Source: Tissierellia bacterium (GTDB lineage: Bacteria > Bacillota > Clostridia > Tissierellales > Tepidimicrobiaceae). From it: a stretch of DNA of 64,000 bases. Shown here piece after piece: positions 1 to 64,000 of the stretch. Each line of letters opens with the position of its first letter. The stretch's first letter is position 1. The notes below the pieces were generated by a model. It saw only the letters and a list, made by a program, of their open reading frames with translations. It was not told the origin of the DNA and made no database searches. The stretch covers positions 62,001 through 126,000 of the forward strand of contig JAAYHX010000023.1 of assembly GCA_012735215.1 (NCBI GenBank), given 5' to 3'. A program made the translations under genes and the position numbers.

Positions 1-128
1 TGCAAAAACTTATAATAGACAACAATGGAACTGACAACATAGATCTTGATAGCGTTACTGGTGCTACAGGAACTAGAACTAATATTGTAGATCTTGTAAA
101 CAAAGCTTTAGAAGGAGCTAAGCTATAA
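1..128 (+). CDS. FMN-binding domain protein, C-terminal end (partial)
   Basis: Only the last 41 codons are inside the window; the reading frame begins at base 3 and stops with TAA at 126-128. The peptide contains DSVTGATGTR, which matches the S/D-x-x-T-G-A-T signature near the end of FMN-binding domains (RnfG/NqrC-type). In that family the Thr is the residue to which ApbE attaches FMN through a phosphoester bond. The next gene encodes an ApbE homologue, which supports the reading. The rest of the protein, including any signal peptide, is upstream of the window. Confidence 0.75.
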   Translation, partial: QKLIIDNNGTDNIDLDSVTGATGTRTNIVDLVNKALEGAKL

Positions 129-141
129 TAAGTGGTACTGG

Positions 142-171
142 AAAACCCTAACAAAACTGTTAGGGTTTTTC
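142..171 (+). terminator. Intrinsic terminator after the FMN-binding gene
   Basis: AAACCCTAACA and TGTTAGGGTTT form a long stem around a short loop and end in a T run. It sits 14 bases after the stop codon, so the FMN-binding gene and apbE are probably not simply co-transcribed to full level. Confidence 0.85.
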
Positions 172-195
172 TAAATATCATAAGAAAGGAAAATA

Positions 196-1263
196 ATGAT
201 GAAACTTACAAAATTTAGGATTCTGCTTATCATTCTTGCTCTGGTTTCCATTATTATCACTGGCTGCAATAATGATAACAATAAGAGCAAATCCAACGAC
301 CAACCCTTATCTAGAACAGAATTCATGATGGATACCATTTTAACCTTAAAGATATACGACAAGAAGGATAATAAAATACTAGATGAAGCCTTCAGCAGAT
401 TGGAAGAAATTGAAAAGAGAATGAGTTCAACCATAGAAGATAGTGACGTAAGTTTGATAAATAAAAATGCAGGTATCGAGCCCGTTCAGGTTCATGATGA
501 TGTCTATTATGTAATAGAGCAAGCTAAACACTATGCAAGCTTAAGCAATAGGGCCTTTGACCCCACTATAGGACCTTTAGTAGACCTGTGGAATATAAGT
601 GGTGACGAAGAACAAACCAGGGACTCCATCCCAACCGATGAGGAGATTAAGTCTGCCTTGGCCTTAATAAACTCTGATGACTTGGAGTTGCTGGAGGACA
701 ACAAGGTCTTCTTGAAGAGAAAGGGTATGAAGTTGGAACTAGGGGGAATAGTTAAAGGCTATGCTGCTGATGAGGTAAAGAGGATTTTTAAGGAAAATGG
801 TGTAGAATCAGCCATAATAGATTTAGGTGGCAACATATACGCCATGGGTAAAAAGCTGGATGGAAGTCCTTGGAATATTGGCATTACCAATCCCTACAAC
901 CCAGCTGCTAGTTTTGTAGGCATACTCAAGGCCCAAGATAAATCAATAGTTACATCAGGGGATTACGAAAGGTACTTTATCTACAAGGGCAAAAGGTATC
1001 ACCATATCATAGATACCAATACGGGATACCCTACAGAAAACCAAGTGACAAGTGTAAGCATCATCTCCGATAAGAGTATAGATGGGGACGCCCTATCTAC
1101 CACCCTATTTGTATTAGGGGTAGAAGAAGGGTTAAACCTTATAGACCAATTGGATGGCATAGAAGCCATATTCATTACCAAGGATAAGAAAGTAATACCT
1201 TCAGCAGGTATAAAAGACCACTTTACTTTGAGCAATGAGGAGTTTAAACTAGAGAACCAATAA
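196..1263 (+). CDS. apbE: FAD:protein FMN transferase (ApbE family lipoprotein)
   Basis: 355 aa. ApbE enzymes move FMN from FAD to a Thr in partner proteins and act outside the membrane. The N-terminus has basic residues, a hydrophobic stretch and a lipobox ending IITGC, so Cys24 should be lipidated and the enzyme anchored to the outer face of the membrane. Family motifs are visible: GGIVKGYAADE around residue 178, DLGGN around 209, and the HHIIDTNTGYP block around 265. The start could be ATG 196 or ATG 199; AAAGGAAAAT lies just upstream. The preceding gene is an FMN-binding protein with a flavinylation-type Thr motif and is the obvious candidate substrate. Confidence 0.9.
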   Translation: MMKLTKFRILLIILALVSIIITGCNNDNNKSKSNDQPLSRTEFMMDTILTLKIYDKKDNKILDEAFSRLEEIEKRMSSTIEDSDVSLINKNAGIEPVQVHDDVYYVIEQAKHYASLSNRAFDPTIGPLVDLWNISGDEEQTRDSIPTDEEIKSALALINSDDLELLEDNKVFLKRKGMKLELGGIVKGYAADEVKRIFKENGVESAIIDLGGNIYAMGKKLDGSPWNIGITNPYNPAASFVGILKAQDKSIVTSGDYERYFIYKGKRYHHIIDTNTGYPTENQVTSVSIISDKSIDGDALSTTLFVLGVEEGLNLIDQLDGIEAIFITKDKKVIPSAGIKDHFTLSNEEFKLENQ

Positions 1264-1328
1264 AGTGAATAAAGAGTAATAAAACCCACCTGAGACAAAT
1301 ATCATATATTAGTAAGGTGGGTGAATTT

Positions 1329-2003
1329 ATGAATAAAAGGGTATATTCTAGGAATAATAAGATAATATTTAATTTCATAAAGAGAAGGTTTAGTCTGCGT
1401 AAGCAGCTGGCCAGTATCATTGGAGTTATCATCATACTCCTGTTTCTTCTTCTACTGAAGATGTTAAACACCAGCATTACAGAAAATATAATCCAGATAG
1501 TTGAAAGCAGTATAAATTACGAGTTTAACTTGAAGAAGGATGGGCAAACCATATTAAAATACGGCAAGAAGGCTCTAAAGCTACCTGAAAGAGCTCTAAC
1601 TGTTTTCAACATCTTGGACAGGGAAAAATATCCAGCCCCTATAGAAGGAAGCATCTACAAGCCCTTTGGTGAAATCAAATATCTAAATGGGAAAACATCC
1701 TTTAATAATGGTATAGACATAATGCCAAAGGAGGACACAGATCCAGCAGCAATCACTAAGGGGCTTGTTCGCAAGGTAGAGGATAGAAATAGCAAGGGCT
1801 ACTTCATAACAGTAGAACATGTAGATTTCACTACAGTCTATGGATACCTGGCAAAATCTTATGTAGAAGAAGGAGATACAGTAGAGCAGGGTACTAAGCT
1901 AGGCAGTCTAGGAACCAATAAGGATGGGAACAAGTACCTGCATTTTGAAATCTGGGTAGACAATAGCCCTGTAAATCCAATGGAATATATTTACTTTGAA
2001 TAG
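1329..2003 (+). CDS. Membrane-anchored degenerate M23/LytM-domain protein, SpoIVFA/SpoIIQ-like
   Basis: About 224 aa. There is one strong membrane segment near residues 27-47 and a C-terminal LytM (M23) domain from about residue 110. ATG 1329 is preferred over the upstream GTG 1317 because AGGTGG stands 8 bases before it. The zinc ligands look lost: the H-x-x-x-D motif reads NGID in the sequence FNNGID, and the H-x-H motif reads YLH in KYLHFEIW. This suggests a scaffold rather than an active endopeptidase, as in SpoIIQ and SpoIVFA. SpoIVFA normally precedes spoIVFB and rplU; rplU is here 4 kb downstream, but no spoIVFB gene is present in between. Whether it is SpoIVFA or another sporulation LytM protein is inference. 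Confidence 0.6.
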   Translation: MNKRVYSRNNKIIFNFIKRRFSLRKQLASIIGVIIILLFLLLLKMLNTSITENIIQIVESSINYEFNLKKDGQTILKYGKKALKLPERALTVFNILDREKYPAPIEGSIYKPFGEIKYLNGKTSFNNGIDIMPKEDTDPAAITKGLVRKVEDRNSKGYFITVEHVDFTTVYGYLAKSYVEEGDTVEQGTKLGSLGTNKDGNKYLHFEIWVDNSPVNPMEYIYFE

Positions 2004-2030
2004 AAAAAACTGTCTTAGACAGTTTTTTTC
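2004..2030 (+). terminator. Intrinsic terminator
   Basis: AAAAAACTGTC and GACAGTTTTTTT form a stem around TTA immediately after the stop codon of the LytM gene. It separates that gene from the radical SAM gene. Confidence 0.8.
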
Positions 2031-2091
2031 TATTCAAAAGGATGAAAAAATGATAATATATTCTATAGTACGTAAGAAAAGGTGGTTGTTT

Positions 2092-3933
2092 ATGATAGAT
2101 GTAAGTAAATTAGAAAAGATATTAAAAAAAGTAGAAAAACCAGCTAGATATATAGGCATGGAGAAAAACTCCATCCAGAAGAACCTAGACCAGGTCAAGG
2201 TAAAATTTGCCTTTGCCTTTCCAGATGTTTACGATGTAGGCATGTCTCATTTGGGACTTCATATACTCTATAATCTTCTAAATAGTCAAGAGGATATTGC
2301 CTGCGAAAGGGTATTTGCCCCCTGGGTAGACATGGAAGAGCAGATGGTTAAGGAAAACATACCCTTGTATACCCTAGAGAACAAGGAGCCAATCGATACC
2401 TTCGATTTTGTTGGCTTTACTCTCCAGTATGAGATGAGTTATACCAATGTAATCAACATGCTGCATCTAGGAAACATACCTATCCTTTCCAAGGATAGAA
2501 AGGATTCAGACCCATTGATTATAGCCGGTGGCCCCTGTGTATATAACCCAGAGCCAATGGCCGATATATTTGACTTCTTTGTACTTGGAGAAGGGGAGGA
2601 AATCATATTAGAGATATTGCAAAAATACAAGGAACATAAGGAAAAGGGCTATTCAAGGATAGAATTTCTAAAAGAAATAGCCAGAATTGAAGGTATCTAT
2701 GTTCCACAGTTCTATGAAGTCCATTATAAAGAGGACAATACTATAGACAGGATGATTCCCCTAGTGGAAGGAGTTCCTATAAAGATCAATAAAAGGATTA
2801 TCAAGAACCTAAATGAAACCTACTATCCAGAAAAATTGATAATTCCATTTATAGATATAGTGCATGATAGGATACCCTTGGAGATATTCAGAGGCTGTAC
2901 TAGAGGTTGTAGATTCTGCCAAGCAGGTATGATATATAGACCTATTAGAGAAAAAAATGTGGATACCTTATTAAATACTGCCCAAAAACTTGTTGAAAAT
3001 ACAGGTTATGAGGACATATCCCTTACCTCATTAAGCTCCTGTGATTACTCACAGTTGCAGCTTCTAGTTACAGAACTGATGAAAAGGTATGAAGAAAAGA
3101 ATATTGGCGTATCACTGCCTTCCTTAAGACTGGATTCTTTCAGCTTAGGCATACTAAAAGAAATAGAAAAGGTAAGGAAAACAGGCTTGACTTTTGCGCC
3201 AGAAGCAGGCAGCCAGAGATTGAGGGATGTAATCAACAAAGGAGTCACAGAAGAGGATCTGGAAAGAGCAGTTACTTTTGCCTTTAACGAAGGCTACTCT
3301 ACTATAAAACTATATTTCATGATAGGTTTACCTACAGAAACAGAAGAAGACCTACTAGGCATTAAAAACCTTGGATACAAGGTCAAGGATATATTCTTTA
3401 GCATGCCTAAGGAAAAGAGAAGAGGCAACCTAAAGGTTACTTTAAGTGCTTCCTGCTTTGTTCCTAAGGCCTTTACACCCTTCCAGTGGGTAGGCCAAAA
3501 TTCCATAGAGGAATTCAATGACAAGATCAATTTCCTAAGAAGTGAGATTAAAGATAGGAAGGTAACCTTCAATTACCATGATCCAAAGTTAAGCTATCTA
3601 GAAGCCGTCTTAGCTAGAGGGGATAGAAGACTATCCCAAGGGCTCATAAGGGCCTGGGAAAAAGGCTGTAAATTTGATGGATGGTCAGAATTATTCTATT
3701 TTGAAAAGTGGATGGAGGCCTTTGAAGAAACGGGCATTGATGGTGACTTTTATGCCCTAAGGCAAAGGAGCTTTGAAGAGCTATTGCCTTGGGACTTTAT
3801 CGATATAGGAGTAACAAAAGAATTCTTAGTAAATGAATACAAAAAAGCAGCAGAAGGTAAGCTTACTGAAGATTGTAGACAAGGCTGCAGGAACTGTGGA
3901 ATCAATAGAAGCTTTTTAGGTGGTGTGTGCTAA
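2092..3933 (+). CDS. Radical SAM protein, TIGR03960 type (B12-binding-like N-terminus)
   Basis: 613 aa from ATG 2092, chosen because AAGAAAAGGTGG precedes it and because the frame further upstream runs through the terminator at 2004-2030. The N-terminal part, with FAFPDVYDVGMSHLGL, resembles a cobalamin-binding-like Rossmann domain. The radical SAM cluster motif RGCTRGCRFCQAG (C-x3-C-x2-C) is at about residue 267. The tail is Cys-rich (CRQGCRNCG). Its stop overlaps the start of the following DUF2344 gene, the usual arrangement in clostridia. These partners are linked in the literature only by neighbourhood and fusion, and the substrate is not established. It could modify RNA or a ribosomal protein, but nothing in the sequence decides this. 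Confidence 0.85.
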   Translation: MIDVSKLEKILKKVEKPARYIGMEKNSIQKNLDQVKVKFAFAFPDVYDVGMSHLGLHILYNLLNSQEDIACERVFAPWVDMEEQMVKENIPLYTLENKEPIDTFDFVGFTLQYEMSYTNVINMLHLGNIPILSKDRKDSDPLIIAGGPCVYNPEPMADIFDFFVLGEGEEIILEILQKYKEHKEKGYSRIEFLKEIARIEGIYVPQFYEVHYKEDNTIDRMIPLVEGVPIKINKRIIKNLNETYYPEKLIIPFIDIVHDRIPLEIFRGCTRGCRFCQAGMIYRPIREKNVDTLLNTAQKLVENTGYEDISLTSLSSCDYSQLQLLVTELMKRYEEKNIGVSLPSLRLDSFSLGILKEIEKVRKTGLTFAPEAGSQRLRDVINKGVTEEDLERAVTFAFNEGYSTIKLYFMIGLPTETEEDLLGIKNLGYKVKDIFFSMPKEKRRGNLKVTLSASCFVPKAFTPFQWVGQNSIEEFNDKINFLRSEIKDRKVTFNYHDPKLSYLEAVLARGDRRLSQGLIRAWEKGCKFDGWSELFYFEKWMEAFEETGIDGDFYALRQRSFEELLPWDFIDIGVTKEFLVNEYKKAAEGKLTEDCRQGCRNCGINRSFLGGVC

Positions 3934-4652
3934 TGATACTATGGATAAGATTTACAAAGCAAAATTTCATGAAATATATTTCCCATCTAGACTTGATGAG
4001 GCTGTTCCAAAGGAGCTTTAGAAGGTGCAATATTCCTATTAAATACTCCCAAGGATTTAATCCCCAGCCTAAGATGGCCATTGCCAACCCTTTGGCCTTA
4101 GGGACTGAAAGCTTTGAGGAGTATATGGAAATTGAACTAACTCAAAGAATACCAGAGGATGATTTCATAAAAACTATGAATAAGGATCTGCCAGAGGGTA
4201 TAAAAATATTAGATGCAAAATATGTGGATGAGAAAAAGTCCATTACCACCTATATAGATTGGAGTCATTATGAAATCCAATTTATGGCTTATAATGTTGC
4301 GGATCTAGATACATTGGAAGCTTCAATCACAGGACTATTAGAAAGGGATCAAATAATAATAGAAAGGGAAAGACGAAAGGGCAATAAGGTCATCACTAAG
4401 AATGTAGATATAAGACCCCTTATTGGCAACATTACCCTTTCAAAGGATAAAACTGTAGAGACTTCAGAAAGGGAGTATCTAGTTACTATAAACTGCTTAC
4501 TAAAATCAGGGGATAGGGGAAATCTAAAGCCAATAGACCTGCTTAAGGCCCTTGATAAAAATACAAATATGAATATTGAAGTGGATACTGCTGATATAAG
4601 GAGAATAAAGATCTTTACTGAAGGACAAAACTCTATAGAACCACTCATGTAA
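3933..4652 (+). CDS. DUF2344 (TIGR03936) family protein
   Basis: 239 aa. The ATG overlaps the radical SAM stop as TAATG, so translation is coupled. The N-terminal KYISHLDLMRLFQRSFRRCNIP and YSQGFNPQPKMA blocks are characteristic of DUF2344. In many bacteria this domain is fused to the C-terminus of the TIGR03960 radical SAM protein; here it is a separate overlapping gene. Function is unknown. The context, with RNase G and ribosomal protein genes downstream, hints at an RNA-related job, but that is inference. Confidence 0.85.
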   Translation: MILWIRFTKQNFMKYISHLDLMRLFQRSFRRCNIPIKYSQGFNPQPKMAIANPLALGTESFEEYMEIELTQRIPEDDFIKTMNKDLPEGIKILDAKYVDEKKSITTYIDWSHYEIQFMAYNVADLDTLEASITGLLERDQIIIERERRKGNKVITKNVDIRPLIGNITLSKDKTVETSEREYLVTINCLLKSGDRGNLKPIDLLKALDKNTNMNIEVDTADIRRIKIFTEGQNSIEPLM

Positions 4653-4672
4653 TAGTAGGAGAGATTAATTAT

Positions 4673-5908
4673 ATGAACTATATATTTATTGATTCAAAGG
4701 ATGGAATAGAAAAGGTTGGGATAGTGGAAGAAAATAAACTGGTAGAATTCTATATAGACCATGATGACAAAGACCAGCTGGTAGGCAATATCTATAGGGG
4801 CCGGGTTGTAAATGTATTACAGGGGATGGAGGCTGCCTTTGTTGACATAGGCCATGACAAAAATGCCTACTTGGATTTAAAAAATGCCCTAACTAGAAAA
4901 ACCCCATCTAAAGAAGGGATGAGTATCAGAGATGTAGTCAAGGTTGGCCAGGAGATTATAGTTCAGGTATTAAAGGAGCCTACAGAAATGAAGGGGGCAA
5001 AGATAACAGCCAACATCACCCTGCCAGGTAGATTTATCGTACTAACCCCCTATTCTGAGAAAATAAGCATTTCCAGAAAGATTATTGACGAGGATGAAAT
5101 AAGTAGGCTGAAAAACATTGGTGAAAAAATAAGGCAAGAGAGTATGGGCATGATATTTAGGACCAGCTCAAAGTATATAGGTAAGGATTTATTAGAGGAA
5201 GAATATATTAACCTGATTGACATCTTCAAAAAAATTGAAAGGGAAAGAAATTTTCTCCCCTGTCCTAAACTGATATATAAGGAAATGGACCTATCAGAGA
5301 AGGTAATTAGAGACAGCTACAGTGACAAAATAGATAAGATAATAGTCAACAATAAAGATAAATACAATAGGCTATTGCAGTTGGAAGATGTATTCTTTCC
5401 AGGTCTTAAAGAAAAGATGCTTTTCCAAGAGGACTTTAGCATAGACTATGAGGAAAGCATAATGAAGGGTATAAAAATGGCATTAGATAGAAAAGTGGAC
5501 TTAAAATGCGGAGGTTCTGTAGTCATAGATGAGACAGAAGCCTTAACTGTTATAGATGTAAATACAGGTAAATTTACTGGCAACATAAACCTTAAGGACA
5601 CAGTAGTAAAGACCAATCTAGAAGCTGCTGAGGAGATAGCCAGGCAGATAAGGCTTAGGAATCTAACAGGAATCATCATAATCGACTTCATAGATATGAA
5701 AGATGATAGAGATGTTAATCTGGTTATGGAAAGGTTAGAAGAGCACCTAAACAAGGACAAAAATAAGGCCAATATAATTGGCATTACCAAGCTGGGTTTA
5801 GTTGAGCTGACTAGAAGGAAGACAAGAAATAGCCTATCCAGCAATTTTCTAGAAATGTGTCCTACCTGTAAAGGAAAAGGTAAAATATATAAAATAGTTG
5901 ACAAATAG
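4673..5908 (+). CDS. rng: Ribonuclease E/G family protein
   Basis: 411 aa, RNase G size, without the long C-terminal scaffold of RNase E. An S1-like domain lies at about residues 35-115 (GNIYRGRVVNVLQGMEAAFVDIG). The DNase I-like catalytic region carries VIDETEALTVIDVNTGKF at about 283-300 and IIIIDFIDMKDD at about 334-345, which hold the magnesium-binding aspartates. CPTC near residue 395 is the zinc-link. It cuts single-stranded RNA with preference for 5'-monophosphate ends and matures 16S rRNA in species studied. It follows DUF2344 by 20 bases and is in the same transcription unit. Confidence 0.92.
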   Translation: MNYIFIDSKDGIEKVGIVEENKLVEFYIDHDDKDQLVGNIYRGRVVNVLQGMEAAFVDIGHDKNAYLDLKNALTRKTPSKEGMSIRDVVKVGQEIIVQVLKEPTEMKGAKITANITLPGRFIVLTPYSEKISISRKIIDEDEISRLKNIGEKIRQESMGMIFRTSSKYIGKDLLEEEYINLIDIFKKIERERNFLPCPKLIYKEMDLSEKVIRDSYSDKIDKIIVNNKDKYNRLLQLEDVFFPGLKEKMLFQEDFSIDYEESIMKGIKMALDRKVDLKCGGSVVIDETEALTVIDVNTGKFTGNINLKDTVVKTNLEAAEEIARQIRLRNLTGIIIIDFIDMKDDRDVNLVMERLEEHLNKDKNKANIIGITKLGLVELTRRKTRNSLSSNFLEMCPTCKGKGKIYKIVDK

Positions 5909-5929
5909 GCATTTATCTGATAAAATTTA

Positions 5930-6005
5930 ATTTCGTAAGTGGCCACTCAGTGCAGGTTTTCAAGCGTAGCACCTGACACTGGTGAGACTGGTTAGAGGAG
6001 GTGTA
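5930..6005 (+). promoter_or_regulatory. L21-leader-like 5' region of rplU
   Basis: The segment between rng and rplU contains CACTCAGTGCAGGT, GCACCTGACACTGGTGAGAC and an AGAGGAGGTGT ribosome binding site. CAGGT and ACCTG can pair, as can CAGTG and CACTG. This resembles the L21 leader conserved before rplU in many Firmicutes, thought to mediate autogenous control by L21. The assignment is from remembered sequence resemblance, not a covariance search. Confidence 0.6.
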
Positions 6006-6013
6006 ACGTAACA

Positions 6014-6325
6014 ATGTACGCTGTAATAGAAACAGGTGGAAAGCAATACAGAGTTCAAGAAGGCGATGTTATCTTTGTAGAAAAAATTGATACAGAAGAA
6101 GGTCAAACAGTAGACTTATCAAAGGTACTTCTTATCTCAAATGATGGTGAAGTAAAAGTTGGTAAGCCATATGTTGACGGAGCAAAAGTAGAAGCAAAGG
6201 TTCTAGAACATGGAAAAGGAAGAAAAGTAATCGTTTTCAAGTATAAGCCAAAGAAGAACTACAAGAAGAAACAAGGACATCGTCAGCCATATACAAAGTT
6301 GCAAATAGAAAAGATAGTTGGTTAG
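6014..6325 (+). CDS. rplU: 50S ribosomal protein L21
   Basis: 103 aa, typical length. It starts [14 protein letters not shown] and contains the conserved [19 protein letters not shown] tail. It binds 23S rRNA in the large subunit. First gene of rplU-prp-rpmA and preceded by a leader that probably regulates it. Confidence 0.98.
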
Positions 6326-6329
6326 TATC

Positions 6330-6677
6330 ATGATTGAGGTAACCATCTATAAGAACAAACATGGAAATATCCAAGGCTATAAGGTTAGCGGCCATGCTGG
6401 ATATGATTCCCATGGAAAAGACATTGTTTGTGCTGGGGTATCAGTACTAGCCCAAACAGCTCTAATTTCCTTAGTTGAAGTTTGTAATGTAGATGAAGAA
6501 GATTTAGATTATTTCATAGATGATGATAAGGGTATTTTAGAAGTTAAGGTACCCAAGGATCTCCCCCTATCAGTAGTTGAAAAAGCAGATACAGTCTTTA
6601 AAACTTTTGAAGTGGGAATAAAAGCAGTAGTTGAAAGCTACTCAGCACACGTAAGCCTTAGGTACAAGGAGGTGTAA
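6330..6677 (+). CDS. prp: Ribosomal-processing cysteine protease Prp
   Basis: 115 aa from ATG 6330, 5 bases after the rplU stop (a TTG at 6318 would overlap rplU and is less likely). The catalytic pair is visible in SGHAGYDSHGKDIVCAGVS: the His of GHAG and the Cys of VCAG. Prp removes an N-terminal extension from L27 in Firmicutes and is essential where studied. The L27 gene directly downstream encodes exactly such an extension, so enzyme and substrate are adjacent. Confidence 0.93.
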   Translation: MIEVTIYKNKHGNIQGYKVSGHAGYDSHGKDIVCAGVSVLAQTALISLVEVCNVDEEDLDYFIDDDKGILEVKVPKDLPLSVVEKADTVFKTFEVGIKAVVESYSAHVSLRYKEV

Positions 6678-6680
6678 AGG

Positions 6681-6971
6681 ATGATAAAGTTAAACTTACA
6701 ATTGTTTGCTTCTAAAAAAGGAGTTGGAAGTTCAAAGAACGGTAGAGATAGCGAATCCAAGAGACTAGGTGTAAAAAGAGGAGACGGTCAATTCGTATTA
6801 GCTGGCAATATCCTTGTAAGACAAAGAGGAACTAAAATCCACCCTGGAAAGAATGTAGGTAAAGGTGGAGATGATACTCTATTTGCTAAAGTTGACGGAG
6901 TAGTTAAGTTTGAAAGAAAAGGTAAGAACAAGAAACAAGTTAGTGTATATCCAACAGCTGAATTAGCATAG
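6681..6971 (+). CDS. rpmA: 50S ribosomal protein L27 with Prp-cleaved N-terminal extension
   Basis: 96 aa. The N-terminus [21 protein letters not shown] has the extended form seen in Firmicutes, where Prp cuts after the LQLFA-type motif (LQFFA in Staphylococcus) to expose the mature SKKG-type N-terminus that reaches the peptidyl transferase centre. The rest is standard L27 ([23 protein letters not shown]). It starts 3 bases after the prp stop, with AAGGAGGTG as ribosome binding site. Confidence 0.98.
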
Positions 6972-6999
6972 ATCTTATTTCATTATTTGATGAATATAT

Positions 7000-7026
7000 A
7001 GCTTACCATTATGGTAGGCTTTTTTT
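7000..7026 (+). terminator. Intrinsic terminator after rpmA
   Basis: AGCTTACC and GGTAGGCT pair around ATTAT and are followed by seven T. Ends the ribosomal protein unit. Confidence 0.85.
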
Positions 7027-7144
7027 ATTCAAATATGAAGTATTTACTATATATTAAATTTACTCATATAGTATTGTAGGCGTAAGAAGAGACTATTATC
7101 TATTATGATTTTAGATATAGTTTGGATACAGTACGCAGTTATAC

Positions 7145-7174
7145 GCATAATAATAAAGCCTAATAATATAGGCC
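7145..7174 (+). repeat. Stem-loop family, copy A (short)
   Basis: GCATAATAATAAAGCC at 7145-7160 is an exact reverse complement of 7310-7325, the right arm of copy B. GCCTA (7158-7162) and TAGGC (7169-7173) form a local hairpin. It can be read as a partial copy or as an alternative pairing partner for copy B. Confidence 0.5.
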
Positions 7175-7241
7175 GCACATTTACTTTCTACACTTTTATA
7201 TTCATTTAATATATAGAGTGAATTTAGAATAAAAGTTAAAA

Positions 7242-7326
7242 AGCATAATATATAAAGCCGCAAGCCCGACTATGGTGATACTTTCCAAATCTCGTAATTC
7301 GGAGGACAAGGCTTTATTATTATGCT
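7242..7326 (+). ncRNA. Stem-loop family, copy B: candidate structured RNA
   Basis: The left arm 7242-7259 (AGCATAATATATAAAGCC) pairs with 7310-7326 (GGCTTTATTATTATGCT) along about 17 base pairs with one bulge. The 50-base interior has GCAAGCCCGACT, CCAAATCT and GGAGG, and CCGA/TCGG could form an inner stem. There is no T run after it, so it does not look like a terminator. Copy C 40 bases downstream shares the order AGCC-GACT, CAAATCT, GGAG, GGCT, ATGCT, GGATT. I do not recognise it as a known riboswitch or ribozyme. Confidence 0.5.
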
Positions 7327-7365
7327 GGATTAATGTATTGTGTTGCTAATTTAAGCTGTAGTAAA

Positions 7366-7437
7366 AAGCATATAGTAAAGATGAGAGCCGACTTCACAAA
7401 TCTTGGAGATCTGAGGCTCGAACTTTGCTATATGCTT
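7366..7437 (+). ncRNA. Stem-loop family, copy C: candidate structured RNA
   Basis: AAGCATATAGTAAAG (7366-7380) pairs with CTTTGCTATATGCTT (7423-7437) over 15 base pairs with one G-T wobble. Inside, GAGCC (7385-7389) pairs with GGCTC (7415-7419), and ATCT/AGAT can form a small apical hairpin. Like copy B it contains AGCCGACT, CAAATCT and GGAG and is followed by GGATT. Two nested stems of this length in AT-rich intergenic DNA are unlikely by chance. Function unknown. Confidence 0.5.
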
Positions 7438-7593
7438 GGATTGTATGCAAAATTCCTAACAGATAGTGACCATATTATCATTAAAAAGGAATATAAAACA
7501 AAAATCAATAATTATAATTATTATTGTGTAAATTGGTGTATCATATATATAGAAATTTCTATATAGAAAATTGCAAACGATAAGGTGATGTGT

Positions 7594-8868
7594 ATGTTTA
7601 TAGATATAGCAAAAATAAGCTTAAAAGCAGGCAAAGGCGGAGACGGAGCAGTAGCCTTTAGAAGAGAAAAATACGAACCATCAGGTGGGCCCTTTGGCGG
7701 CGATGGCGGCGATGGTGGAAACATAATCATTCAAGGGGACGAAAGCATAAGAACCTTAATGGACTTTAGATACAAACGCCATTACAAGGCTGAAAACGGA
7801 GAAAATGGCAAGACCAAAAAACAATACGGCAAAAAAGGCCAGGATCTAATACTAAAAGTTCCCGTTGGTACCCTAGTTAAAGATGCAGAAACTGGCAAAG
7901 TAATCGTTGACATAAAAGAACACAATCAGCAATTCATTGTAGCCCGTGGTGGTAGAGGAGGAAGAGGCAATGCTAAATTTGCAACCCCTACTAGACAGGC
8001 ACCTAGATTTGCTGAACCAGGCAGAAAGGGAGAAGAAAGAACCATCATCCTAGAGCTTAAACTTCTTGCAGATGTTGGTCTAGTTGGATTCCCCAATGTA
8101 GGCAAATCCACTATACTTTCTATTCTCACAGATGCAAGGCCCAAAATAGCCAACTACCATTTCACTACCCTAAATCCAAACCTAGGTGTAGTAAGAGTAG
8201 AGGAAGGAAAAAGCTTTGTATTGGCAGATATTCCAGGCTTGATTGAAGGTGCCCACAAGGGGGCAGGTCTTGGATTGGATTTCCTAAGACATATTGAAAG
8301 GACTAGACTACTAGTACATGTATTGGATGCTTCAGGAATGGAAGGAAGAGACCCAGTAGAGGACTTCTATAAGATCAACGATGAACTATTCCAGTACAAT
8401 GAAAAGCTAAAGGAAAAACCTCAGATAATAGTATGTAACAAAATGGACTTGCCTGGTGCTGAGGAATGGATTGAAAAAATCAAAGAAAAATTTGAACCTG
8501 AAGGCTATAAAATATATCCTATATCTGCTGCTACTAAAGAAGGTATACAACAGCTAAAATATGCCATATGGAATGCATTAAGTGAAATAGAAACAGAATA
8601 TGAAACTTTCGATGAAGTATTAGACATAACAGCAGAGCCAGAAAAGGAAGACTCTATCATAGTGAAAAAAGAAGATGGCAAGTATATTGTGGAAGGCAGC
8701 TTCATAGAAAGACTACTATATTCAATAAACTTTAATGACTTAGATTCAGTCAGATACTTCCAAAATGTTATGAGGAATAAGGGAGTTGTAGATAAGCTGA
8801 TAGAGCTAGGAATACAGGAAAATGATACTGTATTCATATGTGGTTATGAATTTGAATTTTTCAATTAA
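7594..8868 (+). CDS. obg: GTPase Obg (ribosome assembly)
   Basis: 424 aa. ATG 7594 is chosen over GTG 7585 and ATG 7588 because TAAGGTG sits 6-7 bases before it and MFIDIAKISLKAGKGG is the family start. The glycine-rich Obg fold covers about residues 1-157 (GGDGAVAFRREKY, GGDGGDGGN). The G domain has GFPNVGKST at about 165, DIPGL at about 211 and NKMD at about 281. A C-terminal OCT domain runs from about 345. Obg binds the 50S subunit and, in Bacillus, links GTP level to sporulation and stress signalling. Confidence 0.97.
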   Translation: MFIDIAKISLKAGKGGDGAVAFRREKYEPSGGPFGGDGGDGGNIIIQGDESIRTLMDFRYKRHYKAENGENGKTKKQYGKKGQDLILKVPVGTLVKDAETGKVIVDIKEHNQQFIVARGGRGGRGNAKFATPTRQAPRFAEPGRKGEERTIILELKLLADVGLVGFPNVGKSTILSILTDARPKIANYHFTTLNPNLGVVRVEEGKSFVLADIPGLIEGAHKGAGLGLDFLRHIERTRLLVHVLDASGMEGRDPVEDFYKINDELFQYNEKLKEKPQIIVCNKMDLPGAEEWIEKIKEKFEPEGYKIYPISAATKEGIQQLKYAIWNALSEIETEYETFDEVLDITAEPEKEDSIIVKKEDGKYIVEGSFIERLLYSINFNDLDSVRYFQNVMRNKGVVDKLIELGIQENDTVFICGYEFEFFN

Positions 8869-8901
8869 CAGGCAACTAAACGTGAAAAAGGAGTGTAAAA
8901 G

Positions 8902-9192
8902 TTGTTAACAGGAAAACAGAGAAGCTATTTAAAGAGCTTAGCAAATACCATGGATCCCATATTTCAAGTAGGTAAATATGGAATAACAGATAATTTCATC
9001 AAGCAGGTTGATGATGCCTTAGAAAAAAGAGAACTATTAAAGATCAAGGTTCTCAACAACAGCCTATTGGATGCTAAGGAAGTTGCTAGTGAACTTGCTG
9101 AAAAGGTAAATGCAGAATTTGTGCAAAGTATAGGCAACAAGTTTGTCTTATACAGAGAATCTAAAAAGAACAAGAAGATAATACTACCCTAA
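8902..9192 (+). CDS. yhbY: CRM-domain RNA-binding protein YhbY
   Basis: 96 aa with a TTG start at 8902 behind AAAAAGGAGTG. It begins LTGKQRSYLKSLAN and carries the CRM-domain pattern with VGKYGITDNF and a GN near the end. YhbY-type proteins associate with pre-50S particles. It sits between obg and nadD, its common place in Firmicutes. Confidence 0.92.
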   Translation: MLTGKQRSYLKSLANTMDPIFQVGKYGITDNFIKQVDDALEKRELLKIKVLNNSLLDAKEVASELAEKVNAEFVQSIGNKFVLYRESKKNKKIILP

Positions 9193-9197
9193 CAAGA

Positions 9198-9222
9198 AGA
9201 CTTCAGAAACCCTCTGAAGTCT
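9198..9222 (+). terminator. Hairpin after yhbY, terminator-like but without T run
   Basis: AGACTTCAG and CTGAAGTCT form a perfect 9-bp stem around AAACCCT. Only a weak T content follows, so it may attenuate or protect the 3' end rather than terminate fully. Confidence 0.5.
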
Positions 9223-9247
9223 ACTTGCTAATTAAGGAGGTGACATT

Positions 9248-9859
9248 TTGAGTAAAAACAGAATTGGAATAATCGGAGGAACCTTTGACCCTATCCACAA
9301 TGGTCATCTGCTAATAGCAGAAAACTCCAGAAAGACTTTCAACTTGGACAAAGTTATCTTTATGCCGGCAGGTATTCCTCCCCATAAAAGGGATAAGGAT
9401 ATTTCTTCAAATTTACATAGATACAATATGACCTTGCTTGCCATAAACAGTAACCAGTATTTTCTAATATCAGACCTTGAGTTAAAAAAAGAAGGTATTA
9501 GCTTTACAATAGACACCATTAAATACCTAAAATCCATCTATGAGGATACAGACATATACTTCATATTAGGCTCCGATTCGCTTTTTCAGATTGATAAGTG
9601 GAAGGACTACGAGGAACTTTTGACCCTCTGCCATTTTGTTGTAGCCAAAAGGCCTAGCTATAACAACCAAGAGCTAGAAAATAAAGTAGACAAGCTAAAT
9701 AGCTTATATAATAGTTCTATACATATAGTTGAAGGTCCAGTATTAGAGGTATCTTCATCAGATATAAGGGAAAGAGTAAGAAGAGGGGACTCTATTAGTT
9801 ACCTAGTACCTAGGTCTGTAGAAGAGTACATATATAAACATGGACTTTATAGGGATTAG
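9248..9859 (+). CDS. nadD: Nicotinate-nucleotide adenylyltransferase
   Basis: 203 aa, starting at TTG 9248 behind a strong AAGGAGGTGACAT site. It makes nicotinate adenine dinucleotide from nicotinate mononucleotide and ATP in NAD synthesis. GGTFDPIHNGHL is the nucleotidyltransferase HxGH block, and VSSSDIRERVRRG near residue 168 matches the second ISSTxxR-type motif. The next gene, yqeK, starts 11 bases after the stop; nadD-yqeK-rsfS is a standard Firmicutes cluster. Confidence 0.96.
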   Translation: MSKNRIGIIGGTFDPIHNGHLLIAENSRKTFNLDKVIFMPAGIPPHKRDKDISSNLHRYNMTLLAINSNQYFLISDLELKKEGISFTIDTIKYLKSIYEDTDIYFILGSDSLFQIDKWKDYEELLTLCHFVVAKRPSYNNQELENKVDKLNSLYNSSIHIVEGPVLEVSSSDIRERVRRGDSISYLVPRSVEEYIYKHGLYRD

Positions 9860-9870
9860 GAGGTCAATAC

Positions 9871-10443
9871 ATGATTAAGGATTGGTTCTATGATAAGCTA
9901 AAATCCGACATTGGAGAAGGTAGATATAATCATTCCCTAAGGGTAATGGAAACCAGCAAGGACTTAGCCCTTAGGTATGGTTGTTCAGTAGAAAAGGCTG
10001 AACTAGCGGGACTATTACACGATTGTGGCAAGTTTCAAGGGGATATAAATTTATTGAAAGTGGCTGCTGATTTTGATATAATCTTAGATAGCGTAATGGA
10101 AAAGAATGTTCAGCTAGTGCACAGCCTTATAGGGGCAGTGCTAGCAGAAAGAGAATATGGTATTGAAGACAAAGAAGTTATAGATGCCATTCGCTATCAC
10201 ACTACTGGAAGAGAGCATATGAGTCTGCTAGATAAGATTATATATATAGCAGATCTTATAGAGCCAGGTAGAGATTTTCCCGGAGTGGAAGAACTAAGAA
10301 AGTTAGCCTATGAGGATATAGACAGCTGTATGTTAGAGGCCTTAGATCATACCATTGAGTATGTTATCCAAAGGAAGATGTTAATACATCTGGACAGTGT
10401 GAAGGCAAGAAATCAGCTGTTAATCCAGAAAAATATAGAGTGA
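9871..10443 (+). CDS. yqeK: HD-domain phosphohydrolase YqeK (Ap4A hydrolase family)
   Basis: 190 aa. The HD motif is in LLHDCGKF, with upstream HSLRV and downstream HTTGRE and LIEPGR, all typical of YqeK. Characterised YqeK proteins are symmetrical diadenosine tetraphosphate hydrolases that use iron. Located between nadD and rsfS with a GGAGGTC site before the ATG. Confidence 0.93.
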   Translation: MIKDWFYDKLKSDIGEGRYNHSLRVMETSKDLALRYGCSVEKAELAGLLHDCGKFQGDINLLKVAADFDIILDSVMEKNVQLVHSLIGAVLAEREYGIEDKEVIDAIRYHTTGREHMSLLDKIIYIADLIEPGRDFPGVEELRKLAYEDIDSCMLEALDHTIEYVIQRKMLIHLDSVKARNQLLIQKNIE

Positions 10444-10502
10444 TAATAGAAGAAGCAATAGTATATAATAAGGATAATAATCAATAGCCAGGAGGTATTT
10501 GG

Positions 10503-10859
10503 GTGAAAAAAGAAATTGATGAAAAACTACTGCTCATAGTTAATGCATGCAATGATAAGAAAGGCTTTGATATAAAGGTGCTGGATCTAAGAGAGTTAAC
10601 TACTATTACAGACTACTTTGTAATAGTAAGTGGCAACTCTACAACTCAGGTTACTGCCATAGCAGATGAGATTGAGAAAAAGATGGAAGAAGCAGGCCAT
10701 CCTACTATTGGCAGGGAAGGATATAGAGAAGCCAAGTGGATCCTTTTGGACTATGGAAGTATAGTTGTGCATGTATTCCATAAGGATGACAGAGAATTTT
10801 ATAGCCTAGAGAAAGTATGGGCGGATAGCCGAGAACTGACCTTAGAGAATATGCAATAA
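10503..10859 (+). CDS. rsfS: Ribosomal silencing factor RsfS
   Basis: 118 aa, GTG start at 10503 after CAGGAGGTATTTGG. The conserved ITDYFVIVSGNSTTQV block and WILLDYGSIVVHVFH are RsfS (DUF143/Iojap). RsfS binds L14 on the 50S subunit and blocks joining to 30S under nutrient limitation. Confidence 0.96.
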   Translation: MKKEIDEKLLLIVNACNDKKGFDIKVLDLRELTTITDYFVIVSGNSTTQVTAIADEIEKKMEEAGHPTIGREGYREAKWILLDYGSIVVHVFHKDDREFYSLEKVWADSRELTLENMQ

Positions 10860-10882
10860 CCCTATTGAATAGGGTTATTTTT
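10855..10882 (+). terminator. Intrinsic terminator after rsfS
   Basis: AATAACCCTATT and AATAGGGTTATT form a perfect stem around G and run into a T tract. The left arm begins inside the rsfS stop codon. Confidence 0.85.
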
Positions 10883-10920
10883 GCCTATTAAATCAAAAAT
10901 TATATAAAGGAGGTAATTAC

Positions 10921-11301
10921 ATGACTGTTAATTTTATTTCAACAGAAAAAGCAGCTCCTGCCATAGGACCTTATTCCCAAGGAACCATAGCTAATAATGT
11001 TATATTTACATCTGGCCAGTTGCCAATAGTACCTGAGACTGGAGAATTAATAAAGGGTGATATCAAGAAGGCAACTAAGCAGTCCTTGGATAATGTATTA
11101 GCAATAATTGAAGCAGCTGGAGGAAAATTAACTGATATTGTTAAAGTAAACATCTACATAAAGGATCTAGAAGACTTTGCAGCCTTAAATGAAGTATATG
11201 AAGAGTTCTTCAAAGGACACAAGCCTGCCAGGTCTTGCGTTGAAGTGTCAAGACTTCCAAAGGACGGAGATGTAGAAATAGAAGCAATAGCCATAATATA
11301 A
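10921..11301 (+). CDS. ridA: RidA family enamine/imine deaminase
   Basis: 126 aa, normal family length, behind AAAGGAGGTAATTAC. Recognisable by [23 protein letters not shown] at the start and [22 protein letters not shown] at the end; the Arg of RSCVEV is the active-site residue that hydrolyses reactive enamines such as 2-aminoacrylate. Forms trimers in known cases. A single-gene unit between two terminators. Confidence 0.95.
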
Positions 11302-11333
11302 AAAGAATCTTGTCCTTAGGACAAGATTCTTTC
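11302..11333. terminator. Bidirectional terminator between ridA and the D,D-carboxypeptidase gene
   Basis: AAAGAATCTTGTCC and GGACAAGATTCTTT form a perfect 14-bp stem around TTA, with A and T runs on both sides. The flanking genes converge, so it can serve both. Confidence 0.9.
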
Positions 11334-11343
11334 ATTCAGATCC

Positions 11344-12603
11344 CTAAAATAAGCTGGTAGCTCTCCTTCTATATTTTCTTATTCTTTTCTGCTTTGCATC
11401 AGATAAGGCTTTTAAACCAACTATGAACAAGGCAAGAATAATATACCACTTATCTATTAGAAAGCGTAAAATCGCACCTGCAATATCCCTTTCAATATCC
11501 ATGGTAGATACTATATCAGCACTGCCTATAAGCTTATCCTCCAAATAGTACTCAACCTTTCCTATGGCTTGTCCTTCTTTTACAGGAGCCTTAAGATTAT
11601 CATCAACAATTACTTTCTGAGTAATAGAGTCTACAGACTCTTCAGAGACAGTACAGATAATACTGTCCTTAATTATTCCGGCCACCACAGGAACTTTTCC
11701 ATTCCTTATTTGGAAATTTTGGATAAACTCATTTTCATTAGCAATTACTACATTTTTGAAGCTTCCAAAGCCATAGTTGAACAATTTATGTATATCTGCA
11801 AATACTTCATTGCCATAAGACTTCATTACTACTGCTAGCAATCTCCTATTGCCTTTCTCAGCTGAAGCAACCAAGCAATTGCCTGCTTCGGTAGTATATC
11901 CAGTTTTTACCCCGGTCACACCTTCATATTTTATAGGAACTATCTTTCCATCAACATTGATGCTTTCACTACTATACAGCAACTTATTAGCAGATTTTAA
12001 GTATCTGCTTTCATCCTTTTTATTAGTAGCAGGAATTGTATATGTATAATTAGATACTATATTCCTGAAAGTTTCATTCTCCATGGCATATCTAGCCATC
12101 AAACTCAAATCATAAGCAGTAGTAAGGTGATTTTCATCAGTTAATCCATGGGGATTTACAAAATTTGTATCCTTTGCACCCAATTCCCTTGCCTTTTCAT
12201 TCATCATCTTACCAAACTCCTCAGCACTACCAGCAATATGCTTAGCTATGGCCAAGGCTGAGTCATTAGCCGATTCTATTAAAAGAGCATAAAGCAAATC
12301 CTTAAACAAAAGTTGCTCTCCTGGTTCCAATGCTATATGGCTGCCTTTAATTTGGTAAGGGGTTTCATCATCAACAGTAACAAGATCATTAAAATTGCCA
12401 TGCTCAATGGCAAGTATTCCAGTCATTATCTTAGTAGTACTTGCAGGATGTAGTCTTAAGTGAGGATTTTTCTCGTAGAGAACTTGTCCAGTATCCATGT
12501 CAACTAATATAGCGCTTTCTCCTGTAAGATTTAGATCATCTGCAAAAGCTGCTCCAGACATTATTAAGATTAAAAACAGGGCTACAATCATTACTTTTTT
12601 CAA
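11344..12603 (-). CDS. D-alanyl-D-alanine carboxypeptidase (DacF/DacB-like PBP)
   Basis: 419 aa. Signal peptide at residues 1-21, ending AFA before DDL. Active-site motifs of the serine type: S55-TTK58 (ASTTK), SAND near 112, and KTG near 232. A family PBP5 C-terminal domain follows, and a C-terminal membrane segment near 388-402 with basic residues after it acts as anchor. It trims the terminal D-Ala of peptidoglycan stem peptides. DacF is forespore-specific in Bacillus; which paralogue this is cannot be told. It reads against its neighbours, with AGGAGGAACCTTAG before the start. Confidence 0.92.
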   Translation of the reverse strand: MKKVMIVALFLILIMSGAAFADDLNLTGESAILVDMDTGQVLYEKNPHLRLHPASTTKIMTGILAIEHGNFNDLVTVDDETPYQIKGSHIALEPGEQLLFKDLLYALLIESANDSALAIAKHIAGSAEEFGKMMNEKARELGAKDTNFVNPHGLTDENHLTTAYDLSLMARYAMENETFRNIVSNYTYTIPATNKKDESRYLKSANKLLYSSESINVDGKIVPIKYEGVTGVKTGYTTEAGNCLVASAEKGNRRLLAVVMKSYGNEVFADIHKLFNYGFGSFKNVVIANENEFIQNFQIRNGKVPVVAGIIKDSIICTVSEESVDSITQKVIVDDNLKAPVKEGQAIGKVEYYLEDKLIGSADIVSTMDIERDIAGAILRFLIDKWYIILALFIVGLKALSDAKQKRIRKYRRRATSLF

Positions 12604-12757
12604 CTAAGGTTCCTCCTCTCCTAAACATATAAATAGTATATCAAAAAATGTCTAATAGATTAATAGTAAAATATATTTTTTGTAATTTTAAGAGGAAAAT
12701 TTGGAAGACTCTAGAATATATACATAGGTAAAATTTTGGTCTGAAAGGGTGAACCAC

Positions 12758-13369
12758 ATGCACTTTCTCTCCAAAAGAGAACAGATAATAATTATTTTAC
12801 TTATTGTCATGGTTATTGCCATATCCCTGTTTAACTTTATAGGCAAAAAATATCTCCTAGCAGACAGTACTAAAGAGGATCCCCTAGTAGAGGAACTTAT
12901 GGAGGGAATAAAAGAGGATACGGAGGAAGAAAGTGAACCTAAGGAGATAATTGTACATATAAGTGGGCAAGTTAATAATCCAGGTATTGTTAAGCTGGAA
13001 GTGGGAGCTAGAGTCATAGATGCAGTTAATTTGGCTGGAGGATTGAAAAATGAGGCGGATTTGGATAAAATTAATTTAGCTAAAAAACTAGAAGATGAGG
13101 AGAAAATATATATTCCTGCTCTAGGAGAAGAAGGGGATGTTGATTTTTCAGATTCTCAGAGTACAGCTGAGGGTAATGGTAAAGTAAACATAAATACCTG
13201 TACCAAGGATGAATTATTATCTCTCCCTGGAATAGGAGAGGTCTTGGCTGATAGAATAATAGACTACAGGGAGCAGACCCCTTTTAAGAATATTGAGGAT
13301 ATAATGAATGTATCAGGTATAGGAGAAAAGAAGTTTGAAAGCATCAAGGAAATGATCATAGTACATTAA
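12758..13369 (+). CDS. comEA: ComEA-like helix-hairpin-helix protein
   Basis: About 203 aa from ATG 12758 (GTG 12749 is the alternative; GAAAGGG fits the ATG better). One N-terminal membrane segment at about 10-28, an acidic linker, an SLBB domain (IVHISGQVNNPGIVKL) and a C-terminal double HhH region (KVNINTCTKDELLSLPGIGEVLADRIIDYRE). ComEA binds incoming double-stranded DNA outside the membrane during transformation. comEC lies 24 kb away in this window instead of adjacent. The selD gene starts 13 bases after its stop. Confidence 0.9.
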   Translation: MHFLSKREQIIIILLIVMVIAISLFNFIGKKYLLADSTKEDPLVEELMEGIKEDTEEESEPKEIIVHISGQVNNPGIVKLEVGARVIDAVNLAGGLKNEADLDKINLAKKLEDEEKIYIPALGEEGDVDFSDSQSTAEGNGKVNINTCTKDELLSLPGIGEVLADRIIDYREQTPFKNIEDIMNVSGIGEKKFESIKEMIIVH

Positions 13370-13382
13370 AGGAGTGAAATAA

Positions 13383-14414
13383 ATGGATAAAAGGCTTACA
13401 GAGTTGACCAAATCCTCCGGTTGAGCAGCTAAGATCGGTCCCGATATACTGACACAGGTTTTGTGTCAACTACCAAGAAATACTGATGAAAATCTAATAG
13501 TAGGTTTGGATACATCTGATGATGCGGCTGTATATAGAATCAATGATGACATTGCATTGATACAGACCTTAGACTTTTTTACCCCAGTAGTAGATGATCC
13601 TTATATGTTTGGACAGATTGCCGCAGCTAACTCCCTAAGCGATGTATATGCTATGGGAGGAGAACCCAAACTGGCCATGAACATAGTTTGCTTCCCCAAC
13701 TGTTTAAGTCCAGATGTATTAGTCCAGATTCTAAAGGGAGGACATGATAAGGTAACGGAAGCAGGAGCCTTGCTTATAGGAGGTCATACTGTGGAAGATG
13801 ATGAACCTAAATATGGCTTATCTGTAGCAGGCTTTGTACATCCTGATAAGGTATTGACCAATTGCAATGCAAAGGCTGGCGATTTATTGGTTTTAACTAA
13901 GCCCATAGGCGTAGGTGTTGTTAACACTGCAATTAAGGCAGGATTGGCCGATGAAAGTATCTATAACAAGGCCGTCCACACCATGTCTACCTTGAACAAG
14001 TATGCAAAAAAAGCCCTAGACAAGGTAGAAGCAAATAGCGTAACCGATATTACAGGCTTTGGACTATTAGGCCACAGCTTGGAAATGGCAGAAGGCAGTT
14101 CTGTTACCATTGTAATTGACCATAAATCAGTTCCAATTATAGATGGGGCAATAGAATTTGCCCAAATGGGGCTGGTACCTGGAGGAGCATACTCCAACAT
14201 GCACCATATTGGAGATAAGGTTAAGTTTGAGGGTAATATATCTGAAGCCATACAGGATATTTTATTCGATCCCCAGACTTCTGGAGGATTGCTAATATCA
14301 GTTCCTAAGGACAGTGTAGATTTACTACTTGAAGAACTTAAGGATACTCCCAATGAGTTTGCAGTGATTGGAGAGGTTGTAGAAAAGGAAGATGCATTTA
14401 TAATAGTAAAATAA
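13383..14414 (+). CDS. selD: Selenide, water dikinase, selenocysteine-containing
   Basis: 343 aa when TGA 13422-13424 is read as selenocysteine (residue 14). ATG 13383 follows AAAGGAGTGAAATAA, and the frame up to and after the TGA is one continuous SelD sequence: KSSG-Sec-AAKIGPD, where cysteine or Sec is normally found in the active-site loop. Without readthrough the protein would lose its catalytic N-terminus. A SECIS-like hairpin follows. SelD makes selenophosphate from selenide and ATP, the selenium donor for SelA. Later motifs [24 protein letters not shown] and [10 protein letters not shown] agree. First gene of selD-selA-selB. Confidence 0.96.
13422..13468 (+). promoter_or_regulatory. 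Sec codon TGA and bacterial SECIS hairpin in selD
   Basis: TGA is at 13422-13424. TGACACA (13450-13456) and TGTGTCA (13462-13468) make a perfect 7-bp stem with apical loop GGTTT. Bacterial SECIS elements are described as a stem-loop within about 16-37 bases after the UGA with a G in the first two loop positions; here the loop begins 32 bases after the TGA and starts GG. A smaller ATCG/CGAT stem at 13434-13445 could stack beneath or compete. Confidence 0.7.
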
Positions 14415-14430
14415 TAGAGAGAGGGATAAA

Positions 14431-15855
14431 ATGGACAAGAAGAACCTATTTAAGATGATACCAAAAGTGGATGATATACTGGATGATGATAGGATAAATA
14501 AACTTCAAGACCAGATACCTAGAAAACTTCTTGTAGATTCCATAAGAGAAGAGATAGATGCCCTACGCAAGGACATAAGAGATAATACCATGGATGAAGA
14601 GGAAGTTATAAGGAGGAACCAAATCCTAGTTGATTTGATCTTGAAAAGGGCAGAAAAGAAGAATGCCTACAAGCTAAGAAGGGTTGTAAATGGAACTGGA
14701 GTCATTATCCATACCAATTTAGGCAGATCCTTAATAGATAGACAGGTTATGGAACATGTTTTTGATGTGGCTATCAATTACTCCAATCTAGAGTTTGACC
14801 TGGATAAGGGAGAAAGGGGATCAAGATATAGCCATCTAAAGGATATCATAACAGAGATAACTGGAGCAGAGGATGCCATGGTAGTAAACAACAATGCAGC
14901 AGCAGTTATGTTGGTTTTAAGCACCATGGCAAAGGACAGGGAAGTAATAGTCTCTATAGGAGAGCTAATAGAAATAGGAGGATCTTTTAGGATACCTGAA
15001 GTAATGGAGCAAAGCGGTGCCACATTAAAGGCAGTAGGTACTACCAACAAAACCCATTTACATGATTATGAAAGGGCAATAAATGAAAATACTGCAGGAT
15101 TGATGAAGGTACATACCAGCAACTACAGGATACTAGGCTTTACCTCCTCTGTTTCAATAGATGAACTATTTACTCTAAAAGAAAAATACAATCTTCCTTT
15201 AATAGAAGATCTAGGCAGTGGTGTCCTAGTAGACCTATCTAAGTTTGGTTTAGAGTATGAACCTACTGTACAGGATTCAATTAAAAAAGGCGTGGATGTG
15301 GTTACCTTTAGCGGAGATAAGCTATTAGGAGGACCGCAAGCAGGTATCATAGTTGGAAAAAAGGAATACATTGACAAGATGAAGAAAAATCCGCTGACAA
15401 GAGCTTTCAGGGTAGATAAGTTCACCATTGCAGCCCTAGAAGCAACATTAAGCTTATATCTAGACGAACAGGCTGCCATTGAAAGGATCCCTACATTGAA
15501 TATGATTTCAATGAGCCTAGATGAATTAAACTACAAGGCTCAAAGGCTATATGATGGTTTGATTAACAGTATCAAGGATAATAGTTGCAGCTTTAAGATA
15601 GTTGATGACTACTCGGAGGTAGGAGGAGGCAGTCTGCCATTAGAGAGGATACCAACAAAAGCCATAAAGATAAGCCTAGATGGCGTAAGCATTAACCAGT
15701 TTGAAAAAGCCCTTAGAGAATATGACATACCCATTATCAGCAGAATATATAAGGATAACATATTTATTGATTTAAGAACTGTCAGAGAAGATGAATTTCA
15801 GATAATAATCGATGGCATACAATTTGGACTTAATAGATTGAAAGGGTGCATTTAA
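14431..15855 (+). CDS. selA: L-seryl-tRNA(Sec) selenium transferase
   Basis: 474 aa, normal length. It converts seryl-tRNA(Sec) to selenocysteinyl-tRNA(Sec) using selenophosphate and PLP. The PLP lysine is in FSGDKLLGGPQAG at about residue 296. NGTGVIIHTNLGRSL and VEDLGSGVLVDLS-type blocks are also present. It starts 17 bases after selD and its stop overlaps the selB ATG by one base, so the three genes form one operon. Confidence 0.97.
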   Translation: MDKKNLFKMIPKVDDILDDDRINKLQDQIPRKLLVDSIREEIDALRKDIRDNTMDEEEVIRRNQILVDLILKRAEKKNAYKLRRVVNGTGVIIHTNLGRSLIDRQVMEHVFDVAINYSNLEFDLDKGERGSRYSHLKDIITEITGAEDAMVVNNNAAAVMLVLSTMAKDREVIVSIGELIEIGGSFRIPEVMEQSGATLKAVGTTNKTHLHDYERAINENTAGLMKVHTSNYRILGFTSSVSIDELFTLKEKYNLPLIEDLGSGVLVDLSKFGLEYEPTVQDSIKKGVDVVTFSGDKLLGGPQAGIIVGKKEYIDKMKKNPLTRAFRVDKFTIAALEATLSLYLDEQAAIERIPTLNMISMSLDELNYKAQRLYDGLINSIKDNSCSFKIVDDYSEVGGGSLPLERIPTKAIKISLDGVSINQFEKALREYDIPIISRIYKDNIFIDLRTVREDEFQIIIDGIQFGLNRLKGCI

Positions 15856-17768
15856 TGAAACATATTATTGTTGGAACAGCAGGCCATATAGATCATGGAA
15901 AAACAACTCTCATAAGAGCCTTGACAGGGAGAAATACTGATAGGCTAAAAGAAGAACAGAAAAGGGGCATTTCCATAGAATTAGGTTTTACCTATTTTGA
16001 CCTTCCCAGCAACAAGAGGGTGGGCATAGTGGATGTGCCAGGCCACGAGAAGTTCATAAAGAACATGCTGGCAGGTGTTGTTGGAATTGATATAGTGCTT
16101 TTAGTTGTTGCAGCAGATGAAGGGGTTATGCCTCAAACTGTTGAACACTTGCACATAATGGACTTAATGGGCATAAAGAAAGGATTTATAGTTCTGACCA
16201 AAACAGACTTAGTAGATGAGGAATGGATTGAGTTAGTAAAGGAAGATGTAAAGAAAGAGGTTAAGGGTACCTTCCTTGAAAATTCCCCAATAGTTCCTGT
16301 ATCCTCAACTAAGCAAAGGGGCATCCAAGATGTAATAAATTTGATTGATGAACTATCCACCAAGATAGAGGACATAGATGTAGATGATACCCCAAGGCTG
16401 CCTGTGGATAGGGTATTTTCCATACAAGGCTTTGGAACTATAGTTACAGGAACCCTTTTATCTGGAGCCTTCAAGGTGGGAGACGAGGTACAGATTTTCC
16501 CAGGAGATACCCTAGGCAGGATCAGGTCCCTACAGGTTCATGGAGAAGATACCCAGGTTGCTTATGCAGGCCAGAGGGTTGCCATCAATATTGCTGGTGT
16601 CAAGAAGGAAGAGATTGAGAGGGGAGATGTGATAGCCCCAAAAGGCTCCATGAAGGAGACTTCCATGATAGATGTTAAAGTAAAAATGCTCAACAACATA
16701 GAACACGTAATTGAGAACAGAGCAAGGCTTAGACTCTATATTGGAACAAAGGAAGTCCTATGCAGGATAGTCATATTGGACAAGGAAGAACTAAATCCAG
16801 GAGATGAAGCCTTTGCCCAATTGAGACTGGAAGAAAAAATAGTAGCAAAAAGGGATGATAAATTTATTCTAAGGTTCTACTCACCCATGTACACCATTGG
16901 TGGGGGTAAGATATTAGAACCTAATCCAAATAAGAAGAAGAGATTCGACCCTAAAGCTATAGCTGAACTGGAGATTAAGGAAAAAGGTGCTTCTGAGGAT
17001 ATTATAGAAAGGATTATATTGGATGAAAGCAAGAAATTTCCATCCATTAAGGAGATTTCCACATCTACAGCCATGTTGGAGGATAAGGTAAAGAAGGATG
17101 TAGAAAAATTAGTTAGCCAGGAGAAGGTTGTTCTATTCAATTTAACTAAGGACTTCCATGTAATCCATAGGGACTATTTTGATAAGGTAACTGATGAGAT
17201 AGTAAAATATCTAGATTCCTATCACAAGAAATATCCTCTAAGGATTGGAGTACTAAAGGAGGAAGTAAGAAGCAGGTTTTTAAGCAGTGCCAAGCCTTTA
17301 GTAGGTGAAAAGTTCCTGGATCTATTAAGGGAAAAGGGATTAATAGAACAGCATAGGGATAAAATCTCTCTTAAGGACTTTAAGGTTGAATTCAATGACC
17401 TACAGTATAAGATAAAGGAAAGCATAATTAGCATTTTTAAAGCCAATGGCTTTATACCACCTAAGAGGGAAGAAATAATAGAAGCTTCAGCTGCCGATTA
17501 TAATGAAGGGGAAGAAGTATTTAACTCCCTATTAGATAAGGGGGAAATAGTAAAACTAAACGAAGAAGTCTATATGCACAGGGATGATTATGAAAAGGCA
17601 GTGCACTTGCTTAAGGATCATATAAATAAAAATGGACATATAACTGTAGCTGAATACAGAGATCTTCTAAATACCAATAGAAAGGTTGCCCTAGCACTGT
17701 TAGAGTATTTTGATATGATAAAGCTTACTAGAAGGGAAGGAAATCAAAGAAAGCTTATGAATGCCTAA
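15855..17768 (+). CDS. selB: Selenocysteine-specific elongation factor SelB
   Basis: 637 aa from ATG 15855, which overlaps the selA stop (TAATG); GTG 15846 is a less likely start. EF-Tu-like GTPase: [25 protein letters not shown]. Domains 2-3 follow, and the C-terminal half has the winged-helix repeats that bind the SECIS hairpin in mRNA. SelB brings Sec-tRNA to the ribosome at UGA. Its cognate tRNA gene is at 33125. Confidence 0.97.
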
Positions 17769-17796
17769 ATCTGCTTTAGGTTTTGGAGTGATACTA

Positions 17797-18507
17797 ATGA
17801 CTATTAAAACCCTAATTATAGATAAGGATAAGACCTTCGTTAAGGGCTTAAAGTACAGTCTAGAGGAAGATGACTATACAGTAGAAGTTGCCTTTAACAT
17901 TAGAAGGGCAATGGAAAAGATAAAAAACAATCACTACGATCTAATTATTCTGGATATAGTACTACCCGATGGAAATGGCTTATCCTTATGCAGAAAGATT
18001 AGACAAAAATCTCAAATTCCTATAGTCATCTTAACAGAAAAGGAAGATGAGATTAGTGAAATACTTGCCTTAGACTCTGGAGCTGATGACTATATAGTTA
18101 AGCCAACCAACATATCTGTATTTAAAGCAAGGTTGAAAGCAATCCTTAGAAGGGTAAATATTGATGATAGAAAAGCCAGCAAGCAGATCATAAGAATAGG
18201 TGATTTTGTCATAAATGCTTTAGGCAGAAGATTGACTGTTAATGGTAAATCTGTTACCCTAACAGCAAAGGAATTTGACCTGTTTTACTTATTAGTATCA
18301 CATCCAGGCCGAGTTTTCACAAGAGAAGAGTTATTAAAAAGCGTCTGGGGATTTGAATACTATGGAGATATAAGAACAGTGGATGTCCATATAAGAAGAT
18401 TAAGGGAAAAAATTGAAGAAGACTCTAGCAATGCAGAGTTTATCCATACAAAATGGGGAGTTGGCTATTACTTTAAGCAAAAGGAATCCAGCAAAACAGA
18501 AGATTAA
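17797..18507 (+). CDS. OmpR/PhoB-family response regulator without adjacent kinase
   Basis: 236 aa from ATG 17797 (TTTGGAGTG 6 bases before). Receiver domain: acidic D9 and D11, phosphorylation site D53 in LIILDIVLPDG, and the conserved lysine of IVKPTN near 103. C-terminal winged-helix DNA-binding domain from about 135, with VNGKSVTLTAKEFDLFYLL and GYYF at the end. No histidine kinase is nearby; the neighbours are selB and an LCP gene separated by a terminator. Its regulon cannot be inferred. Confidence 0.9.
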   Translation: MTIKTLIIDKDKTFVKGLKYSLEEDDYTVEVAFNIRRAMEKIKNNHYDLIILDIVLPDGNGLSLCRKIRQKSQIPIVILTEKEDEISEILALDSGADDYIVKPTNISVFKARLKAILRRVNIDDRKASKQIIRIGDFVINALGRRLTVNGKSVTLTAKEFDLFYLLVSHPGRVFTREELLKSVWGFEYYGDIRTVDVHIRRLREKIEEDSSNAEFIHTKWGVGYYFKQKESSKTED

Positions 18508-18520
18508 AAGTTAAACTTAT

Positions 18521-18545
18521 AACCCGCAATAATGGCGGGTTTTTG
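18521..18545 (+). terminator. Intrinsic terminator after the response regulator gene
   Basis: AACCCGC and GCGGGTT pair around a short AT-rich loop, followed by TTTT. Closes the selD-selA-selB-regulator unit. Confidence 0.85.
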
Positions 18546-18585
18546 CTAATCCTAGCGAAACATACAACTATCTATATTCTAATTG

Positions 18586-18655
18586 ATTGAATTCTTTGTA
18601 GAAATTTAGTATAATGTAACAGATATAGACATTTATTTCATATGAATTGAATTCT
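18586..18655 (+). promoter_or_regulatory. Promoter of the LCP gene, with a 10-base direct repeat
   Basis: TTGAAT (18587-18592), a 17-base spacer and TATAAT (18610-18615) make a good SigA promoter. ATTGAATTCT occurs at 18586-18595, over the -35 box, and again at 18646-18655, exactly 60 bases later. The repeat could be a regulator site but may be chance. Confidence 0.7.
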
Positions 18656-18686
18656 ATTCTAGGACAAGCCGAGGAGGTATATATAT

Positions 18687-19658
18687 ATGAGATCAAAAAA
18701 GAATGGACGCAAAATGAGCAAAAGCAATAAGAAGAAAGGTATTATAGCATTTATACTAGCGTCAATTGTTTTTAGTGTATTTTTCTATGGACTTTATTTA
18801 TTAGGGAAAATTAATTATATTCCTATAGATGAAGAAAACCTTGGGCTATCTGAAGAAGCACCAGAAGATAAAAAGGTTACAAATATTCTATTATTTGGAC
18901 TAGATAATAGAGTAGAAGGACAGCGTTCCAGATCAGATACTATAATGATAGCCACATTGGATTCCAGAGAGAATAAAATTAAGCTTACCTCTCTAATGAG
19001 AGATACATATGTATCCATACCAGGAAGAGAGGACAATAGAATAAATGCTGCCTATGCCTTTGGAGGGCCAGAGTTAGCTATCCGTACTGTAAATGAAAAT
19101 TACAATATGAATATAGAAAAATATGTAACAGTAGACTTTTTCAGCTTAGAAAAGGTCATTGATTTGCTAGGGGGAGTAGAAATAGAAGTAAAGGATTATG
19201 AGGTAAGCTCTTTAAATAGTGGAATTAAATACTTGAACAATCTCTATAAGGATGACACAGATTCCCCGATTATTGATTCACCAGGTAAATATACCTTAGA
19301 TGGTAGACAAGCCGTAGCCTATGCCCGTATACGTAAAGCTGGCAATGGAGACTTTGAACGTACAGATAGACAAAGAACTGTGCTAAAAGCCTTGATAGAA
19401 AAGGGTGCAAGCATAAATCCATTGGAAGCACATTCTCTATTATCTACAATACTTCCTGAAGTAGAGACAAACTTAAGCAAGGGTGAAATTTTAAAATTAG
19501 GTTTAGCAGGACTAAAAAGTGCAAAGAATCCAGTAGAGGACCTCAGATTGCCCTATGAAGGTACCTATCAACACCAAAAGATTCGCGGTATGGCAGTATT
19601 GGTACCTAACATGGAGAAGAACAGACAAATATTGCATGATTTTATATTTGGTAGTTAA
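18687..19658 (+). CDS. LytR-CpsA-Psr (LCP) family cell-wall glycopolymer ligase
   Basis: 323 aa. GAGGAGG stands 9 bases before ATG 18687; an internal ATG at 18714 is possible. One membrane segment at about residues 17-40, then the extracellular LCP domain with DNRVEGQRSRSDTIMI and LMRDTYVSIP, and the later RIRKAGNGDFERTDRQR arginine block. LCP enzymes transfer undecaprenyl-linked glycopolymers to peptidoglycan. Standing next to the polysaccharide cluster, it probably attaches that polymer to the wall. Confidence 0.93.
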   Translation: MRSKKNGRKMSKSNKKKGIIAFILASIVFSVFFYGLYLLGKINYIPIDEENLGLSEEAPEDKKVTNILLFGLDNRVEGQRSRSDTIMIATLDSRENKIKLTSLMRDTYVSIPGREDNRINAAYAFGGPELAIRTVNENYNMNIEKYVTVDFFSLEKVIDLLGGVEIEVKDYEVSSLNSGIKYLNNLYKDDTDSPIIDSPGKYTLDGRQAVAYARIRKAGNGDFERTDRQRTVLKALIEKGASINPLEAHSLLSTILPEVETNLSKGEILKLGLAGLKSAKNPVEDLRLPYEGTYQHQKIRGMAVLVPNMEKNRQILHDFIFGS

Positions 19659-19676
19659 GAGGTGGCATCCACCTCT
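19658..19676. terminator. Hairpin between the LCP gene and the convergent small gene
   Basis: AGAGGTGG and CCACCTCT form a perfect stem around CAT directly after the LCP stop. The T tract after it is poor on the plus strand. Confidence 0.5.
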
Positions 19677-19690
19677 AACTGCCCATATTT

Positions 19691-19858
19691 TTAATTTAAA
19701 ATAATAAGTATTATTGCAATCAACAAGGGTATCAAAATTATACTAAAGCCTACAAGCAAGCTTTGCTTTTCTTTAACAGTAATCAAATCATCAGAATTAT
19801 AATAGCCGTTTACCTTTTTTCTTTTTATTAGTTTATTTAGTGCATTGAAAAATGACAA
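19691..19858 (-). CDS. 55-aa predicted small membrane protein
   Basis: Reads MSFFNALNKLIKRKKVNGYY at the start, then NSDDLITVKEKQ, and ends in a long hydrophobic segment (LLVGFSIILIPLLIAIILIIL). Start TTG at 19858; AAAGGGGGT lies 7 bases upstream of it, a near-ideal ribosome binding site. A basic N-terminus followed by one membrane span fits a small type of membrane protein with the N-terminus inside. It is transcribed away from the Wzz-like gene and converges on the LCP gene. I recognise no family. The good ribosome binding site and the clear hydrophobic pattern argue that it is real. Confidence 0.6.
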   Translation of the reverse strand: MSFFNALNKLIKRKKVNGYYNSDDLITVKEKQSLLVGFSIILIPLLIAIILIILN

Positions 19859-19892
19859 TTTATGTACCCCCTTTGCTGTATATGTTACACTA

Positions 19893-19921
19893 TTGATAAT
19901 ATAATAAAAAATTTGTATAAT
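19893..19921 (+). promoter_or_regulatory. Promoter of the polysaccharide operon
   Basis: TTGATA (19893-19898), 17 bases, TATAAT (19916-19921), 42 bases before the start of the Wzz-like gene. It begins only 34 bases beyond the start of the divergent 55-aa gene, so the two may share regulation. Confidence 0.7.
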
Positions 19922-19963
19922 TGGAATAGTAGTTTATTCACAATTTGAAAGCGAGGAGTTCAT

Positions 19964-20646
19964 ATGGAAGAGATTAGTTTAAAGGAGCTTTTATTAATCC
20001 TTAGAAAGAGGATCTGCTTGATTGCCATACTTACCATACTTTCTGTAGTTACCAGCGGTATAGTCAGCTTTTTTATATTAGACAAAGAAACCAAACTTTT
20101 ACCACACTGATGGTAGGAAAACCAAGGGATTATAGAAGTTATAACAATCAATTGGATTACAATGATATACTATTAAACCAAAAGCTAGTATCTACTTATG
20201 GACAGCTAGTAAAAACTCGTGCTGTAGCGGATGAAGTTATTAGAAATTTAAATCTAGATATATCCTATGAAGCCTTTAGGGAAAAGGTAAATGTAAATTT
20301 AGTACAGGATACAGAAATTATAAGATTAGAAGTTGTAGACACTAACCCAGCATTGGCTGCTGAGATTGCCAATGAAACAGCACAAGTTTTTATGGAAAGT
20401 GTAAAAGATATAATGAAAGTGGAGAACATACAGGTAATTGATGAAGCTAGAGTGCCAGACAAGCCTATAAAACCTAGACCTATGTTAAATATGGCTATAG
20501 CTGGAGTTCTAGGCCTTATGATTGGTGTGTTCATAACATTTTTATTGGAGTTTTTAGATAATACCATCAAAACTCCAGATGATGTGGAAAGGCATCTGGA
20601 ATTACCTGTGATAGGTACTATACCAATGGTGGAAGAAAATAAATAA
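19964..20646 (+). pseudogene. Wzz/CapA-type chain-length regulator, frameshifted
   Basis: ATG 19964 follows AAAGCGAGGAG and encodes MEEISLKELLLILRKRICL with the first membrane segment, then runs to TGA 20108-20110. The rest of the same protein continues in another frame from about 20089 (QTFTTLMVGKPRDY onward) to 20646. It contains the second membrane segment (MLNMAIAGVLGLMIGVFITFLL) preceded by the proline-rich PDKPIKPRPML motif of Wzz proteins. Restoring one base in GAAACC near 20087-20092, to give GAA-TAC-CAA, would rejoin the frames. I see no slippery heptamer. The product would be the membrane modulator and activator of the tyrosine kinase encoded next. A real mutation and a sequencing or assembly error are both possible. 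Confidence 0.8.
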
Positions 20647-20662
20647 TATTTGAGGTGGAAAT

Positions 20663-21409
20663 ATGTCACGAACAAGATTACATACTTTAGAAAATCCTAA
20701 ATCTCCAGTTTCAGAAGCTTTCAGAACCTTAAGGACAAACATACAGTTTTCCGGCATAGACAAGCCTATAAATAGCCTAGTAATTACTTCTACAGGACCA
20801 GGGGAAGGGAAAAGCACCGTATCCATAAACATAGCAGTTGCCATGGCACAAGCGGAAAAAAATGTCCTTTTGATAGATTGTGATTTAAGGAAGCCTTCTT
20901 TACATAGAACATTTACCTTTAATCATCTTAATGGATTAACCAACATCTTAGTAGAAGATATGGAATATACAGATGTTTTATATGAAGCTGAAGAAATTAA
21001 GGGACTGCATGTTATAGGTTCAGGACCAATTCCTCCAAATCCAGCCGAGCTTTTGGGTTCAAATAAGATGAAGAATTTTGTAGAGAAAATGAAAAACATA
21101 TATGATATGGTTATACTAGATGCACCTCCTATAGGCTTGGTAACGGATAGCGCTGTACTATCTACAATTGTAGATGGAACCATATTAGTCTGTGCTGTTG
21201 GAGAGGCAGATATTAATGCTACCAAAAGGGCTAAGGAGCTGTTGGATAAGGTAAAAGCAAATATATTAGGTGTTGTGCTAAGCAAAGTACCTATTAATCA
21301 AGGAGGATATTATAGGTATCATTACAGCCAATATTATGATTCTTCTTACTATGAATACGAAAGGACTAGAAAGGATAATAGAAGGAAAAAGAGAGGGAAA
21401 GCTAAATGA
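20663..21409 (+). CDS. BY-kinase (CpsD/CapB-type tyrosine autokinase)
   Basis: 248 aa. Walker A is STGPGEGKSTVS, Walker A' is VLLIDCDLRKPS, and Walker B is MVILDAPP, the signature of bacterial tyrosine kinases that control capsule polymerisation. The C-terminal tail has nine tyrosines in about 20 residues, the autophosphorylation cluster. Such kinases work with a membrane Wzz/CapA partner (the frameshifted gene upstream) and are reversed by the PHP phosphatase whose ATG overlaps this gene's stop. Confidence 0.95.
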   Translation: MSRTRLHTLENPKSPVSEAFRTLRTNIQFSGIDKPINSLVITSTGPGEGKSTVSINIAVAMAQAEKNVLLIDCDLRKPSLHRTFTFNHLNGLTNILVEDMEYTDVLYEAEEIKGLHVIGSGPIPPNPAELLGSNKMKNFVEKMKNIYDMVILDAPPIGLVTDSAVLSTIVDGTILVCAVGEADINATKRAKELLDKVKANILGVVLSKVPINQGGYYRYHYSQYYDSSYYEYERTRKDNRRKKRGKAK

Positions 21410-22206
21410 TAGATATTCATAGCCATATACTGCCTAAGGTAGATGATGGGGCAGGGGATATGGAAGAAGCCATAACTATGGCTAGAATATACATAGACAA
21501 TGGAATAAAAAAAGTGATAGCTACTCCCCATTATATAGATGGATATGCAAACAGTTTAAAAGAAGAAAATATTTTAGTGCTAGAAAAACTAAAGGAAGCC
21601 CTTAATAAGGAAGGTCTAGAATTAGAAGTATATTTAGGAAATGAAATATACATAACCATGGATATAATTGACCTTTTAGAAGAAGGAAAGGTATCTACCT
21701 TAAATAACTCTGGGTATGTCCTAATAGAATTTCCTATGCTGGACATACCTATGTATTCTGAAAGCATAATATATGAATTGCTTTTAAAAGGTTATGTACC
21801 TATAATAGCCCATCCAGAGAGAAATAGGAATATAATAGAGGACCCTAATATACTCTATGGCTTTATAGAAAAAGGGGCTTTAGCTCAGCTGAATCTACCC
21901 AGCTTAGAAGGCGTATATGGAGAAAAAATAAAAACCACAGCTGAAATACTCCTTAAGCACAATATGATACATTTTGTTGGCACTGATGCCCACTCTAAAA
22001 ACAGAAGGGCTCCTAATGTGAAAAATAGCCTTGACCTATTATTGGAGTTGGTAGGGGAAACAGCTTTTATAGAAATTACATATTTGAATCCTTTAAAAGT
22101 AATATCTGATGAATTAATAAGCCCTAACGCTCCAGTAAGGTATAAGAAGAAGAGTGGATTTTTACATTTTATAAAAAATAAGGTTAAATTTCACAAAAAT
22201 GTATAG
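21406..22206 (+). CDS. PHP-domain tyrosine-protein phosphatase (CpsB/CapC/YwqE type)
   Basis: 266 aa. Metal-binding motifs MIDIHSHILPKVDDGA at the N-terminus, HPERN at about 139 and GTDAHSKNRR at about 192 belong to the PHP fold with a trinuclear metal site. It dephosphorylates the BY-kinase. The ATG overlaps the kinase stop (ATGA), which couples translation. Confidence 0.94.
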   Translation: MIDIHSHILPKVDDGAGDMEEAITMARIYIDNGIKKVIATPHYIDGYANSLKEENILVLEKLKEALNKEGLELEVYLGNEIYITMDIIDLLEEGKVSTLNNSGYVLIEFPMLDIPMYSESIIYELLLKGYVPIIAHPERNRNIIEDPNILYGFIEKGALAQLNLPSLEGVYGEKIKTTAEILLKHNMIHFVGTDAHSKNRRAPNVKNSLDLLLELVGETAFIEITYLNPLKVISDELISPNAPVRYKKKSGFLHFIKNKVKFHKNV

Positions 22207-22361
22207 TATAAGTTTTAATAAAATCTGTCAAAGAGTGACAAAGAATCATGAAACAGATTGATTTATATAAAAAACTATGTTACACTAAAAAACAGGTTAG
22301 TGATGAACTATATGGGTCTAGTCATGAGGAGTATAATATTTTTATAATGGGGAGGAGCCAT

Positions 22362-23027
22362 ATGGATAAATTGCAAGAAACAACCTATAATGATGGTTAT
22401 ATGAAAATATGTGAAAATCTTAAAAAGACAAACCAAGACATCAAAGTGAGTTTTTATGATAGATTTAAAAGAGTTATGGATATACTTTTAGCTTCAATTG
22501 GTTTGATAATTGGTATCCCACTAATGATAATATTTGGCATTGCTATAGTCATTGAAACTCCTGGAGGAGTAATTTATAGCCAGGATAGAGTAGGGAAGGA
22601 TGGGAAAATATTTAAAATCTATAAGCTTCGTTCAATGGTATCTAATGCAGAAGAAAATTGTGCCCAATGGGCTGAAAAAGATGATCCTAGAGTTACTAAA
22701 GTTGGAAGCTTCATTAGAAAGACAAGAATAGACGAAATACCACAGCTTTTTAATGTACTTAAAGGAGATATGAGTATCATAGGTCCTAGGCCAGAAAGGC
22801 CTATATTTACTGAAAAATTCAACCAGGAAATACCAGGCTTTATAAATAGACTGCAAGTAAAGCCAGGATTAACTGGCTGGGCTCAGGTTAATGGAGGATA
22901 CGATATAACTCCAAAAGAAAAATGGGAACTGGATATGTACTATATTAAAAACAGAAGCATCAAACTAGATTTCTTGATTATTTTAAAAACTATTAAAGTT
23001 GTCTTAACAGGAGAAGGTGCAAGGTAA
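22362..23027 (+). CDS. Undecaprenyl-phosphate sugar phosphotransferase (initiating enzyme)
   Basis: 221 aa if ATG 22362 is used, which has GGAGGAG 5 bases before it; an in-frame ATG at 22248 adds 38 residues that do not look like the family. One membrane segment (DILLASIGLIIGIPLMIIFGI) and the bacterial sugar transferase core: KIYKLRSM, RKTRIDEIPQLFNVLKGDMSIIGPRP, GLTGWAQVNG. It loads the first sugar-1-phosphate onto undecaprenyl phosphate. The substrate sugar cannot be read from sequence. The 155 bases before it probably carry a promoter or leader. Confidence 0.93.
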   Translation: MDKLQETTYNDGYMKICENLKKTNQDIKVSFYDRFKRVMDILLASIGLIIGIPLMIIFGIAIVIETPGGVIYSQDRVGKDGKIFKIYKLRSMVSNAEENCAQWAEKDDPRVTKVGSFIRKTRIDEIPQLFNVLKGDMSIIGPRPERPIFTEKFNQEIPGFINRLQVKPGLTGWAQVNGGYDITPKEKWELDMYYIKNRSIKLDFLIILKTIKVVLTGEGAR

Positions 23028-23042
23028 AAGGAGATGACAAGA

Positions 23043-24014
23043 TTGAATATTATAGTCACTGGAGGAGCTGGTTTTATAGGCTCCAATTTAGTTGATAGAT
23101 TAATAGAAGAAGGACACAAAGTTATAGTAATAGACAATTTGATAACAGGAAAAAAAGAAAATGTAAATAGAGAAGCAAAATTCTATAAAATGGATATTTG
23201 CGATGAAAAAATAAGGGATATATTTAAGAATGAAAAGATAAATGTTGTTTACCATAATGCAGCGCAAATTGATGTTCAAAAGTCAATCAACAATCCAGTT
23301 TTTGATGGAGATGTAAACATACTTGGAACAATAAACATATTAGAAGCTTGTAAAGATGCAAATGTGAAAAAAATCATATATTCATCTACAGCAGCAGTTT
23401 ATGGAGAGCCTGAATATTTAGGGATAGATGAAAACCATCCTATTAATCCTATTTCTTTCTATGGAATCTCCAAATATACTCCGGAGCAATATATAAAAAC
23501 ATATAGTAAACTCTATGGTATCGATTACACTATTTTCCGATATGCTAATGCCTATGGAATACGTCAGGACCCTAAAGGTGAAGGTGGTGTGGTTGCAATA
23601 TTTTTGGACAAACTTTTTAAAGGGGAATCACCTATAATATTTGGAGATGGAACTGCAACAAGGGATTTTATATACATTGATGACATTGTGGAAGCGAATA
23701 TAAAGGCTTTAGATAAAGGAAGCAAAGAAATATTTAATATAGGAACTGGAAAAGCTACTTCTATAAAGGTGCTTTTTTATATTATGAAAAAAATAATGGA
23801 TATAGACATAGAAGTTGAATATGGGAAAGAAAGAGACGGAGATATTAAACATTCTTTTTTCAAAATTGTCAAGGCAAAAGAAAAATTAGGATGGAGTCCA
23901 AAATATAATTTAGAAGAAGGATTATCAAAAACTATTAAATATTACGAGAAATTACTAACAAAAGAATCTAAGAATGAAGTAGCTGCTTCTAGAATTATAG
24001 ATAGGGAACCATAA
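23043..24014 (+). CDS. NAD-dependent sugar-nucleotide epimerase/dehydratase (GalE-like SDR)
   Basis: 323 aa from TTG 23043. The upstream ATG 23034 abuts AAAAGGAG with no spacing, whereas TTG 23043 lies 9 bases after it, so the TTG is preferred. Rossmann motif TGGAGFIGSN and catalytic Y-x3-K (YGISK), with the preceding SSTAAVYG. Extended SDR fold, UDP-sugar 4-epimerase type by similarity; dehydratase activity is less likely. It provides an activated sugar for the polymer made by the cluster. Confidence 0.9.
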   Translation: MNIIVTGGAGFIGSNLVDRLIEEGHKVIVIDNLITGKKENVNREAKFYKMDICDEKIRDIFKNEKINVVYHNAAQIDVQKSINNPVFDGDVNILGTINILEACKDANVKKIIYSSTAAVYGEPEYLGIDENHPINPISFYGISKYTPEQYIKTYSKLYGIDYTIFRYANAYGIRQDPKGEGGVVAIFLDKLFKGESPIIFGDGTATRDFIYIDDIVEANIKALDKGSKEIFNIGTGKATSIKVLFYIMKKIMDIDIEVEYGKERDGDIKHSFFKIVKAKEKLGWSPKYNLEEGLSKTIKYYEKLLTKESKNEVAASRIIDREP

Positions 24015-24117
24015 TAGTAATGGTCTAATAATTTTTGAATAATTGGTAACCAACATATGTAGTACTGATAAAGTGAGCAAGTCATATTATTTGATGCTAA
24101 TATATGGAGTTGATGAC

Positions 24118-25374
24118 ATGAAAAAAAACATTTGGATATTTCATCATTACGCTACACCACCAACAATGAGTGGATTAACTCGCCCTTATGAGTTCAGCAA
24201 ACAGTTGAAAGATAAAGGCTATAATTGCACAGTATTTTCATCAGCATATTTGCATTACACAGGAGAAAACTTAATTTCAAATGGAAGAAAATACATAGTA
24301 CATAAGGATAGTGAAGTGCCTTTTGTATTCGTGCGCACATCAGAATATAAGGGTAATGGATTATCTCGGGTACTAAATATGTTTTCTTTTGCATATAATT
24401 TATTTTCCGTAACCAAAGAAATTATAAAAAAACAAGGGAAACCTGATGTAATTTATGCTTCATCCCCCCATCCTTTAACCATGGTTGCGGGGATCTTAAT
24501 ATCAAAAAAACTTGGGATACCTTGTGTGTGTGAAATAAGGGATTTGTGGCCAGAAGCCATATTTGCTGTAGGGAAGGCACAAGAAAACAGTATCTTAGGA
24601 AGATTGTTAATAAAGGGAGAACACTGGATTTATAAAAATGCTGATGCTCTTGTATTTCTAAAAGAAGGCGATACTGATTATTTAAGAGAAAGAAAATGGA
24701 CTTTAGAACAAGGCGGAGATATAGATTTAAATAAATGTTATTATATAAATAATGGTGTAGATATCGAGGCTTTTAATAAGCAAGTAAATGAAATCAAAAT
24801 AGAAGATGAAGATTTGAATGATAATAGCTTTAGAGTAGTATATGCAGGTTCCATAAGGGCTGTTAATAATGTAGGAAAGATATTAGATGCAGCTAAACTG
24901 TTAAAGGAAAATGAAGATATTAAATTTTTAATTTATGGCACTGGCAATGAATTAGACTTATTAAAAACAAGGGTAAAAGATGAAAACCTTACAAATGTAA
25001 AGCTTAAAGGATATGTTAATAAGAAATATATACCTTATATATTAAGTAAGTCATCAGTAAATATATTGAATTACTCTCCTTCTCAATACAATTGGACAAG
25101 AGGCAATAGTTCTAATAAGCTTTTTGAATATATGGCTTCAGGTAAGCCTATTATTTCAACAGTAAAAATGGGTTATTGTATTTTAGAAAAGTATCAATGT
25201 GGTTTTTCACTGAAAAATTCAACGCCAGAAGAATTAGCTAAAGCTATATTAAAAATATATAACATGCCTAAAGAACAATATAATGAATTATGTTATAATG
25301 CTGCAAAAGGTGCTAAATATTTTGATTACAAGATTTTAACAGAAAAATTGATAAAAGTAATAGAAAATGTGTAA
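24118..25374 (+). CDS. GT4-family glycosyltransferase (WbuB-like)
   Basis: 418 aa from ATG 24118 (TGGAG 9 bases upstream); frame extends further 5' but without a site. N-terminal HHYATPPTMSGLTRPYEFSKQL and CEIRDLWPEA are typical of WbuB/FnlB-like enzymes. The C-terminal half has the GT-B donor domain (VVYAGSIRAVNN, then SSNKLFEYMASGKPIIS with the E-x7-E-like stretch). Codon use becomes more AT-rich from about here onward. Confidence 0.9.
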   Translation: MKKNIWIFHHYATPPTMSGLTRPYEFSKQLKDKGYNCTVFSSAYLHYTGENLISNGRKYIVHKDSEVPFVFVRTSEYKGNGLSRVLNMFSFAYNLFSVTKEIIKKQGKPDVIYASSPHPLTMVAGILISKKLGIPCVCEIRDLWPEAIFAVGKAQENSILGRLLIKGEHWIYKNADALVFLKEGDTDYLRERKWTLEQGGDIDLNKCYYINNGVDIEAFNKQVNEIKIEDEDLNDNSFRVVYAGSIRAVNNVGKILDAAKLLKENEDIKFLIYGTGNELDLLKTRVKDENLTNVKLKGYVNKKYIPYILSKSSVNILNYSPSQYNWTRGNSSNKLFEYMASGKPIISTVKMGYCILEKYQCGFSLKNSTPEELAKAILKIYNMPKEQYNELCYNAAKGAKYFDYKILTEKLIKVIENV

Positions 25375-25418
25375 ACTGGATGTAGTCCAAAATACAGTTT
25401 GTAAGGATGGTGTATATT

Positions 25419-26696
25419 ATGAATAACAAAGAAATATGTGTCGTAGGATTGGGATATATAGGTTTACCAACATCTGCTATGTTTGCAACCCACGGTTGTA
25501 AGGTCCATGGGGTAGATGTAAACGAGGAAGTAGTAAATGCTTTAAATAAAGGAAAAATTGTAATAGAAGAACCCTACTTAGATATAATGGTACAAGCTGC
25601 TGTAAGATCTGGTCACTTAAAAGCAGATACAAAACCACAAGAAGCAGATGTTTTTATTATTGCAGTACCAACCCCACTTACAAAGGATAAAAAGGCTGAT
25701 ATGAGCTGCGTTATTTCAGCAGCAGAAACTATTGTGCCATATTTAAGAAAGGATAATCTAGTTATATTAGAATCTACTTCACCAGTGGGTACAGTAGAAA
25801 ATTTATTAGTACCAATACTTGAAAAATCTGGACTTAAAGTTGGAGAAGAACTATATGTAGGACATGCTCCTGAAAGGGTTCTGCCTGGTAAAATACTATG
25901 GGAGTTAGTCCATAATAATAGAATTGTGGGTGGAGTTAATAAAAAGTCTGCTGAAAAGATAAGAGATTTATATAGGATTTTTGTAAATGGAGAGATATAT
26001 CTTACTGATGCTACAACAGCAGAAATGTGTAAATTAATGGAAAATACCTATAGGGATGTAAATATCGCTTTGGCAAATGAATTAGCCAAAATATGTGAAG
26101 AAAATGGGATAAATGCATGGGAAGTAATAGAGCTATGTAATAAGCATCCAAGAGTAAATTTACATCAACCTGGACCAGGTGTAGGAGGACACTGTTTAGC
26201 AGTAGATCCATGGTTTATAATAGAAAAAAGCCCTGAATTAGCTAAAATTATAACTTTATCAAGAGAAACCAATGATAGTATGCCAGAACATGTATTAAAT
26301 AGAATAGATGATATTTTAGAGGATATTGAGGGTGTTAAAAAAGTTACTATTTTAGGTATAACGTATAAACCTAATGTTGATGATACAAGAGAAAGTCCAA
26401 TACTTAAACTTATTGATTTATTAGAAGCAAGGGGTGATTATGATATTAGTGTATATGATCCCCATGTAAAAACATACAAATATCAAGCTAAGGATTTAAT
26501 TGATGCTTCTAAAAATAGCGATTTGATAGTTTTAGGAGTAAATCACGATATTTTTAGAGATTTGCCTTTAGGAGATATGGGATTAGTTATGAGAAATAAG
26601 AATTTGTTTGATACTAGAAACTTTTTGGATAGGCATGATGTTGAAGAAAAAGGGTTTAACTATTGGCTACTAGGAGAAGAAAAGAAAAGTAGCTAA
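25419..26696 (+). CDS. wecC: UDP-N-acetyl-D-mannosamine dehydrogenase (WecC family)
   Basis: 425 aa. ATG 25419 has AAGGATGG about 9 bases upstream; ATG 25407 lies inside that site. NAD motif GLGYIGLPTS, ESTSPVGT, and the catalytic cysteine in GPGVGGHCLAVDPWF are those of the UDP-glucose/UDP-ManNAc dehydrogenase family, closer to WecC. It oxidises UDP-ManNAc to UDP-ManNAcA, so the polymer probably contains an aminouronic acid. No WecB 2-epimerase is in the window and must come from elsewhere if this assignment holds. Confidence 0.9.
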   Translation: MNNKEICVVGLGYIGLPTSAMFATHGCKVHGVDVNEEVVNALNKGKIVIEEPYLDIMVQAAVRSGHLKADTKPQEADVFIIAVPTPLTKDKKADMSCVISAAETIVPYLRKDNLVILESTSPVGTVENLLVPILEKSGLKVGEELYVGHAPERVLPGKILWELVHNNRIVGGVNKKSAEKIRDLYRIFVNGEIYLTDATTAEMCKLMENTYRDVNIALANELAKICEENGINAWEVIELCNKHPRVNLHQPGPGVGGHCLAVDPWFIIEKSPELAKIITLSRETNDSMPEHVLNRIDDILEDIEGVKKVTILGITYKPNVDDTRESPILKLIDLLEARGDYDISVYDPHVKTYKYQAKDLIDASKNSDLIVLGVNHDIFRDLPLGDMGLVMRNKNLFDTRNFLDRHDVEEKGFNYWLLGEEKKSS

Positions 26697-26736
26697 GCAT
26701 AAGATATTAATATTGCTTGTGAAAGGAAGTTTACAA

Positions 26737-27654
26737 TTGGTATCAATTATTATTCCAAGTTATAATGAAGGAAAAGCTTTGTTAGAAACATTGCAAAATT
26801 TAGTAGAAAACATCAGAAACTCTTCTTTTGATGGAGAATATGAGATAATAGTTATTGATTCATCAGATGATGGGAAAGCTGATATTAGATATTTTTCACA
26901 TTTAAAAGATAATAATAGAATTAAGATAATCCATAGAAAGTTAAGAACTTTTCCTGGTGAGGCAAGAAACATAGGGGTAAAAAATGCGAAGTATGATATC
27001 ATAGTCTTTACAGATGTAGGCTTTAAGTTTGAAAAAGACTGGTTAGTAAAGTTAATTAAACCACTTTTAACTGACTGTTCTATAGACATAGCTTGGGGTA
27101 TTACTAAAACTTCCACAGAAAATAAAATGGATAGATTATTTGCTCATTTAATTGGAGGAAGAGAAAAAACTCGCAGAATTATACCTAATGTAGCTATTAG
27201 AAAGAAAGTTTTTTTAGACGGACACTGGTTTAAAAATGACCTTCGTGCAGTTGAAGATACTAGATTTATTCATGAAATTAAAGGAAATTATAACGAAGTA
27301 TTTGTAGAAGCAATAAACTACTATAGTGGTCATCCTCAAAATTTAGTTGAGGCTTTTAAAAAGTGGAGTGCATATTCCTACTATTCTTATATGGCAGGTT
27401 ATAGAAGGAAAGCATACCTGTCAATTTTTCAATTAGTATTCTACTTGTTACTGATTATTTTATTAAGTAATAGATTAGCACTATTCTTAATTGTATTACT
27501 TCAGTTTTTAAGAGTTGTATTAAAGTCTGATAAAAATTATAAAGTGAATGTACTAGAAAAAATATATGTATTAATCCTTTCATTTGCTATTGATATTGGT
27601 CGACTTCAAGGTTCATTAAAGGCTATTATAAAATATAGGTTTAAATGGAGTTGA
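26737..27654 (+). CDS. GT2-family glycosyltransferase with C-terminal membrane region
   Basis: 305 aa from TTG 26737, 7 bases after AAAGGAAG; it begins VSIIIPSYNEGKALLETL, the GT-A opening. A DSS and TDVG stretch stands where the DXD metal site is expected. Around residues 230-265 are two hydrophobic segments (LSIFQLVFYLLLIILL and LALFLIVLLQFL). Acceptor and donor unknown. Confidence 0.85.
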   Translation: MVSIIIPSYNEGKALLETLQNLVENIRNSSFDGEYEIIVIDSSDDGKADIRYFSHLKDNNRIKIIHRKLRTFPGEARNIGVKNAKYDIIVFTDVGFKFEKDWLVKLIKPLLTDCSIDIAWGITKTSTENKMDRLFAHLIGGREKTRRIIPNVAIRKKVFLDGHWFKNDLRAVEDTRFIHEIKGNYNEVFVEAINYYSGHPQNLVEAFKKWSAYSYYSYMAGYRRKAYLSIFQLVFYLLLIILLSNRLALFLIVLLQFLRVVLKSDKNYKVNVLEKIYVLILSFAIDIGRLQGSLKAIIKYRFKWS

Positions 27655-27698
27655 ATAAACAAGGTGTAATATAGAATTTTATGGTAGGTGACTAATGA

Positions 27699-28814
27699 TT
27701 GAAAAAAATATATTTTAAAGGATATTATGGATATAAAAATATAGGTGATGATGTATTTTGTGTTACAGCTGATTGGATTTGTAATAATATATGGGAGAAT
27801 GTTCAGGCTGTATTTATTGGAAAGGACTTACCTAAGCTTTCAAATAATGCTAAAGTTTATAGTTTTAACAATGGCACTATAAAAAGAATATTTGAGTTAA
27901 TCAATTTAATAAGAATGGACAAAATAATATATTTTGGCGGCTCTCTCCTACACAGTAGAATCAGGGGCTTATTCGATATAAAATATTATTTAAATAAATA
28001 TAGATTTTTATATAACAAACTTGGAACTATAGGCACATCTGTAGGCCCATTTAAAAGTCAGGTGGATAGAGATTCAATTAGAGAATTTTTGAAAAAATTT
28101 AGATTTATATGTGTAAGAGACTACTCCTCATTAAAGATATTAGAAGAAATGGGGATTACAGAAAAAGCTAGCTTTTGCTTTGATCCTGCAATTTTAATCA
28201 ATGATGTTTTTCCTAGTTTGAAAGTAAAGAAACGAAAGAAAGATGATAAAATTAAGCTAGGAATATCCTTATGTCATTATGAAAGATATGTTGGGGGAGA
28301 CTTACGAAAAGAAAGGGAAAGAGAAGCTGCTATAGAATCATTTTTAGATGAAATTATTGAATCAAATGACCATATATCAGAAATTACATTTTTTATTTTT
28401 CATGGAAGTAAGTCTGTTGGAGATGAGAAAATAACAAAATATTTTTATAATAAGTATAAAGATAAAATTAAAGCAAGAATAGTAGATTATACTCCTAATA
28501 CGGAACAGTTTTGTCAGGAATTAAATAGTTGCGATATAATATTTGGTGTAAGATTGCATTCCGGAATTTTAGCTTATGCTTTAGAGATACCTTTTATATT
28601 AGTAGAATATCATAAAAAATGTACTGAATTTTTGAGTACAATTAATTATAACAATAGATTTTATATATACAACCATAGGCACAATGTGGATTTATTTAAT
28701 AATATGGTTAGCACTATCATCAACGATGAAGTTGTTCATGGAACGGAAGAAATGATAAAACCAGAATATTTCAAGAAGATAATAAAGGATCAATTAGTAA
28801 AAATAGAAATATAG
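27699..28814 (+). CDS. Polysaccharide pyruvyl transferase family protein
   Basis: 371 aa, TTG start at 27699 with TAGGTG 9 bases upstream. Begins KKIYFKGYYGYKNIGDDV, the G-x-x-N-x-GD motif of pyruvyl transferases, and has FGVRLHSGILAYAL near residue 285, the conserved RxH block. These enzymes put ketal pyruvate on sugars using PEP, which gives the polymer negative charge; pyruvylated wall polymers also anchor S-layer proteins in some Gram-positives. The second use is only a possibility here. Confidence 0.88.
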   Translation: MKKIYFKGYYGYKNIGDDVFCVTADWICNNIWENVQAVFIGKDLPKLSNNAKVYSFNNGTIKRIFELINLIRMDKIIYFGGSLLHSRIRGLFDIKYYLNKYRFLYNKLGTIGTSVGPFKSQVDRDSIREFLKKFRFICVRDYSSLKILEEMGITEKASFCFDPAILINDVFPSLKVKKRKKDDKIKLGISLCHYERYVGGDLRKEREREAAIESFLDEIIESNDHISEITFFIFHGSKSVGDEKITKYFYNKYKDKIKARIVDYTPNTEQFCQELNSCDIIFGVRLHSGILAYALEIPFILVEYHKKCTEFLSTINYNNRFYIYNHRHNVDLFNNMVSTIINDEVVHGTEEMIKPEYFKKIIKDQLVKIEI

Positions 28815-28876
28815 TATATAGTTGACGTAATTGTTTAGATAAAAATACTGCTACCCAGATCATATGGAGGATAAGT

Positions 28877-30178
28877 ATGAATAACACTATTGCAAAAATT
28901 TATAATAAAATTTTTGATAATGATTTCTGTGAAAACACATCTCTAATTTTTTTACTATTTTTTACTGGCTTAATAAACTCCAGACGACATATAGCTATGT
29001 TTAAAATACCATTTTTAGAGGTAATTATCATATTAATATTTGGTCTTTTGTTTGTGCTTAATATTTTGATGATTATTTTTAAATGTTTTATCTATAAAGA
29101 ATCACCTTATGTAACAGACAAATACTGGAAGCCATTGATAATAATTATTTTATTGAAATATATAATAATTTTCTCACAGATATTGTATAGCTTTCTTATT
29201 AATAAATTAACATCTGATGTCCAAACTTTAAGTTTAGCCGCGAACTATCCTATAAATTCACATGTTAATAATCTTATAAAGTTTATAATCAATTTTACTA
29301 TGATAGCAATACTTACAACTAGAATTGATAATTTTTGCAAGTTAAACTTATCTATTAGTGCATTTGGATTAGGATGCGCAATTGCACCTATTATTGGTTT
29401 AATCTTTTTTCCTAATTTGATAGGAAGAAGGATAAGCGATGTAAACGGTATTTTTTTTGCTGGGAGTTTCTGGAATGCATCGGTAATAGCATTTGTTTCA
29501 TCAGGCTGGCTGTTGATTAGTACCCTTAAAAATATAGAAAAGCCATTTGGAAAATTCATAAATTTATTTCTTGCAGTAATAATGTTTGTTGGGGGTATTG
29601 CAGGTTTATCTAGAGCAATAGTTGTTTCAGGTTTTATATCTATGCTTATATATGCAATTTGTTTAAAAGATATTAAGAAACTGTTCAAAATAATTGCTAT
29701 TCTAATAATACTGGTTCTAATAATACAATCACAATTTGGTATTATCTTTGAAAATTTCAAACTTAGGCTTCAAAAAAAAGGTGATATAAGGAATGAAGGA
29801 AGAATTAAAATCTGGAAGGATTATTTAGAGGATATCAAAACCTTTTTTATTTTAGGAGAACCTGTCGAAGGTTATAAAGTTTTCTCAAAAACAGGAAAGG
29901 GTCCCCATTCTATACTATTAAACTGGTGGAGTCAATTTGGTGTTTTTGCAGTTTTAGCTTTTATATGGTTTATGTGGGGAGTTTGGAAATCAGCATCTTA
30001 TATATATAAGAATATGACAATTCAACAAGGAGCTGCAATATTTGCATGGTTATTTGGTTATCTATCACTTGCAATGATTAATGAAACTGGATATAGAGAA
30101 TTACCATTTTATGCCGCCATGGGTATAATATTTGCTTGGGGTAATTTAGTTAAAAGAAAAACCACCATGGCAAATTAG
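28877..30178 (+). CDS. O-antigen polymerase/ligase-like membrane protein (Wzy)
   Basis: 433 aa with about ten hydrophobic segments. A loop containing KIWKDYLEDIKTFFILGEP and GKGPHSILLNWWSQFGVFAVLAF matches the Wzy/O-antigen ligase pattern (conserved His in HxxxL before a membrane span). It is the only polymerase candidate in the cluster. Wzy proteins vary widely, so identity rests on topology and context. Ribosome binding site ATGGAGGATAAGT. Confidence 0.8.
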   Translation: MNNTIAKIYNKIFDNDFCENTSLIFLLFFTGLINSRRHIAMFKIPFLEVIIILIFGLLFVLNILMIIFKCFIYKESPYVTDKYWKPLIIIILLKYIIIFSQILYSFLINKLTSDVQTLSLAANYPINSHVNNLIKFIINFTMIAILTTRIDNFCKLNLSISAFGLGCAIAPIIGLIFFPNLIGRRISDVNGIFFAGSFWNASVIAFVSSGWLLISTLKNIEKPFGKFINLFLAVIMFVGGIAGLSRAIVVSGFISMLIYAICLKDIKKLFKIIAILIILVLIIQSQFGIIFENFKLRLQKKGDIRNEGRIKIWKDYLEDIKTFFILGEPVEGYKVFSKTGKGPHSILLNWWSQFGVFAVLAFIWFMWGVWKSASYIYKNMTIQQGAAIFAWLFGYLSLAMINETGYRELPFYAAMGIIFAWGNLVKRKTTMAN

Positions 30179-30214
30179 AATATATAGAAAAATTTAATTT
30201 TAGGAGATATGGAA

Positions 30215-31783
30215 ATGTCTACATCAAAAAAAGCAGCCAAATCAGCAATTATAATTATAATATTTACCCTAGGAAGTAAATTCCTAGGGTTTCTTAGAGA
30301 AGTGCTTATAGCAGCAAAATTTGGAGCTGGCATGGAAACAGATACTTATTTTGTTGCTACAACAGCAACTACTTTAATAACCACACTTATGAGCAATGCA
30401 ATTAGTACTACATTTATTCCAGTACTATCAGAAATAGAATCAAGAGAAGGGAAAAGGGGTAAAATTAGCCATACAAATAACATGGTTAATATAATTTTTT
30501 TCTTTTCCTTAATTTTAGTTTTAGTAGGATGGTTAGCCTCACCTGTATTAGTCAAATTACTTGCTAAAGGATTTTATGGTGAACAATTCAATTTAGCTGT
30601 AAAACTGACTAGAATTGGATTACCTAAGATAATATTTAGTTGTATTTTAGGAGTAGCAACTGGATTTCTACAAAGTGAGCAAAGACATGCTTCTTCTGCT
30701 GCTATAGGTTTTCCTTTTAATTTTGTATTTATTATTTATCTAGTTTTTTTGTCGACAACATTTGGAATAGAAGGCCTGATGGTATCAGCAGTTTTTGCAG
30801 CATTGTCACAATTTTTAATTCAGATACCAGAACTGAAAAAAACAGGTTATAGATATAAATTTATTTTTGATTTAAAGGATAAATACATAAAAAAAGTCTT
30901 ATATTTGAGTTTCCCTGTATTTGTAGGAGTGGCAATAAATGACTTGAACGCAATAGTAGATAGAACTTTAGCCTCTTCTTTAGCTTCTGGTAGCATTTCA
31001 GCTTTAAATTATGCCAATAGGCTAAACTCACTAATATTAGGTGTTTTTATTTCTGCAATAACTACTGTTATATTTCCTTTATTAGCTAAAGAGTCTAATA
31101 ATGATAATATTATAGGTATGAAGAAGATTATGGGAAATGGCGTTAATCTCATTTTACTTATTACTATTCCCGCAACAATAGGACTTATAGTATTAGCTAA
31201 ACCTATTGTCGAGGTAGCATTTCAGAGAGGTGAATTTGATGCTAATGCTACAATAATGACATCTAAAGCTTTAATCTTTTATTCAATAGGCCTTGTAGCT
31301 ATGGCTCTTAGATTGTTAATTACTAGAGTATACTATTCATTACAGGATACAAAAACTCCAATGATAAATGGTGCTATATCTGTAGCATTTAATATAGTGT
31401 TAAACCTTATATTAGTTAAATTTATGGCTCATGCAGGACTAGCCTTTGCTACTAGTATAGCTACTACTATTGCTACTTTATTAATGTTTTATGGTCTAAA
31501 GAAGAAGATTGGTTCATTAGGAACTGTATCGTATATAAAATGTGGGTTAAAATCTGGACTAGCATCTGCCATAATGGGTGTTGTTGCATATACTGTTTAT
31601 AACGGATTATATAGAATATTAGGAGTATCTAAACTATATAACTTAATATCATTATTGTTAGCTGTGGCAATAGGTGTAATAATATATGGAGTTTTATGCT
31701 ATGTATTTGGCATTGAAGAAGTTAAAGAGATAGTAGGGAAAGCTAAGAATATAATAATGAGAAAAATGAATTGTAAGAAGTAG
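30215..31783 (+). CDS. MurJ/MviN-family flippase (Wzx role likely)
   Basis: 522 aa. ATG 30215 is used because AGGAG ends 8 bases before it; ATG 30209 is too close. About 14 hydrophobic segments; LGFLREVLIAAKFGAGMETDTYFVA near the start is the MurJ/MviN signature, and PTIGLIVLAKPIVEVAFQRGEFD is the central one. In this setting it more likely flips the polysaccharide repeat unit than lipid II, but a MurJ paralogue cannot be excluded. Last gene of the cluster. Confidence 0.88.
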   Translation: MSTSKKAAKSAIIIIIFTLGSKFLGFLREVLIAAKFGAGMETDTYFVATTATTLITTLMSNAISTTFIPVLSEIESREGKRGKISHTNNMVNIIFFFSLILVLVGWLASPVLVKLLAKGFYGEQFNLAVKLTRIGLPKIIFSCILGVATGFLQSEQRHASSAAIGFPFNFVFIIYLVFLSTTFGIEGLMVSAVFAALSQFLIQIPELKKTGYRYKFIFDLKDKYIKKVLYLSFPVFVGVAINDLNAIVDRTLASSLASGSISALNYANRLNSLILGVFISAITTVIFPLLAKESNNDNIIGMKKIMGNGVNLILLITIPATIGLIVLAKPIVEVAFQRGEFDANATIMTSKALIFYSIGLVAMALRLLITRVYYSLQDTKTPMINGAISVAFNIVLNLILVKFMAHAGLAFATSIATTIATLLMFYGLKKKIGSLGTVSYIKCGLKSGLASAIMGVVAYTVYNGLYRILGVSKLYNLISLLLAVAIGVIIYGVLCYVFGIEEVKEIVGKAKNIIMRKMNCKK

Positions 31784-31899
31784 ATATCCAATGCTTTTTA
31801 AACGTAAAAATATAGCTGAAAGCAGTAAAGTTAAATCGTGGAATTTTGAAAAATAAGAATTCTAAAATATTTAACTATAATAAATGCTTTTCCTAGATC

Positions 31900-31925
31900 A
31901 AAGGCTACCTCTATGGTAGCCTTTT
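31900..31925. terminator. Bidirectional terminator at the end of the polysaccharide cluster
   Basis: AAAGGCTACC and GGTAGCCTTT form a 10-bp stem around TCTAT, with T or A on each side. It lies between convergent genes. Confidence 0.85.
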
Positions 31926-31936
31926 AATCACCACCC

Positions 31937-32842
31937 CTAACTTCCACCATACCTATCCCTCTCCATATCGTATCTGACTTCTGCATCTATATCTATATTA
32001 ATCTCACTTATAGCATTGTAAATACAAGCCTTAAAATAGCCTATTGGGTTATTGATTTTAGTTGTTCTAGTAGCTTCTTTAAATTTCTCTATTGCATGTT
32101 CTATGACGAAATAGTCCAGCTTTTCTATTTCTGCTTTTGCAATATCTTTAGGCACATAGATGTTGCCTATTTTGATATTTTCATAGTTGTTAATCTCCTG
32201 AACCAGGATAAGTATAGCTTTAAAAACAGCATCTCTATAGCTTTCAGGTATGTTTTCTAAATCACAGTTAGATACTATTTTTCTAGCATCTAGTTTTATA
32301 TCAGATGGCTTTTCTGTCAGTCTATCATTTAGGTTATCTCGATAATGTTTTGCAGTGTGCTCCAGGATGGATGGACTGATAGTCTCTTTAGAAATCTCTG
32401 TAGTATTCTCTGGTAATGGTGAGGCTAAGTTTGTACTTTCCATTGGTTCATTTTGAGCTATATCCATTGGGTCAATATGACTATTACTATCAGGTTTATT
32501 TGATATGTTCATAATAGAATATAGCCTATCATAATCAATGGTATACCATAAGGTTCTATCCATTTGGTATACGTTAAACCGATCAACTATGATTAGCTTC
32601 ATATTTCTCAGCCTTCTAAACACCCTTTTTATGGTTTCCTTAGACCAGAAGGGGAACTGATCATGCCATTCTTCATAGGTATTGTAGGTCCAGTATCTTC
32701 CCTCATGAAAGTTTCTGCCTTCCTTTTTGTTTAATTGAATCCAATAATGAACCTGCTGTAAAACAATTGCTTCATTTAATCCTATTATAGCTGCCATATG
32801 CTTATCTAATACTATTGGATGTTTATCAAATAAAATTGTCAT
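31937..32842 (-). CDS. Replication-initiator-like protein (DnaD/DUF6017-type)
   Basis: 301 aa. The N-terminal 110 residues form a winged-helix-like region (HMAAIIGLNEAIVLQQVHYW, YEEWHDQFPFWSKETIKRVFRRL) of the kind found in plasmid, phage and ICE replication initiators. A low-complexity linker rich in Ser, Thr and Pro follows. The C-terminal region (NPIGYFKACIYNAISEI) resembles DnaD/DUF6017 tails. AAAGGAGGG is 6 bases before the start. No other mobile-element gene is near, so it looks like a remnant or a domesticated gene. Family assignment is from pattern only. Confidence 0.65.
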   Translation of the reverse strand: MTILFDKHPIVLDKHMAAIIGLNEAIVLQQVHYWIQLNKKEGRNFHEGRYWTYNTYEEWHDQFPFWSKETIKRVFRRLRNMKLIIVDRFNVYQMDRTLWYTIDYDRLYSIMNISNKPDSNSHIDPMDIAQNEPMESTNLASPLPENTTEISKETISPSILEHTAKHYRDNLNDRLTEKPSDIKLDARKIVSNCDLENIPESYRDAVFKAILILVQEINNYENIKIGNIYVPKDIAKAEIEKLDYFVIEHAIEKFKEATRTTKINNPIGYFKACIYNAISEINIDIDAEVRYDMERDRYGGS

Positions 32843-33077
32843 AGTAAACCCTCCTTTTAATAAATCTACTTAATAAATAGAAGCAAAAGGGGGATTTTAC
32901 TATTTGCTACCATGCCATTTTGACACATTAATATTCTAAAAGAAAATTTTTAACTAGATTATAATAAGCATATAATGAGGGTTAGGGCTTTTTAATTTTT
33001 GTATTAATTAGATTAATAGCTATCTTTTTGGTTATTATAGATAATAATTATTGCTTAAATAATTTTTATAAGAATTG

Positions 33078-33106
33078 TTGATATTTATGAGACAATGTGC
33101 TATAAT
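33078..33106 (+). promoter_or_regulatory. Promoter of the tRNA-Sec gene
   Basis: TTGATA (33078-33083), 17 bases, TATAAT (33101-33106), 19 bases before the tRNA 5' end. The best SigA match in the window. Confidence 0.85.
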
Positions 33107-33124
33107 ACATTAGTGTCGAATTAT

Positions 33125-33221
33125 GGGAGTAGATGGGTGCTGGTGTGCCCTCTGGTCTTCAAAACCAGCGCGAGGCGTTAGTAGCGTCTTGGGTGGGTTC
33201 GATTCCCACATACTCCCGCCA
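33125..33221 (+). tRNA. selC: tRNA-Sec (anticodon TCA)
   Basis: 97 nt including encoded GCCA. Anticodon stem CTGGT/ACCAG encloses loop CTTCAAA, so the anticodon is TCA, which reads UGA. Acceptor GGGAGTA pairs with TACTCCC, T arm GTGGG-TTCGATT-CCCAC, and the variable arm is long (about 23 nt with GAGGCG/CGTCTT pairing), all features of selenocysteine tRNA. It serves the selD-selA-selB genes 15 kb upstream. It is transcribed alone between its promoter and a terminator. Confidence 0.97.
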
Positions 33222-33230
33222 TAGACAGTT

Positions 33231-33253
33231 AGCCACTTTTGTGGCTTTTTTTG
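33231..33253 (+). terminator. Terminator of tRNA-Sec
   Basis: AGCCAC and GTGGCT around TTTT, followed by seven T. Confidence 0.9.
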
Positions 33254-33347
33254 TTTTTTGTTGCCAATATGGGAAGATTTGCCTTGTATTTTAACGTGGA
33301 AATGGAAAAACTAAATAGTAGTGATTATATATAAAGAGGTGGATGAC

Positions 33348-33548
33348 ATGAAGGATAAGCTAACGGATCCAAATGCTAAGAAGGCTTTAGAAGAGTTGAA
33401 GTTGGAGTTAGCTACTGAGTTGGGAATTACAGATGCATTTAATAATAGATCTAAACCAATATCAAATGTATATATGTCCAGCCGTGCAGGCAGTATAATG
33501 ACCAATAAGATACTGGAATCCGAAGAAAAGGATTTATTGGATGAGTAG
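33348..33548 (+). CDS. Alpha/beta-type small acid-soluble spore protein
   Basis: 66 aa from ATG 33348, with AAAGAGGTGGATGAC upstream. The core LKLELATELGI fits the SASP consensus around the GPR cleavage site (E-hydrophobic-A-x-E-hydrophobic-G), followed by the RAGSIMTNKIL region corresponding to the G-x-M-x-x-K-hydrophobic block. SASPs coat spore DNA and are degraded by GPR at germination; gpr is at 40593. TGTATT-17-AAACTA at about 33281-33309 may be a SigG promoter, but it is a weak match. Confidence 0.88.
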   Translation: MKDKLTDPNAKKALEELKLELATELGITDAFNNRSKPISNVYMSSRAGSIMTNKILESEEKDLLDE

Positions 33549-33565
33549 GATGGCCTAGGCCATCC
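33548..33565 (+). terminator. Palindromic hairpin after the SASP gene
   Basis: GGATGGCCTAGGCCATCC is a perfect 18-base palindrome starting at the stop codon. The following ATTATTTATG is only a poor T tract. Confidence 0.55.
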
Positions 33566-33657
33566 ATTATTTATGCACAAGTTAAAAAGCAAATTATACA
33601 TTTTCCTAAATTCATGTTATAATGAAATTGTTATTACTCTTTTAGAGGGGGATATAT

Positions 33658-34032
33658 ATGGGCAAGAATGTGTTGGTCTGTGTTACACAGCAGAAAACTT
33701 GTGAAAGGTTAATATTGAAAGGACATGAATTGATTGGGACTGAGGAGGATAAACTCTTTGTAATTCATGTAGTAAATGAAAATGAAAACTTTTTGCAGAA
33801 CTCAAATGATGGGGAAGCATTAGAATACCTTTTTAGAGTATCGAAGAAAGTTGGAGCAGATCTGACCGTGTTAAGGTCTAAAAATATATTAAAGACTATG
33901 ATGGATTTTGCAATGGATAATGGTATTACTCACATAGTTATGGGAACTTCAAAGGACAGTGAGATGAATAGTGCCAGCCTTGGACTAAAATTACAAAAAG
34001 CATTACCTGATGTAGAGTTTATAAAACTATGA
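33658..34032 (+). CDS. Universal stress protein (UspA/KdpD-like domain)
   Basis: 124 aa. Starts KNVLVCVTQQKTCERLI and has the alpha/beta nucleotide-binding fold pattern, ending with ITHIVMGTSKDSEMNSASLG in the position of the ATP-binding G-x2-G-x9-G-S/T loop, here poorly conserved. Similar to the Usp domain of KdpD sensor kinases, but no kinase is attached. Preceded by TATAAT at about 33619 and followed by a terminator, so a single-gene unit. Function not predictable. Confidence 0.7.
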   Translation: MGKNVLVCVTQQKTCERLILKGHELIGTEEDKLFVIHVVNENENFLQNSNDGEALEYLFRVSKKVGADLTVLRSKNILKTMMDFAMDNGITHIVMGTSKDSEMNSASLGLKLQKALPDVEFIKL

Positions 34033-34033
34033 T

Positions 34034-34062
34034 GCACTTCGTGAGAAGTGTTTTCTTTTTTT
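34034..34062 (+). terminator. Intrinsic terminator after the Usp gene
   Basis: GCACTTC and GAAGTGT around GTGA, followed by a T-rich run of about ten bases. Confidence 0.85.
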
Positions 34063-34117
34063 GCACATAATAAGGAAAGAGGAATATTATAGACAATATA
34101 AAGGAGGATGTTAAGAA

Positions 34118-35182
34118 ATGAACATCAGGAGAATGTTTTTTGGGGGAAATACAGCCGATGGATTTCACTCCTTCCATGAGTATGTAATAGGTCCTAATAG
34201 GAAGAGGTTTTATATATTAAAGGGTATGCCTGGAGGCGGCAAGTCCTCTCTTATGAAGAAGATTGGGATATATTTCAAAGATAAAGGATATGGTGTAGAA
34301 TTTCACCACTGTCCATCAGACCCTGAATCCATAGACAGCATATTGATTGAGGAATTAGGAGTAGCTATAGCCGATGGGACTGCACCCCATGTGATGGATC
34401 CTATTTATCCTGGACTTAAGGATAGGATTATAGATTTGGCCCAGTATATTGATAGTGATAAGTTAAATAAGGATGAAGATAGGATTATAAAAGCAAAAGA
34501 GGAGAACAAGAAGGCTTATACTAGGGCTTTTTCCTATCTAAGAGCTGCAAGAAACATATATGACTTAATAGTAAAGAACAACAGCAAAGGGGTAGATTTT
34601 GAAGGGCTTAATAAGAGAACCTTAAGTCTAGTAGAGGAGATCTTTTCAGTAGAAGCTAAAGAGTACAAAAGTTCACCATTTCAGGAAAGACACGGCTTTT
34701 CTACAGCCAATACTCCTGCAGGCTTTGTGGATTATACGGATACCTTGCTGGAGGGTATTGGAAGGATATACTATATGGATTCTGACATAGGTACTGGAAA
34801 ATCCACTTTGATAAAGAGGATCCTTTATGAGTGCCAGATGAGGGACTATAATGTGGAAGTATACCACAATTCCACCTTTCCTGAGAAAATAGAGACTCTT
34901 ATAATAAAGGACTTAAATACTTGTATAACTTCCAATGTGAAGGGAAGAGACTTTCCACATATTTTGATAGATTTAAGGAAGTACTTTGATGAGAAGGTTA
35001 AAAACACTGCTGATTATGACATGTATTATTTACTCATGAAGAAGGCTTACGAGTCTTTAGCTGAAGCAAAAAAGAACCACGCTATACTTGAAAAGATCTA
35101 TGTACCAACTGTAGACTACAGTAAAATAGATGAGGTTAGGGAGAAGATACTAGAAGAGATAGTGGAGTTGGCAAACTCCTAG
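34118..35182 (+). CDS. Tandem P-loop ATPase of unknown function (PRK06851-like)
   Basis: 354 aa with two Walker A loops, GMPGGGKSSL at about residue 38 and DIGTGKSTL at about 225, so the protein looks like an internal duplication of one nucleotide-binding domain. N-terminal RRMFFGGNTADGFHSFHEYV matches a conserved clostridial family known only by number. After each P-loop a VEFHHCPSDPES/VEVYHNSTFPEK strip repeats the same strand. I see no clear helicase or kinase signature. Ribosome binding site AAAGGAGGATG. Confidence 0.8.
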   Translation: MNIRRMFFGGNTADGFHSFHEYVIGPNRKRFYILKGMPGGGKSSLMKKIGIYFKDKGYGVEFHHCPSDPESIDSILIEELGVAIADGTAPHVMDPIYPGLKDRIIDLAQYIDSDKLNKDEDRIIKAKEENKKAYTRAFSYLRAARNIYDLIVKNNSKGVDFEGLNKRTLSLVEEIFSVEAKEYKSSPFQERHGFSTANTPAGFVDYTDTLLEGIGRIYYMDSDIGTGKSTLIKRILYECQMRDYNVEVYHNSTFPEKIETLIIKDLNTCITSNVKGRDFPHILIDLRKYFDEKVKNTADYDMYYLLMKKAYESLAEAKKNHAILEKIYVPTVDYSKIDEVREKILEEIVELANS

Positions 35183-35186
35183 CTAG

Positions 35187-35231
35187 GAGATAATTATCTT
35201 TTTCGCAAAGGGCGAAAAAGATAATTATCTC
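35187..35231. terminator. Bidirectional terminator with 20-bp perfect arms
   Basis: 35187-35206 and 35212-35231 are exact reverse complements around a 5-base loop. The flanking genes converge. The stop codon of the minus-strand gene (35225-35227) is inside the right arm, so the terminator is partly coding. Confidence 0.9.
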
Positions 35232-36445
35232 TTTATTTCATTTAGCCCATTTAATATCTCTTCATAGAAGGCCTTTAGTATTTCTGCAAGATTATCCTTG
35301 CAGCCTCCTTGGATGGTTTGAGAGTTGCCTCCCCCTTTGACCTTGCTTACTTTAGATATTCTGCTTAATATATCTTTCAGATCTATATTTATGTTGCTGC
35401 TGCGGGATATGATAAACTGGCTGCTCTTGTCATTGTCAAGGCCTAGGAGGATTATATTATTTTCTATGGAGTTTAAGTGCCTAGTTATATTTTCAACATC
35501 CTCAAATTTCATGTCTGTTAATATATCAAGTATTATGTTTACTCCATCTATGGTTTTCGACTTTTGCAATAGTTCCTGTGCTTGGTATTTGCACAGCTTC
35601 TCTCTTAAACTTCTGTTTTCCTTTTTCAGTTTTTCCCTATGTTCATATAGATTTTCAACCCTATCGTAGACATACTTATCCTTACAGGATAGGAGGTTGC
35701 TTATTTCCCTAATTTGGTAGTTTTTCCAGGTATAATCCTTTAAAGCCCTATATCCACAGACGAATTCCACCCTAATGTTGTTTTTGTAGGGTTCTACCTT
35801 CCTTATCTTTATCAAGCCAATTTCCCCTGTATTGCTTACATGGGTTCCACAGCAGGGTGAAAAGTCAATACCATCTATTTCTACAATTCTAATGTTGGAG
35901 TTGACAGTAGGGTCTTTTCGAACTGGTATATTGGCAATTTCATCCTTTTCAACCAAGTAGGATTTAATAGGAAAGTTGGAAAATACAATCTTGTTGGCAA
36001 ACTGTTCTACCTTTTCTATTTCTTCCTTGCTAATGGAAGGTATATTTACATCTATATATACATATTCCTTTCCCAGATAGAAGCTAATGGTTTCACCATT
36101 GTAAAGCTTGTAGAAGACTGAAGATAGGAGATGTTGGCCAGAATGCTGCTGCATGTAATCAAATCTGTTGTTCCAGTCTATGGTGAGCTTAGCCTTATCG
36201 CTGTGAATGTTGCTCTTGACTACGTGGATGATATCTTTTCCATCCTCATAGACTTCTATAACCTCAACTCCATTTATTTCTCCCTTATCTCCTGGTTGTC
36301 CACCGGCCAGGTTGGGATAGAAAATGGTCTTATTTGTTTTTATATAGTACTTGTTGTTTATATATTTTTTCTCCAAAATCCTTGCATCAAGTTTTCTGAG
36401 ATAAGGATTTTGTAAGTAAACTTTTTCAGTCACGCCTATCACCAT
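35225..36445 (-). CDS. Alanyl-tRNA editing protein (AlaX-L type with DHHA1 domain)
   Basis: About 406 aa. Resembles the editing half of AlaRS: NLAGGQPGDKGEI, the first zinc motif HSGQH, the second CCGTH, a coiled-coil (KLKKENRSLREKL) and a C-terminal DHHA1 domain with the glycine-rich GGGNSQTIQGG block. It hydrolyses mischarged Ser- or Gly-tRNA(Ala) in trans. The start is unsure: ATG 36445 is close behind AAAGGGA, and GTG 36442 or GTG 36430 are alternatives; an upstream ATG at 36475 also exists. Confidence 0.88.
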   Translation of the reverse strand: MVIGVTEKVYLQNPYLRKLDARILEKKYINNKYYIKTNKTIFYPNLAGGQPGDKGEINGVEVIEVYEDGKDIIHVVKSNIHSDKAKLTIDWNNRFDYMQQHSGQHLLSSVFYKLYNGETISFYLGKEYVYIDVNIPSISKEEIEKVEQFANKIVFSNFPIKSYLVEKDEIANIPVRKDPTVNSNIRIVEIDGIDFSPCCGTHVSNTGEIGLIKIRKVEPYKNNIRVEFVCGYRALKDYTWKNYQIREISNLLSCKDKYVYDRVENLYEHREKLKKENRSLREKLCKYQAQELLQKSKTIDGVNIILDILTDMKFEDVENITRHLNSIENNIILLGLDNDKSSQFIISRSSNINIDLKDILSRISKVSKVKGGGNSQTIQGGCKDNLAEILKAFYEEILNGLNEIKR

Positions 36446-36515
36446 TCCCTTTACTTTATATAAATATATTATCATTTATTTATAAAATCTAACAGCACTA
36501 AATTACATCCTATGC

Positions 36516-36521
36516 TATAAT
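36516..36521 (+). promoter_or_regulatory. Extended -10 element before the comEC unit
   Basis: TGCTATAAT is an extended -10 (TGN-TATAAT) 36 bases upstream of the 31-codon ORF. The -35 region is weak. Confidence 0.5.
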
Positions 36522-36556
36522 TTAGTAAAGTAAATGGATATAAAAGGGGTGGATAT

Positions 36557-36652
36557 ATGGAAAGACAAACTATGGGTTATATGATTACTCTAATAGGAAT
36601 GATTATTATAATATGGGTTTTAACTAGGGGCAATAGAAGGAAAAGGAGATAG
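36557..36652 (+). CDS. 31-aa predicted membrane peptide upstream of comEC
   Basis: MERQTMGYMITLIGMIIIII-like hydrophobic core followed by WVLTRGNRRKRR, so one membrane span with a strongly basic tail. AAAAGGGGTGG is 5 bases before the ATG. The stop TAG is immediately followed by the comEC ATG (36653), whose ribosome binding site is inside this ORF; translation of the two is probably coupled. No family recognised. A leader-peptide role or a small protein are both possible. Confidence 0.55.
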   Translation: MERQTMGYMITLIGMIIIIWVLTRGNRRKRR

Positions 36653-39121
36653 ATGATGAAATACCCTTTAGCATTTATTTCTATTCCCATAATGTTAGGG
36701 GTAATATTTACCTATTATATAGAGGTTAGCCTTTCTGTAATATTTGCTTTATTGTTCTTATGTATAGTTTTATCTTTAATTGCTATTAAGCTTAAGGGTT
36801 CAGGAAAAGCTGGTCTAGCCCTAGCCTTAGTTTTGGTGGGAATGCTCTTGACCAATATGAGGCTTGATGGTGCTCAGCTGCTTAAGTATTTGGACAAGCC
36901 TCTAGAGATAGTGGCAGAGGTTGAAGATGTAGTAGAGGTGGATGAGAACAGGACTAGGCTTATAATCAGAACTCAGGGTATAAGGGATGAAGGGGAATTT
37001 GTAAAGGTATCCGAAAAATCAATACTCAATATCATTGGGAAGAGGGATATAAGGGTAGGGGATAGGATCAGGTTTACTGGGGTCCTTAAGGAGCCCTTAC
37101 CCAATACTAATCCAAGGCTTTATAACTACAAGCTGAACCTCCTATCCCATGGGATCTTTACTAGCTGTACCATAAGGGACCATGCCATATCAGGCTTTGT
37201 AAGGGACGAGTTGGACTTCTTAACCAAGTTTAGGCTTGGAGCCAGGGATAAGATAGAGGAGATCCTGGACTTATACCTAAAGGGCGACAGCAGATCCATA
37301 ATGAAGTCTATCCTGCTGGGCAGCTATAGGTACTTAGAAGAGGAACAGGTTCAAACCTTTAGGGATCTAGGATTGGCCCATATTATTGCCGTGTCAGGCC
37401 TTCATATTGGTATACTGACCAGCCTCTTAATCTATCTCTTTGCCTATATGGGAATCAAGAGGGAGGTCAATATAGCAATAAGCATAGCTCTTATTTGGGC
37501 CTATGGATATATAATAGGCTTTCCTGTTTCTGTAGTTAGGGCTAATATTATGTATACAGTCTTGTTTTCATCCCAACTGCTTAAGAAGCCCTATGATTCC
37601 ATCAACAGCTTATTTTTTGCCTTGCTTTTGCTTATGTTCATAAATCCCTTTTGGATATTTCATGTGGGCTTTCAGCTATCCTATGTGGCCACCTTTTCTG
37701 TTGTTTACTTCACCCCTAAGATCAGCATGATCTTTGGCTTGCCAAGGACTGGCCTATTTTCTTCCCTAGCTTCCATAGTGGCAGCCCAAATAGGCATACT
37801 ACCCCTTTTAGCCTATTATTTTAACCGGCTGCCTATGGTTGGGATTGTGGCCAATCTAATTTTAGTGCCCCTATTCAATATTTGCCTTGTTATGACTATC
37901 CTTTTAATACCTATGTCCTTTATCAGCGGACAGCTAGCTAGTTCTATAGGGATTTTGGTTGGCAGTATAGTAAACCTACAGTCCCTGGGCATGAATGTGT
38001 TAAGCTATTTTCCAATTCTCTACATAAGGGCTAGATCCCCCTATGTATTGGAGATTATCTTCTACTATATTATAATATTTGTTATATTTGGCATATCTAA
38101 GCTGAGAAATATTAAGAGGAGAGCTTATAAGCTGGTATTAGTATTTCTTGTAAGCTTTTTATTGACCAACCAAATTTTAATAAGCATAGATGACTCCATA
38201 TTAGTAGAATTCATAGATGTGGGGCAGGGGGATAGTGTTCTCATAAGGAGCAAGAAGGGGGCCTACTTGATAGACACCGGTGGAGATATATTTGGCCAGT
38301 ATGATGTGGGGGAAAATACTCTCGTACCCTATCTGGAAAAACAGGGCATATTTAAGCTAAAAGGTGTCTTTATAAGCCATTTTCATGAGGACCACTGTAA
38401 CTCTTTGCCCTATCTGATGGATCATGTGGATATAGACAATATATATGTTGGTTATGTAGATGATGACAATGATCTGTATAGGGAAATAAAGGAAGGGGCT
38501 AGGAGGCAAGGCATTTCCATAAATGTATTAAAAAGGGGAAATCTACTGAGTATAGATGACAATACCCATCTGCTTGTTCTAGGCCCAGATAAGGACCTGT
38601 TAAGTATGCCCATAGATGATAATGATCTTTCCCTGGTCCTGCTGATGAAACATTTTGATAATAGCTTCCTCTTTACAGGGGATATTGAGCACAGAGGGGA
38701 GGTGAAGGTAGTAGAAACTCTAGATAGGGGAGTAGATCTACTAAAGGTCCCCCATCATGGCAGCAACACCTCTTCTTCACAGGACTTTCTAGAGAAACTC
38801 AAACCCAAGGCTGCCTTTGTTTCCGTTGGCAGGAACAACATGTTTGGCCACCCCCATGGTGAGGTTGTAAAAAGGTATGAGGAGCTAAATATAGCTCTTT
38901 ACAGAACCGATGAGTCCGGCTTGATAAGGGTGTATCTAAGGGGAGATGGCTTTGCTGTGGATACCTTCCTTAAGGAAAAGCCAGATTTAATTCATATAAT
39001 TAAAACCTACAATATTTATATTTCCCAGATAATAATTTGTAGTATAGTTATATATGTGGCTATGAAATATTACATAAAAGTTGATGAGGAGCTGAAGAAG
39101 ATTGAATTGGAAGGAGTTTAA
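36653..39121 (+). CDS. comEC: ComEC/Rec2 DNA-uptake channel protein
   Basis: 822 aa, full length. N-terminal membrane segments and OB-like domain, the central competence domain (SVSGLHIGILTSLLIYL, FQLSYVATFSVVYF), and a C-terminal metallo-beta-lactamase-like domain with FISHFHEDHCN, TGDIE and PHHGSNTSS. ComEC carries single-stranded DNA across the membrane and the lactamase-like domain may degrade the other strand. ATG-ATG at 36653/36656; both fit AAAAGGAG. Here it is linked to holA, not to comEA. Confidence 0.94.
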   Translation: MMKYPLAFISIPIMLGVIFTYYIEVSLSVIFALLFLCIVLSLIAIKLKGSGKAGLALALVLVGMLLTNMRLDGAQLLKYLDKPLEIVAEVEDVVEVDENRTRLIIRTQGIRDEGEFVKVSEKSILNIIGKRDIRVGDRIRFTGVLKEPLPNTNPRLYNYKLNLLSHGIFTSCTIRDHAISGFVRDELDFLTKFRLGARDKIEEILDLYLKGDSRSIMKSILLGSYRYLEEEQVQTFRDLGLAHIIAVSGLHIGILTSLLIYLFAYMGIKREVNIAISIALIWAYGYIIGFPVSVVRANIMYTVLFSSQLLKKPYDSINSLFFALLLLMFINPFWIFHVGFQLSYVATFSVVYFTPKISMIFGLPRTGLFSSLASIVAAQIGILPLLAYYFNRLPMVGIVANLILVPLFNICLVMTILLIPMSFISGQLASSIGILVGSIVNLQSLGMNVLSYFPILYIRARSPYVLEIIFYYIIIFVIFGISKLRNIKRRAYKLVLVFLVSFLLTNQILISIDDSILVEFIDVGQGDSVLIRSKKGAYLIDTGGDIFGQYDVGENTLVPYLEKQGIFKLKGVFISHFHEDHCNSLPYLMDHVDIDNIYVGYVDDDNDLYREIKEGARRQGISINVLKRGNLLSIDDNTHLLVLGPDKDLLSMPIDDNDLSLVLLMKHFDNSFLFTGDIEHRGEVKVVETLDRGVDLLKVPHHGSNTSSSQDFLEKLKPKAAFVSVGRNNMFGHPHGEVVKRYEELNIALYRTDESGLIRVYLRGDGFAVDTFLKEKPDLIHIIKTYNIYISQIIICSIVIYVAMKYYIKVDEELKKIELEGV

Positions 39122-40154
39122 GAGCAAGGTAGAAGGAATGGATGTAAAGCCTGTATACCTATTTTATGGGGAAGAGGTATACATGATAGACTATATGACT
39201 AGGTTGGTTAAGAACCAGTTTATAGATGAAAGATTCGAGTCCTTAAACTATGTCCTATTGGACGGAGAATCTGTTGGCTTGGATAATATAATAGATGCCT
39301 GTGAAACCCTACCCTTTATGGGGGAGAAGAAGCTGGTGATAGTTAAGGACTTTCCCTACTTAGAAAGAGGAGGGGCCAAGGGGGAAGGGATAGCTGCCAA
39401 GGACCTAAAGACCTTGGTTAAGTATGTACAAGAGTTGGATTCATATGTGTGCTTGATATTTACAGTTAAGGGTGGTGATGTTATAAAATCCAGTGAACTA
39501 TATAAGGCAATAAAAAGTGCAGGGGATGTAGTTGAGTTTGGGAAATTAAAGGGCATGGATTTAAATGCCTGGGTAGAGAACAAGTTCAATAGCTTTAACA
39601 AGGTGATAAACAGGTCCAATATACAGTACTTCATCCAGCAGTCCTTCTATTTTGATATCAAGAGCCAGAAGACCCTATATGACTTAGAAAATGAGATCAA
39701 CAAAATCTGTAATTACAGAACTGGGGGTAGGGAGATTACCAAGGAAGATATAGACAGGGTCATGTCCAAGTCCCTGGAGATGAACATATTTAATCTCTTA
39801 AATGCCATAAGCGCCAAGAATGGTCAAGAGGCCCTTAGGCTATTTAATGAGCTTTACATAGCCAATAATCCAGCCCTACAGATACTCCATATGATAGTGA
39901 GGCAGTTGAGAAATATGTTCAGCTACAAGGTTTTAAAGGAAAAGGGTTATTCAGATAAGGAAGTAAACAGCAAGATGGGCTTAAAGGAATTTGAGTTTAA
40001 AAAGGTAGCCCAGCAGAGCAAGAATTTTACTACAGATCAATTGGAAAGGGCTCTGCTTCATTGTTTGGAAACGGATAGGAGTCTCAAGACCAGCCCTATG
40101 GATGAGAGACTGGCCTTGGAAATACTAATTACAAATTTATGCTATAAAATATAA
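39102..40154 (+). CDS. holA: DNA polymerase III subunit delta
   Basis: 350 aa. TTG 39102 lies within the end of comEC (20-base overlap), with AGGAG 11 bases earlier. MNWKEFKSKVEGMDVKPVYLFYGEEVYMID and the later LPFMGEKKLVIVKDFPYLE are HolA motifs; FNLLNAISAKNGQEALRLFNEL and NPALQILHMIVRQLRNMF complete it. The delta subunit opens the sliding clamp in the clamp loader. Confidence 0.95.
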   Translation: MNWKEFKSKVEGMDVKPVYLFYGEEVYMIDYMTRLVKNQFIDERFESLNYVLLDGESVGLDNIIDACETLPFMGEKKLVIVKDFPYLERGGAKGEGIAAKDLKTLVKYVQELDSYVCLIFTVKGGDVIKSSELYKAIKSAGDVVEFGKLKGMDLNAWVENKFNSFNKVINRSNIQYFIQQSFYFDIKSQKTLYDLENEINKICNYRTGGREITKEDIDRVMSKSLEMNIFNLLNAISAKNGQEALRLFNELYIANNPALQILHMIVRQLRNMFSYKVLKEKGYSDKEVNSKMGLKEFEFKKVAQQSKNFTTDQLERALLHCLETDRSLKTSPMDERLALEILITNLCYKI

Positions 40155-40178
40155 AAACTTCGGCAATCCCGAAGTTTT
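40154..40178. terminator. Bidirectional terminator between holA and rpsT
   Basis: AAAACTTCGG and CCGAAGTTTT form a 10-bp stem around a 5-base loop, followed by ATTTTA. Flanking genes converge. Confidence 0.85.
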
Positions 40179-40181
40179 ATT

Positions 40182-40457
40182 TTATACAGCTTCATTAATT
40201 TTTTGGTTTAACTTTCTTGCTAGCTTGCTAACCTTTCTTGACACGTTATTCTTATGGATAACATTTTTACAAGCTGCTCTCTTCATCTTTTTATCTATGA
40301 TCTTAAGTAATTCTCTAGCTTCATCAATATTTCCATTTTCTAAAGCTAAATCAAACTTTTTAATGTAAGTTTTTATTTCAGATTTTCTACTTCTATTTAA
40401 TTCAGTTCTCTTTCTTGTTGTTCTAATTCTTTTTTCTGCAGATTTAATATTTGCCAA
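40182..40457 (-). CDS. rpsT: 30S ribosomal protein S20
   Basis: 91 aa from TTG at 40457, which follows AGGAGGTGAGC; it begins (M)ANIKSAEKRIRTTRKRTELNR, the S20 N-terminus. A longer frame upstream has no support. Helical, basic, ends KKMKRAACKNVIHKNNVSRKVSKLA. Transcribed against its neighbours, as is usual near holA in Firmicutes. Confidence 0.97.
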   Translation of the reverse strand: MANIKSAEKRIRTTRKRTELNRSRKSEIKTYIKKFDLALENGNIDEARELLKIIDKKMKRAACKNVIHKNNVSRKVSKLARKLNQKINEAV

Positions 40458-40592
40458 CCAGCTCACCTCCTCTATATTAACAACAGTTATTTTACCATGA
40501 AGACGGATTAATTGCAAGGATAATTAATTTTGTATACATAAAATTATATTATTGTTAAAGAATAATTTCAAGGATAGAAAGGGGAGGATTAT

Positions 40593-41567
40593 ATGTTAAA
40601 TATTAGAACTGACTTAGCTTTGGAGAGCACTGAACTATATAGGGAGACGGCTAAAAAGGAAGCTGATGGGATAGAGATAGAGACTGATGAAGGTGAAAGC
40701 TATACCGTTACCAGGATAAAGATAATGGATGAGATTGGATCAGAGCAGCTGGGCAAGCCCAGGGGTACCTATATAACCATAGAGGTGCCAGGTTTAAAAA
40801 ATACGGATCAGGACCTAAAGGATGAGATTAGCCAGCTGGTGGCCAAGGAGATTAAGGGTCTGGGCAAGAACCATGAGGAGACCAAGACCCTGATAGTAGG
40901 CTTAGGCAACTGGAACATAACTCCCGATGCCCTAGGACCCAAGGTGGTGGATAGGGTACTGGTTACCAGGCAGTTCTTTCTTGCCTATAAGAAGGATAGG
41001 GACGAAACTGTAGCAAATGTATCAGCCATTTCCCCTGGAGTTATGGGTCTTACAGGAATAGAAACTGGGGAGATAATTAAGGGAATAGTTGAAAAGACAG
41101 GACCAGACCTAATCATAGCCATAGATGCCCTAGCCTCCCGCAGGATGGATAGGGTTAGCACAACAATTCAGATATCCGATACGGGCATTAGTCCCGGTAG
41201 TGGGGTAGGCAATAAGAGGATAGGTTTAACGGAAGACTATTTAGGGGTGCCTGTTATTGCTATAGGGGTGCCTACTGTGGTGGATGCTGCAACCATGGTC
41301 AATGATACTATGGAACTGATAATTTCTTCCATGAAGGAACAAGCCCAGGTAGGAACAGACTTTTATTCTATGCTGGAAAGGGTAGCTGAGGAAGAAAAGT
41401 ATCAATTGATAAAGGAAGTGCTGGAGCCCTATATGCCCAATGTGCTGGTAACTCCAAAGGAGATAGATATATTGATTGATGATCTGTCAATAATAATTGC
41501 CAATGGTTTAAACATGGCTCTACATCCAGGTATTGAGCTGAAGGATGTTAACAGGTATATCAGGTAA
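40593..41567 (+). CDS. gpr: GPR germination protease
   Basis: 324 aa, starting at ATG 40593 behind AGGGGAGGATT. It cuts SASPs during germination. Conserved RTDLALE, KTLIVGLGNWNITPDALGPKVV, and DPLIIAIDALASRR-like (DLIIAIDALASRR) blocks. Only three residues precede RTDLA, whereas Bacillus GPR has a propeptide of about 15-16 residues there; the pro-sequence is short or absent. Followed by spoIIP, the usual order. Confidence 0.96.
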   Translation: MLNIRTDLALESTELYRETAKKEADGIEIETDEGESYTVTRIKIMDEIGSEQLGKPRGTYITIEVPGLKNTDQDLKDEISQLVAKEIKGLGKNHEETKTLIVGLGNWNITPDALGPKVVDRVLVTRQFFLAYKKDRDETVANVSAISPGVMGLTGIETGEIIKGIVEKTGPDLIIAIDALASRRMDRVSTTIQISDTGISPGSGVGNKRIGLTEDYLGVPVIAIGVPTVVDAATMVNDTMELIISSMKEQAQVGTDFYSMLERVAEEEKYQLIKEVLEPYMPNVLVTPKEIDILIDDLSIIIANGLNMALHPGIELKDVNRYIR

Positions 41568-41611
41568 TATTTTTCCCTCTCTAAATCATTAATCATATGT
41601 ACTAGGGCTTA

Positions 41612-41640
41612 TGAATAAAATTATTTATTGAAAACATAAT
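41612..41640 (+). promoter_or_regulatory. Possible SigF/SigG-type promoter before spoIIP
   Basis: TGAATA (41612-41617), 17 bases, CATAAT (41635-41640) resembles the SigG/SigF consensus (TGNATA, CATNMTA). It lies 15 bases before ATG 41655, which is short for a 5' leader. Confidence 0.4.
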
Positions 41641-41654
41641 TGAGGAGTGTTTTT

Positions 41655-42812
41655 ATGAGAGGGAAAGAATATAAGAATAACTATATTATAATAGCTTTAA
41701 TCTGCCTGATAGTATTTAATATTGGAACCATAATCATAAATCTTATAGATCTTAAAGGGGAAGAGCAGATTGAAGCTAAGGAGGTTTTCAATCCAGAATC
41801 GTATATTGAAGATGATTTCTATCTGATGGTTTTAGGTAGAACAAGCTCGATTATTAACCTATATAGGAAGGAGCAGGTTAGAGATAGGAATTTATTAAGT
41901 ATTAGGGAATTAATAGATAAGAGCCTAAACAGTCTGTTTAAGGGCCAGTTTCCAGCTATTATAAACTATTATGGCAAGGCCAGTGCCAAAGGGCCTCTGG
42001 ATGAAAACGATATGGAGAGATATGATAATGACCCAGAGGTCCTTGAGGATATTATTATAATAGAAAAGGTGGAGGAATATGAAGACCTGGTGATCATTCG
42101 GGACTCAGAAGGAAAGGTTGCCTTGGAAAATCTACCTGAACCCTTGAATATAAAGCCCTTAACCGTAGATAAGAACAAGCCCTATATACTGGTTTACCAT
42201 ACCCATGGTACCGAATCCTATTCTTCCCTGGATAACAATCTACATCATACTACTGATAGAAAGCAAAATGTTACCACTATTGGGGAAATACTAGCTAAGA
42301 CCTTAGAGGAGAAGGGCCATAAGGTGGAGCATGTGACCAAATATCATGACGTGCCTTCCTATAATGAGTCCTATGCCCAGTCCTTAAAGACCATACAGGA
42401 GAAGTTAAAGGAAAACAACAATTTTAAGATACTGCTAGATGTACATAGGGATGGGTTTGATCATACAGACCCCAATGTAAAGAAGAATTTAAAGCAGCTT
42501 ATGGAGAAAAGTAGGGTAAAAATTAATGGCAAGCAGGTAGCCACCTTCTTTTTTGTAGTAGGGCCTGATTCTCAAAACAAGGAGGCAGTTTTAAGCTTTG
42601 CTAAATATATAAAGGCCATATCAGACATCCTCTATCCCAATCTGTGTACAGGGATTGTTATCAAGCCAGTAGGCAGGTACAATCAATTTCTTTCTGATTA
42701 TTCAGCCTTAATTGAGATTGGAAGCAACCTGAACACCATGGAGGAAGCTAAGGAAACAGCTAAGCTGGTAGGAGAGATCTTGAGTATAGTTCTTGATAAC
42801 ATTCAAAAGTAA
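41655..42812 (+). CDS. spoIIP: Stage II sporulation protein P
   Basis: 385 aa from ATG 41655, 7 bases after GAGGAGTG. Membrane segment at about 9-30, then an amidase domain: ILVYHTHGTESYS with the zinc His and Glu, LDVHRDG, and LIEIGSNLNTMEEA near the end with the catalytic Glu. SpoIIP strips stem peptides from septal peptidoglycan with SpoIID and SpoIIM during engulfment. Confidence 0.95.
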   Translation: MRGKEYKNNYIIIALICLIVFNIGTIIINLIDLKGEEQIEAKEVFNPESYIEDDFYLMVLGRTSSIINLYRKEQVRDRNLLSIRELIDKSLNSLFKGQFPAIINYYGKASAKGPLDENDMERYDNDPEVLEDIIIIEKVEEYEDLVIIRDSEGKVALENLPEPLNIKPLTVDKNKPYILVYHTHGTESYSSLDNNLHHTTDRKQNVTTIGEILAKTLEEKGHKVEHVTKYHDVPSYNESYAQSLKTIQEKLKENNNFKILLDVHRDGFDHTDPNVKKNLKQLMEKSRVKINGKQVATFFFVVGPDSQNKEAVLSFAKYIKAISDILYPNLCTGIVIKPVGRYNQFLSDYSALIEIGSNLNTMEEAKETAKLVGEILSIVLDNIQK

Positions 42813-42864
42813 TATATTTTATAAATACATTGATGGTGGTATAATAGTACATAGGAGGGATAGC

Positions 42865-43416
42865 ATGAGTGAAGAAAACAAGAAGACTAATGAAAAGAGT
42901 GAAGTTTTTGAGTGGGTTAAGAGCATAATACTAGCTATAGTAATAGCTGTGTTGATAAAGAGCTTTTTATTCAATACCACCTATGTCCTCGGCAACTCCA
43001 TGTATCCTACTCTATACGAAAGAGACAGGCTCTTTGCCAACAAGATTCCACTATATTTTTCAGGGCCTAATAGAGGGGATATAATAATTTTGGAGGCGCC
43101 AGATGATCCAGATAAGGACTATATAAAGAGGGTAATAGGAGTTGGTGGAGATACGGTAGCCATAATAGATGGTTATGTATATCTCAATGGCCAGTTATTA
43201 AAGGAGGATTATATAGATGAAAATGCCTACACCCATGTATATGGGGAAAACTACTGGGAGGTTCCAGAAGGATATGTATTCGTCTTGGGGGACAATAGAA
43301 AGGAAGGAGCCAGCAAGGACAGCAGGTACTTTGGTTGTATTCCACTGGAATCGGTAAAGGGCATAGTCAATTTTAGATATTTTCCCTTTAACCATAGATT
43401 TGGGAGAGTGAGATAG
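42865..43416 (+). CDS. lepB: Signal peptidase I
   Basis: 183 aa from ATG 42865 (ATAGGAGGGATAGC). One membrane segment at about 17-37, catalytic serine S45 in GNSMYPTL, catalytic lysine in DYIKRVIGVGGD near 88, and the box GDNRKEGASKDSRYFG. It releases exported proteins from their signal peptides on the outer face of the membrane. Could act on DacF-type and SpoIVFA-like exported proteins, though substrates are general. Confidence 0.95.
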   Translation: MSEENKKTNEKSEVFEWVKSIILAIVIAVLIKSFLFNTTYVLGNSMYPTLYERDRLFANKIPLYFSGPNRGDIIILEAPDDPDKDYIKRVIGVGGDTVAIIDGYVYLNGQLLKEDYIDENAYTHVYGENYWEVPEGYVFVLGDNRKEGASKDSRYFGCIPLESVKGIVNFRYFPFNHRFGRVR

Positions 43417-43448
43417 TATATTATTACCATTAATATGGAAGACTATTA

Positions 43449-43709
43449 ATGGTGGTAATATTGGAGTCAAGAATAGAAAAAAGGAAGAAGTTGAAAAAAC
43501 AAAAGAGAATAGGTTATATGAAAGCTTTAGTTGTCCTACTAACTTTTTTGGTCCTGTATTTTGGAATTAAGCTGGTCAATGAACAAATGACTTATCTGGG
43601 TTATATGGATAACCCTACTATATTCAGCCTAGATTTAAGGGAAAGGCGGATAGAACTGTTTGGAGACACTTATCTTATCGATATAAAAATACTGAAAAAA
43701 GTTGATTAA
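43449..43709 (+). CDS. Small predicted membrane protein, about 82-86 aa
   Basis: Begins with a basic stretch (ESRIEKRKKLKKQKR), then one membrane span (ALVVLLTFLVLYFGIKLV) and a polar C-terminus ending DLRERRIELFGDTYLIDIKIL. The start may be ATG 43449 (GGAAGA upstream) or TTG 43461 (GGTGG upstream). A hairpin (ATTACCATTAATA with TATTAATGGTGGTAAT) spans the start region and could shade the ribosome binding site. I do not recognise a named family. It lies between lepB and lepA and ends in a terminator. Confidence 0.75.
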   Translation: MVVILESRIEKRKKLKKQKRIGYMKALVVLLTFLVLYFGIKLVNEQMTYLGYMDNPTIFSLDLRERRIELFGDTYLIDIKILKKVD

Positions 43710-43737
43710 AAAGACCAGAACTGCTGGTCTTTATTTT
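43710..43737 (+). terminator. Intrinsic terminator before lepA
   Basis: AAAGACCAG and CTGGTCTTT pair around a 5-base loop and lead into ATTTTA. Confidence 0.8.
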
Positions 43738-43799
43738 ACTTATTCACAGTTTTTTGTTATAATTAACTTTTAGAGTTATATTACTTGAGGGGGAAGAAC

Positions 43800-45608
43800 A
43801 TGCAGGATATAAAACAAGAAAACATCAGAAACTTTTGTATAATTGCACATATAGATCACGGAAAATCCACACTTGCAGATAGATTGATTGAAAAGACTGG
43901 TATGCTGACTTCCAGAGAGATGCAGAACCAGGTGCTTGATAGTATGGAATTAGAAAGGGAAAGAGGTATAACCATTAAGCTGAAGAGTATCAGGCTTAAC
44001 TACAAGGACGAAGATGGGGAAGAATATATACTCAACCTAATCGATACCCCTGGTCATGTGGATTTTAACTATGAGGTATCCAGAAGCTTGGCTGCTTGCG
44101 AAGGGGCCTTGTTAGTAGTAGATGCTACCCAAGGGGTAGAAGCACAAACCCTGGCTAATGTCTACTTGGCCATAGATCAGGACTTGGAGATTGTCCCAGT
44201 TATAAACAAGATTGACCTGCCCAGTGCCAGACCGGAAGAGATAAAGCAGGAAATAGAGAATATAATCGGTATAGATGCCTCTGAGGCCCCTCTGATATCA
44301 GCCAAGGACGGCATCAATATAGATGCAGTACTTAAGGAGATAGTTAGCAAAATACCAGCTCCCAAAGGGAACAAGGAGGCTCCTCTAAAGGCTCTCATAT
44401 TTGATTCCTACTATGATAGCTATAAGGGAGTGGTTGCCTTTATCAGGGTATTTGAGGGTACCCTGAAGCCTGGCATGAATATAAGGATGATGTCTACCAA
44501 TAAGAGCTATGAGGTAACGGAGGTAGGTGTAACTACCAGCAAGCACATTCCAGTGGACAGGTTGGAGGCTGGAGATGTTGGCTATGTGGTAGCTAGTATT
44601 AAAAATGTAAAGGATGCCAGGGTAGGAGATACCATAACTGATGATGACAACCCAACGGCAGAACCACTACCCGGATATAAGAAAGTGGTGCCCATGGTCT
44701 ACTGCGGTATATATCCAGCAGAAGGGGAAGACTTTAATGCAGTAAGGGATGCCTTGGAGAAATTACAGGTAAACGATGCTAGCTTAGTATTTGAACCAGA
44801 AAATTCAGCAGCCCTAGGCTTTGGATTTAGGTGTGGTTTCTTAGGACTCCTTCACATGGAGATAATCCAGGAGAGGTTGGAAAGGGAGTTTGATTTGAAC
44901 ATTGTAACTACAGCTCCCAGCGTAATCTATAGGGTAAAAACCAAGTCGGGAGAAATGCTATCCATACAAAACCCAACTAGCCTCCCCGATGAGACGGAAA
45001 TAGAGTATATGGAGGAGCCAATCGTAGACTCTTCAATTATGACCCCAACAGACTATGTGGGCCCAATTATGGAGTTGTGCCAAAGTAGAAGGGGCGTATT
45101 TAAGGGCATGGAGTATCTAGAAGAAACCAGGGTAGTGTTAAAGTATGATCTGCCCTTAAATGAGGTCATATATGACTTCTTTGATGCTCTAAAATCAAAG
45201 AGCAGGGGTTTTGCTTCCCTGGACTATGAGCTAAAGGGATATCAACAATCAGACCTGGTAAAATTGGATATACTCATAAATGGGGACTTGGTAGATGCCC
45301 TATCCATAATTGTCCATAGGGACAAGGCCTATGAAAGGGGCAGGAAGATTGCAGAGAAATTGAAAGACGAGATTCCACGCCACCTATTTGCCATTCCTAT
45401 CCAAGCAGCCATTGGGTCTAAAATAATAGCTAGGGAAACAGTAAAAGCCCTTAGGAAAGATGTATTGGCAAAATGCTATGGTGGAGACATTTCAAGAAAG
45501 AAGAAGCTTTTGGAGAAGCAAAAAGAAGGAAAGAAGAGAATGAGACAGATAGGTTCAGTCAACGTACCTCAGGAGGCCTTCCTATCTGTATTGAAATATG
45601 ACGAATAA
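43800..45608 (+). CDS. lepA: Elongation factor 4 (LepA)
   Basis: 602 aa, full length, from ATG 43800 behind TTGAGGGGGAAGAAC. GTPase motifs [18 protein letters not shown] and NKIDLP, then domains II-III, V and the LepA-specific C-terminal domain ending [15 protein letters not shown]. It acts on the ribosome in translation under stress and in 30S assembly. TTTGTTATAATTAAC at about 43752 may hold its -10 element. Confidence 0.97.
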
Positions 45609-45636
45609 TGCACACTTTTATGTGTGCATTATTTTT
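45607..45636 (+). terminator. Intrinsic terminator between lepA and hemW
   Basis: AATGCACAC and GTGTGCATT form a 9-bp stem followed by ATTTTT. hemW starts 18 bases later, so readthrough is plausible. Confidence 0.8.
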
Positions 45637-45653
45637 AAAGAAGGTGAAAGCTA

Positions 45654-46790
45654 TTGAAAGACTTAGCTGTATATATTCATATACCCTTTTGTGATAAGAA
45701 GTGCTATTATTGTGACTTCACATCCTTTTCCGGCCTAGATAAGAGGATAGAGGAATATATTGAATATTTGCTTTTAGAAATGGATTTATATAGAGAGACC
45801 CTTAAGGAATACAATATTAAAACCATCTTCCTAGGAGGGGGCACCCCTTCCTATATTGACGGCAGCTATATAGTGAAGATAATAAGGACCCTATTTGAAA
45901 AGTACAACTGCTCTTTAGTGGAAGAGATAACCATAGAGGCCAACCCTGGAACCCTTGATAGGGAAAAGCTGATGCAGTATAGGGAAGCGGGGGTAAATAG
46001 GATAAGCCTAGGAGTCCAGACTTTAAATGATCAGCTTCTTAAATCCATAGGCAGGCTCCACACTGCAGCGGAGGCTATAGAGAACATTAAGCTGATAAGG
46101 GAACTGGGCTTTTCCAATATTAATGTAGACCTTATGTTTGGCCTGCCGGATCAGACAGTAGCTGACTGTATTTCTACTTTGGAAGAAATAGTGGATTTAG
46201 GTGTAGAGCATATTTCCTATTATAGCCTAATCTTGGAAGAGAAAACCATGATGAACAGGTGGTTTGAAGAAGGGAAGATAAGGCTTCCTGATGAGGATGT
46301 TGAAAGGGACATGTATCATGAGGGGGTAAACTTCCTAAAAAGCAGGGGGTATGAGCATTATGAGATCTCAAACTTCTGCAAACCTGGCTATCAATGTAAG
46401 CACAATCTATTCTACTGGACCCTAAAGCCCTATATAGGCTTTGGCATATCATCCCATTCAAATATAGAAGGGAAGAGATTTTGCAACTACAACACCTTCA
46501 AGGACTACTTTGATAGCATAGATAGAAGTAAGGTACCAGTTTTGGAAGTAGAAGATATAGATAGCCATATGGAAATGGCAGAGTACGTGATAATGGGTCT
46601 TAGGCTGATTGGTGGAATAAACAAGGAGGATTTTAAAGGAAGGTTCGGTAGGGCTCTGGAGGATGTCTACGGTAAGGTAATAGATAGTTCTATGAGGGCA
46701 GGCCTTCTTGTTGATGACGGGACCTATGTCAGGTTTACTGATAAGGGCTTAGATCTATCTAATATGGTTTATGTGGATATATTGCCCTAG
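45654..46790 (+). CDS. hemW: Radical SAM heme chaperone HemW
   Basis: 378 aa, TTG start at 45654 behind AAGGTGAAAG. Cluster motif C13-DKK-C17-YY-C20 and the following DF, then LGGGTPS and EANPGTLDREKL. It lacks the residues that would make it a coproporphyrinogen dehydrogenase as far as I can judge; the lepA-hemW-hrcA order is typical of HemW in Firmicutes. Confidence 0.93.
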   Translation: MKDLAVYIHIPFCDKKCYYCDFTSFSGLDKRIEEYIEYLLLEMDLYRETLKEYNIKTIFLGGGTPSYIDGSYIVKIIRTLFEKYNCSLVEEITIEANPGTLDREKLMQYREAGVNRISLGVQTLNDQLLKSIGRLHTAAEAIENIKLIRELGFSNINVDLMFGLPDQTVADCISTLEEIVDLGVEHISYYSLILEEKTMMNRWFEEGKIRLPDEDVERDMYHEGVNFLKSRGYEHYEISNFCKPGYQCKHNLFYWTLKPYIGFGISSHSNIEGKRFCNYNTFKDYFDSIDRSKVPVLEVEDIDSHMEMAEYVIMGLRLIGGINKEDFKGRFGRALEDVYGKVIDSSMRAGLLVDDGTYVRFTDKGLDLSNMVYVDILP

Positions 46791-46811
46791 TTGATGGGGC
46801 TTAAAAAGGTA

Positions 46812-46840
46812 TTGACAACTTAGTTTGATTTATGTTAATT
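46812..46840 (+). promoter_or_regulatory. SigA promoter of the hrcA-dnaK operon
   Basis: TTGACA (46812-46817), 17 bases, TTAATT (46835-46840). It stands directly before the CIRCE operator. Confidence 0.8.
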
Positions 46841-46845
46841 TAAAG

Positions 46846-46872
46846 TTAGCACTCAGGGATTATGAGTGCTAA
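46846..46872 (+). promoter_or_regulatory. CIRCE operator (HrcA binding site)
   Basis: TTAGCACTC, 9 bases, GAGTGCTAA: an exact match to the CIRCE consensus. HrcA bound here represses the operon until heat shock titrates GroE away from it. Confidence 0.98.
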
Positions 46873-46910
46873 TAAACTTCCCTGCTTTATATAAAATTGA
46901 GGTGATATCT

Positions 46911-47951
46911 ATGTTAGACGAAAGAAAGATTAAGGTTCTATGGGCTGTAATCGACAGCTATATAAGGGGAGCAGAACCAGTTGGTTCAAGGACTATTTCT
47001 AAGGAGTATGACTTGGGGATAAGCTCTGCTACCATAAGAAACGAGATGTCTGATTTGGAAGAGCTAGGATACTTGAGCAAACCTCACATCTCTTCTGGCA
47101 GAGTACCTTCAGATAAGGCCTATAGGTTCTATGTAAACAATATAATAAAGAACAATCAGATAAAAACTGATGTTAGAAAAAAAGAGGAAATAAAGAGATT
47201 GTTAACTCAGGAGTCTATAGAAATAGATGAACTATTGCAGAATTCTGCCAAGATACTGTCGGCCATTACAAGCTATACTGCCCTTGCTGTATCACCTCGA
47301 ATTAAGAACATGAGATTAAAACATATCCAATTAGTTTCTATAGATGACAATGAGGTATTGATCATATTGGTTGGAAGTTCAGGTATAGTAAAGAATCTGG
47401 TTTTAAGAACTAAGGAAGTAGTTTCAGAGGACCATTTGGAGAGGGTATCCAACTTCTTAAACCACAAGCTAAAAGGTTATACCATCAATGAGATTGGTAC
47501 AAGTATAAAGCATGATATATTGAGGGAAATGCACCAGTACAAGAACCTGATAGATAGGGTCATACTGGAAACCATTAATTCCTTTGACCACTACAATGAT
47601 GTTCAGGTTTATGCTGATGGTGTTACCAATATATTTGATTTTCCAGAGTACAAGGATGCCAGCAAGGCCAAAACCTTCATCTCCTTTATTGAAGATAAGG
47701 ATCAGCTGATAGACTTGCTGTTGAAGAATTCACTTAATAGTGAAATAGAGATCACTATAGGTAGTGAAAACATATACGATCAGATCAAGGATTGCAGCTT
47801 GATCACAACCACCTATAGGTTAGGGGATAAGATTATTGGCAAGATAGGTGTTATAGGACCAACTAGGATGGATTATCTGATGGCTATTAGCTCCTTGAAG
47901 CTGTTTTCAGAAAACCTTTCTGAAATACTGGAAAAGCTCATAAATGGATAA
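46911..47951 (+). CDS. hrcA: Heat-inducible transcription repressor HrcA
   Basis: 346 aa from ATG 46911, just after GAGGTGATATCT (an upstream in-frame start at 46866 would lie in the operator). N-terminal winged helix (SRTISKEYDLGISSATIRNEMSDLEELGYL, HISSGRVPSDKAYRFYV) and GAF-like C-terminal part. It represses its own operon through the CIRCE element 40 bases upstream. Confidence 0.96.
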   Translation: MLDERKIKVLWAVIDSYIRGAEPVGSRTISKEYDLGISSATIRNEMSDLEELGYLSKPHISSGRVPSDKAYRFYVNNIIKNNQIKTDVRKKEEIKRLLTQESIEIDELLQNSAKILSAITSYTALAVSPRIKNMRLKHIQLVSIDDNEVLIILVGSSGIVKNLVLRTKEVVSEDHLERVSNFLNHKLKGYTINEIGTSIKHDILREMHQYKNLIDRVILETINSFDHYNDVQVYADGVTNIFDFPEYKDASKAKTFISFIEDKDQLIDLLLKNSLNSEIEITIGSENIYDQIKDCSLITTTYRLGDKIIGKIGVIGPTRMDYLMAISSLKLFSENLSEILEKLING

Positions 47952-47977
47952 GAACAATAATAATAAAGGGTGATTCA

Positions 47978-48556
47978 ATGGCAAAGCAAGAAGATATAAA
48001 ACAAGAAACGGATATTAGGGAGGAAATTGAACAAGATGTCCCTAGGGAAGATGCAGAGATTAAAGGGATAGATAGTGAAGAAAAGGTAGAAGAGACTGTA
48101 GAAATGGATAAGGAAGAAGACCAAGCAGCAGATGAAGCCAATCAAGAGCTTGAAGAATTAAACAATAAGCTCATGAGACTCCAGGCTGACTTTATCAATT
48201 ACAAGAACCGGGTGGAAAAGGATAAGAAGAATATCTATTCCTATGCCCTGGAGGATATTATAACCCAGCTATTACCTGTACTAGACAATTTTGAAAGGGC
48301 TATGGATAATATGGAAGAGGGTAATAGCTACTATGAAGGCGTAAAGATGATCTATGACCAGATGATGGATGTACTTAGCAAAAATGGGCTTAAGGAAATT
48401 GAATGCTTAGATAAGCATTTTGATCCTAACTTCCACCATGCAGTTATGTCAGAGGACTCTGAAAAGGAAGAAGGCATAATCTTGGAAGTATTCCAAAAGG
48501 GATATATGTTAAGGGATAAAGTTATTAGACCAAGTATGGTTAAAGTAGCAAAATAA
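47978..48556 (+). CDS. grpE: Nucleotide exchange factor GrpE
   Basis: 192 aa. Acidic, low-complexity N-terminal 60 residues, a long coiled coil (QELEELNNKLMRLQADFINYKNRV) and the beta domain ending GYMLRDKVIRPSMVKVAK, the GrpE signature. It releases ADP from DnaK. AAAGGGTGATTCA precedes the ATG. Confidence 0.96.
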   Translation: MAKQEDIKQETDIREEIEQDVPREDAEIKGIDSEEKVEETVEMDKEEDQAADEANQELEELNNKLMRLQADFINYKNRVEKDKKNIYSYALEDIITQLLPVLDNFERAMDNMEEGNSYYEGVKMIYDQMMDVLSKNGLKEIECLDKHFDPNFHHAVMSEDSEKEEGIILEVFQKGYMLRDKVIRPSMVKVAK

Positions 48557-48577
48557 TTAAAGTAAGGAGGAATTTAC

Positions 48578-50413
48578 ATGGGGAAAATAATTGGAATTGA
48601 CTTAGGAACAACTAACTCTTGCGTTGCTGTAATGGAAGGTGGAGAACCTATAGTAATAACCAATGTGGAAGGCAACAGAACAACTCCATCCGTAGTGGCC
48701 TTTACCAAGGACGGGGAAAGATTGGTTGGTGAAGTAGCCAAGAGACAGGCAGTTACAAATCCAGATAGAACAATAGCGTCCATAAAAAGACATATGGGTA
48801 AGGACTATACTACGACCATAGACGGAAAGAGTTATACTCCTCAGGAAATTTCTGCCATGATATTGCAAAAAATAAAGGCTGATGCTGAAAGCTACTTAGG
48901 AGAAACCGTAACAGATGCAGTAATTACTGTACCAGCCTACTTTACTGATAGCCAAAGACAGGCTACAAAAGATGCTGGAAGGATTGCAGGCTTGAATGTA
49001 AAGAGGATCATAAATGAACCTACCGCTGCAGCCTTAGCCTATGGATTGGATAAATCTGAAGGACAACAAAAGATAATGGTATTTGACTTAGGTGGCGGTA
49101 CCTTTGACGTTTCCATACTAGATGTAGGTGATGGAGTATTTGAAGTATTGGCAACTAGAGGAAATAACCATTTAGGTGGAGACGACTTCGACCAAGCTAT
49201 TATTGACTATGTGGCTGAAGAGTTTAAAAAAGAACATGGCATAGATCTTAGACAGGACAACATGGCACTTCAAAGATTAAAGGAAGCAGCAGAAAAGGCA
49301 AAGAAGGAACTATCCACTACTATGACAACTAATATAAACTTGCCTTTCGTAACTGCAACTGCTGCTGGTCCATTGCACTTGAACTATGATTTGACAAGGG
49401 CTAAGTTTAACGAGTTAACAGAGCACCTGGTAGAGAAGACTATGGAGCCTGTTAGATTGGCCTTAGAGGATGCAGGTTTAAAGGCTAGCGATATAGACAA
49501 GGTACTACTTGTGGGTGGTTCAACTAGAATTCCAGCTGTTCAAGAAGCTGTTAAGAAGTTAATTGGCAAGAATCCACAAAAGGATATCAACCCAGATGAA
49601 TGTGTAGCCATAGGGGCAGCCATTCAAGGTGGAGTTTTAAGTGGAGAAGTTAAGGATTTACTTCTACTAGACGTAACACCACTGTCCTTAGGTATAGAAA
49701 CATTAGGTGGAGTTACTACAAGAATAATTGAGAGAAATACAACTATCCCAACTAAGAAATCTCAAATCTTCTCTACAGCAGCAGACAACCAAACATCTGT
49801 TGAAATCCACGTAGTACAAGGAGAAAGACAGTTTGCTAGGGACAATACAACCCTAGGTAGATTCATACTTGATGGAATACCACCAGCACCAAGGGGAGTA
49901 CCACAAATAGAGGTAACCTTCGATATAGATGCCAATGGTATAGTAAATGTAAGTGCTAAGGACCTTGGTACAGGAAGAGAGCAAAAGATAACCATTACAT
50001 CCTCTACTAACATGACTGAAGATGAAATACAACAGAAGATAAAAGAAGCTGAGAAGTTTGCAGAAGAAGATAAGAAGCGTAAAGAAGAGGTAGAGATAAG
50101 GAACAACGCAGACACTATGGTATATCAAACAGAAAAGACCCTGAAGGAACTAGAAGGAAAGATCAGCGATGGCGAAAAGAACAAGGTACAGGAAAAGTTG
50201 GATCAGTTGAAGAAGGCTCTAGAGGGAGACAATGTAGATGATATTAAGGCTAAAACTGAAGAGTTGAGCCAGGAGTTCTACAACATATCCCAGAGATTGT
50301 ACCAACAGGCTGGCGGTCAAGGAGCCCAAGGAGGAACTACTGACAACACTGCTGGCAGCAAGAATGATGATGTGGTAGATGCAGACTACGAAGTGATGGA
50401 TGATGATGAATAG
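48578..50413 (+). CDS. dnaK: Chaperone DnaK (Hsp70)
   Basis: 611 aa, full length. [13 protein letters not shown] at the start, [24 protein letters not shown], and the substrate domain with linker [16 protein letters not shown]. The lid and a Gly/Gln-rich tail ending [12 protein letters not shown] follow. Four-codon spacing to grpE and AGTAAGGAGGAATTTAC upstream place it in the operon. Confidence 0.98.
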
Positions 50414-50449
50414 ATCAAAGCTAAATCTATTGATTTAGCTTTGATTTTT
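50414..50449 (+). terminator. Intrinsic terminator between dnaK and dnaJ
   Basis: ATCAAAGCTAAATC and GATTTAGCTTTGAT form a perfect 14-bp stem around TATT, then TTTT. It lowers dnaJ relative to dnaK; partial readthrough would supply dnaJ. Confidence 0.85.
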
Positions 50450-50478
50450 GGTAAGGAGAGAAAGGCGGGTGATATTGG

Positions 50479-51600
50479 TTGAAGGATTATTATGAAATAC
50501 TAAATGTATCAAAGGATGCCAGTCCAGATGAAATAAAGTCCTCATATAGAAGGCTAGCCAAAAAATATCATCCAGACTTGAACCCAAACGATAAAGAGGC
50601 AGAGAAGAGGTTTAAGGAGATAAATGAAGCCTATGAGATATTAAGCGATCCAGAAAAGAGAAAAAGGTATGATATGTTTGGTGAAGCTGGAGTCAATGGT
50701 CAAGGAGGATATAGCCAAGATTTTACTGGCTTTGGAGATATATTTGATGATATATTTGACATCTTTGGTGGCTTTGGCAGAAGCTCCTATAGGGCCAGGG
50801 AAAGGGGCCCAGTGAAAGGGGCTGACCTTAGATATAACTTGAATTTGGAATTTGAAGAAGCAGTATTTGGAGTGGAGAAGGAAGTCCAGATTAGGAGGTC
50901 TGAAAGCTGCGATACCTGTAGTGGTACCGGTGTAAAGCCAGGAAGTTCAAAGGAAACCTGCAGCAAGTGCAAGGGGACAGGAGAAGTAAGGTATGCCCAA
51001 AACACTGCCTTTGGACAGTTTGTAAGAGTGGCCACCTGTGATGCCTGTGGAGGCAGCGGGGAGATTATAAGGGAAAAGTGTACCACCTGCAATGGCAATG
51101 GCAAGGTCTTGAAGAACAAGAGAATCAAGGTGAAGATCCCAGCAGGTGTAGATACAGGCAGCATTATCTCTGTAAGGGGAGAAGGAGAGGCTGGAGACAG
51201 AGGTGGTCCACCTGGGGATCTATACGTCTATATAAATGTTAAACCCCATAAACTATTTAAGAGACAAGGCAATGATCTATTTATAACCATTCCTATAAGC
51301 TTTACAGAAGCATGTTTGGGAGCCGAGATTGAAGTACCTACCCTTGAAGGGATAGAAAAGTTTAATCTACCAGCTGGAACCCAGACAGGAACAGAGTTTA
51401 AACTTAGGAATATGGGGGTACCTAATGTAAGAGGCATTGGTAGAGGGGATCTCCATTTTAAGGTAGAGATTCAAGTACCCAAGAAGTTGACGGATAAGCA
51501 GAGGGAACTATTGTTGGAGTTGGATAAGGAGTTTGGAAGTATTACTAAGCATGGCAAGAAAGGATTCTTTAAAAAAGTGAAGGATGCCTTTGGCAATTAA
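50479..51600 (+). CDS. dnaJ: Chaperone DnaJ (Hsp40, type I)
   Basis: 373 aa, TTG start at 50479 preceded by AGGCGGGTGAT. J domain at 1-68 with HPD (KYHPDLNPN), Gly/Phe region, four CxxCxGxG zinc repeats (CDTCSGTG, CSKCKGTG, CDACGGSG, CTTCNGNG) and the C-terminal client domains. Stimulates DnaK ATPase. Last gene of the heat-shock group. Confidence 0.97.
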   Translation: MKDYYEILNVSKDASPDEIKSSYRRLAKKYHPDLNPNDKEAEKRFKEINEAYEILSDPEKRKRYDMFGEAGVNGQGGYSQDFTGFGDIFDDIFDIFGGFGRSSYRARERGPVKGADLRYNLNLEFEEAVFGVEKEVQIRRSESCDTCSGTGVKPGSSKETCSKCKGTGEVRYAQNTAFGQFVRVATCDACGGSGEIIREKCTTCNGNGKVLKNKRIKVKIPAGVDTGSIISVRGEGEAGDRGGPPGDLYVYINVKPHKLFKRQGNDLFITIPISFTEACLGAEIEVPTLEGIEKFNLPAGTQTGTEFKLRNMGVPNVRGIGRGDLHFKVEIQVPKKLTDKQRELLLELDKEFGSITKHGKKGFFKKVKDAFGN

Positions 51601-51601
51601 G

Positions 51602-51633
51602 CAATCACCCAGTGCGCTGGAGTGGTTGTTTTT
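51602..51633 (+). terminator. Intrinsic terminator after dnaJ
   Basis: AATCAC with GTGGTT and inner CCAG with CTGG make a nested stem, followed by TTTTTT. Confidence 0.75.
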
Positions 51634-51684
51634 TGATGTTCTTTAGGTTATAATAAGTTGAGATAAATAAAAGGATGTGAGATT

Positions 51685-52623
51685 ATGAAGTGGGTTGAAG
51701 TCCGAATAAACACTACTACAGAAGCTGAAGAAATTGTTTGCAGTATAATGTACGATCTAGGAGTTACAGGATTGGCCATAGAGGATCCAAACGATATACT
51801 GGCTTTTCAACAGACTGAGGAAAATTGGGATTTCATAGATCCAGACTTGATCAATCAGGATTATGAAGGGGTTACCATAAAGGCCTATTTTCCAGAATCA
51901 GAAGATATAACGGATAAGCTTGACATGGTAAGGGATAGGATAGAGAGGATCCCCTTGAGGGAGACTGGTAAAAGCTTAGGGCAGGTAACAGTTTCTGAAG
52001 TGTATGAGAAGGATTGGTCTGAGACCTGGAAGAAGTATTATAAGCCAGTAAGGATTGGAAAGAGGATTGTTATCAAGCCTACTTGGGAAGAATATGAGAA
52101 AGAGGATGAAGACATTGTTATTGAGCTTGATCCTGGCATGGCTTTTGGTACAGGAACCCATGAAACTACTATCCTTTGTATTGAAGCCTTGGAAAAATAT
52201 ATGAATGAAGGGGCTCTAGTCTACGATGTAGGCTGCGGCAGTGGAATACTTAGTGTTGTTGCAGCAAGGCTGGGAGCAAGGAAGGTAATAGGTATTGATA
52301 TAGATGAGCTATGTGTTAAGGTTTCAAAGGAGAATATAAGCATTAATGGTGTGGAGGATCTGGTAGAAGTAAGAAAGGGTAATTTACTGGATAGTGTTAA
52401 TGAAAAGGCTGATATTATCGTATCCAACATAATTGCCGAGGTTATTATAAACATGGTGCCAGATCTAAAGGCCTATATTAATGATGATGGAATATTTATA
52501 GCTTCTGGTATAATTACTGAAAAGTTAAGTAGCGTAATGGATGCCTTAAGGAATAATGGCTTTAATATAGTGGAAGAAAAGATTATAAATGATTGGGCAG
52601 TTGTAATTGCTAAGCTAGAATAG
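51685..52623 (+). CDS. prmA: Ribosomal protein L11 methyltransferase
   Basis: 312 aa, normal size. Begins MKWVEVRINTTTEAEEIV and has DPGMAFGTGTHETT and VYDVGCGSGILSVVAARLGA, the SAM-binding glycine loop, and NIIAEVIINM in the NPPY-like position. It trimethylates L11. Next to dnaJ and rsmE in many Firmicutes. Confidence 0.96.
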   Translation: MKWVEVRINTTTEAEEIVCSIMYDLGVTGLAIEDPNDILAFQQTEENWDFIDPDLINQDYEGVTIKAYFPESEDITDKLDMVRDRIERIPLRETGKSLGQVTVSEVYEKDWSETWKKYYKPVRIGKRIVIKPTWEEYEKEDEDIVIELDPGMAFGTGTHETTILCIEALEKYMNEGALVYDVGCGSGILSVVAARLGARKVIGIDIDELCVKVSKENISINGVEDLVEVRKGNLLDSVNEKADIIVSNIIAEVIINMVPDLKAYINDDGIFIASGIITEKLSSVMDALRNNGFNIVEEKIINDWAVVIAKLE

Positions 52624-52632
52624 GGTGGATGT

Positions 52633-53382
52633 ATGAATAGATTCTTTGTAGATAGAGAACAGGTAAAGGGCGATACTATAAGGATACTTGGCAAAGATGT
52701 AAAGCATATAAAGGATGTATTGAGACTTAAGCCAAAGGATAGGCTGGAGGTAGTAGCTGAAGGCAGTTGCCATATATGTGAAATAGTTGAGATTGAGTCC
52801 AATGGAGTGTTGGTTAGGATTTTAGATACATGTGGTGCCAGCTCTGAGCCCCCAATCTATGTTAACCTTTTTCAGGCAATAGCTAAAGGAGATAAGATGG
52901 ATTTAATAATCCAAAAGACTACAGAAATTGGTGTAAAGGAAATCATTCCCGTAGTCACCAATAGGACTGTTGTTAAGATCAAGGACTACAAGAAGGAAAA
53001 GAACAAGCTTGATAGGTGGAACAGCATTGCTGAAGAGGCAGCTAAACAGAGCAAGAGGACCTATATACCTACAGTTAGAAATATAATTGATTTTAAGGAC
53101 ATGGTTGAACTACTTAAGGAGGAAGAAAACATCATAGTTCCCTATGAGAGGGAAAGGGCTGTTGGCTTAAAGGAAGCCTTGAAAAAGCTCTCAGGAGGGA
53201 GGATAAATATAGTCATAGGTCCAGAAGGTGGATTTGAAGAGTATGAGATAGAAATGCTTGAGAGTATTGGGGCAAAATCTGTAACTTTAGGTCCAAGAAT
53301 TTTGAGAACGGAGACGGCAGGTATTATTACCGTAGCCCTATCCCTGTATGAGCTTGGAGACTTGGGAGTGATATTAAAATGA
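52633..53382 (+). CDS. rsmE: 16S rRNA m3U1498 methyltransferase
   Basis: 249 aa. N-terminal PUA-like part (MNRFFVDREQVKGDTIRILGKDVKHIKDVLRL) and the SPOUT knot (VIGPEGGFEEYEIEM, LGPRILRTETAGI). It methylates N3 of U1498 in 16S rRNA. It starts 9 bases after prmA, and its stop overlaps the mtaB ATG. Confidence 0.96.
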   Translation: MNRFFVDREQVKGDTIRILGKDVKHIKDVLRLKPKDRLEVVAEGSCHICEIVEIESNGVLVRILDTCGASSEPPIYVNLFQAIAKGDKMDLIIQKTTEIGVKEIIPVVTNRTVVKIKDYKKEKNKLDRWNSIAEEAAKQSKRTYIPTVRNIIDFKDMVELLKEEENIIVPYERERAVGLKEALKKLSGGRINIVIGPEGGFEEYEIEMLESIGAKSVTLGPRILRTETAGIITVALSLYELGDLGVILK

Positions 53383-54674
53383 AGGTAGCTTTTTTCACCC
53401 TCGGCTGTAAGGTCAATCAATATGAGACTGAGGCCATGGAGGAAATGTTCAAAAAGAGAGGATATGAAGTAGTCAGCTTTGAAGATGAGGCTGATATATA
53501 TATAATAAACACCTGTACTGTGACTAACTTAGGAGATAGGAAGTCCAGACAGTTTATAAGAAGGGCAAAGAAACTAAATGAAGATTCTATAGTAGCTGCA
53601 GTTGGCTGTTATTCACAAATAGCTCCTGAAGAGGTGGAACAGATAGAAGGAGTAGATGTCATAATAGGGACTACAGACAAGGATAGGATAGTTGATCTCT
53701 GTGAGGAAGCTAGGGAGAAGAATAAAAAGATCAATGTGGTCAAGAATATTAAGTATCATAAGGAGTTTGATAAGCTCAGCATAGACACTATAGAATCTAG
53801 AACCAGAGCCTATATGAAGATCCAGGATGGATGTAATCAATTTTGTAGCTATTGTATAATTCCCTATGCTAGGGGACCTATTAGAAGTAGAAGGCTGGAG
53901 GACATACTTGTTGAAGCCGAAAAGCTAGCAAAGGCCAGCTTTAAGGAGATTGTCCTAACTGGCATTCATGTGGCCTCCTATGGGAAGGACTTAAAGAATG
54001 TAGATTTACTTGATATTATTGAAGAGGTCAGTAGGATAGAAGGAATTGAAAGGATAAGGCTTAGTTCCATAGAGCCTACCTTTATAGATGAAAGATTTAT
54101 GGAGAAGGTTACAGATAATAAAAAGTTCTGCGACCATTTCCACCTATCACTTCAAAGTGGCAGTAACGGCGTTCTGCAGAGAATGAACCGTAAGTATACG
54201 ACAGAGGAGTATAGGAATATAGTCCATATGATCAGGAGGTATATGCCTGAGGCAGGTATTACTACTGATATCATAGTTGGATTTCCAGGAGAAACTGAAG
54301 AGGAGTTTCAAGAGACTTGTAATTTTGTGAAGGATATTGGTTTTTCCAGAATCCATGTTTTCAAGTACTCCCCTCGAAAAGGAACACCGGCTAGTAAGCT
54401 AGAAAACCAAGTTCACGGAAGTATTAAGAATGAAAGAAGCGACAGACTTATCAGGATAGGCAACCAGGTAGCAAACAGATTTATGGAAGGCTTCATAGGA
54501 AAGAAGATGGAAGTCCTATTTGAAGAAGAGAAAGAAGGATATTTTGAAGGCTATACAACAAATTATCTGAGAGTAAAGGCTAAAACTGATGAAGATGTTC
54601 ATGGTAAAATACTTCCTGTAAAAATCGTTACCAAAGAAGATGATATTTTAATAGGTCAAATGCAGGATTTTTAA
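53379..54674 (+). CDS. mtaB: tRNA t6A37 methylthiotransferase MtaB
   Basis: 431 aa. MTTase N-terminal domain with three cysteines (GCKVNQYE, NTCTVTN, GCYSQ), radical SAM cluster CNQFCSYC near residue 151, and C-terminal TRAM-like domain. It makes ms2t6A at position 37 of tRNAs that read ANN codons. ATGA overlap with the rsmE stop. Confidence 0.95.
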   Translation: MKVAFFTLGCKVNQYETEAMEEMFKKRGYEVVSFEDEADIYIINTCTVTNLGDRKSRQFIRRAKKLNEDSIVAAVGCYSQIAPEEVEQIEGVDVIIGTTDKDRIVDLCEEAREKNKKINVVKNIKYHKEFDKLSIDTIESRTRAYMKIQDGCNQFCSYCIIPYARGPIRSRRLEDILVEAEKLAKASFKEIVLTGIHVASYGKDLKNVDLLDIIEEVSRIEGIERIRLSSIEPTFIDERFMEKVTDNKKFCDHFHLSLQSGSNGVLQRMNRKYTTEEYRNIVHMIRRYMPEAGITTDIIVGFPGETEEEFQETCNFVKDIGFSRIHVFKYSPRKGTPASKLENQVHGSIKNERSDRLIRIGNQVANRFMEGFIGKKMEVLFEEEKEGYFEGYTTNYLRVKAKTDEDVHGKILPVKIVTKEDDILIGQMQDF

Positions 54675-54699
54675 GATTTTTGTAGAATACATTATATGA

Positions 54700-55056
<357 letters not shown>

Positions 55057-55063
55057 AATTTAG

Positions 55064-55092
55064 TTGCATAAATCATCTAGTTAATGTATAAT
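55064..55092 (+). promoter_or_regulatory. Promoter of rpsU
   Basis: TTGCAT (55064-55069), 17 bases, TATAAT (55087-55092), 74 bases before the rpsU start. The leader in between contains ACGAACGAGACACTCTATG of unknown role. Confidence 0.75.
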
Positions 55093-55165
55093 TATTTCGT
55101 GCTATATTCTAGGATTGTTACGAACGAGACACTCTATGCAGTAGTAGAGGGGAGGGGAGAAGGTT

Positions 55166-55348
55166 ATGGCAGAAGTAAAAGTAGGAGAAAACGAGTCTCT
55201 TGATAACGCACTTAGAAGGTTCAAAAGACAATGTGCAAGATCAGGAGTTCTTGCTGAATATAGAAAAAGAGAACACTATGAAAAACCAAGCGTAAAACGT
55301 AAAAAGAAATCTGAAGCAGCTAGAAAGAAAAGATCAAGATTTAGTTAA
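55166..55348 (+). CDS. rpsU: 30S ribosomal protein S21
   Basis: 60 aa, basic. ATG 55166 follows GGGGAGGGGAGAAGGTT. The conserved [32 protein letters not shown] block identifies it. yqeY starts 12 bases after the stop. Confidence 0.97.
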
Positions 55349-55360
55349 GAAGGTGGATAT

Positions 55361-55804
55361 ATGTCCTTAAAGGAAAAGCTATTAGAAGACCTAAAGGCTT
55401 CAATGAAGAATAAGGATTCCGTTAGGAAGAACACCATAACTATGATCAGGGCAGCTATCAAGCAAAAGGAAGTTGATCAAAGGATAGAAGTAGAAGATGA
55501 CGACATATTAGATATAATATCTAAGCAGTTGAAGGAAAAGAAGAATGCCATTGAAGATTTCAAGAAAGGCAATAGACAAGATCTTGTAGAGTTAACTGAA
55601 AAGGAAATGGAAATACTACTTGAATATTTGCCTAAGCAGTTAACCGATGAGGAAATAGAAGAACTTGTAAAAGAAACAATAGACGAGGTAAATGCCAAAT
55701 CTATGAAGGATATTGGCTTGGTGATGAAGTCAGTAATGCCAAAAGTTAAAGGTAGAGCTGATGGAAATAGAGTCAACGCATTTGTAAGAAAGCTGCTACA
55801 ATAG
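55361..55804 (+). CDS. yqeY: GatB/YqeY domain protein
   Basis: 147 aa, family length. KLLEDLKASMKNKDSVRKNTITMIRAAIK at the N-terminus and DIGLVMKSVMPKVKGRADGNRVN at the end, the tail domain shared with GatB. Function is not settled; it follows rpsU in most Firmicutes. Confidence 0.94.
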   Translation: MSLKEKLLEDLKASMKNKDSVRKNTITMIRAAIKQKEVDQRIEVEDDDILDIISKQLKEKKNAIEDFKKGNRQDLVELTEKEMEILLEYLPKQLTDEEIEELVKETIDEVNAKSMKDIGLVMKSVMPKVKGRADGNRVNAFVRKLLQ

Positions 55805-55829
55805 ACCTGGGAAAAACCCAGGTTTATTT
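55805..55829 (+). terminator. Intrinsic terminator after yqeY
   Basis: ACCTGGG and CCCAGGT around AAAAA, followed by TTATTTATTA. Confidence 0.8.
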
Positions 55830-55937
55830 ATTATTAACTTGTGGTATAAGGGTAATATAATATTGATTAGTTTACATATATTAGGATTGAGATTTCTCTA
55901 ACTTGATCTCCTCAACAAATTAACAGGAGGTGAATAG

Positions 55938-56663
55938 ATGAAGAGGACAGGAATCTTTATCTTGCTGTTTATTCTTTTATTCAGCCAGCTTTCCTATGGC
56001 CAAGGTGGAGAGGCAAGTGCAAGTTCAGCCTTCGTTGACCTTATCTCCAATTCTAAAATTAGCATCCTGCTGCTTACCGTTGGATTTGTTGGTATGATTT
56101 TAGAATTATTCATTCCAGGTTTTGGAGTTGGTGGTATAATAAGCATTATATCCTTTGGTCTATTCTTTGCTGGAAATATAATGGCTGGAAATTCACAATG
56201 GACTTCCTTAATAGTCTTTGTTGTGGGACTTATACTCTTGGTTATAGAAGCTGTATCCCCAGGTTTTGGTTTGCCAGGCATATCGGGTATAGTACTGATT
56301 ATTATAGGCATAATTCTTGCTATGGAATCCGTTAAAGAGGCTATTGAGTCATTGAGTATTTCTATTATATTGACAACCATAATAACCATACTATTGATTA
56401 GGCGGGGATATAGGTTTAAGGCCTTTGATAAGGTGGTCCTTAATACCAACTTAGATAGAGAAAGCGGGTATGTAAGTTCTGAGGAAAAGGAAGAATATTT
56501 AGGAAGGGAAGGAGTTGCCATTACGGAGCTTCGCCCTACAGGAGTTATAGAAATCGATGGCCAAAGGCTGGATGCCTTATCTGAAGGAACTTTCATACCA
56601 AAGGATACAAAAGTCAAAGTTATAAAAGTAGAAGGTTCAAAAATAATTGTAAGGAGGTTATAA
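55938..56663 (+). CDS. nfeD: NfeD-family membrane protein
   Basis: 241 aa. Signal peptide-like N-terminus, then three to four membrane segments with [19 protein letters not shown] and [15 protein letters not shown], and a C-terminal OB-like NfeD domain ([20 protein letters not shown]). The long protease domain of larger NfeD forms is missing. It precedes floA by one base and usually works with flotillin-like proteins in membrane organisation. Confidence 0.92.
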
Positions 56664-56664
56664 G

Positions 56665-57660
56665 ATGCCAGGAGGATCATTTTTATTTGTTGTAGGTATT
56701 GCTTTATTGATAATTATATTTTTGATCTTGTTCTTTACCTTTATCCCTGTAGGATTGTGGGTAACAGCCTTTTTCTCAGGGGTAAAGATTAAAATCACCA
56801 CCCTTATAGGGATGAGACTAAGAAGAGTTGTGCCTTCAAGGATTGTAGTGCCTATGATTAAGGCCACTAAGGCAGGATTAATAATTGAAATTGATAAGCT
56901 GGAAGCCCATTATTTAGCAGGAGGAAATGTTAATACTCTGGTGGATGCACTGATAGCTGCTCAAAGGGCCAATATAGACCTACCCTTTGAAAGGGCAGCA
57001 GCTATAGATCTAGCAGGCAGAAATGTCTTAGAGGCTGTTCAGGTTAGTGTAAATCCAAAGGTTATTGAGACACCCAAGATTTCAGCTGTAGCTAAGGATG
57101 GTATTGAGGTAATTGTAAAGGCCAGAGTAACAGTAAGGGCCAATATTGGCAGGCTAGTTGGAGGAGCAGGAGAAGAAACCATCATAGCAAGAGTAGGAGA
57201 GGGAATTGTTACTACAGTGGGTAGTTCCAAATCCCATTCAGATGTTTTAGAAAATCCTGATTTAATCTCACAAACAGTCTTGGATAAGGGTTTAGACTCT
57301 GGAACTGCCTTTGAGATACTATCCATAGATATAGCCGATGTGGATGTGGGAAGAAATATTGGAGCTAAGCTTCAAACTGACCAGGCAGAAGCTGACAAGA
57401 GGATAGCCCAAGCTAAGGCAGAAGAAAGAAGGGCTATGGCAGTAGCAAGAGAACAAGAAATGGTGGCAGAAGTTCAGGCTATGAAGGCCAAGGTTGTAGA
57501 AGCAGAAGCGGAAGTTCCTTTAGCATTGGCCAAGGCTTTGAGAGAAGGAAAAATTGGAGTTATGGACTATTACAACATGAAGAATATTTTAGCTGATACA
57601 AATATGAGAGACTCCATATCCAAGATGGCTCAAGAAGATAGAAACAATGAGAATGAGTAG
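56665..57660 (+). CDS. floA: Flotillin-like protein FloA
   Basis: 331 aa. N-terminal hydrophobic segment, an SPFH domain ([27 protein letters not shown]), and an Ala/Glu-rich coiled-coil tail ([20 protein letters not shown]). It forms membrane microdomains. Partner gene nfeD is directly upstream. Confidence 0.96.
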
Positions 57661-57669
57661 GGGATTCAT

Positions 57670-58113
57670 ATGTCAGAAATAATATTTTTGATTGTTACCA
57701 TTATGGTGATAGAGGCAATTTCAAAAACTGTCAAGGATAAGAGGAAGATCCAGCAGGAAAGAATGGAAAGAAGATCAAGGGTGCAGCTGGACAAAGTGGA
57801 ACCTGTCAGGGACTTTGACTTTAAAGAAGTATTCAGCTTTGAAGAAGTAGAAGAAGAGTATGAAGATGAATACGATTACCAGTACCAATATAGCCAGACA
57901 GATGAGTTAGAAGAAGTCAATAAGGATGAAGCTAACTCCTGGGACTTGGCAGTAGATAATAAGGTTAGTGAAGGAGCAAAACCTCTTGAAACAGATGAAA
58001 GGAAAGTTTCCCCATCTCAGAATAAGTTGCAAAGGGATGTACTAAGAGGGATTGTATTTTCAGAAATCCTATCGGAGCCAAAGAGCCTTCAAAATATTAG
58101 AAAGGGCATGTAG
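57670..58113 (+). CDS. Hypothetical protein with N-terminal membrane segment
   Basis: 147 aa. One hydrophobic segment (IIFLIVTIMVIEAI) at the N-terminus, a basic stretch (KDKRKIQQERMERRSRV), a very acidic, tyrosine-rich middle (EEVEEEYEDEYDYQYQYS), and a C-terminal short helix DVLRGIVFSEILSEPKS. The last motif is the only part I would expect to be conserved in clostridial relatives. It follows floA by 9 bases, so it may act at the same membrane site. Its stop lies inside a terminator loop. Confidence 0.85.
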   Translation: MSEIIFLIVTIMVIEAISKTVKDKRKIQQERMERRSRVQLDKVEPVRDFDFKEVFSFEEVEEEYEDEYDYQYQYSQTDELEEVNKDEANSWDLAVDNKVSEGAKPLETDERKVSPSQNKLQRDVLRGIVFSEILSEPKSLQNIRKGM

Positions 58114-58133
58114 CGTATGCCCTTTCTTTTTTT
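58101..58133 (+). terminator. Intrinsic terminator overlapping the end of the hypothetical gene
   Basis: AAAGGGCAT (58101-58109) and ATGCCCTTT (58117-58125) enclose a 7-base loop and lead into a T run. The stop codon 58111-58113 lies in the loop and the left arm encodes the last residues. Confidence 0.85.
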
Positions 58134-58190
58134 ATCCTGTAATACTGTTTTTTTTACCTGCATAGATTTATTACAGGGGAGGTATATGGT

Positions 58191-58469
58191 ATGGACGATA
58201 AGATGTCAAATATTAAATACAATATTTCTGAAGCCCTGGAGCTTCCAAAAGATCTAATACTTGACTTGCCTAAAATAGTTATGATTGGCAATATTCAAAT
58301 AAATATCTCTAACCATAAGGGAATTGTTGAATATACTCAAGAAGTGCTCAGGGTTAATTCAAGTATAGGGATAATTAAAATAAGCGGTAGCGATATGGAA
58401 CTGAAGACCATCTTATCTGAGGAGATCATCGTAAAAGGAAATATAGAAAAGGTTGAAATCATCAGTTAA
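58191..58469 (+). CDS. yqfC: Sporulation protein YqfC
   Basis: 92 aa. ELPKDLILDLPKIVMIGNIQINISNHKGIVEYTQEVLRVNSSIG is the YqfC/YabP family pattern. In Bacillus it is a SigE-controlled mother-cell gene. ATG 58191 follows GGGGAGGTATATGGT. yqfD starts 5 bases after the stop. Confidence 0.92.
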   Translation: MDDKMSNIKYNISEALELPKDLILDLPKIVMIGNIQINISNHKGIVEYTQEVLRVNSSIGIIKISGSDMELKTILSEEIIVKGNIEKVEIIS

Positions 58470-58474
58470 GGGGT

Positions 58475-59662
58475 GTGGGAATGGGAACCATAAAAGCATG
58501 GAATTTTTTGAGAGGATATGTTATTATTAGAGTTGAAGGGCTGACTTTGGAAAGGTTCCTAAATCTAGCAGCCTCCAACAATATATACCTTTGGGATATC
58601 AATAGGGTGGACTATACCCTCTTGGAAATGAAGGTGACCATAAGAGGCTTTAGGGAACTGAAGGAGATTGTAAAAAAAGTTGGCTGTAGAGTTGAACTAG
58701 TGGAGAAAAAGGGACTCCCCTTTTTTATATACGGGCTTAGGCAGAGAAAAATGCTAGGCTTTGGTTTTATCATTTTTTTTATTTTAGTCTTCTACTTATC
58801 TTCTTTAATATGGCATATTGAGATTATAGGCAATGAGTCAGTGAGCACCCAGGAGATTTTGGAAAGCCTGGAAAAAGAAAATATAAAGAAGGGCATAATA
58901 AAATATAGATTAGACACAGATTATATAGAATATAAATTGTTGATGGAGTACGATATTTTTTCCTATACGTCCGCTGAAGTTCAAGGGACAAAGCTGACTA
59001 TAGAAGTAAAGGAAAGGGATCTGCCACCAGACCTAATTGACGAAGACACACCCTGTAATATAGTGGCTATTAAGAAAGGGATAATAGAAAAGGTAATAGC
59101 ACGAAATGGTAAGGCAGTGGTGAAAAAGGGGGATGTGGTGGAAAAGGGGCAGACTCTCATTACTGGAATTATATCCGATGAGTATTCAGACATCCAGATG
59201 TATGTCCATGCAGAGGGAGAGGTTTTAGCCAAGACATCATACTTCTATCAGGTGGAGGAGCCAATAGAAAAAACGATAAAGGTGGAGACAGGAGAGGTAT
59301 TTGAGAGAAGGGAATTAAAGGTTGGAGACAGGGGCCTTCAGTTTATAAGAGGAGATATTCCCTTTGATGATTATGTGGAAGAGGTAAGGGAAGTAAGGTT
59401 ATTTAATCTGGATATAGATCTGCCCATAAAAATATTGGTCCATGAGTATAAGGAGCTGGAACCTAAAATAGTTAAACAGAATGTGGAACTTATAAAGGAT
59501 TCCAACCACATGAAGGCAGTAGAAGAGATAAACAAGCAGCTGCCAGCGGAGGCTAAAATAATATCTAAGGATGTAAAGCATTATGTTAGGGATAACAAGG
59601 TTATCACCCATGTACTTATAGAGGTTCTTGAGGATATAGGAGAAAAACGCCTTTTAAATTAA
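58475..59662 (+). CDS. yqfD: Sporulation protein YqfD
   Basis: 395 aa. Two halves flank one membrane segment at about residues 88-112 (MLGFGFIIFFILVFYLSSLIW); the N-terminal half is cytoplasmic with a repeated YhbX-like fold, and the outer half begins HIEIIGNESVSTQEIL, a POTRA-like opening. Start ATG or GTG at 58475. YqfD with YqfC and PhoH is a conserved sporulation cluster. Confidence 0.93.
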   Translation: MGMGTIKAWNFLRGYVIIRVEGLTLERFLNLAASNNIYLWDINRVDYTLLEMKVTIRGFRELKEIVKKVGCRVELVEKKGLPFFIYGLRQRKMLGFGFIIFFILVFYLSSLIWHIEIIGNESVSTQEILESLEKENIKKGIIKYRLDTDYIEYKLLMEYDIFSYTSAEVQGTKLTIEVKERDLPPDLIDEDTPCNIVAIKKGIIEKVIARNGKAVVKKGDVVEKGQTLITGIISDEYSDIQMYVHAEGEVLAKTSYFYQVEEPIEKTIKVETGEVFERRELKVGDRGLQFIRGDIPFDDYVEEVREVRLFNLDIDLPIKILVHEYKELEPKIVKQNVELIKDSNHMKAVEEINKQLPAEAKIISKDVKHYVRDNKVITHVLIEVLEDIGEKRLLN

Positions 59663-59682
59663 TGTAAAAAGGAGGACGCAAT

Positions 59683-60651
59683 TTGACAAAGGATAAGAAA
59701 GAAAAGGAAATATTTGTTGAAGATGATTTTGCTATATCTGAACTGTTTGGCAGATTTGATGAGAATATAAAGATAGTGGAGGAAGAGTTTGGTGTAGAGA
59801 TCATTTTAAGGGATGGAAAGCTAGCTATCATTGGAGAGGAGACTTCTGTCCAGCTTGTGGAAAAGCTAATCTATAAGCTGATGGAGATTATCAAGACTCA
59901 GAAGATACTTACTAAACAAGCCATACGATATTCCATACAGCTGGTATTAAGTGGTGAGGAAGAAAAGATCAAAGAACTCTTAAATGATATCATATGCATT
60001 ACTGCTTCTGGCAAAACCATAAAACCTAAAACCTTAGGACAGAAGAGGTATATCGATAGTATAAGGAATAATGATATAGTATTTGGAATAGGGCCGGCAG
60101 GAACAGGGAAGACCTATCTAGCTATGGCCATGGCAGTCAATGCTTTTAAAAACAAGGAAGTCAACAGGATTATACTTACTAGGCCTGCTGTTGAGGCAGG
60201 AGAAAATCTAGGATTTTTGCCTGGGGATTTAAAGGAAAAAGTAGATCCTTACCTTAGGCCAATCTATGATGCTTTATTTGATATACTGGGAGCAGAAACC
60301 TATTACAAGCTGGTGGAAAAGGGCTTGATAGAGGTAGCTCCCTTGGCATATATGAGGGGGAGAACCTTGGATTCTGCATATGTGATGTTGGATGAAGCTC
60401 AGAATACTACTAATGAACAGATGAAGATGTTTTTAACCCGCTTGGGCTTTGGTTCAAAGGCTATAATCACTGGAGACATAACCCAGATAGACTTGGCTAA
60501 AGGCAAAAGCTCCGGTTTGATTACTGTATCAAAGATCCTAAAGGATATTCCAGGAATTGACTTTATCTACCTAACAAAGCATGATATAGTTAGACATCCA
60601 TTGGTACAGAGGATAATTGAAGCCTACGAAAGATTTGATGAAAATAAATAG
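59683..60651 (+). CDS. phoH: PhoH family ATPase
   Basis: 322 aa from TTG 59683 behind AAAAGGAGGACGC. KH-like N-terminal region, then P-loop GPAGTGKTYLAM at about residue 137, Walker B VMLDEAQNTT, and TGDITQIDLA. PhoH proteins are cytosolic, probably RNA-associated ATPases. Followed by ybeY. Confidence 0.95.
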   Translation: MTKDKKEKEIFVEDDFAISELFGRFDENIKIVEEEFGVEIILRDGKLAIIGEETSVQLVEKLIYKLMEIIKTQKILTKQAIRYSIQLVLSGEEEKIKELLNDIICITASGKTIKPKTLGQKRYIDSIRNNDIVFGIGPAGTGKTYLAMAMAVNAFKNKEVNRIILTRPAVEAGENLGFLPGDLKEKVDPYLRPIYDALFDILGAETYYKLVEKGLIEVAPLAYMRGRTLDSAYVMLDEAQNTTNEQMKMFLTRLGFGSKAIITGDITQIDLAKGKSSGLITVSKILKDIPGIDFIYLTKHDIVRHPLVQRIIEAYERFDENK

Positions 60652-60663
60652 AGGAGTGCTTCT

Positions 60664-61131
60664 ATGAAAATATTATTTGATAATAGACAGGATAAGGTTG
60701 AACTAGAAGAGGGTATATATACAGCAATAGAGAAGGCTATAAAAGAGGTTCTCTTGGTAGAGGGAAAACCTTTAGACTATGAGATCAGTGTTTCCTTTGT
60801 TGATAATGAGGAGATTAGAGAATTAAATAGCCTATATAGGCAGGTGAATAGGGAGACGGATGTTTTGTCCTTCCCTATGGAGGAGGGGGACATGATCTTC
60901 TGTGGTAATATGCTGGGGGACATTATTATATCGGCAGAGAAGGCCTTGGAGCAGGCTGATGAATATGGCCATTCCTTGTTGAGGGAAATGGTGTACTTGG
61001 CTGTTCACAGCATGTTTCACCTGTTAGGGTATGATCATATGACTGATGAGGAAAAGGAACTGATGAGAAGCAAAGAAAAAGAAGTCATGAGAAACTTACA
61101 GATATTTAAAAATGAAAGGAACGATTCCTAA
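60664..61131 (+). CDS. ybeY: Endoribonuclease YbeY
   Basis: 155 aa. H-x3-H-x5-H zinc motif visible in HSMFHLLGYDH, with VNRETDVLSFPM earlier. It matures the 3' end of 16S rRNA and takes part in ribosome quality control. Next to phoH, its usual partner gene. Confidence 0.96.
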   Translation: MKILFDNRQDKVELEEGIYTAIEKAIKEVLLVEGKPLDYEISVSFVDNEEIRELNSLYRQVNRETDVLSFPMEEGDMIFCGNMLGDIIISAEKALEQADEYGHSLLREMVYLAVHSMFHLLGYDHMTDEEKELMRSKEKEVMRNLQIFKNERNDS

Positions 61132-61134
61132 GTA

Positions 61135-61842
61135 ATGAGAAAGTCAAAGAGTTTAATTGAAAGCTTTAACAATGCAGTAAATGGCATTATATATGCCCTA
61201 AGGAGTGAACGGAATTTAAAGGTTCATTTTGCTCTAGCTATTATAGTTATAGTGATTAGTTTATTTTTTGATTTTTCCCGGACAGAGTTTTTAGCCTTGT
61301 GCTTTACCATAACCTTCGTATTAATGGCAGAAATGTTTAACACGGCAGTGGAAAGGGTGGTAGATTTAATAACAGAGGATTATCACCCCTTGGCCAGGCT
61401 GGCCAAAGATATTGCTGCTGGTGGAGTCTTAATATCTGCCATTAATGCTTTAATAGTAGGTTATTTATTGTTTTTTGATAGATTAGCACCTATATCCCAT
61501 TTAGTAATATTCAAGATCAGAAACTCTCCTATTCATAGAACCTTTATTGCCCTAGTGCTGGTGATAATACTGACTGTATTAGGTAAGGCAAAGTTCTATA
61601 GGGGAAAGGGTACCCCTTTTCAAGGAGGAATAGTCAGTGGACATTCAGCCTTGGCCTTTTGTATAGCTACCATAATTACCATTATTGCTAACAATATTCT
61701 AATAAGCAGCTTGGTGTTAACACTAGCAATCCTAGTGGCAGAAAGCAGGGTGGAAGGTAAAATCCACTCTACTTTTGAAGTAGTAGTAGGGGCTTTGTTG
61801 GGGATTATTGTAGGTGTTTTAATATTTAAGATCTTAAGTTAA
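61135..61842 (+). CDS. Fused diacylglycerol kinase and PAP2 phosphatase-like membrane protein
   Basis: 235 aa. Residues 1-115 are DgkA-like (RSERNLKVHFALA, EMFNTAVERVVDLI). Residues 125-235 resemble a PAP2 domain (RNSPIHRTFIA, GGIVSGHSALAF, AESRVEGKIHS), i.e. two enzymes of lipid recycling in one protein. In Firmicutes DgkA is an undecaprenol kinase and PAP2 proteins dephosphorylate undecaprenyl pyrophosphate. Six to eight membrane segments. The ATG is 3 bases after ybeY with only a distant AAAGGA, so it may be translationally coupled. Confidence 0.88.
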   Translation: MRKSKSLIESFNNAVNGIIYALRSERNLKVHFALAIIVIVISLFFDFSRTEFLALCFTITFVLMAEMFNTAVERVVDLITEDYHPLARLAKDIAAGGVLISAINALIVGYLLFFDRLAPISHLVIFKIRNSPIHRTFIALVLVIILTVLGKAKFYRGKGTPFQGGIVSGHSALAFCIATIITIIANNILISSLVLTLAILVAESRVEGKIHSTFEVVVGALLGIIVGVLIFKILS

Positions 61843-61873
61843 TAAAAATGCGGCTAGGAAGGAGTGCTGTTGA

Positions 61874-62290
61874 ATGGATTTAAATAAATTGGATATAAAT
61901 AAATTGATCAAGAAGGCTTTGGAGGCTAAGGAAAGGGCCTATGTGCCTTACTCTAAGTTTAAGGTAGGAGCAGCCTTGTTGACAGAGGATGGTGAGCTGT
62001 TTACAGGTTGTAATATTGAAGTATCCTCCTATTCTCCTACCCTATGTGCAGAAAGAACTGCCATATTTAAAGCAATTTCCGAGGGCCATAAGAAGATTAA
62101 GGCTATTGCAGTTGTTGGGGATTCAGATTTTACCTATCCCTGTGGTGTGTGTAGGCAGGTTATGAGAGAGTTTGGCAAAGATGCCACTATAATAGTTGCT
62201 AATTCTGAAGAGGATTATAGGATATATAAACTGGAAGAACTGCTACCCCATAGCTTTGGCCCAGAGGATTTAGAATCAAACAAGGAGTGA
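61874..62290 (+). CDS. cdd: Cytidine deaminase
   Basis: 138 aa. Zinc and catalytic motifs CAERTA and PCGVCRQ, with VPYSKFKVGAALLTEDGELFTGCNIE before. Deaminates cytidine and deoxycytidine in pyrimidine salvage. AAGGAGTGCTG precedes the ATG. Between dgk and era as in B. subtilis. Confidence 0.97.
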   Translation: MDLNKLDINKLIKKALEAKERAYVPYSKFKVGAALLTEDGELFTGCNIEVSSYSPTLCAERTAIFKAISEGHKKIKAIAVVGDSDFTYPCGVCRQVMREFGKDATIIVANSEEDYRIYKLEELLPHSFGPEDLESNKE

Positions 62291-62294
62291 GAAA

Positions 62295-63179
62295 ATGTTT
62301 AAATCAGGATTTGTAACGGTTATTGGTAGGCCAAATGTAGGCAAGTCTACTTTACTAAACTGGATAATTGGTGAGAAGATTTCTATAATATCAGACAAAC
62401 CACAAACTACCAGGAATAAGATTCAGTTAATATATACAAGGGACAGTTGCCAGATAGTATTCTTGGATACCCCAGGCATCCAGATGCCAAAGAATAAGTT
62501 AGGGGAGTATATGTTGAAGGTTTCCAAGGAAACCTTGAATGAAGTAGATGTGGTTGCCTTTATGGTAGATGTTAGCATGAAAACTGGCCAGTTGGATAAC
62601 TATATTATAGAGGAGTTAAAGGGTATTAGGACTCCTATAATTCTCCTTATCAATAAGATAGACCAGATAAGCAAGAAGGATTTGGAAATACTAGTAGAAA
62701 AATACAAAGGGATGAATATGTTCCATGATATAATCCCAATATCGGCTAAAAAGGGCGATAATGTGGAAAGCTTTATAGAAGCTTTAATTGAACTATTACC
62801 AGAAGGACCTCAGTATTTTCCTGATGATATGATTACAGACCAGCCAGAGCGTTTCATCATATCTGAGATAATAAGAGAAAAGGCCTTAGAGAACTTGCAG
62901 GAGGAGGTTCCCCATGGCATAGTTGTTGATATAGAGCAGATAAAGGAGAGGGAAGATAAGGATCTACTAGATGTCCATGCGGTCATATATTGTGAGAAGG
63001 AGTCCCATAAGGGAATTATAATAGGTAAAGGCGGTAAAATGCTAAAAACCATAGGTTCCAGTGCTAGAATGGATATTGAAAGATTAATGGGAAGTAAAAT
63101 CAATCTACAGCTATGGGTCAAGGTAGAGAAGAACTGGAGAGAAAGAGAAAATAAGGTCAGATATTTTGGCTATAAATAG
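62295..63179 (+). CDS. era: GTPase Era
   Basis: 294 aa. G motifs GRPNVGKSTLLN, DTPGIQ and NKID, then the C-terminal KH domain (IIGKGGKMLKTIGSSARMDIE). Era binds the 3' end of 16S rRNA in 30S assembly. It begins 4 bases after the cdd stop. Confidence 0.97.
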   Translation: MFKSGFVTVIGRPNVGKSTLLNWIIGEKISIISDKPQTTRNKIQLIYTRDSCQIVFLDTPGIQMPKNKLGEYMLKVSKETLNEVDVVAFMVDVSMKTGQLDNYIIEELKGIRTPIILLINKIDQISKKDLEILVEKYKGMNMFHDIIPISAKKGDNVESFIEALIELLPEGPQYFPDDMITDQPERFIISEIIREKALENLQEEVPHGIVVDIEQIKEREDKDLLDVHAVIYCEKESHKGIIIGKGGKMLKTIGSSARMDIERLMGSKINLQLWVKVEKNWRERENKVRYFGYK

Positions 63180-63193
63180 GAAGGTTAAGTCAC

Positions 63194-63949
63194 ATGTATG
63201 GAAGAATTGAAGGGATAATTCTTAAGGAGTTAAGGTTTAAGGATACCAGCAAAATACTTACTCTTTTAACTCCTTATGATGGGAAAATATCGGCCATAGC
63301 TAGGGGAGCTTATAGGCCCAAGAGCCAGATAATAGGTACCACTCAGCCCTTTGCATATAACAGGTTCATATTGTTTAAAGGGAAAAACTTCTATTATATT
63401 AACCAGATAGACCCTATTGAGTCCTATTATTCCATTAGGGAAAATATGAACAGGCTGCTCTATGGTTCCTATATGCTGGAGCTGGCTGATAGCTCTGTCC
63501 TAGAAGGAGAGGAGAATGTTAAGATCTTCCTCTTGTTAAAAAAGGGCTTGGATGTCCTATCCAAGACTGATACAAACTTTGCAAAATTTATTGCAGCCTA
63601 TGAGCTTAAGTTTGTTTCCTTTTTAGGATATAAGCCCTTGTTGGAGGGCTGTGTGATGTGTGAGGATAGGGAACTTAAGGATATGGCCTTTAGTATAGCC
63701 AGTGGAGGCATAGTATGTAAGAAGTGTTCAAATTTAATAAATGATAGCATGTATTTTGATCAGGCAATGCACAATGCTATGAAGAGCCTCCTTTATATTC
63801 CCCTTGACCAATTGGACAGGGTAAAAATTTCCCCTAGGATGGCGTCTAAAATTCATGACATTATGGTAAAATACATATTAAATAGGATTGACAGAAGGAG
63901 CTTCAACTCTTTAGATATTTTAAAGTCCATGAAAAACGGAGGTGAGTAG
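63194..63949 (+). CDS. recO: DNA repair protein RecO
   Basis: 251 aa. OB fold at the N-terminus (EGIILKELRFKDTSKILTLLTPYDGKISAIARGAYRP) and a zinc-finger pattern with CVMCEDRE and CKKCSN. RecO loads RecA onto single-stranded DNA with RecR. It follows era, as in Firmicutes. Confidence 0.95.
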   Translation: MYGRIEGIILKELRFKDTSKILTLLTPYDGKISAIARGAYRPKSQIIGTTQPFAYNRFILFKGKNFYYINQIDPIESYYSIRENMNRLLYGSYMLELADSSVLEGEENVKIFLLLKKGLDVLSKTDTNFAKFIAAYELKFVSFLGYKPLLEGCVMCEDRELKDMAFSIASGGIVCKKCSNLINDSMYFDQAMHNAMKSLLYIPLDQLDRVKISPRMASKIHDIMVKYILNRIDRRSFNSLDILKSMKNGGE

Positions 63950-64000
63950 ATGGATATTTCACTAGAAAAAATTGACAATGTGGTAGCTAGGACTAATGCT
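63950..64000 (+). CDS. Start of a DUF4342-like protein (partial)
   Basis: The ATG overlaps no neighbour and follows the recO stop by one base, with GGAGGTGAGTAG upstream. The 17 visible residues (MDISLEKIDNVVARTNA) fit the N-terminal UBA-like helix of DUF4342 proteins often found after recO. The rest is outside the window. Confidence 0.6.
   Translation, partial: MDISLEKIDNVVARTNA

Follow-up and report, generated by a model that had tools for sequence, protein, structure and literature searches.

The stretch analyzed here (the window; 64,000 nt of the genome of a Tissierellia bacterium) contains rpmA at 6681–6971, and obg starts at about 7594. The gap from the rpmA stop codon to obg was measured as 622 bp, and no convincing gene was found in it, as had been claimed from the sequence. 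The rpmA intrinsic terminator (7000–7020, + strand) is kept in relatives. It is part of the context, upstream of the insertion described below and outside the element. Two long nested hairpins had been predicted further downstream, and both folded as claimed. Hairpin A (7242–7327, + strand) had 17 outer pairs and a folding energy of −28.5 kcal/mol. Hairpin B (7365–7438, + strand) had 15-nt arms that were 93% complementary, plus inner stems, and a folding energy of −31.8 kcal/mol. On both strands, 7100–7480 folded better than any of 100 dinucleotide shuffles (z = −4.5 and −5.4). The words said to recur in the same order in A and B were also real: their alignment scored 40.2, whereas shuffled sequences scored 16.7 ± 4.9 with a maximum of 33 (n = 300). 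Neither hairpin was followed by a T tract, again as predicted. A third, partial copy had been described as an exact reverse complement of the right arm of copy B. This arm fragment (GCATAATAATAAAGCCT; 7145–7161, 17 nt, + strand) is an exact reverse complement, but its partner, 7309–7325, forms the right arm of hairpin A, and the fragment belongs to an A-type unit.

The genome of the window was searched with 7080–7480. There were 15 matches, 14 of them elsewhere; as one copy can yield several matches, the 14 are pieces of fewer copies. The further copies looked for after the original prediction, or pieces of them, were thus present at over ten places. Full-length relatives at these loci were imperfect palindromes of ~170 nt with nested stems. 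An intact unit has conserved asymmetric bulges, and often two units stand in divergent orientation. Both window copies align to full units across gaps: unit A (7242–7327) is an A-type palindrome that is 70/82 identical to the full A-type unit L013 across a missing inner part of about 90 nt, and unit B (7365–7438) is a B-type palindrome that matches the full L009 unit at 69/74 positions, with a gap of 99 nt. They are therefore units without the inner left arm and the loop. The B junction is at ACTTC, which the parent type L010 has on either side (GAGCCGACTTC and GATACTTCACAAATC), and the A junction is at TGG. Judging from the sequence, such junctions would be the expected product of slippage across a long palindrome. 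The spacer between the two units (7328–7364, no strand assigned) was read from the sequence, and its second half (AAGCTGTAGTAAAAAGCAT) is similar to the spacer (AAGCTGCAGTAAAAGGCAT) of L012, another copy in the same genome. At L009, L010, L011, and L012 of this genome, a motif like GGCTTTATAGATTATG was seen 50–80 nt downstream of B-type units; it could pair with the A-unit arm.

A covariance model (R1) was built from 19 units, and it matched unit B with 39.7 bits. R1 units were found in 14 of the 20 genomes of the family and in 41 of the 249 genomes of the order. About 370 genomes of the class from outside Tissierellales yielded none. A pattern scan of named genomes gave matches in Schnuerera sp. 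xch1, which is placed in Tissierellales, Tepidimicrobiaceae, and in three Tissierellia MAGs; its remaining matches, single ones in unrelated taxa, were taken as chance. Viral contigs, phages, and plasmids were also searched for units, with no match. Copy numbers were modest, up to about 18 model matches per genome with both strands counted. Several units were at contig ends, which fits repeats, since repeats lie there too. In genus g47 (G118 and G119), units formed tandem arrays of two to three (L126 1164–1825 and 10912–11332; L115 1291–2011). In G119, the arrays flank a ~9-kb gene cluster (with MatE, serine dehydratase, amino-acid permease, and other genes) and point in opposite directions. 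Rfam was searched at gathering and permissive thresholds and gave nothing credible in the region, in line with the fold not having been recognized at first; a new RNA class would also go unmatched. Elsewhere in the window, a selenocysteine tRNA was detected at 33125–33217 (RF01852, 76 bits).

The rpmA–obg gap was 133–206 bp in every relative whose gap could be read, and it reached 622 bp only in the genome of the window, where some 420–490 bp of extra DNA are present. The gap of the relatives contains the rpmA terminator, then a TTGACA–TATAAT-like promoter, and then obg. That promoter was not recognizable at 7480–7593 of the window, and promoter-like sites were found only at the shuffled rate. 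As the readable gaps of the relatives have no units, the window carries a lineage-specific insertion and not a conserved obg leader. At secA–prfB, a unit was present in G002 and G015, and none was present in the gaps read for G005 and others. Orthologous sites that are empty in relatives, as expected of a mobile repeat, were thus found at both places. At the mnmA site, the gap in the genome of the window measures 51 bp and contains a plain terminator-like hairpin, whose place is taken by a unit in G015. In the remnant present in G005, only the inner AAAAATGGGCTGCAT/ATGCAGCCCATTTTT stem is left. The unit in G002 is of a different subtype and reversed in orientation, and it adjoins a terminator-like hairpin. 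One unit seems to have replaced a terminator at this site.

A tree of 81 units was then compared with host genomes and with orthologous sites. The units clustered by host genome (21 changes versus 39 in shuffled data; 0/500), whereas no clustering by site was observed (19 versus 20; 150/500). Several intergenic sites have units in two to four genera, such as L047/L140/L127/L132 and L011/L042/L113/L110, and these units are not mutual closest relatives. Given the tree, these sites read as repeated insertion into favored sites, or possibly as conversion between copies. The units were mostly at gene 3′ ends: 21 were between convergent genes, 36 between co-directional genes, and 4 between divergent genes. 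Outside the tandem arrays, all 11 two-unit composites (full-model pairs) were divergent (−,+). Many units are single, and units A and B of the window point the same way, an exception that may have arisen by inversion of A through its arms.

What was conserved above all was the set of bulges, such as the additional T of GCCG-T-GATA and the bulged AT of TTTG-AT-TGAA. The arms themselves are rewritten between lineages: the outer stems are AAAGCATATAGCAAAG in the genome of the window, AAGGCAAAAAGGGGTT in G137, AAGAATAAATTTTCAA in G232, and TGGTCAAAGTTGTGAA in G222, each with its complement. Tails like GGTGG..CCACC are present in part of the family. Near-identical copies and an unoccupied site from the genus of G017 were used to look for the exact ends, but tails differed between lineages and flanks were too diverged; no target-site duplication was established there either. 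It was also considered that distant units might enclose a transposase gene and so form an autonomous copy. This candidate was rejected, as the intervening genes were ordinary ones (such as those for methionyl-tRNA synthetase, FlgK, and amino-acid transport).

The pairing of the arms was analyzed with the sequence-only alignment A1. Double-sided changes were observed in 30 of 46 pairs, and the covariation score was 0.426, versus 0.190 in shuffled alignments (0/500) and at most 0.112 with the partners slid. RNA read from one strand should favor G–U mismatches. For each of the 81 full units, the 5′ arm was aligned to the reverse complement of the 3′ arm with equal mismatch costs. Isolated arm mismatches were 21 G–U and 21 A–C, beside 5136 Watson–Crick pairs. 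Five lysine riboswitches from the same genomes were used as a control and gave 27 G–U and 4 A–C, a control that leans towards G–U because it was fitted to an RNA model. The strand-specific tolerance of G–U that is expected of a regulatory RNA was therefore not seen, although covariation was present. Copy pairs within genomes were also compared; the counts share copies and are hence non-independent, but the contrast was large. Copies at least 95% identical had 0 compensated and 38 uncompensated pair changes, whereas copies 80–90% identical had 121 compensated and 182 uncompensated ones, with about 8.5 compensated changes expected by chance. The absence of compensation in recent copies and its abundance in older ones indicated that settled copies decay without selection on pairing, and that pairing is renewed only along multiplying lineages. 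These results point to covariation that acts at the DNA level.

Altogether, the feature is very probably a non-autonomous mobile palindromic DNA element that was inserted in this lineage only and has since decayed. Its family is dispersed and order-wide, has empty sites, covaries with no G–U bias, accumulates uncompensated recent changes, and clusters by genome. Covariation combined with recent decay and clustering by genome fits a mobile palindrome, for which pairing is kept in the multiplying lineages and lost after insertion. Of the two readings offered originally, the small mobile palindromic repeat is the one supported by the many dispersed copies, the lineage-specific insertion, and the clustering. 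Several points weigh against it. No transposase or autonomous copy was found among the loci examined, neither a target-site duplication nor the exact element ends were established, copy numbers are modest, the copy-pair counts are non-independent, and the multi-genus intergenic sites might instead reflect old vertical inheritance, with copies converting one another.

A second reading, which we regard as improbable, is that the units are repeats of the REP/REPIN type moved by a Y1 HUH (RAYT, TnpA-REP) transposase. Like the REPINs of the REP–RAYT systems of Pseudomonas and others, they are non-autonomous palindromes that often occur in inverted pairs between genes (PMC3116915) and spread within genomes, and REPINs are thought to act as single-stranded hairpins (PMC3116915, PMC2817692, PMC8266576). 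Y1_Tnp genes were also found in 18 of the 20 genomes of the family. REPs adjoin their RAYT genes, but only one weak unit was present in 30 Y1_Tnp loci, which were read with flanks of up to 1.5 kb in both directions. A Y1_Tnp (RAYT-like) gene was accordingly rejected as a unit neighbor, and G005 has units with no Y1_Tnp match. The units differ from REPINs in their conserved bulges and low copy number as well, and their length of about 170 nt is far above the 20–40 bp of REPs (PMC3733652). The only Y1_Tnp gene in the genome of the window (L058, about 1433–2262; G000 C20:130325–130621) is a 287-aa open frame. It has CYH in place of the usual HxH, which suggests a possibly degenerate HUH motif, and there is no unit close to it. 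In G002 and G015, a second, shorter palindromic repeat (AAGACAAGGGGACGGTTCTCTTGTCTT) was seen close to several units (L042, L043, and L049), and it may be a RAYT-associated REP there.

The other original proposal was a tandem structured RNA acting on obg, that is, a cis-regulatory leader or attenuator with the hairpins as alternative or tandem sensor domains. The strong predicted fold, the alternative pairing offered by the arm at 7145–7161, and the strong covariation of the family would suit such an RNA. Covariation was indeed found, and relatives conserve the pairing, but they do so at other, unrelated loci and not at rpmA–obg, where nothing was present at the same place in any relative whose gap could be read. 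With G–U no more frequent than A–C, pairs lost uncompensated in recent copies, and no Rfam match, we gave this reading very little weight.

Equally little weight was given to selected bidirectional terminators that spread by duplication and were kept for termination. The preference for gene 3′ ends and the mnmA site, where a unit occupies the place of a plain terminator-like hairpin and the G005 remnant is reduced to the inner stem, agree with it. However, a separate terminator stands beside some copies, as at rpmA, and many subtypes have no T tracts. Promoter avoidance, as proposed for the placement of pneumococcal repeats (PMC3049150), alone explains the placement. A simple scan called none of these stems as terminators, which is uninformative for long-loop stems because its loop limit was 8.

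For the mobile palindromic element that we favor, the family would multiply inside each host lineage. Arm pairing would matter for multiplication, and a transposase or recombinase acting in trans most likely reads an extruded or single-stranded DNA hairpin. Once inserted, a copy would decay neutrally. Long palindromes are prone to deletions between short direct repeats that remove one inner arm, and the short copies of the window would have arisen in this way. Some copies were apparently co-opted as terminators. Alternatively, fold-back copying during transposition could renew the pairing, but this process should erase the bulges. The arms are rewritten yet always paired and the bulge positions are fixed, so the element might be recognized by the shape of the folded DNA instead of its sequence and be moved by a novel enzyme, an idea that we hold only tentatively and think rather doubtful. 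Integron attC sites would be comparable in principle to such a shape-recognized palindrome.

The family was also compared with other known repeats. EFAR of Enterococcus faecalis is palindromic, mostly ~170 bp, with stem-loops in variable assemblies at intergenic positions, and its ends retain portions of the target stem. By description, the units resemble EFAR in palindrome, size, stem-loops, variable assemblies, and intergenic position. Their outer stems are common to the copies of one lineage and are thus not derived from the target, unlike those of EFAR. The pneumococcal BOX, RUP, and SPRITE are likewise small repeats, interspersed in the genome and enriched where genes converge. Among them, BOX is modular, and SPRITE is terminator-like and possibly co-opted (PMC3049150). 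They are set apart by description, being nearly confined to pneumococcus and close relatives, whereas the present family spans an order. Prokaryotic MITEs are likewise short, non-coding, and intergenic, with long inverted repeats and stem-loop potential (PMC10969869), but for this family no parent insertion sequence or target-site duplication was found. As the units did not associate with RAYT genes and a target duplication was not established, they were assigned only to a new palindromic repeat family of the REPIN/BOX/MITE-like general kind. No published description of it was found in the literature searched, outside which most subscription journals fall.

These results indicate that Tissierellales carry a family of long palindromic repeats that spans the order and is apparently undescribed. 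They also indicate that a mobile DNA hairpin can give rise to covariation, a signal commonly taken to prove a structured RNA. Two counts, G–U versus A–C mismatches and compensated changes in recent versus old copies, separate a DNA hairpin from an RNA, and they could be used to screen other orphan "RNA motifs".
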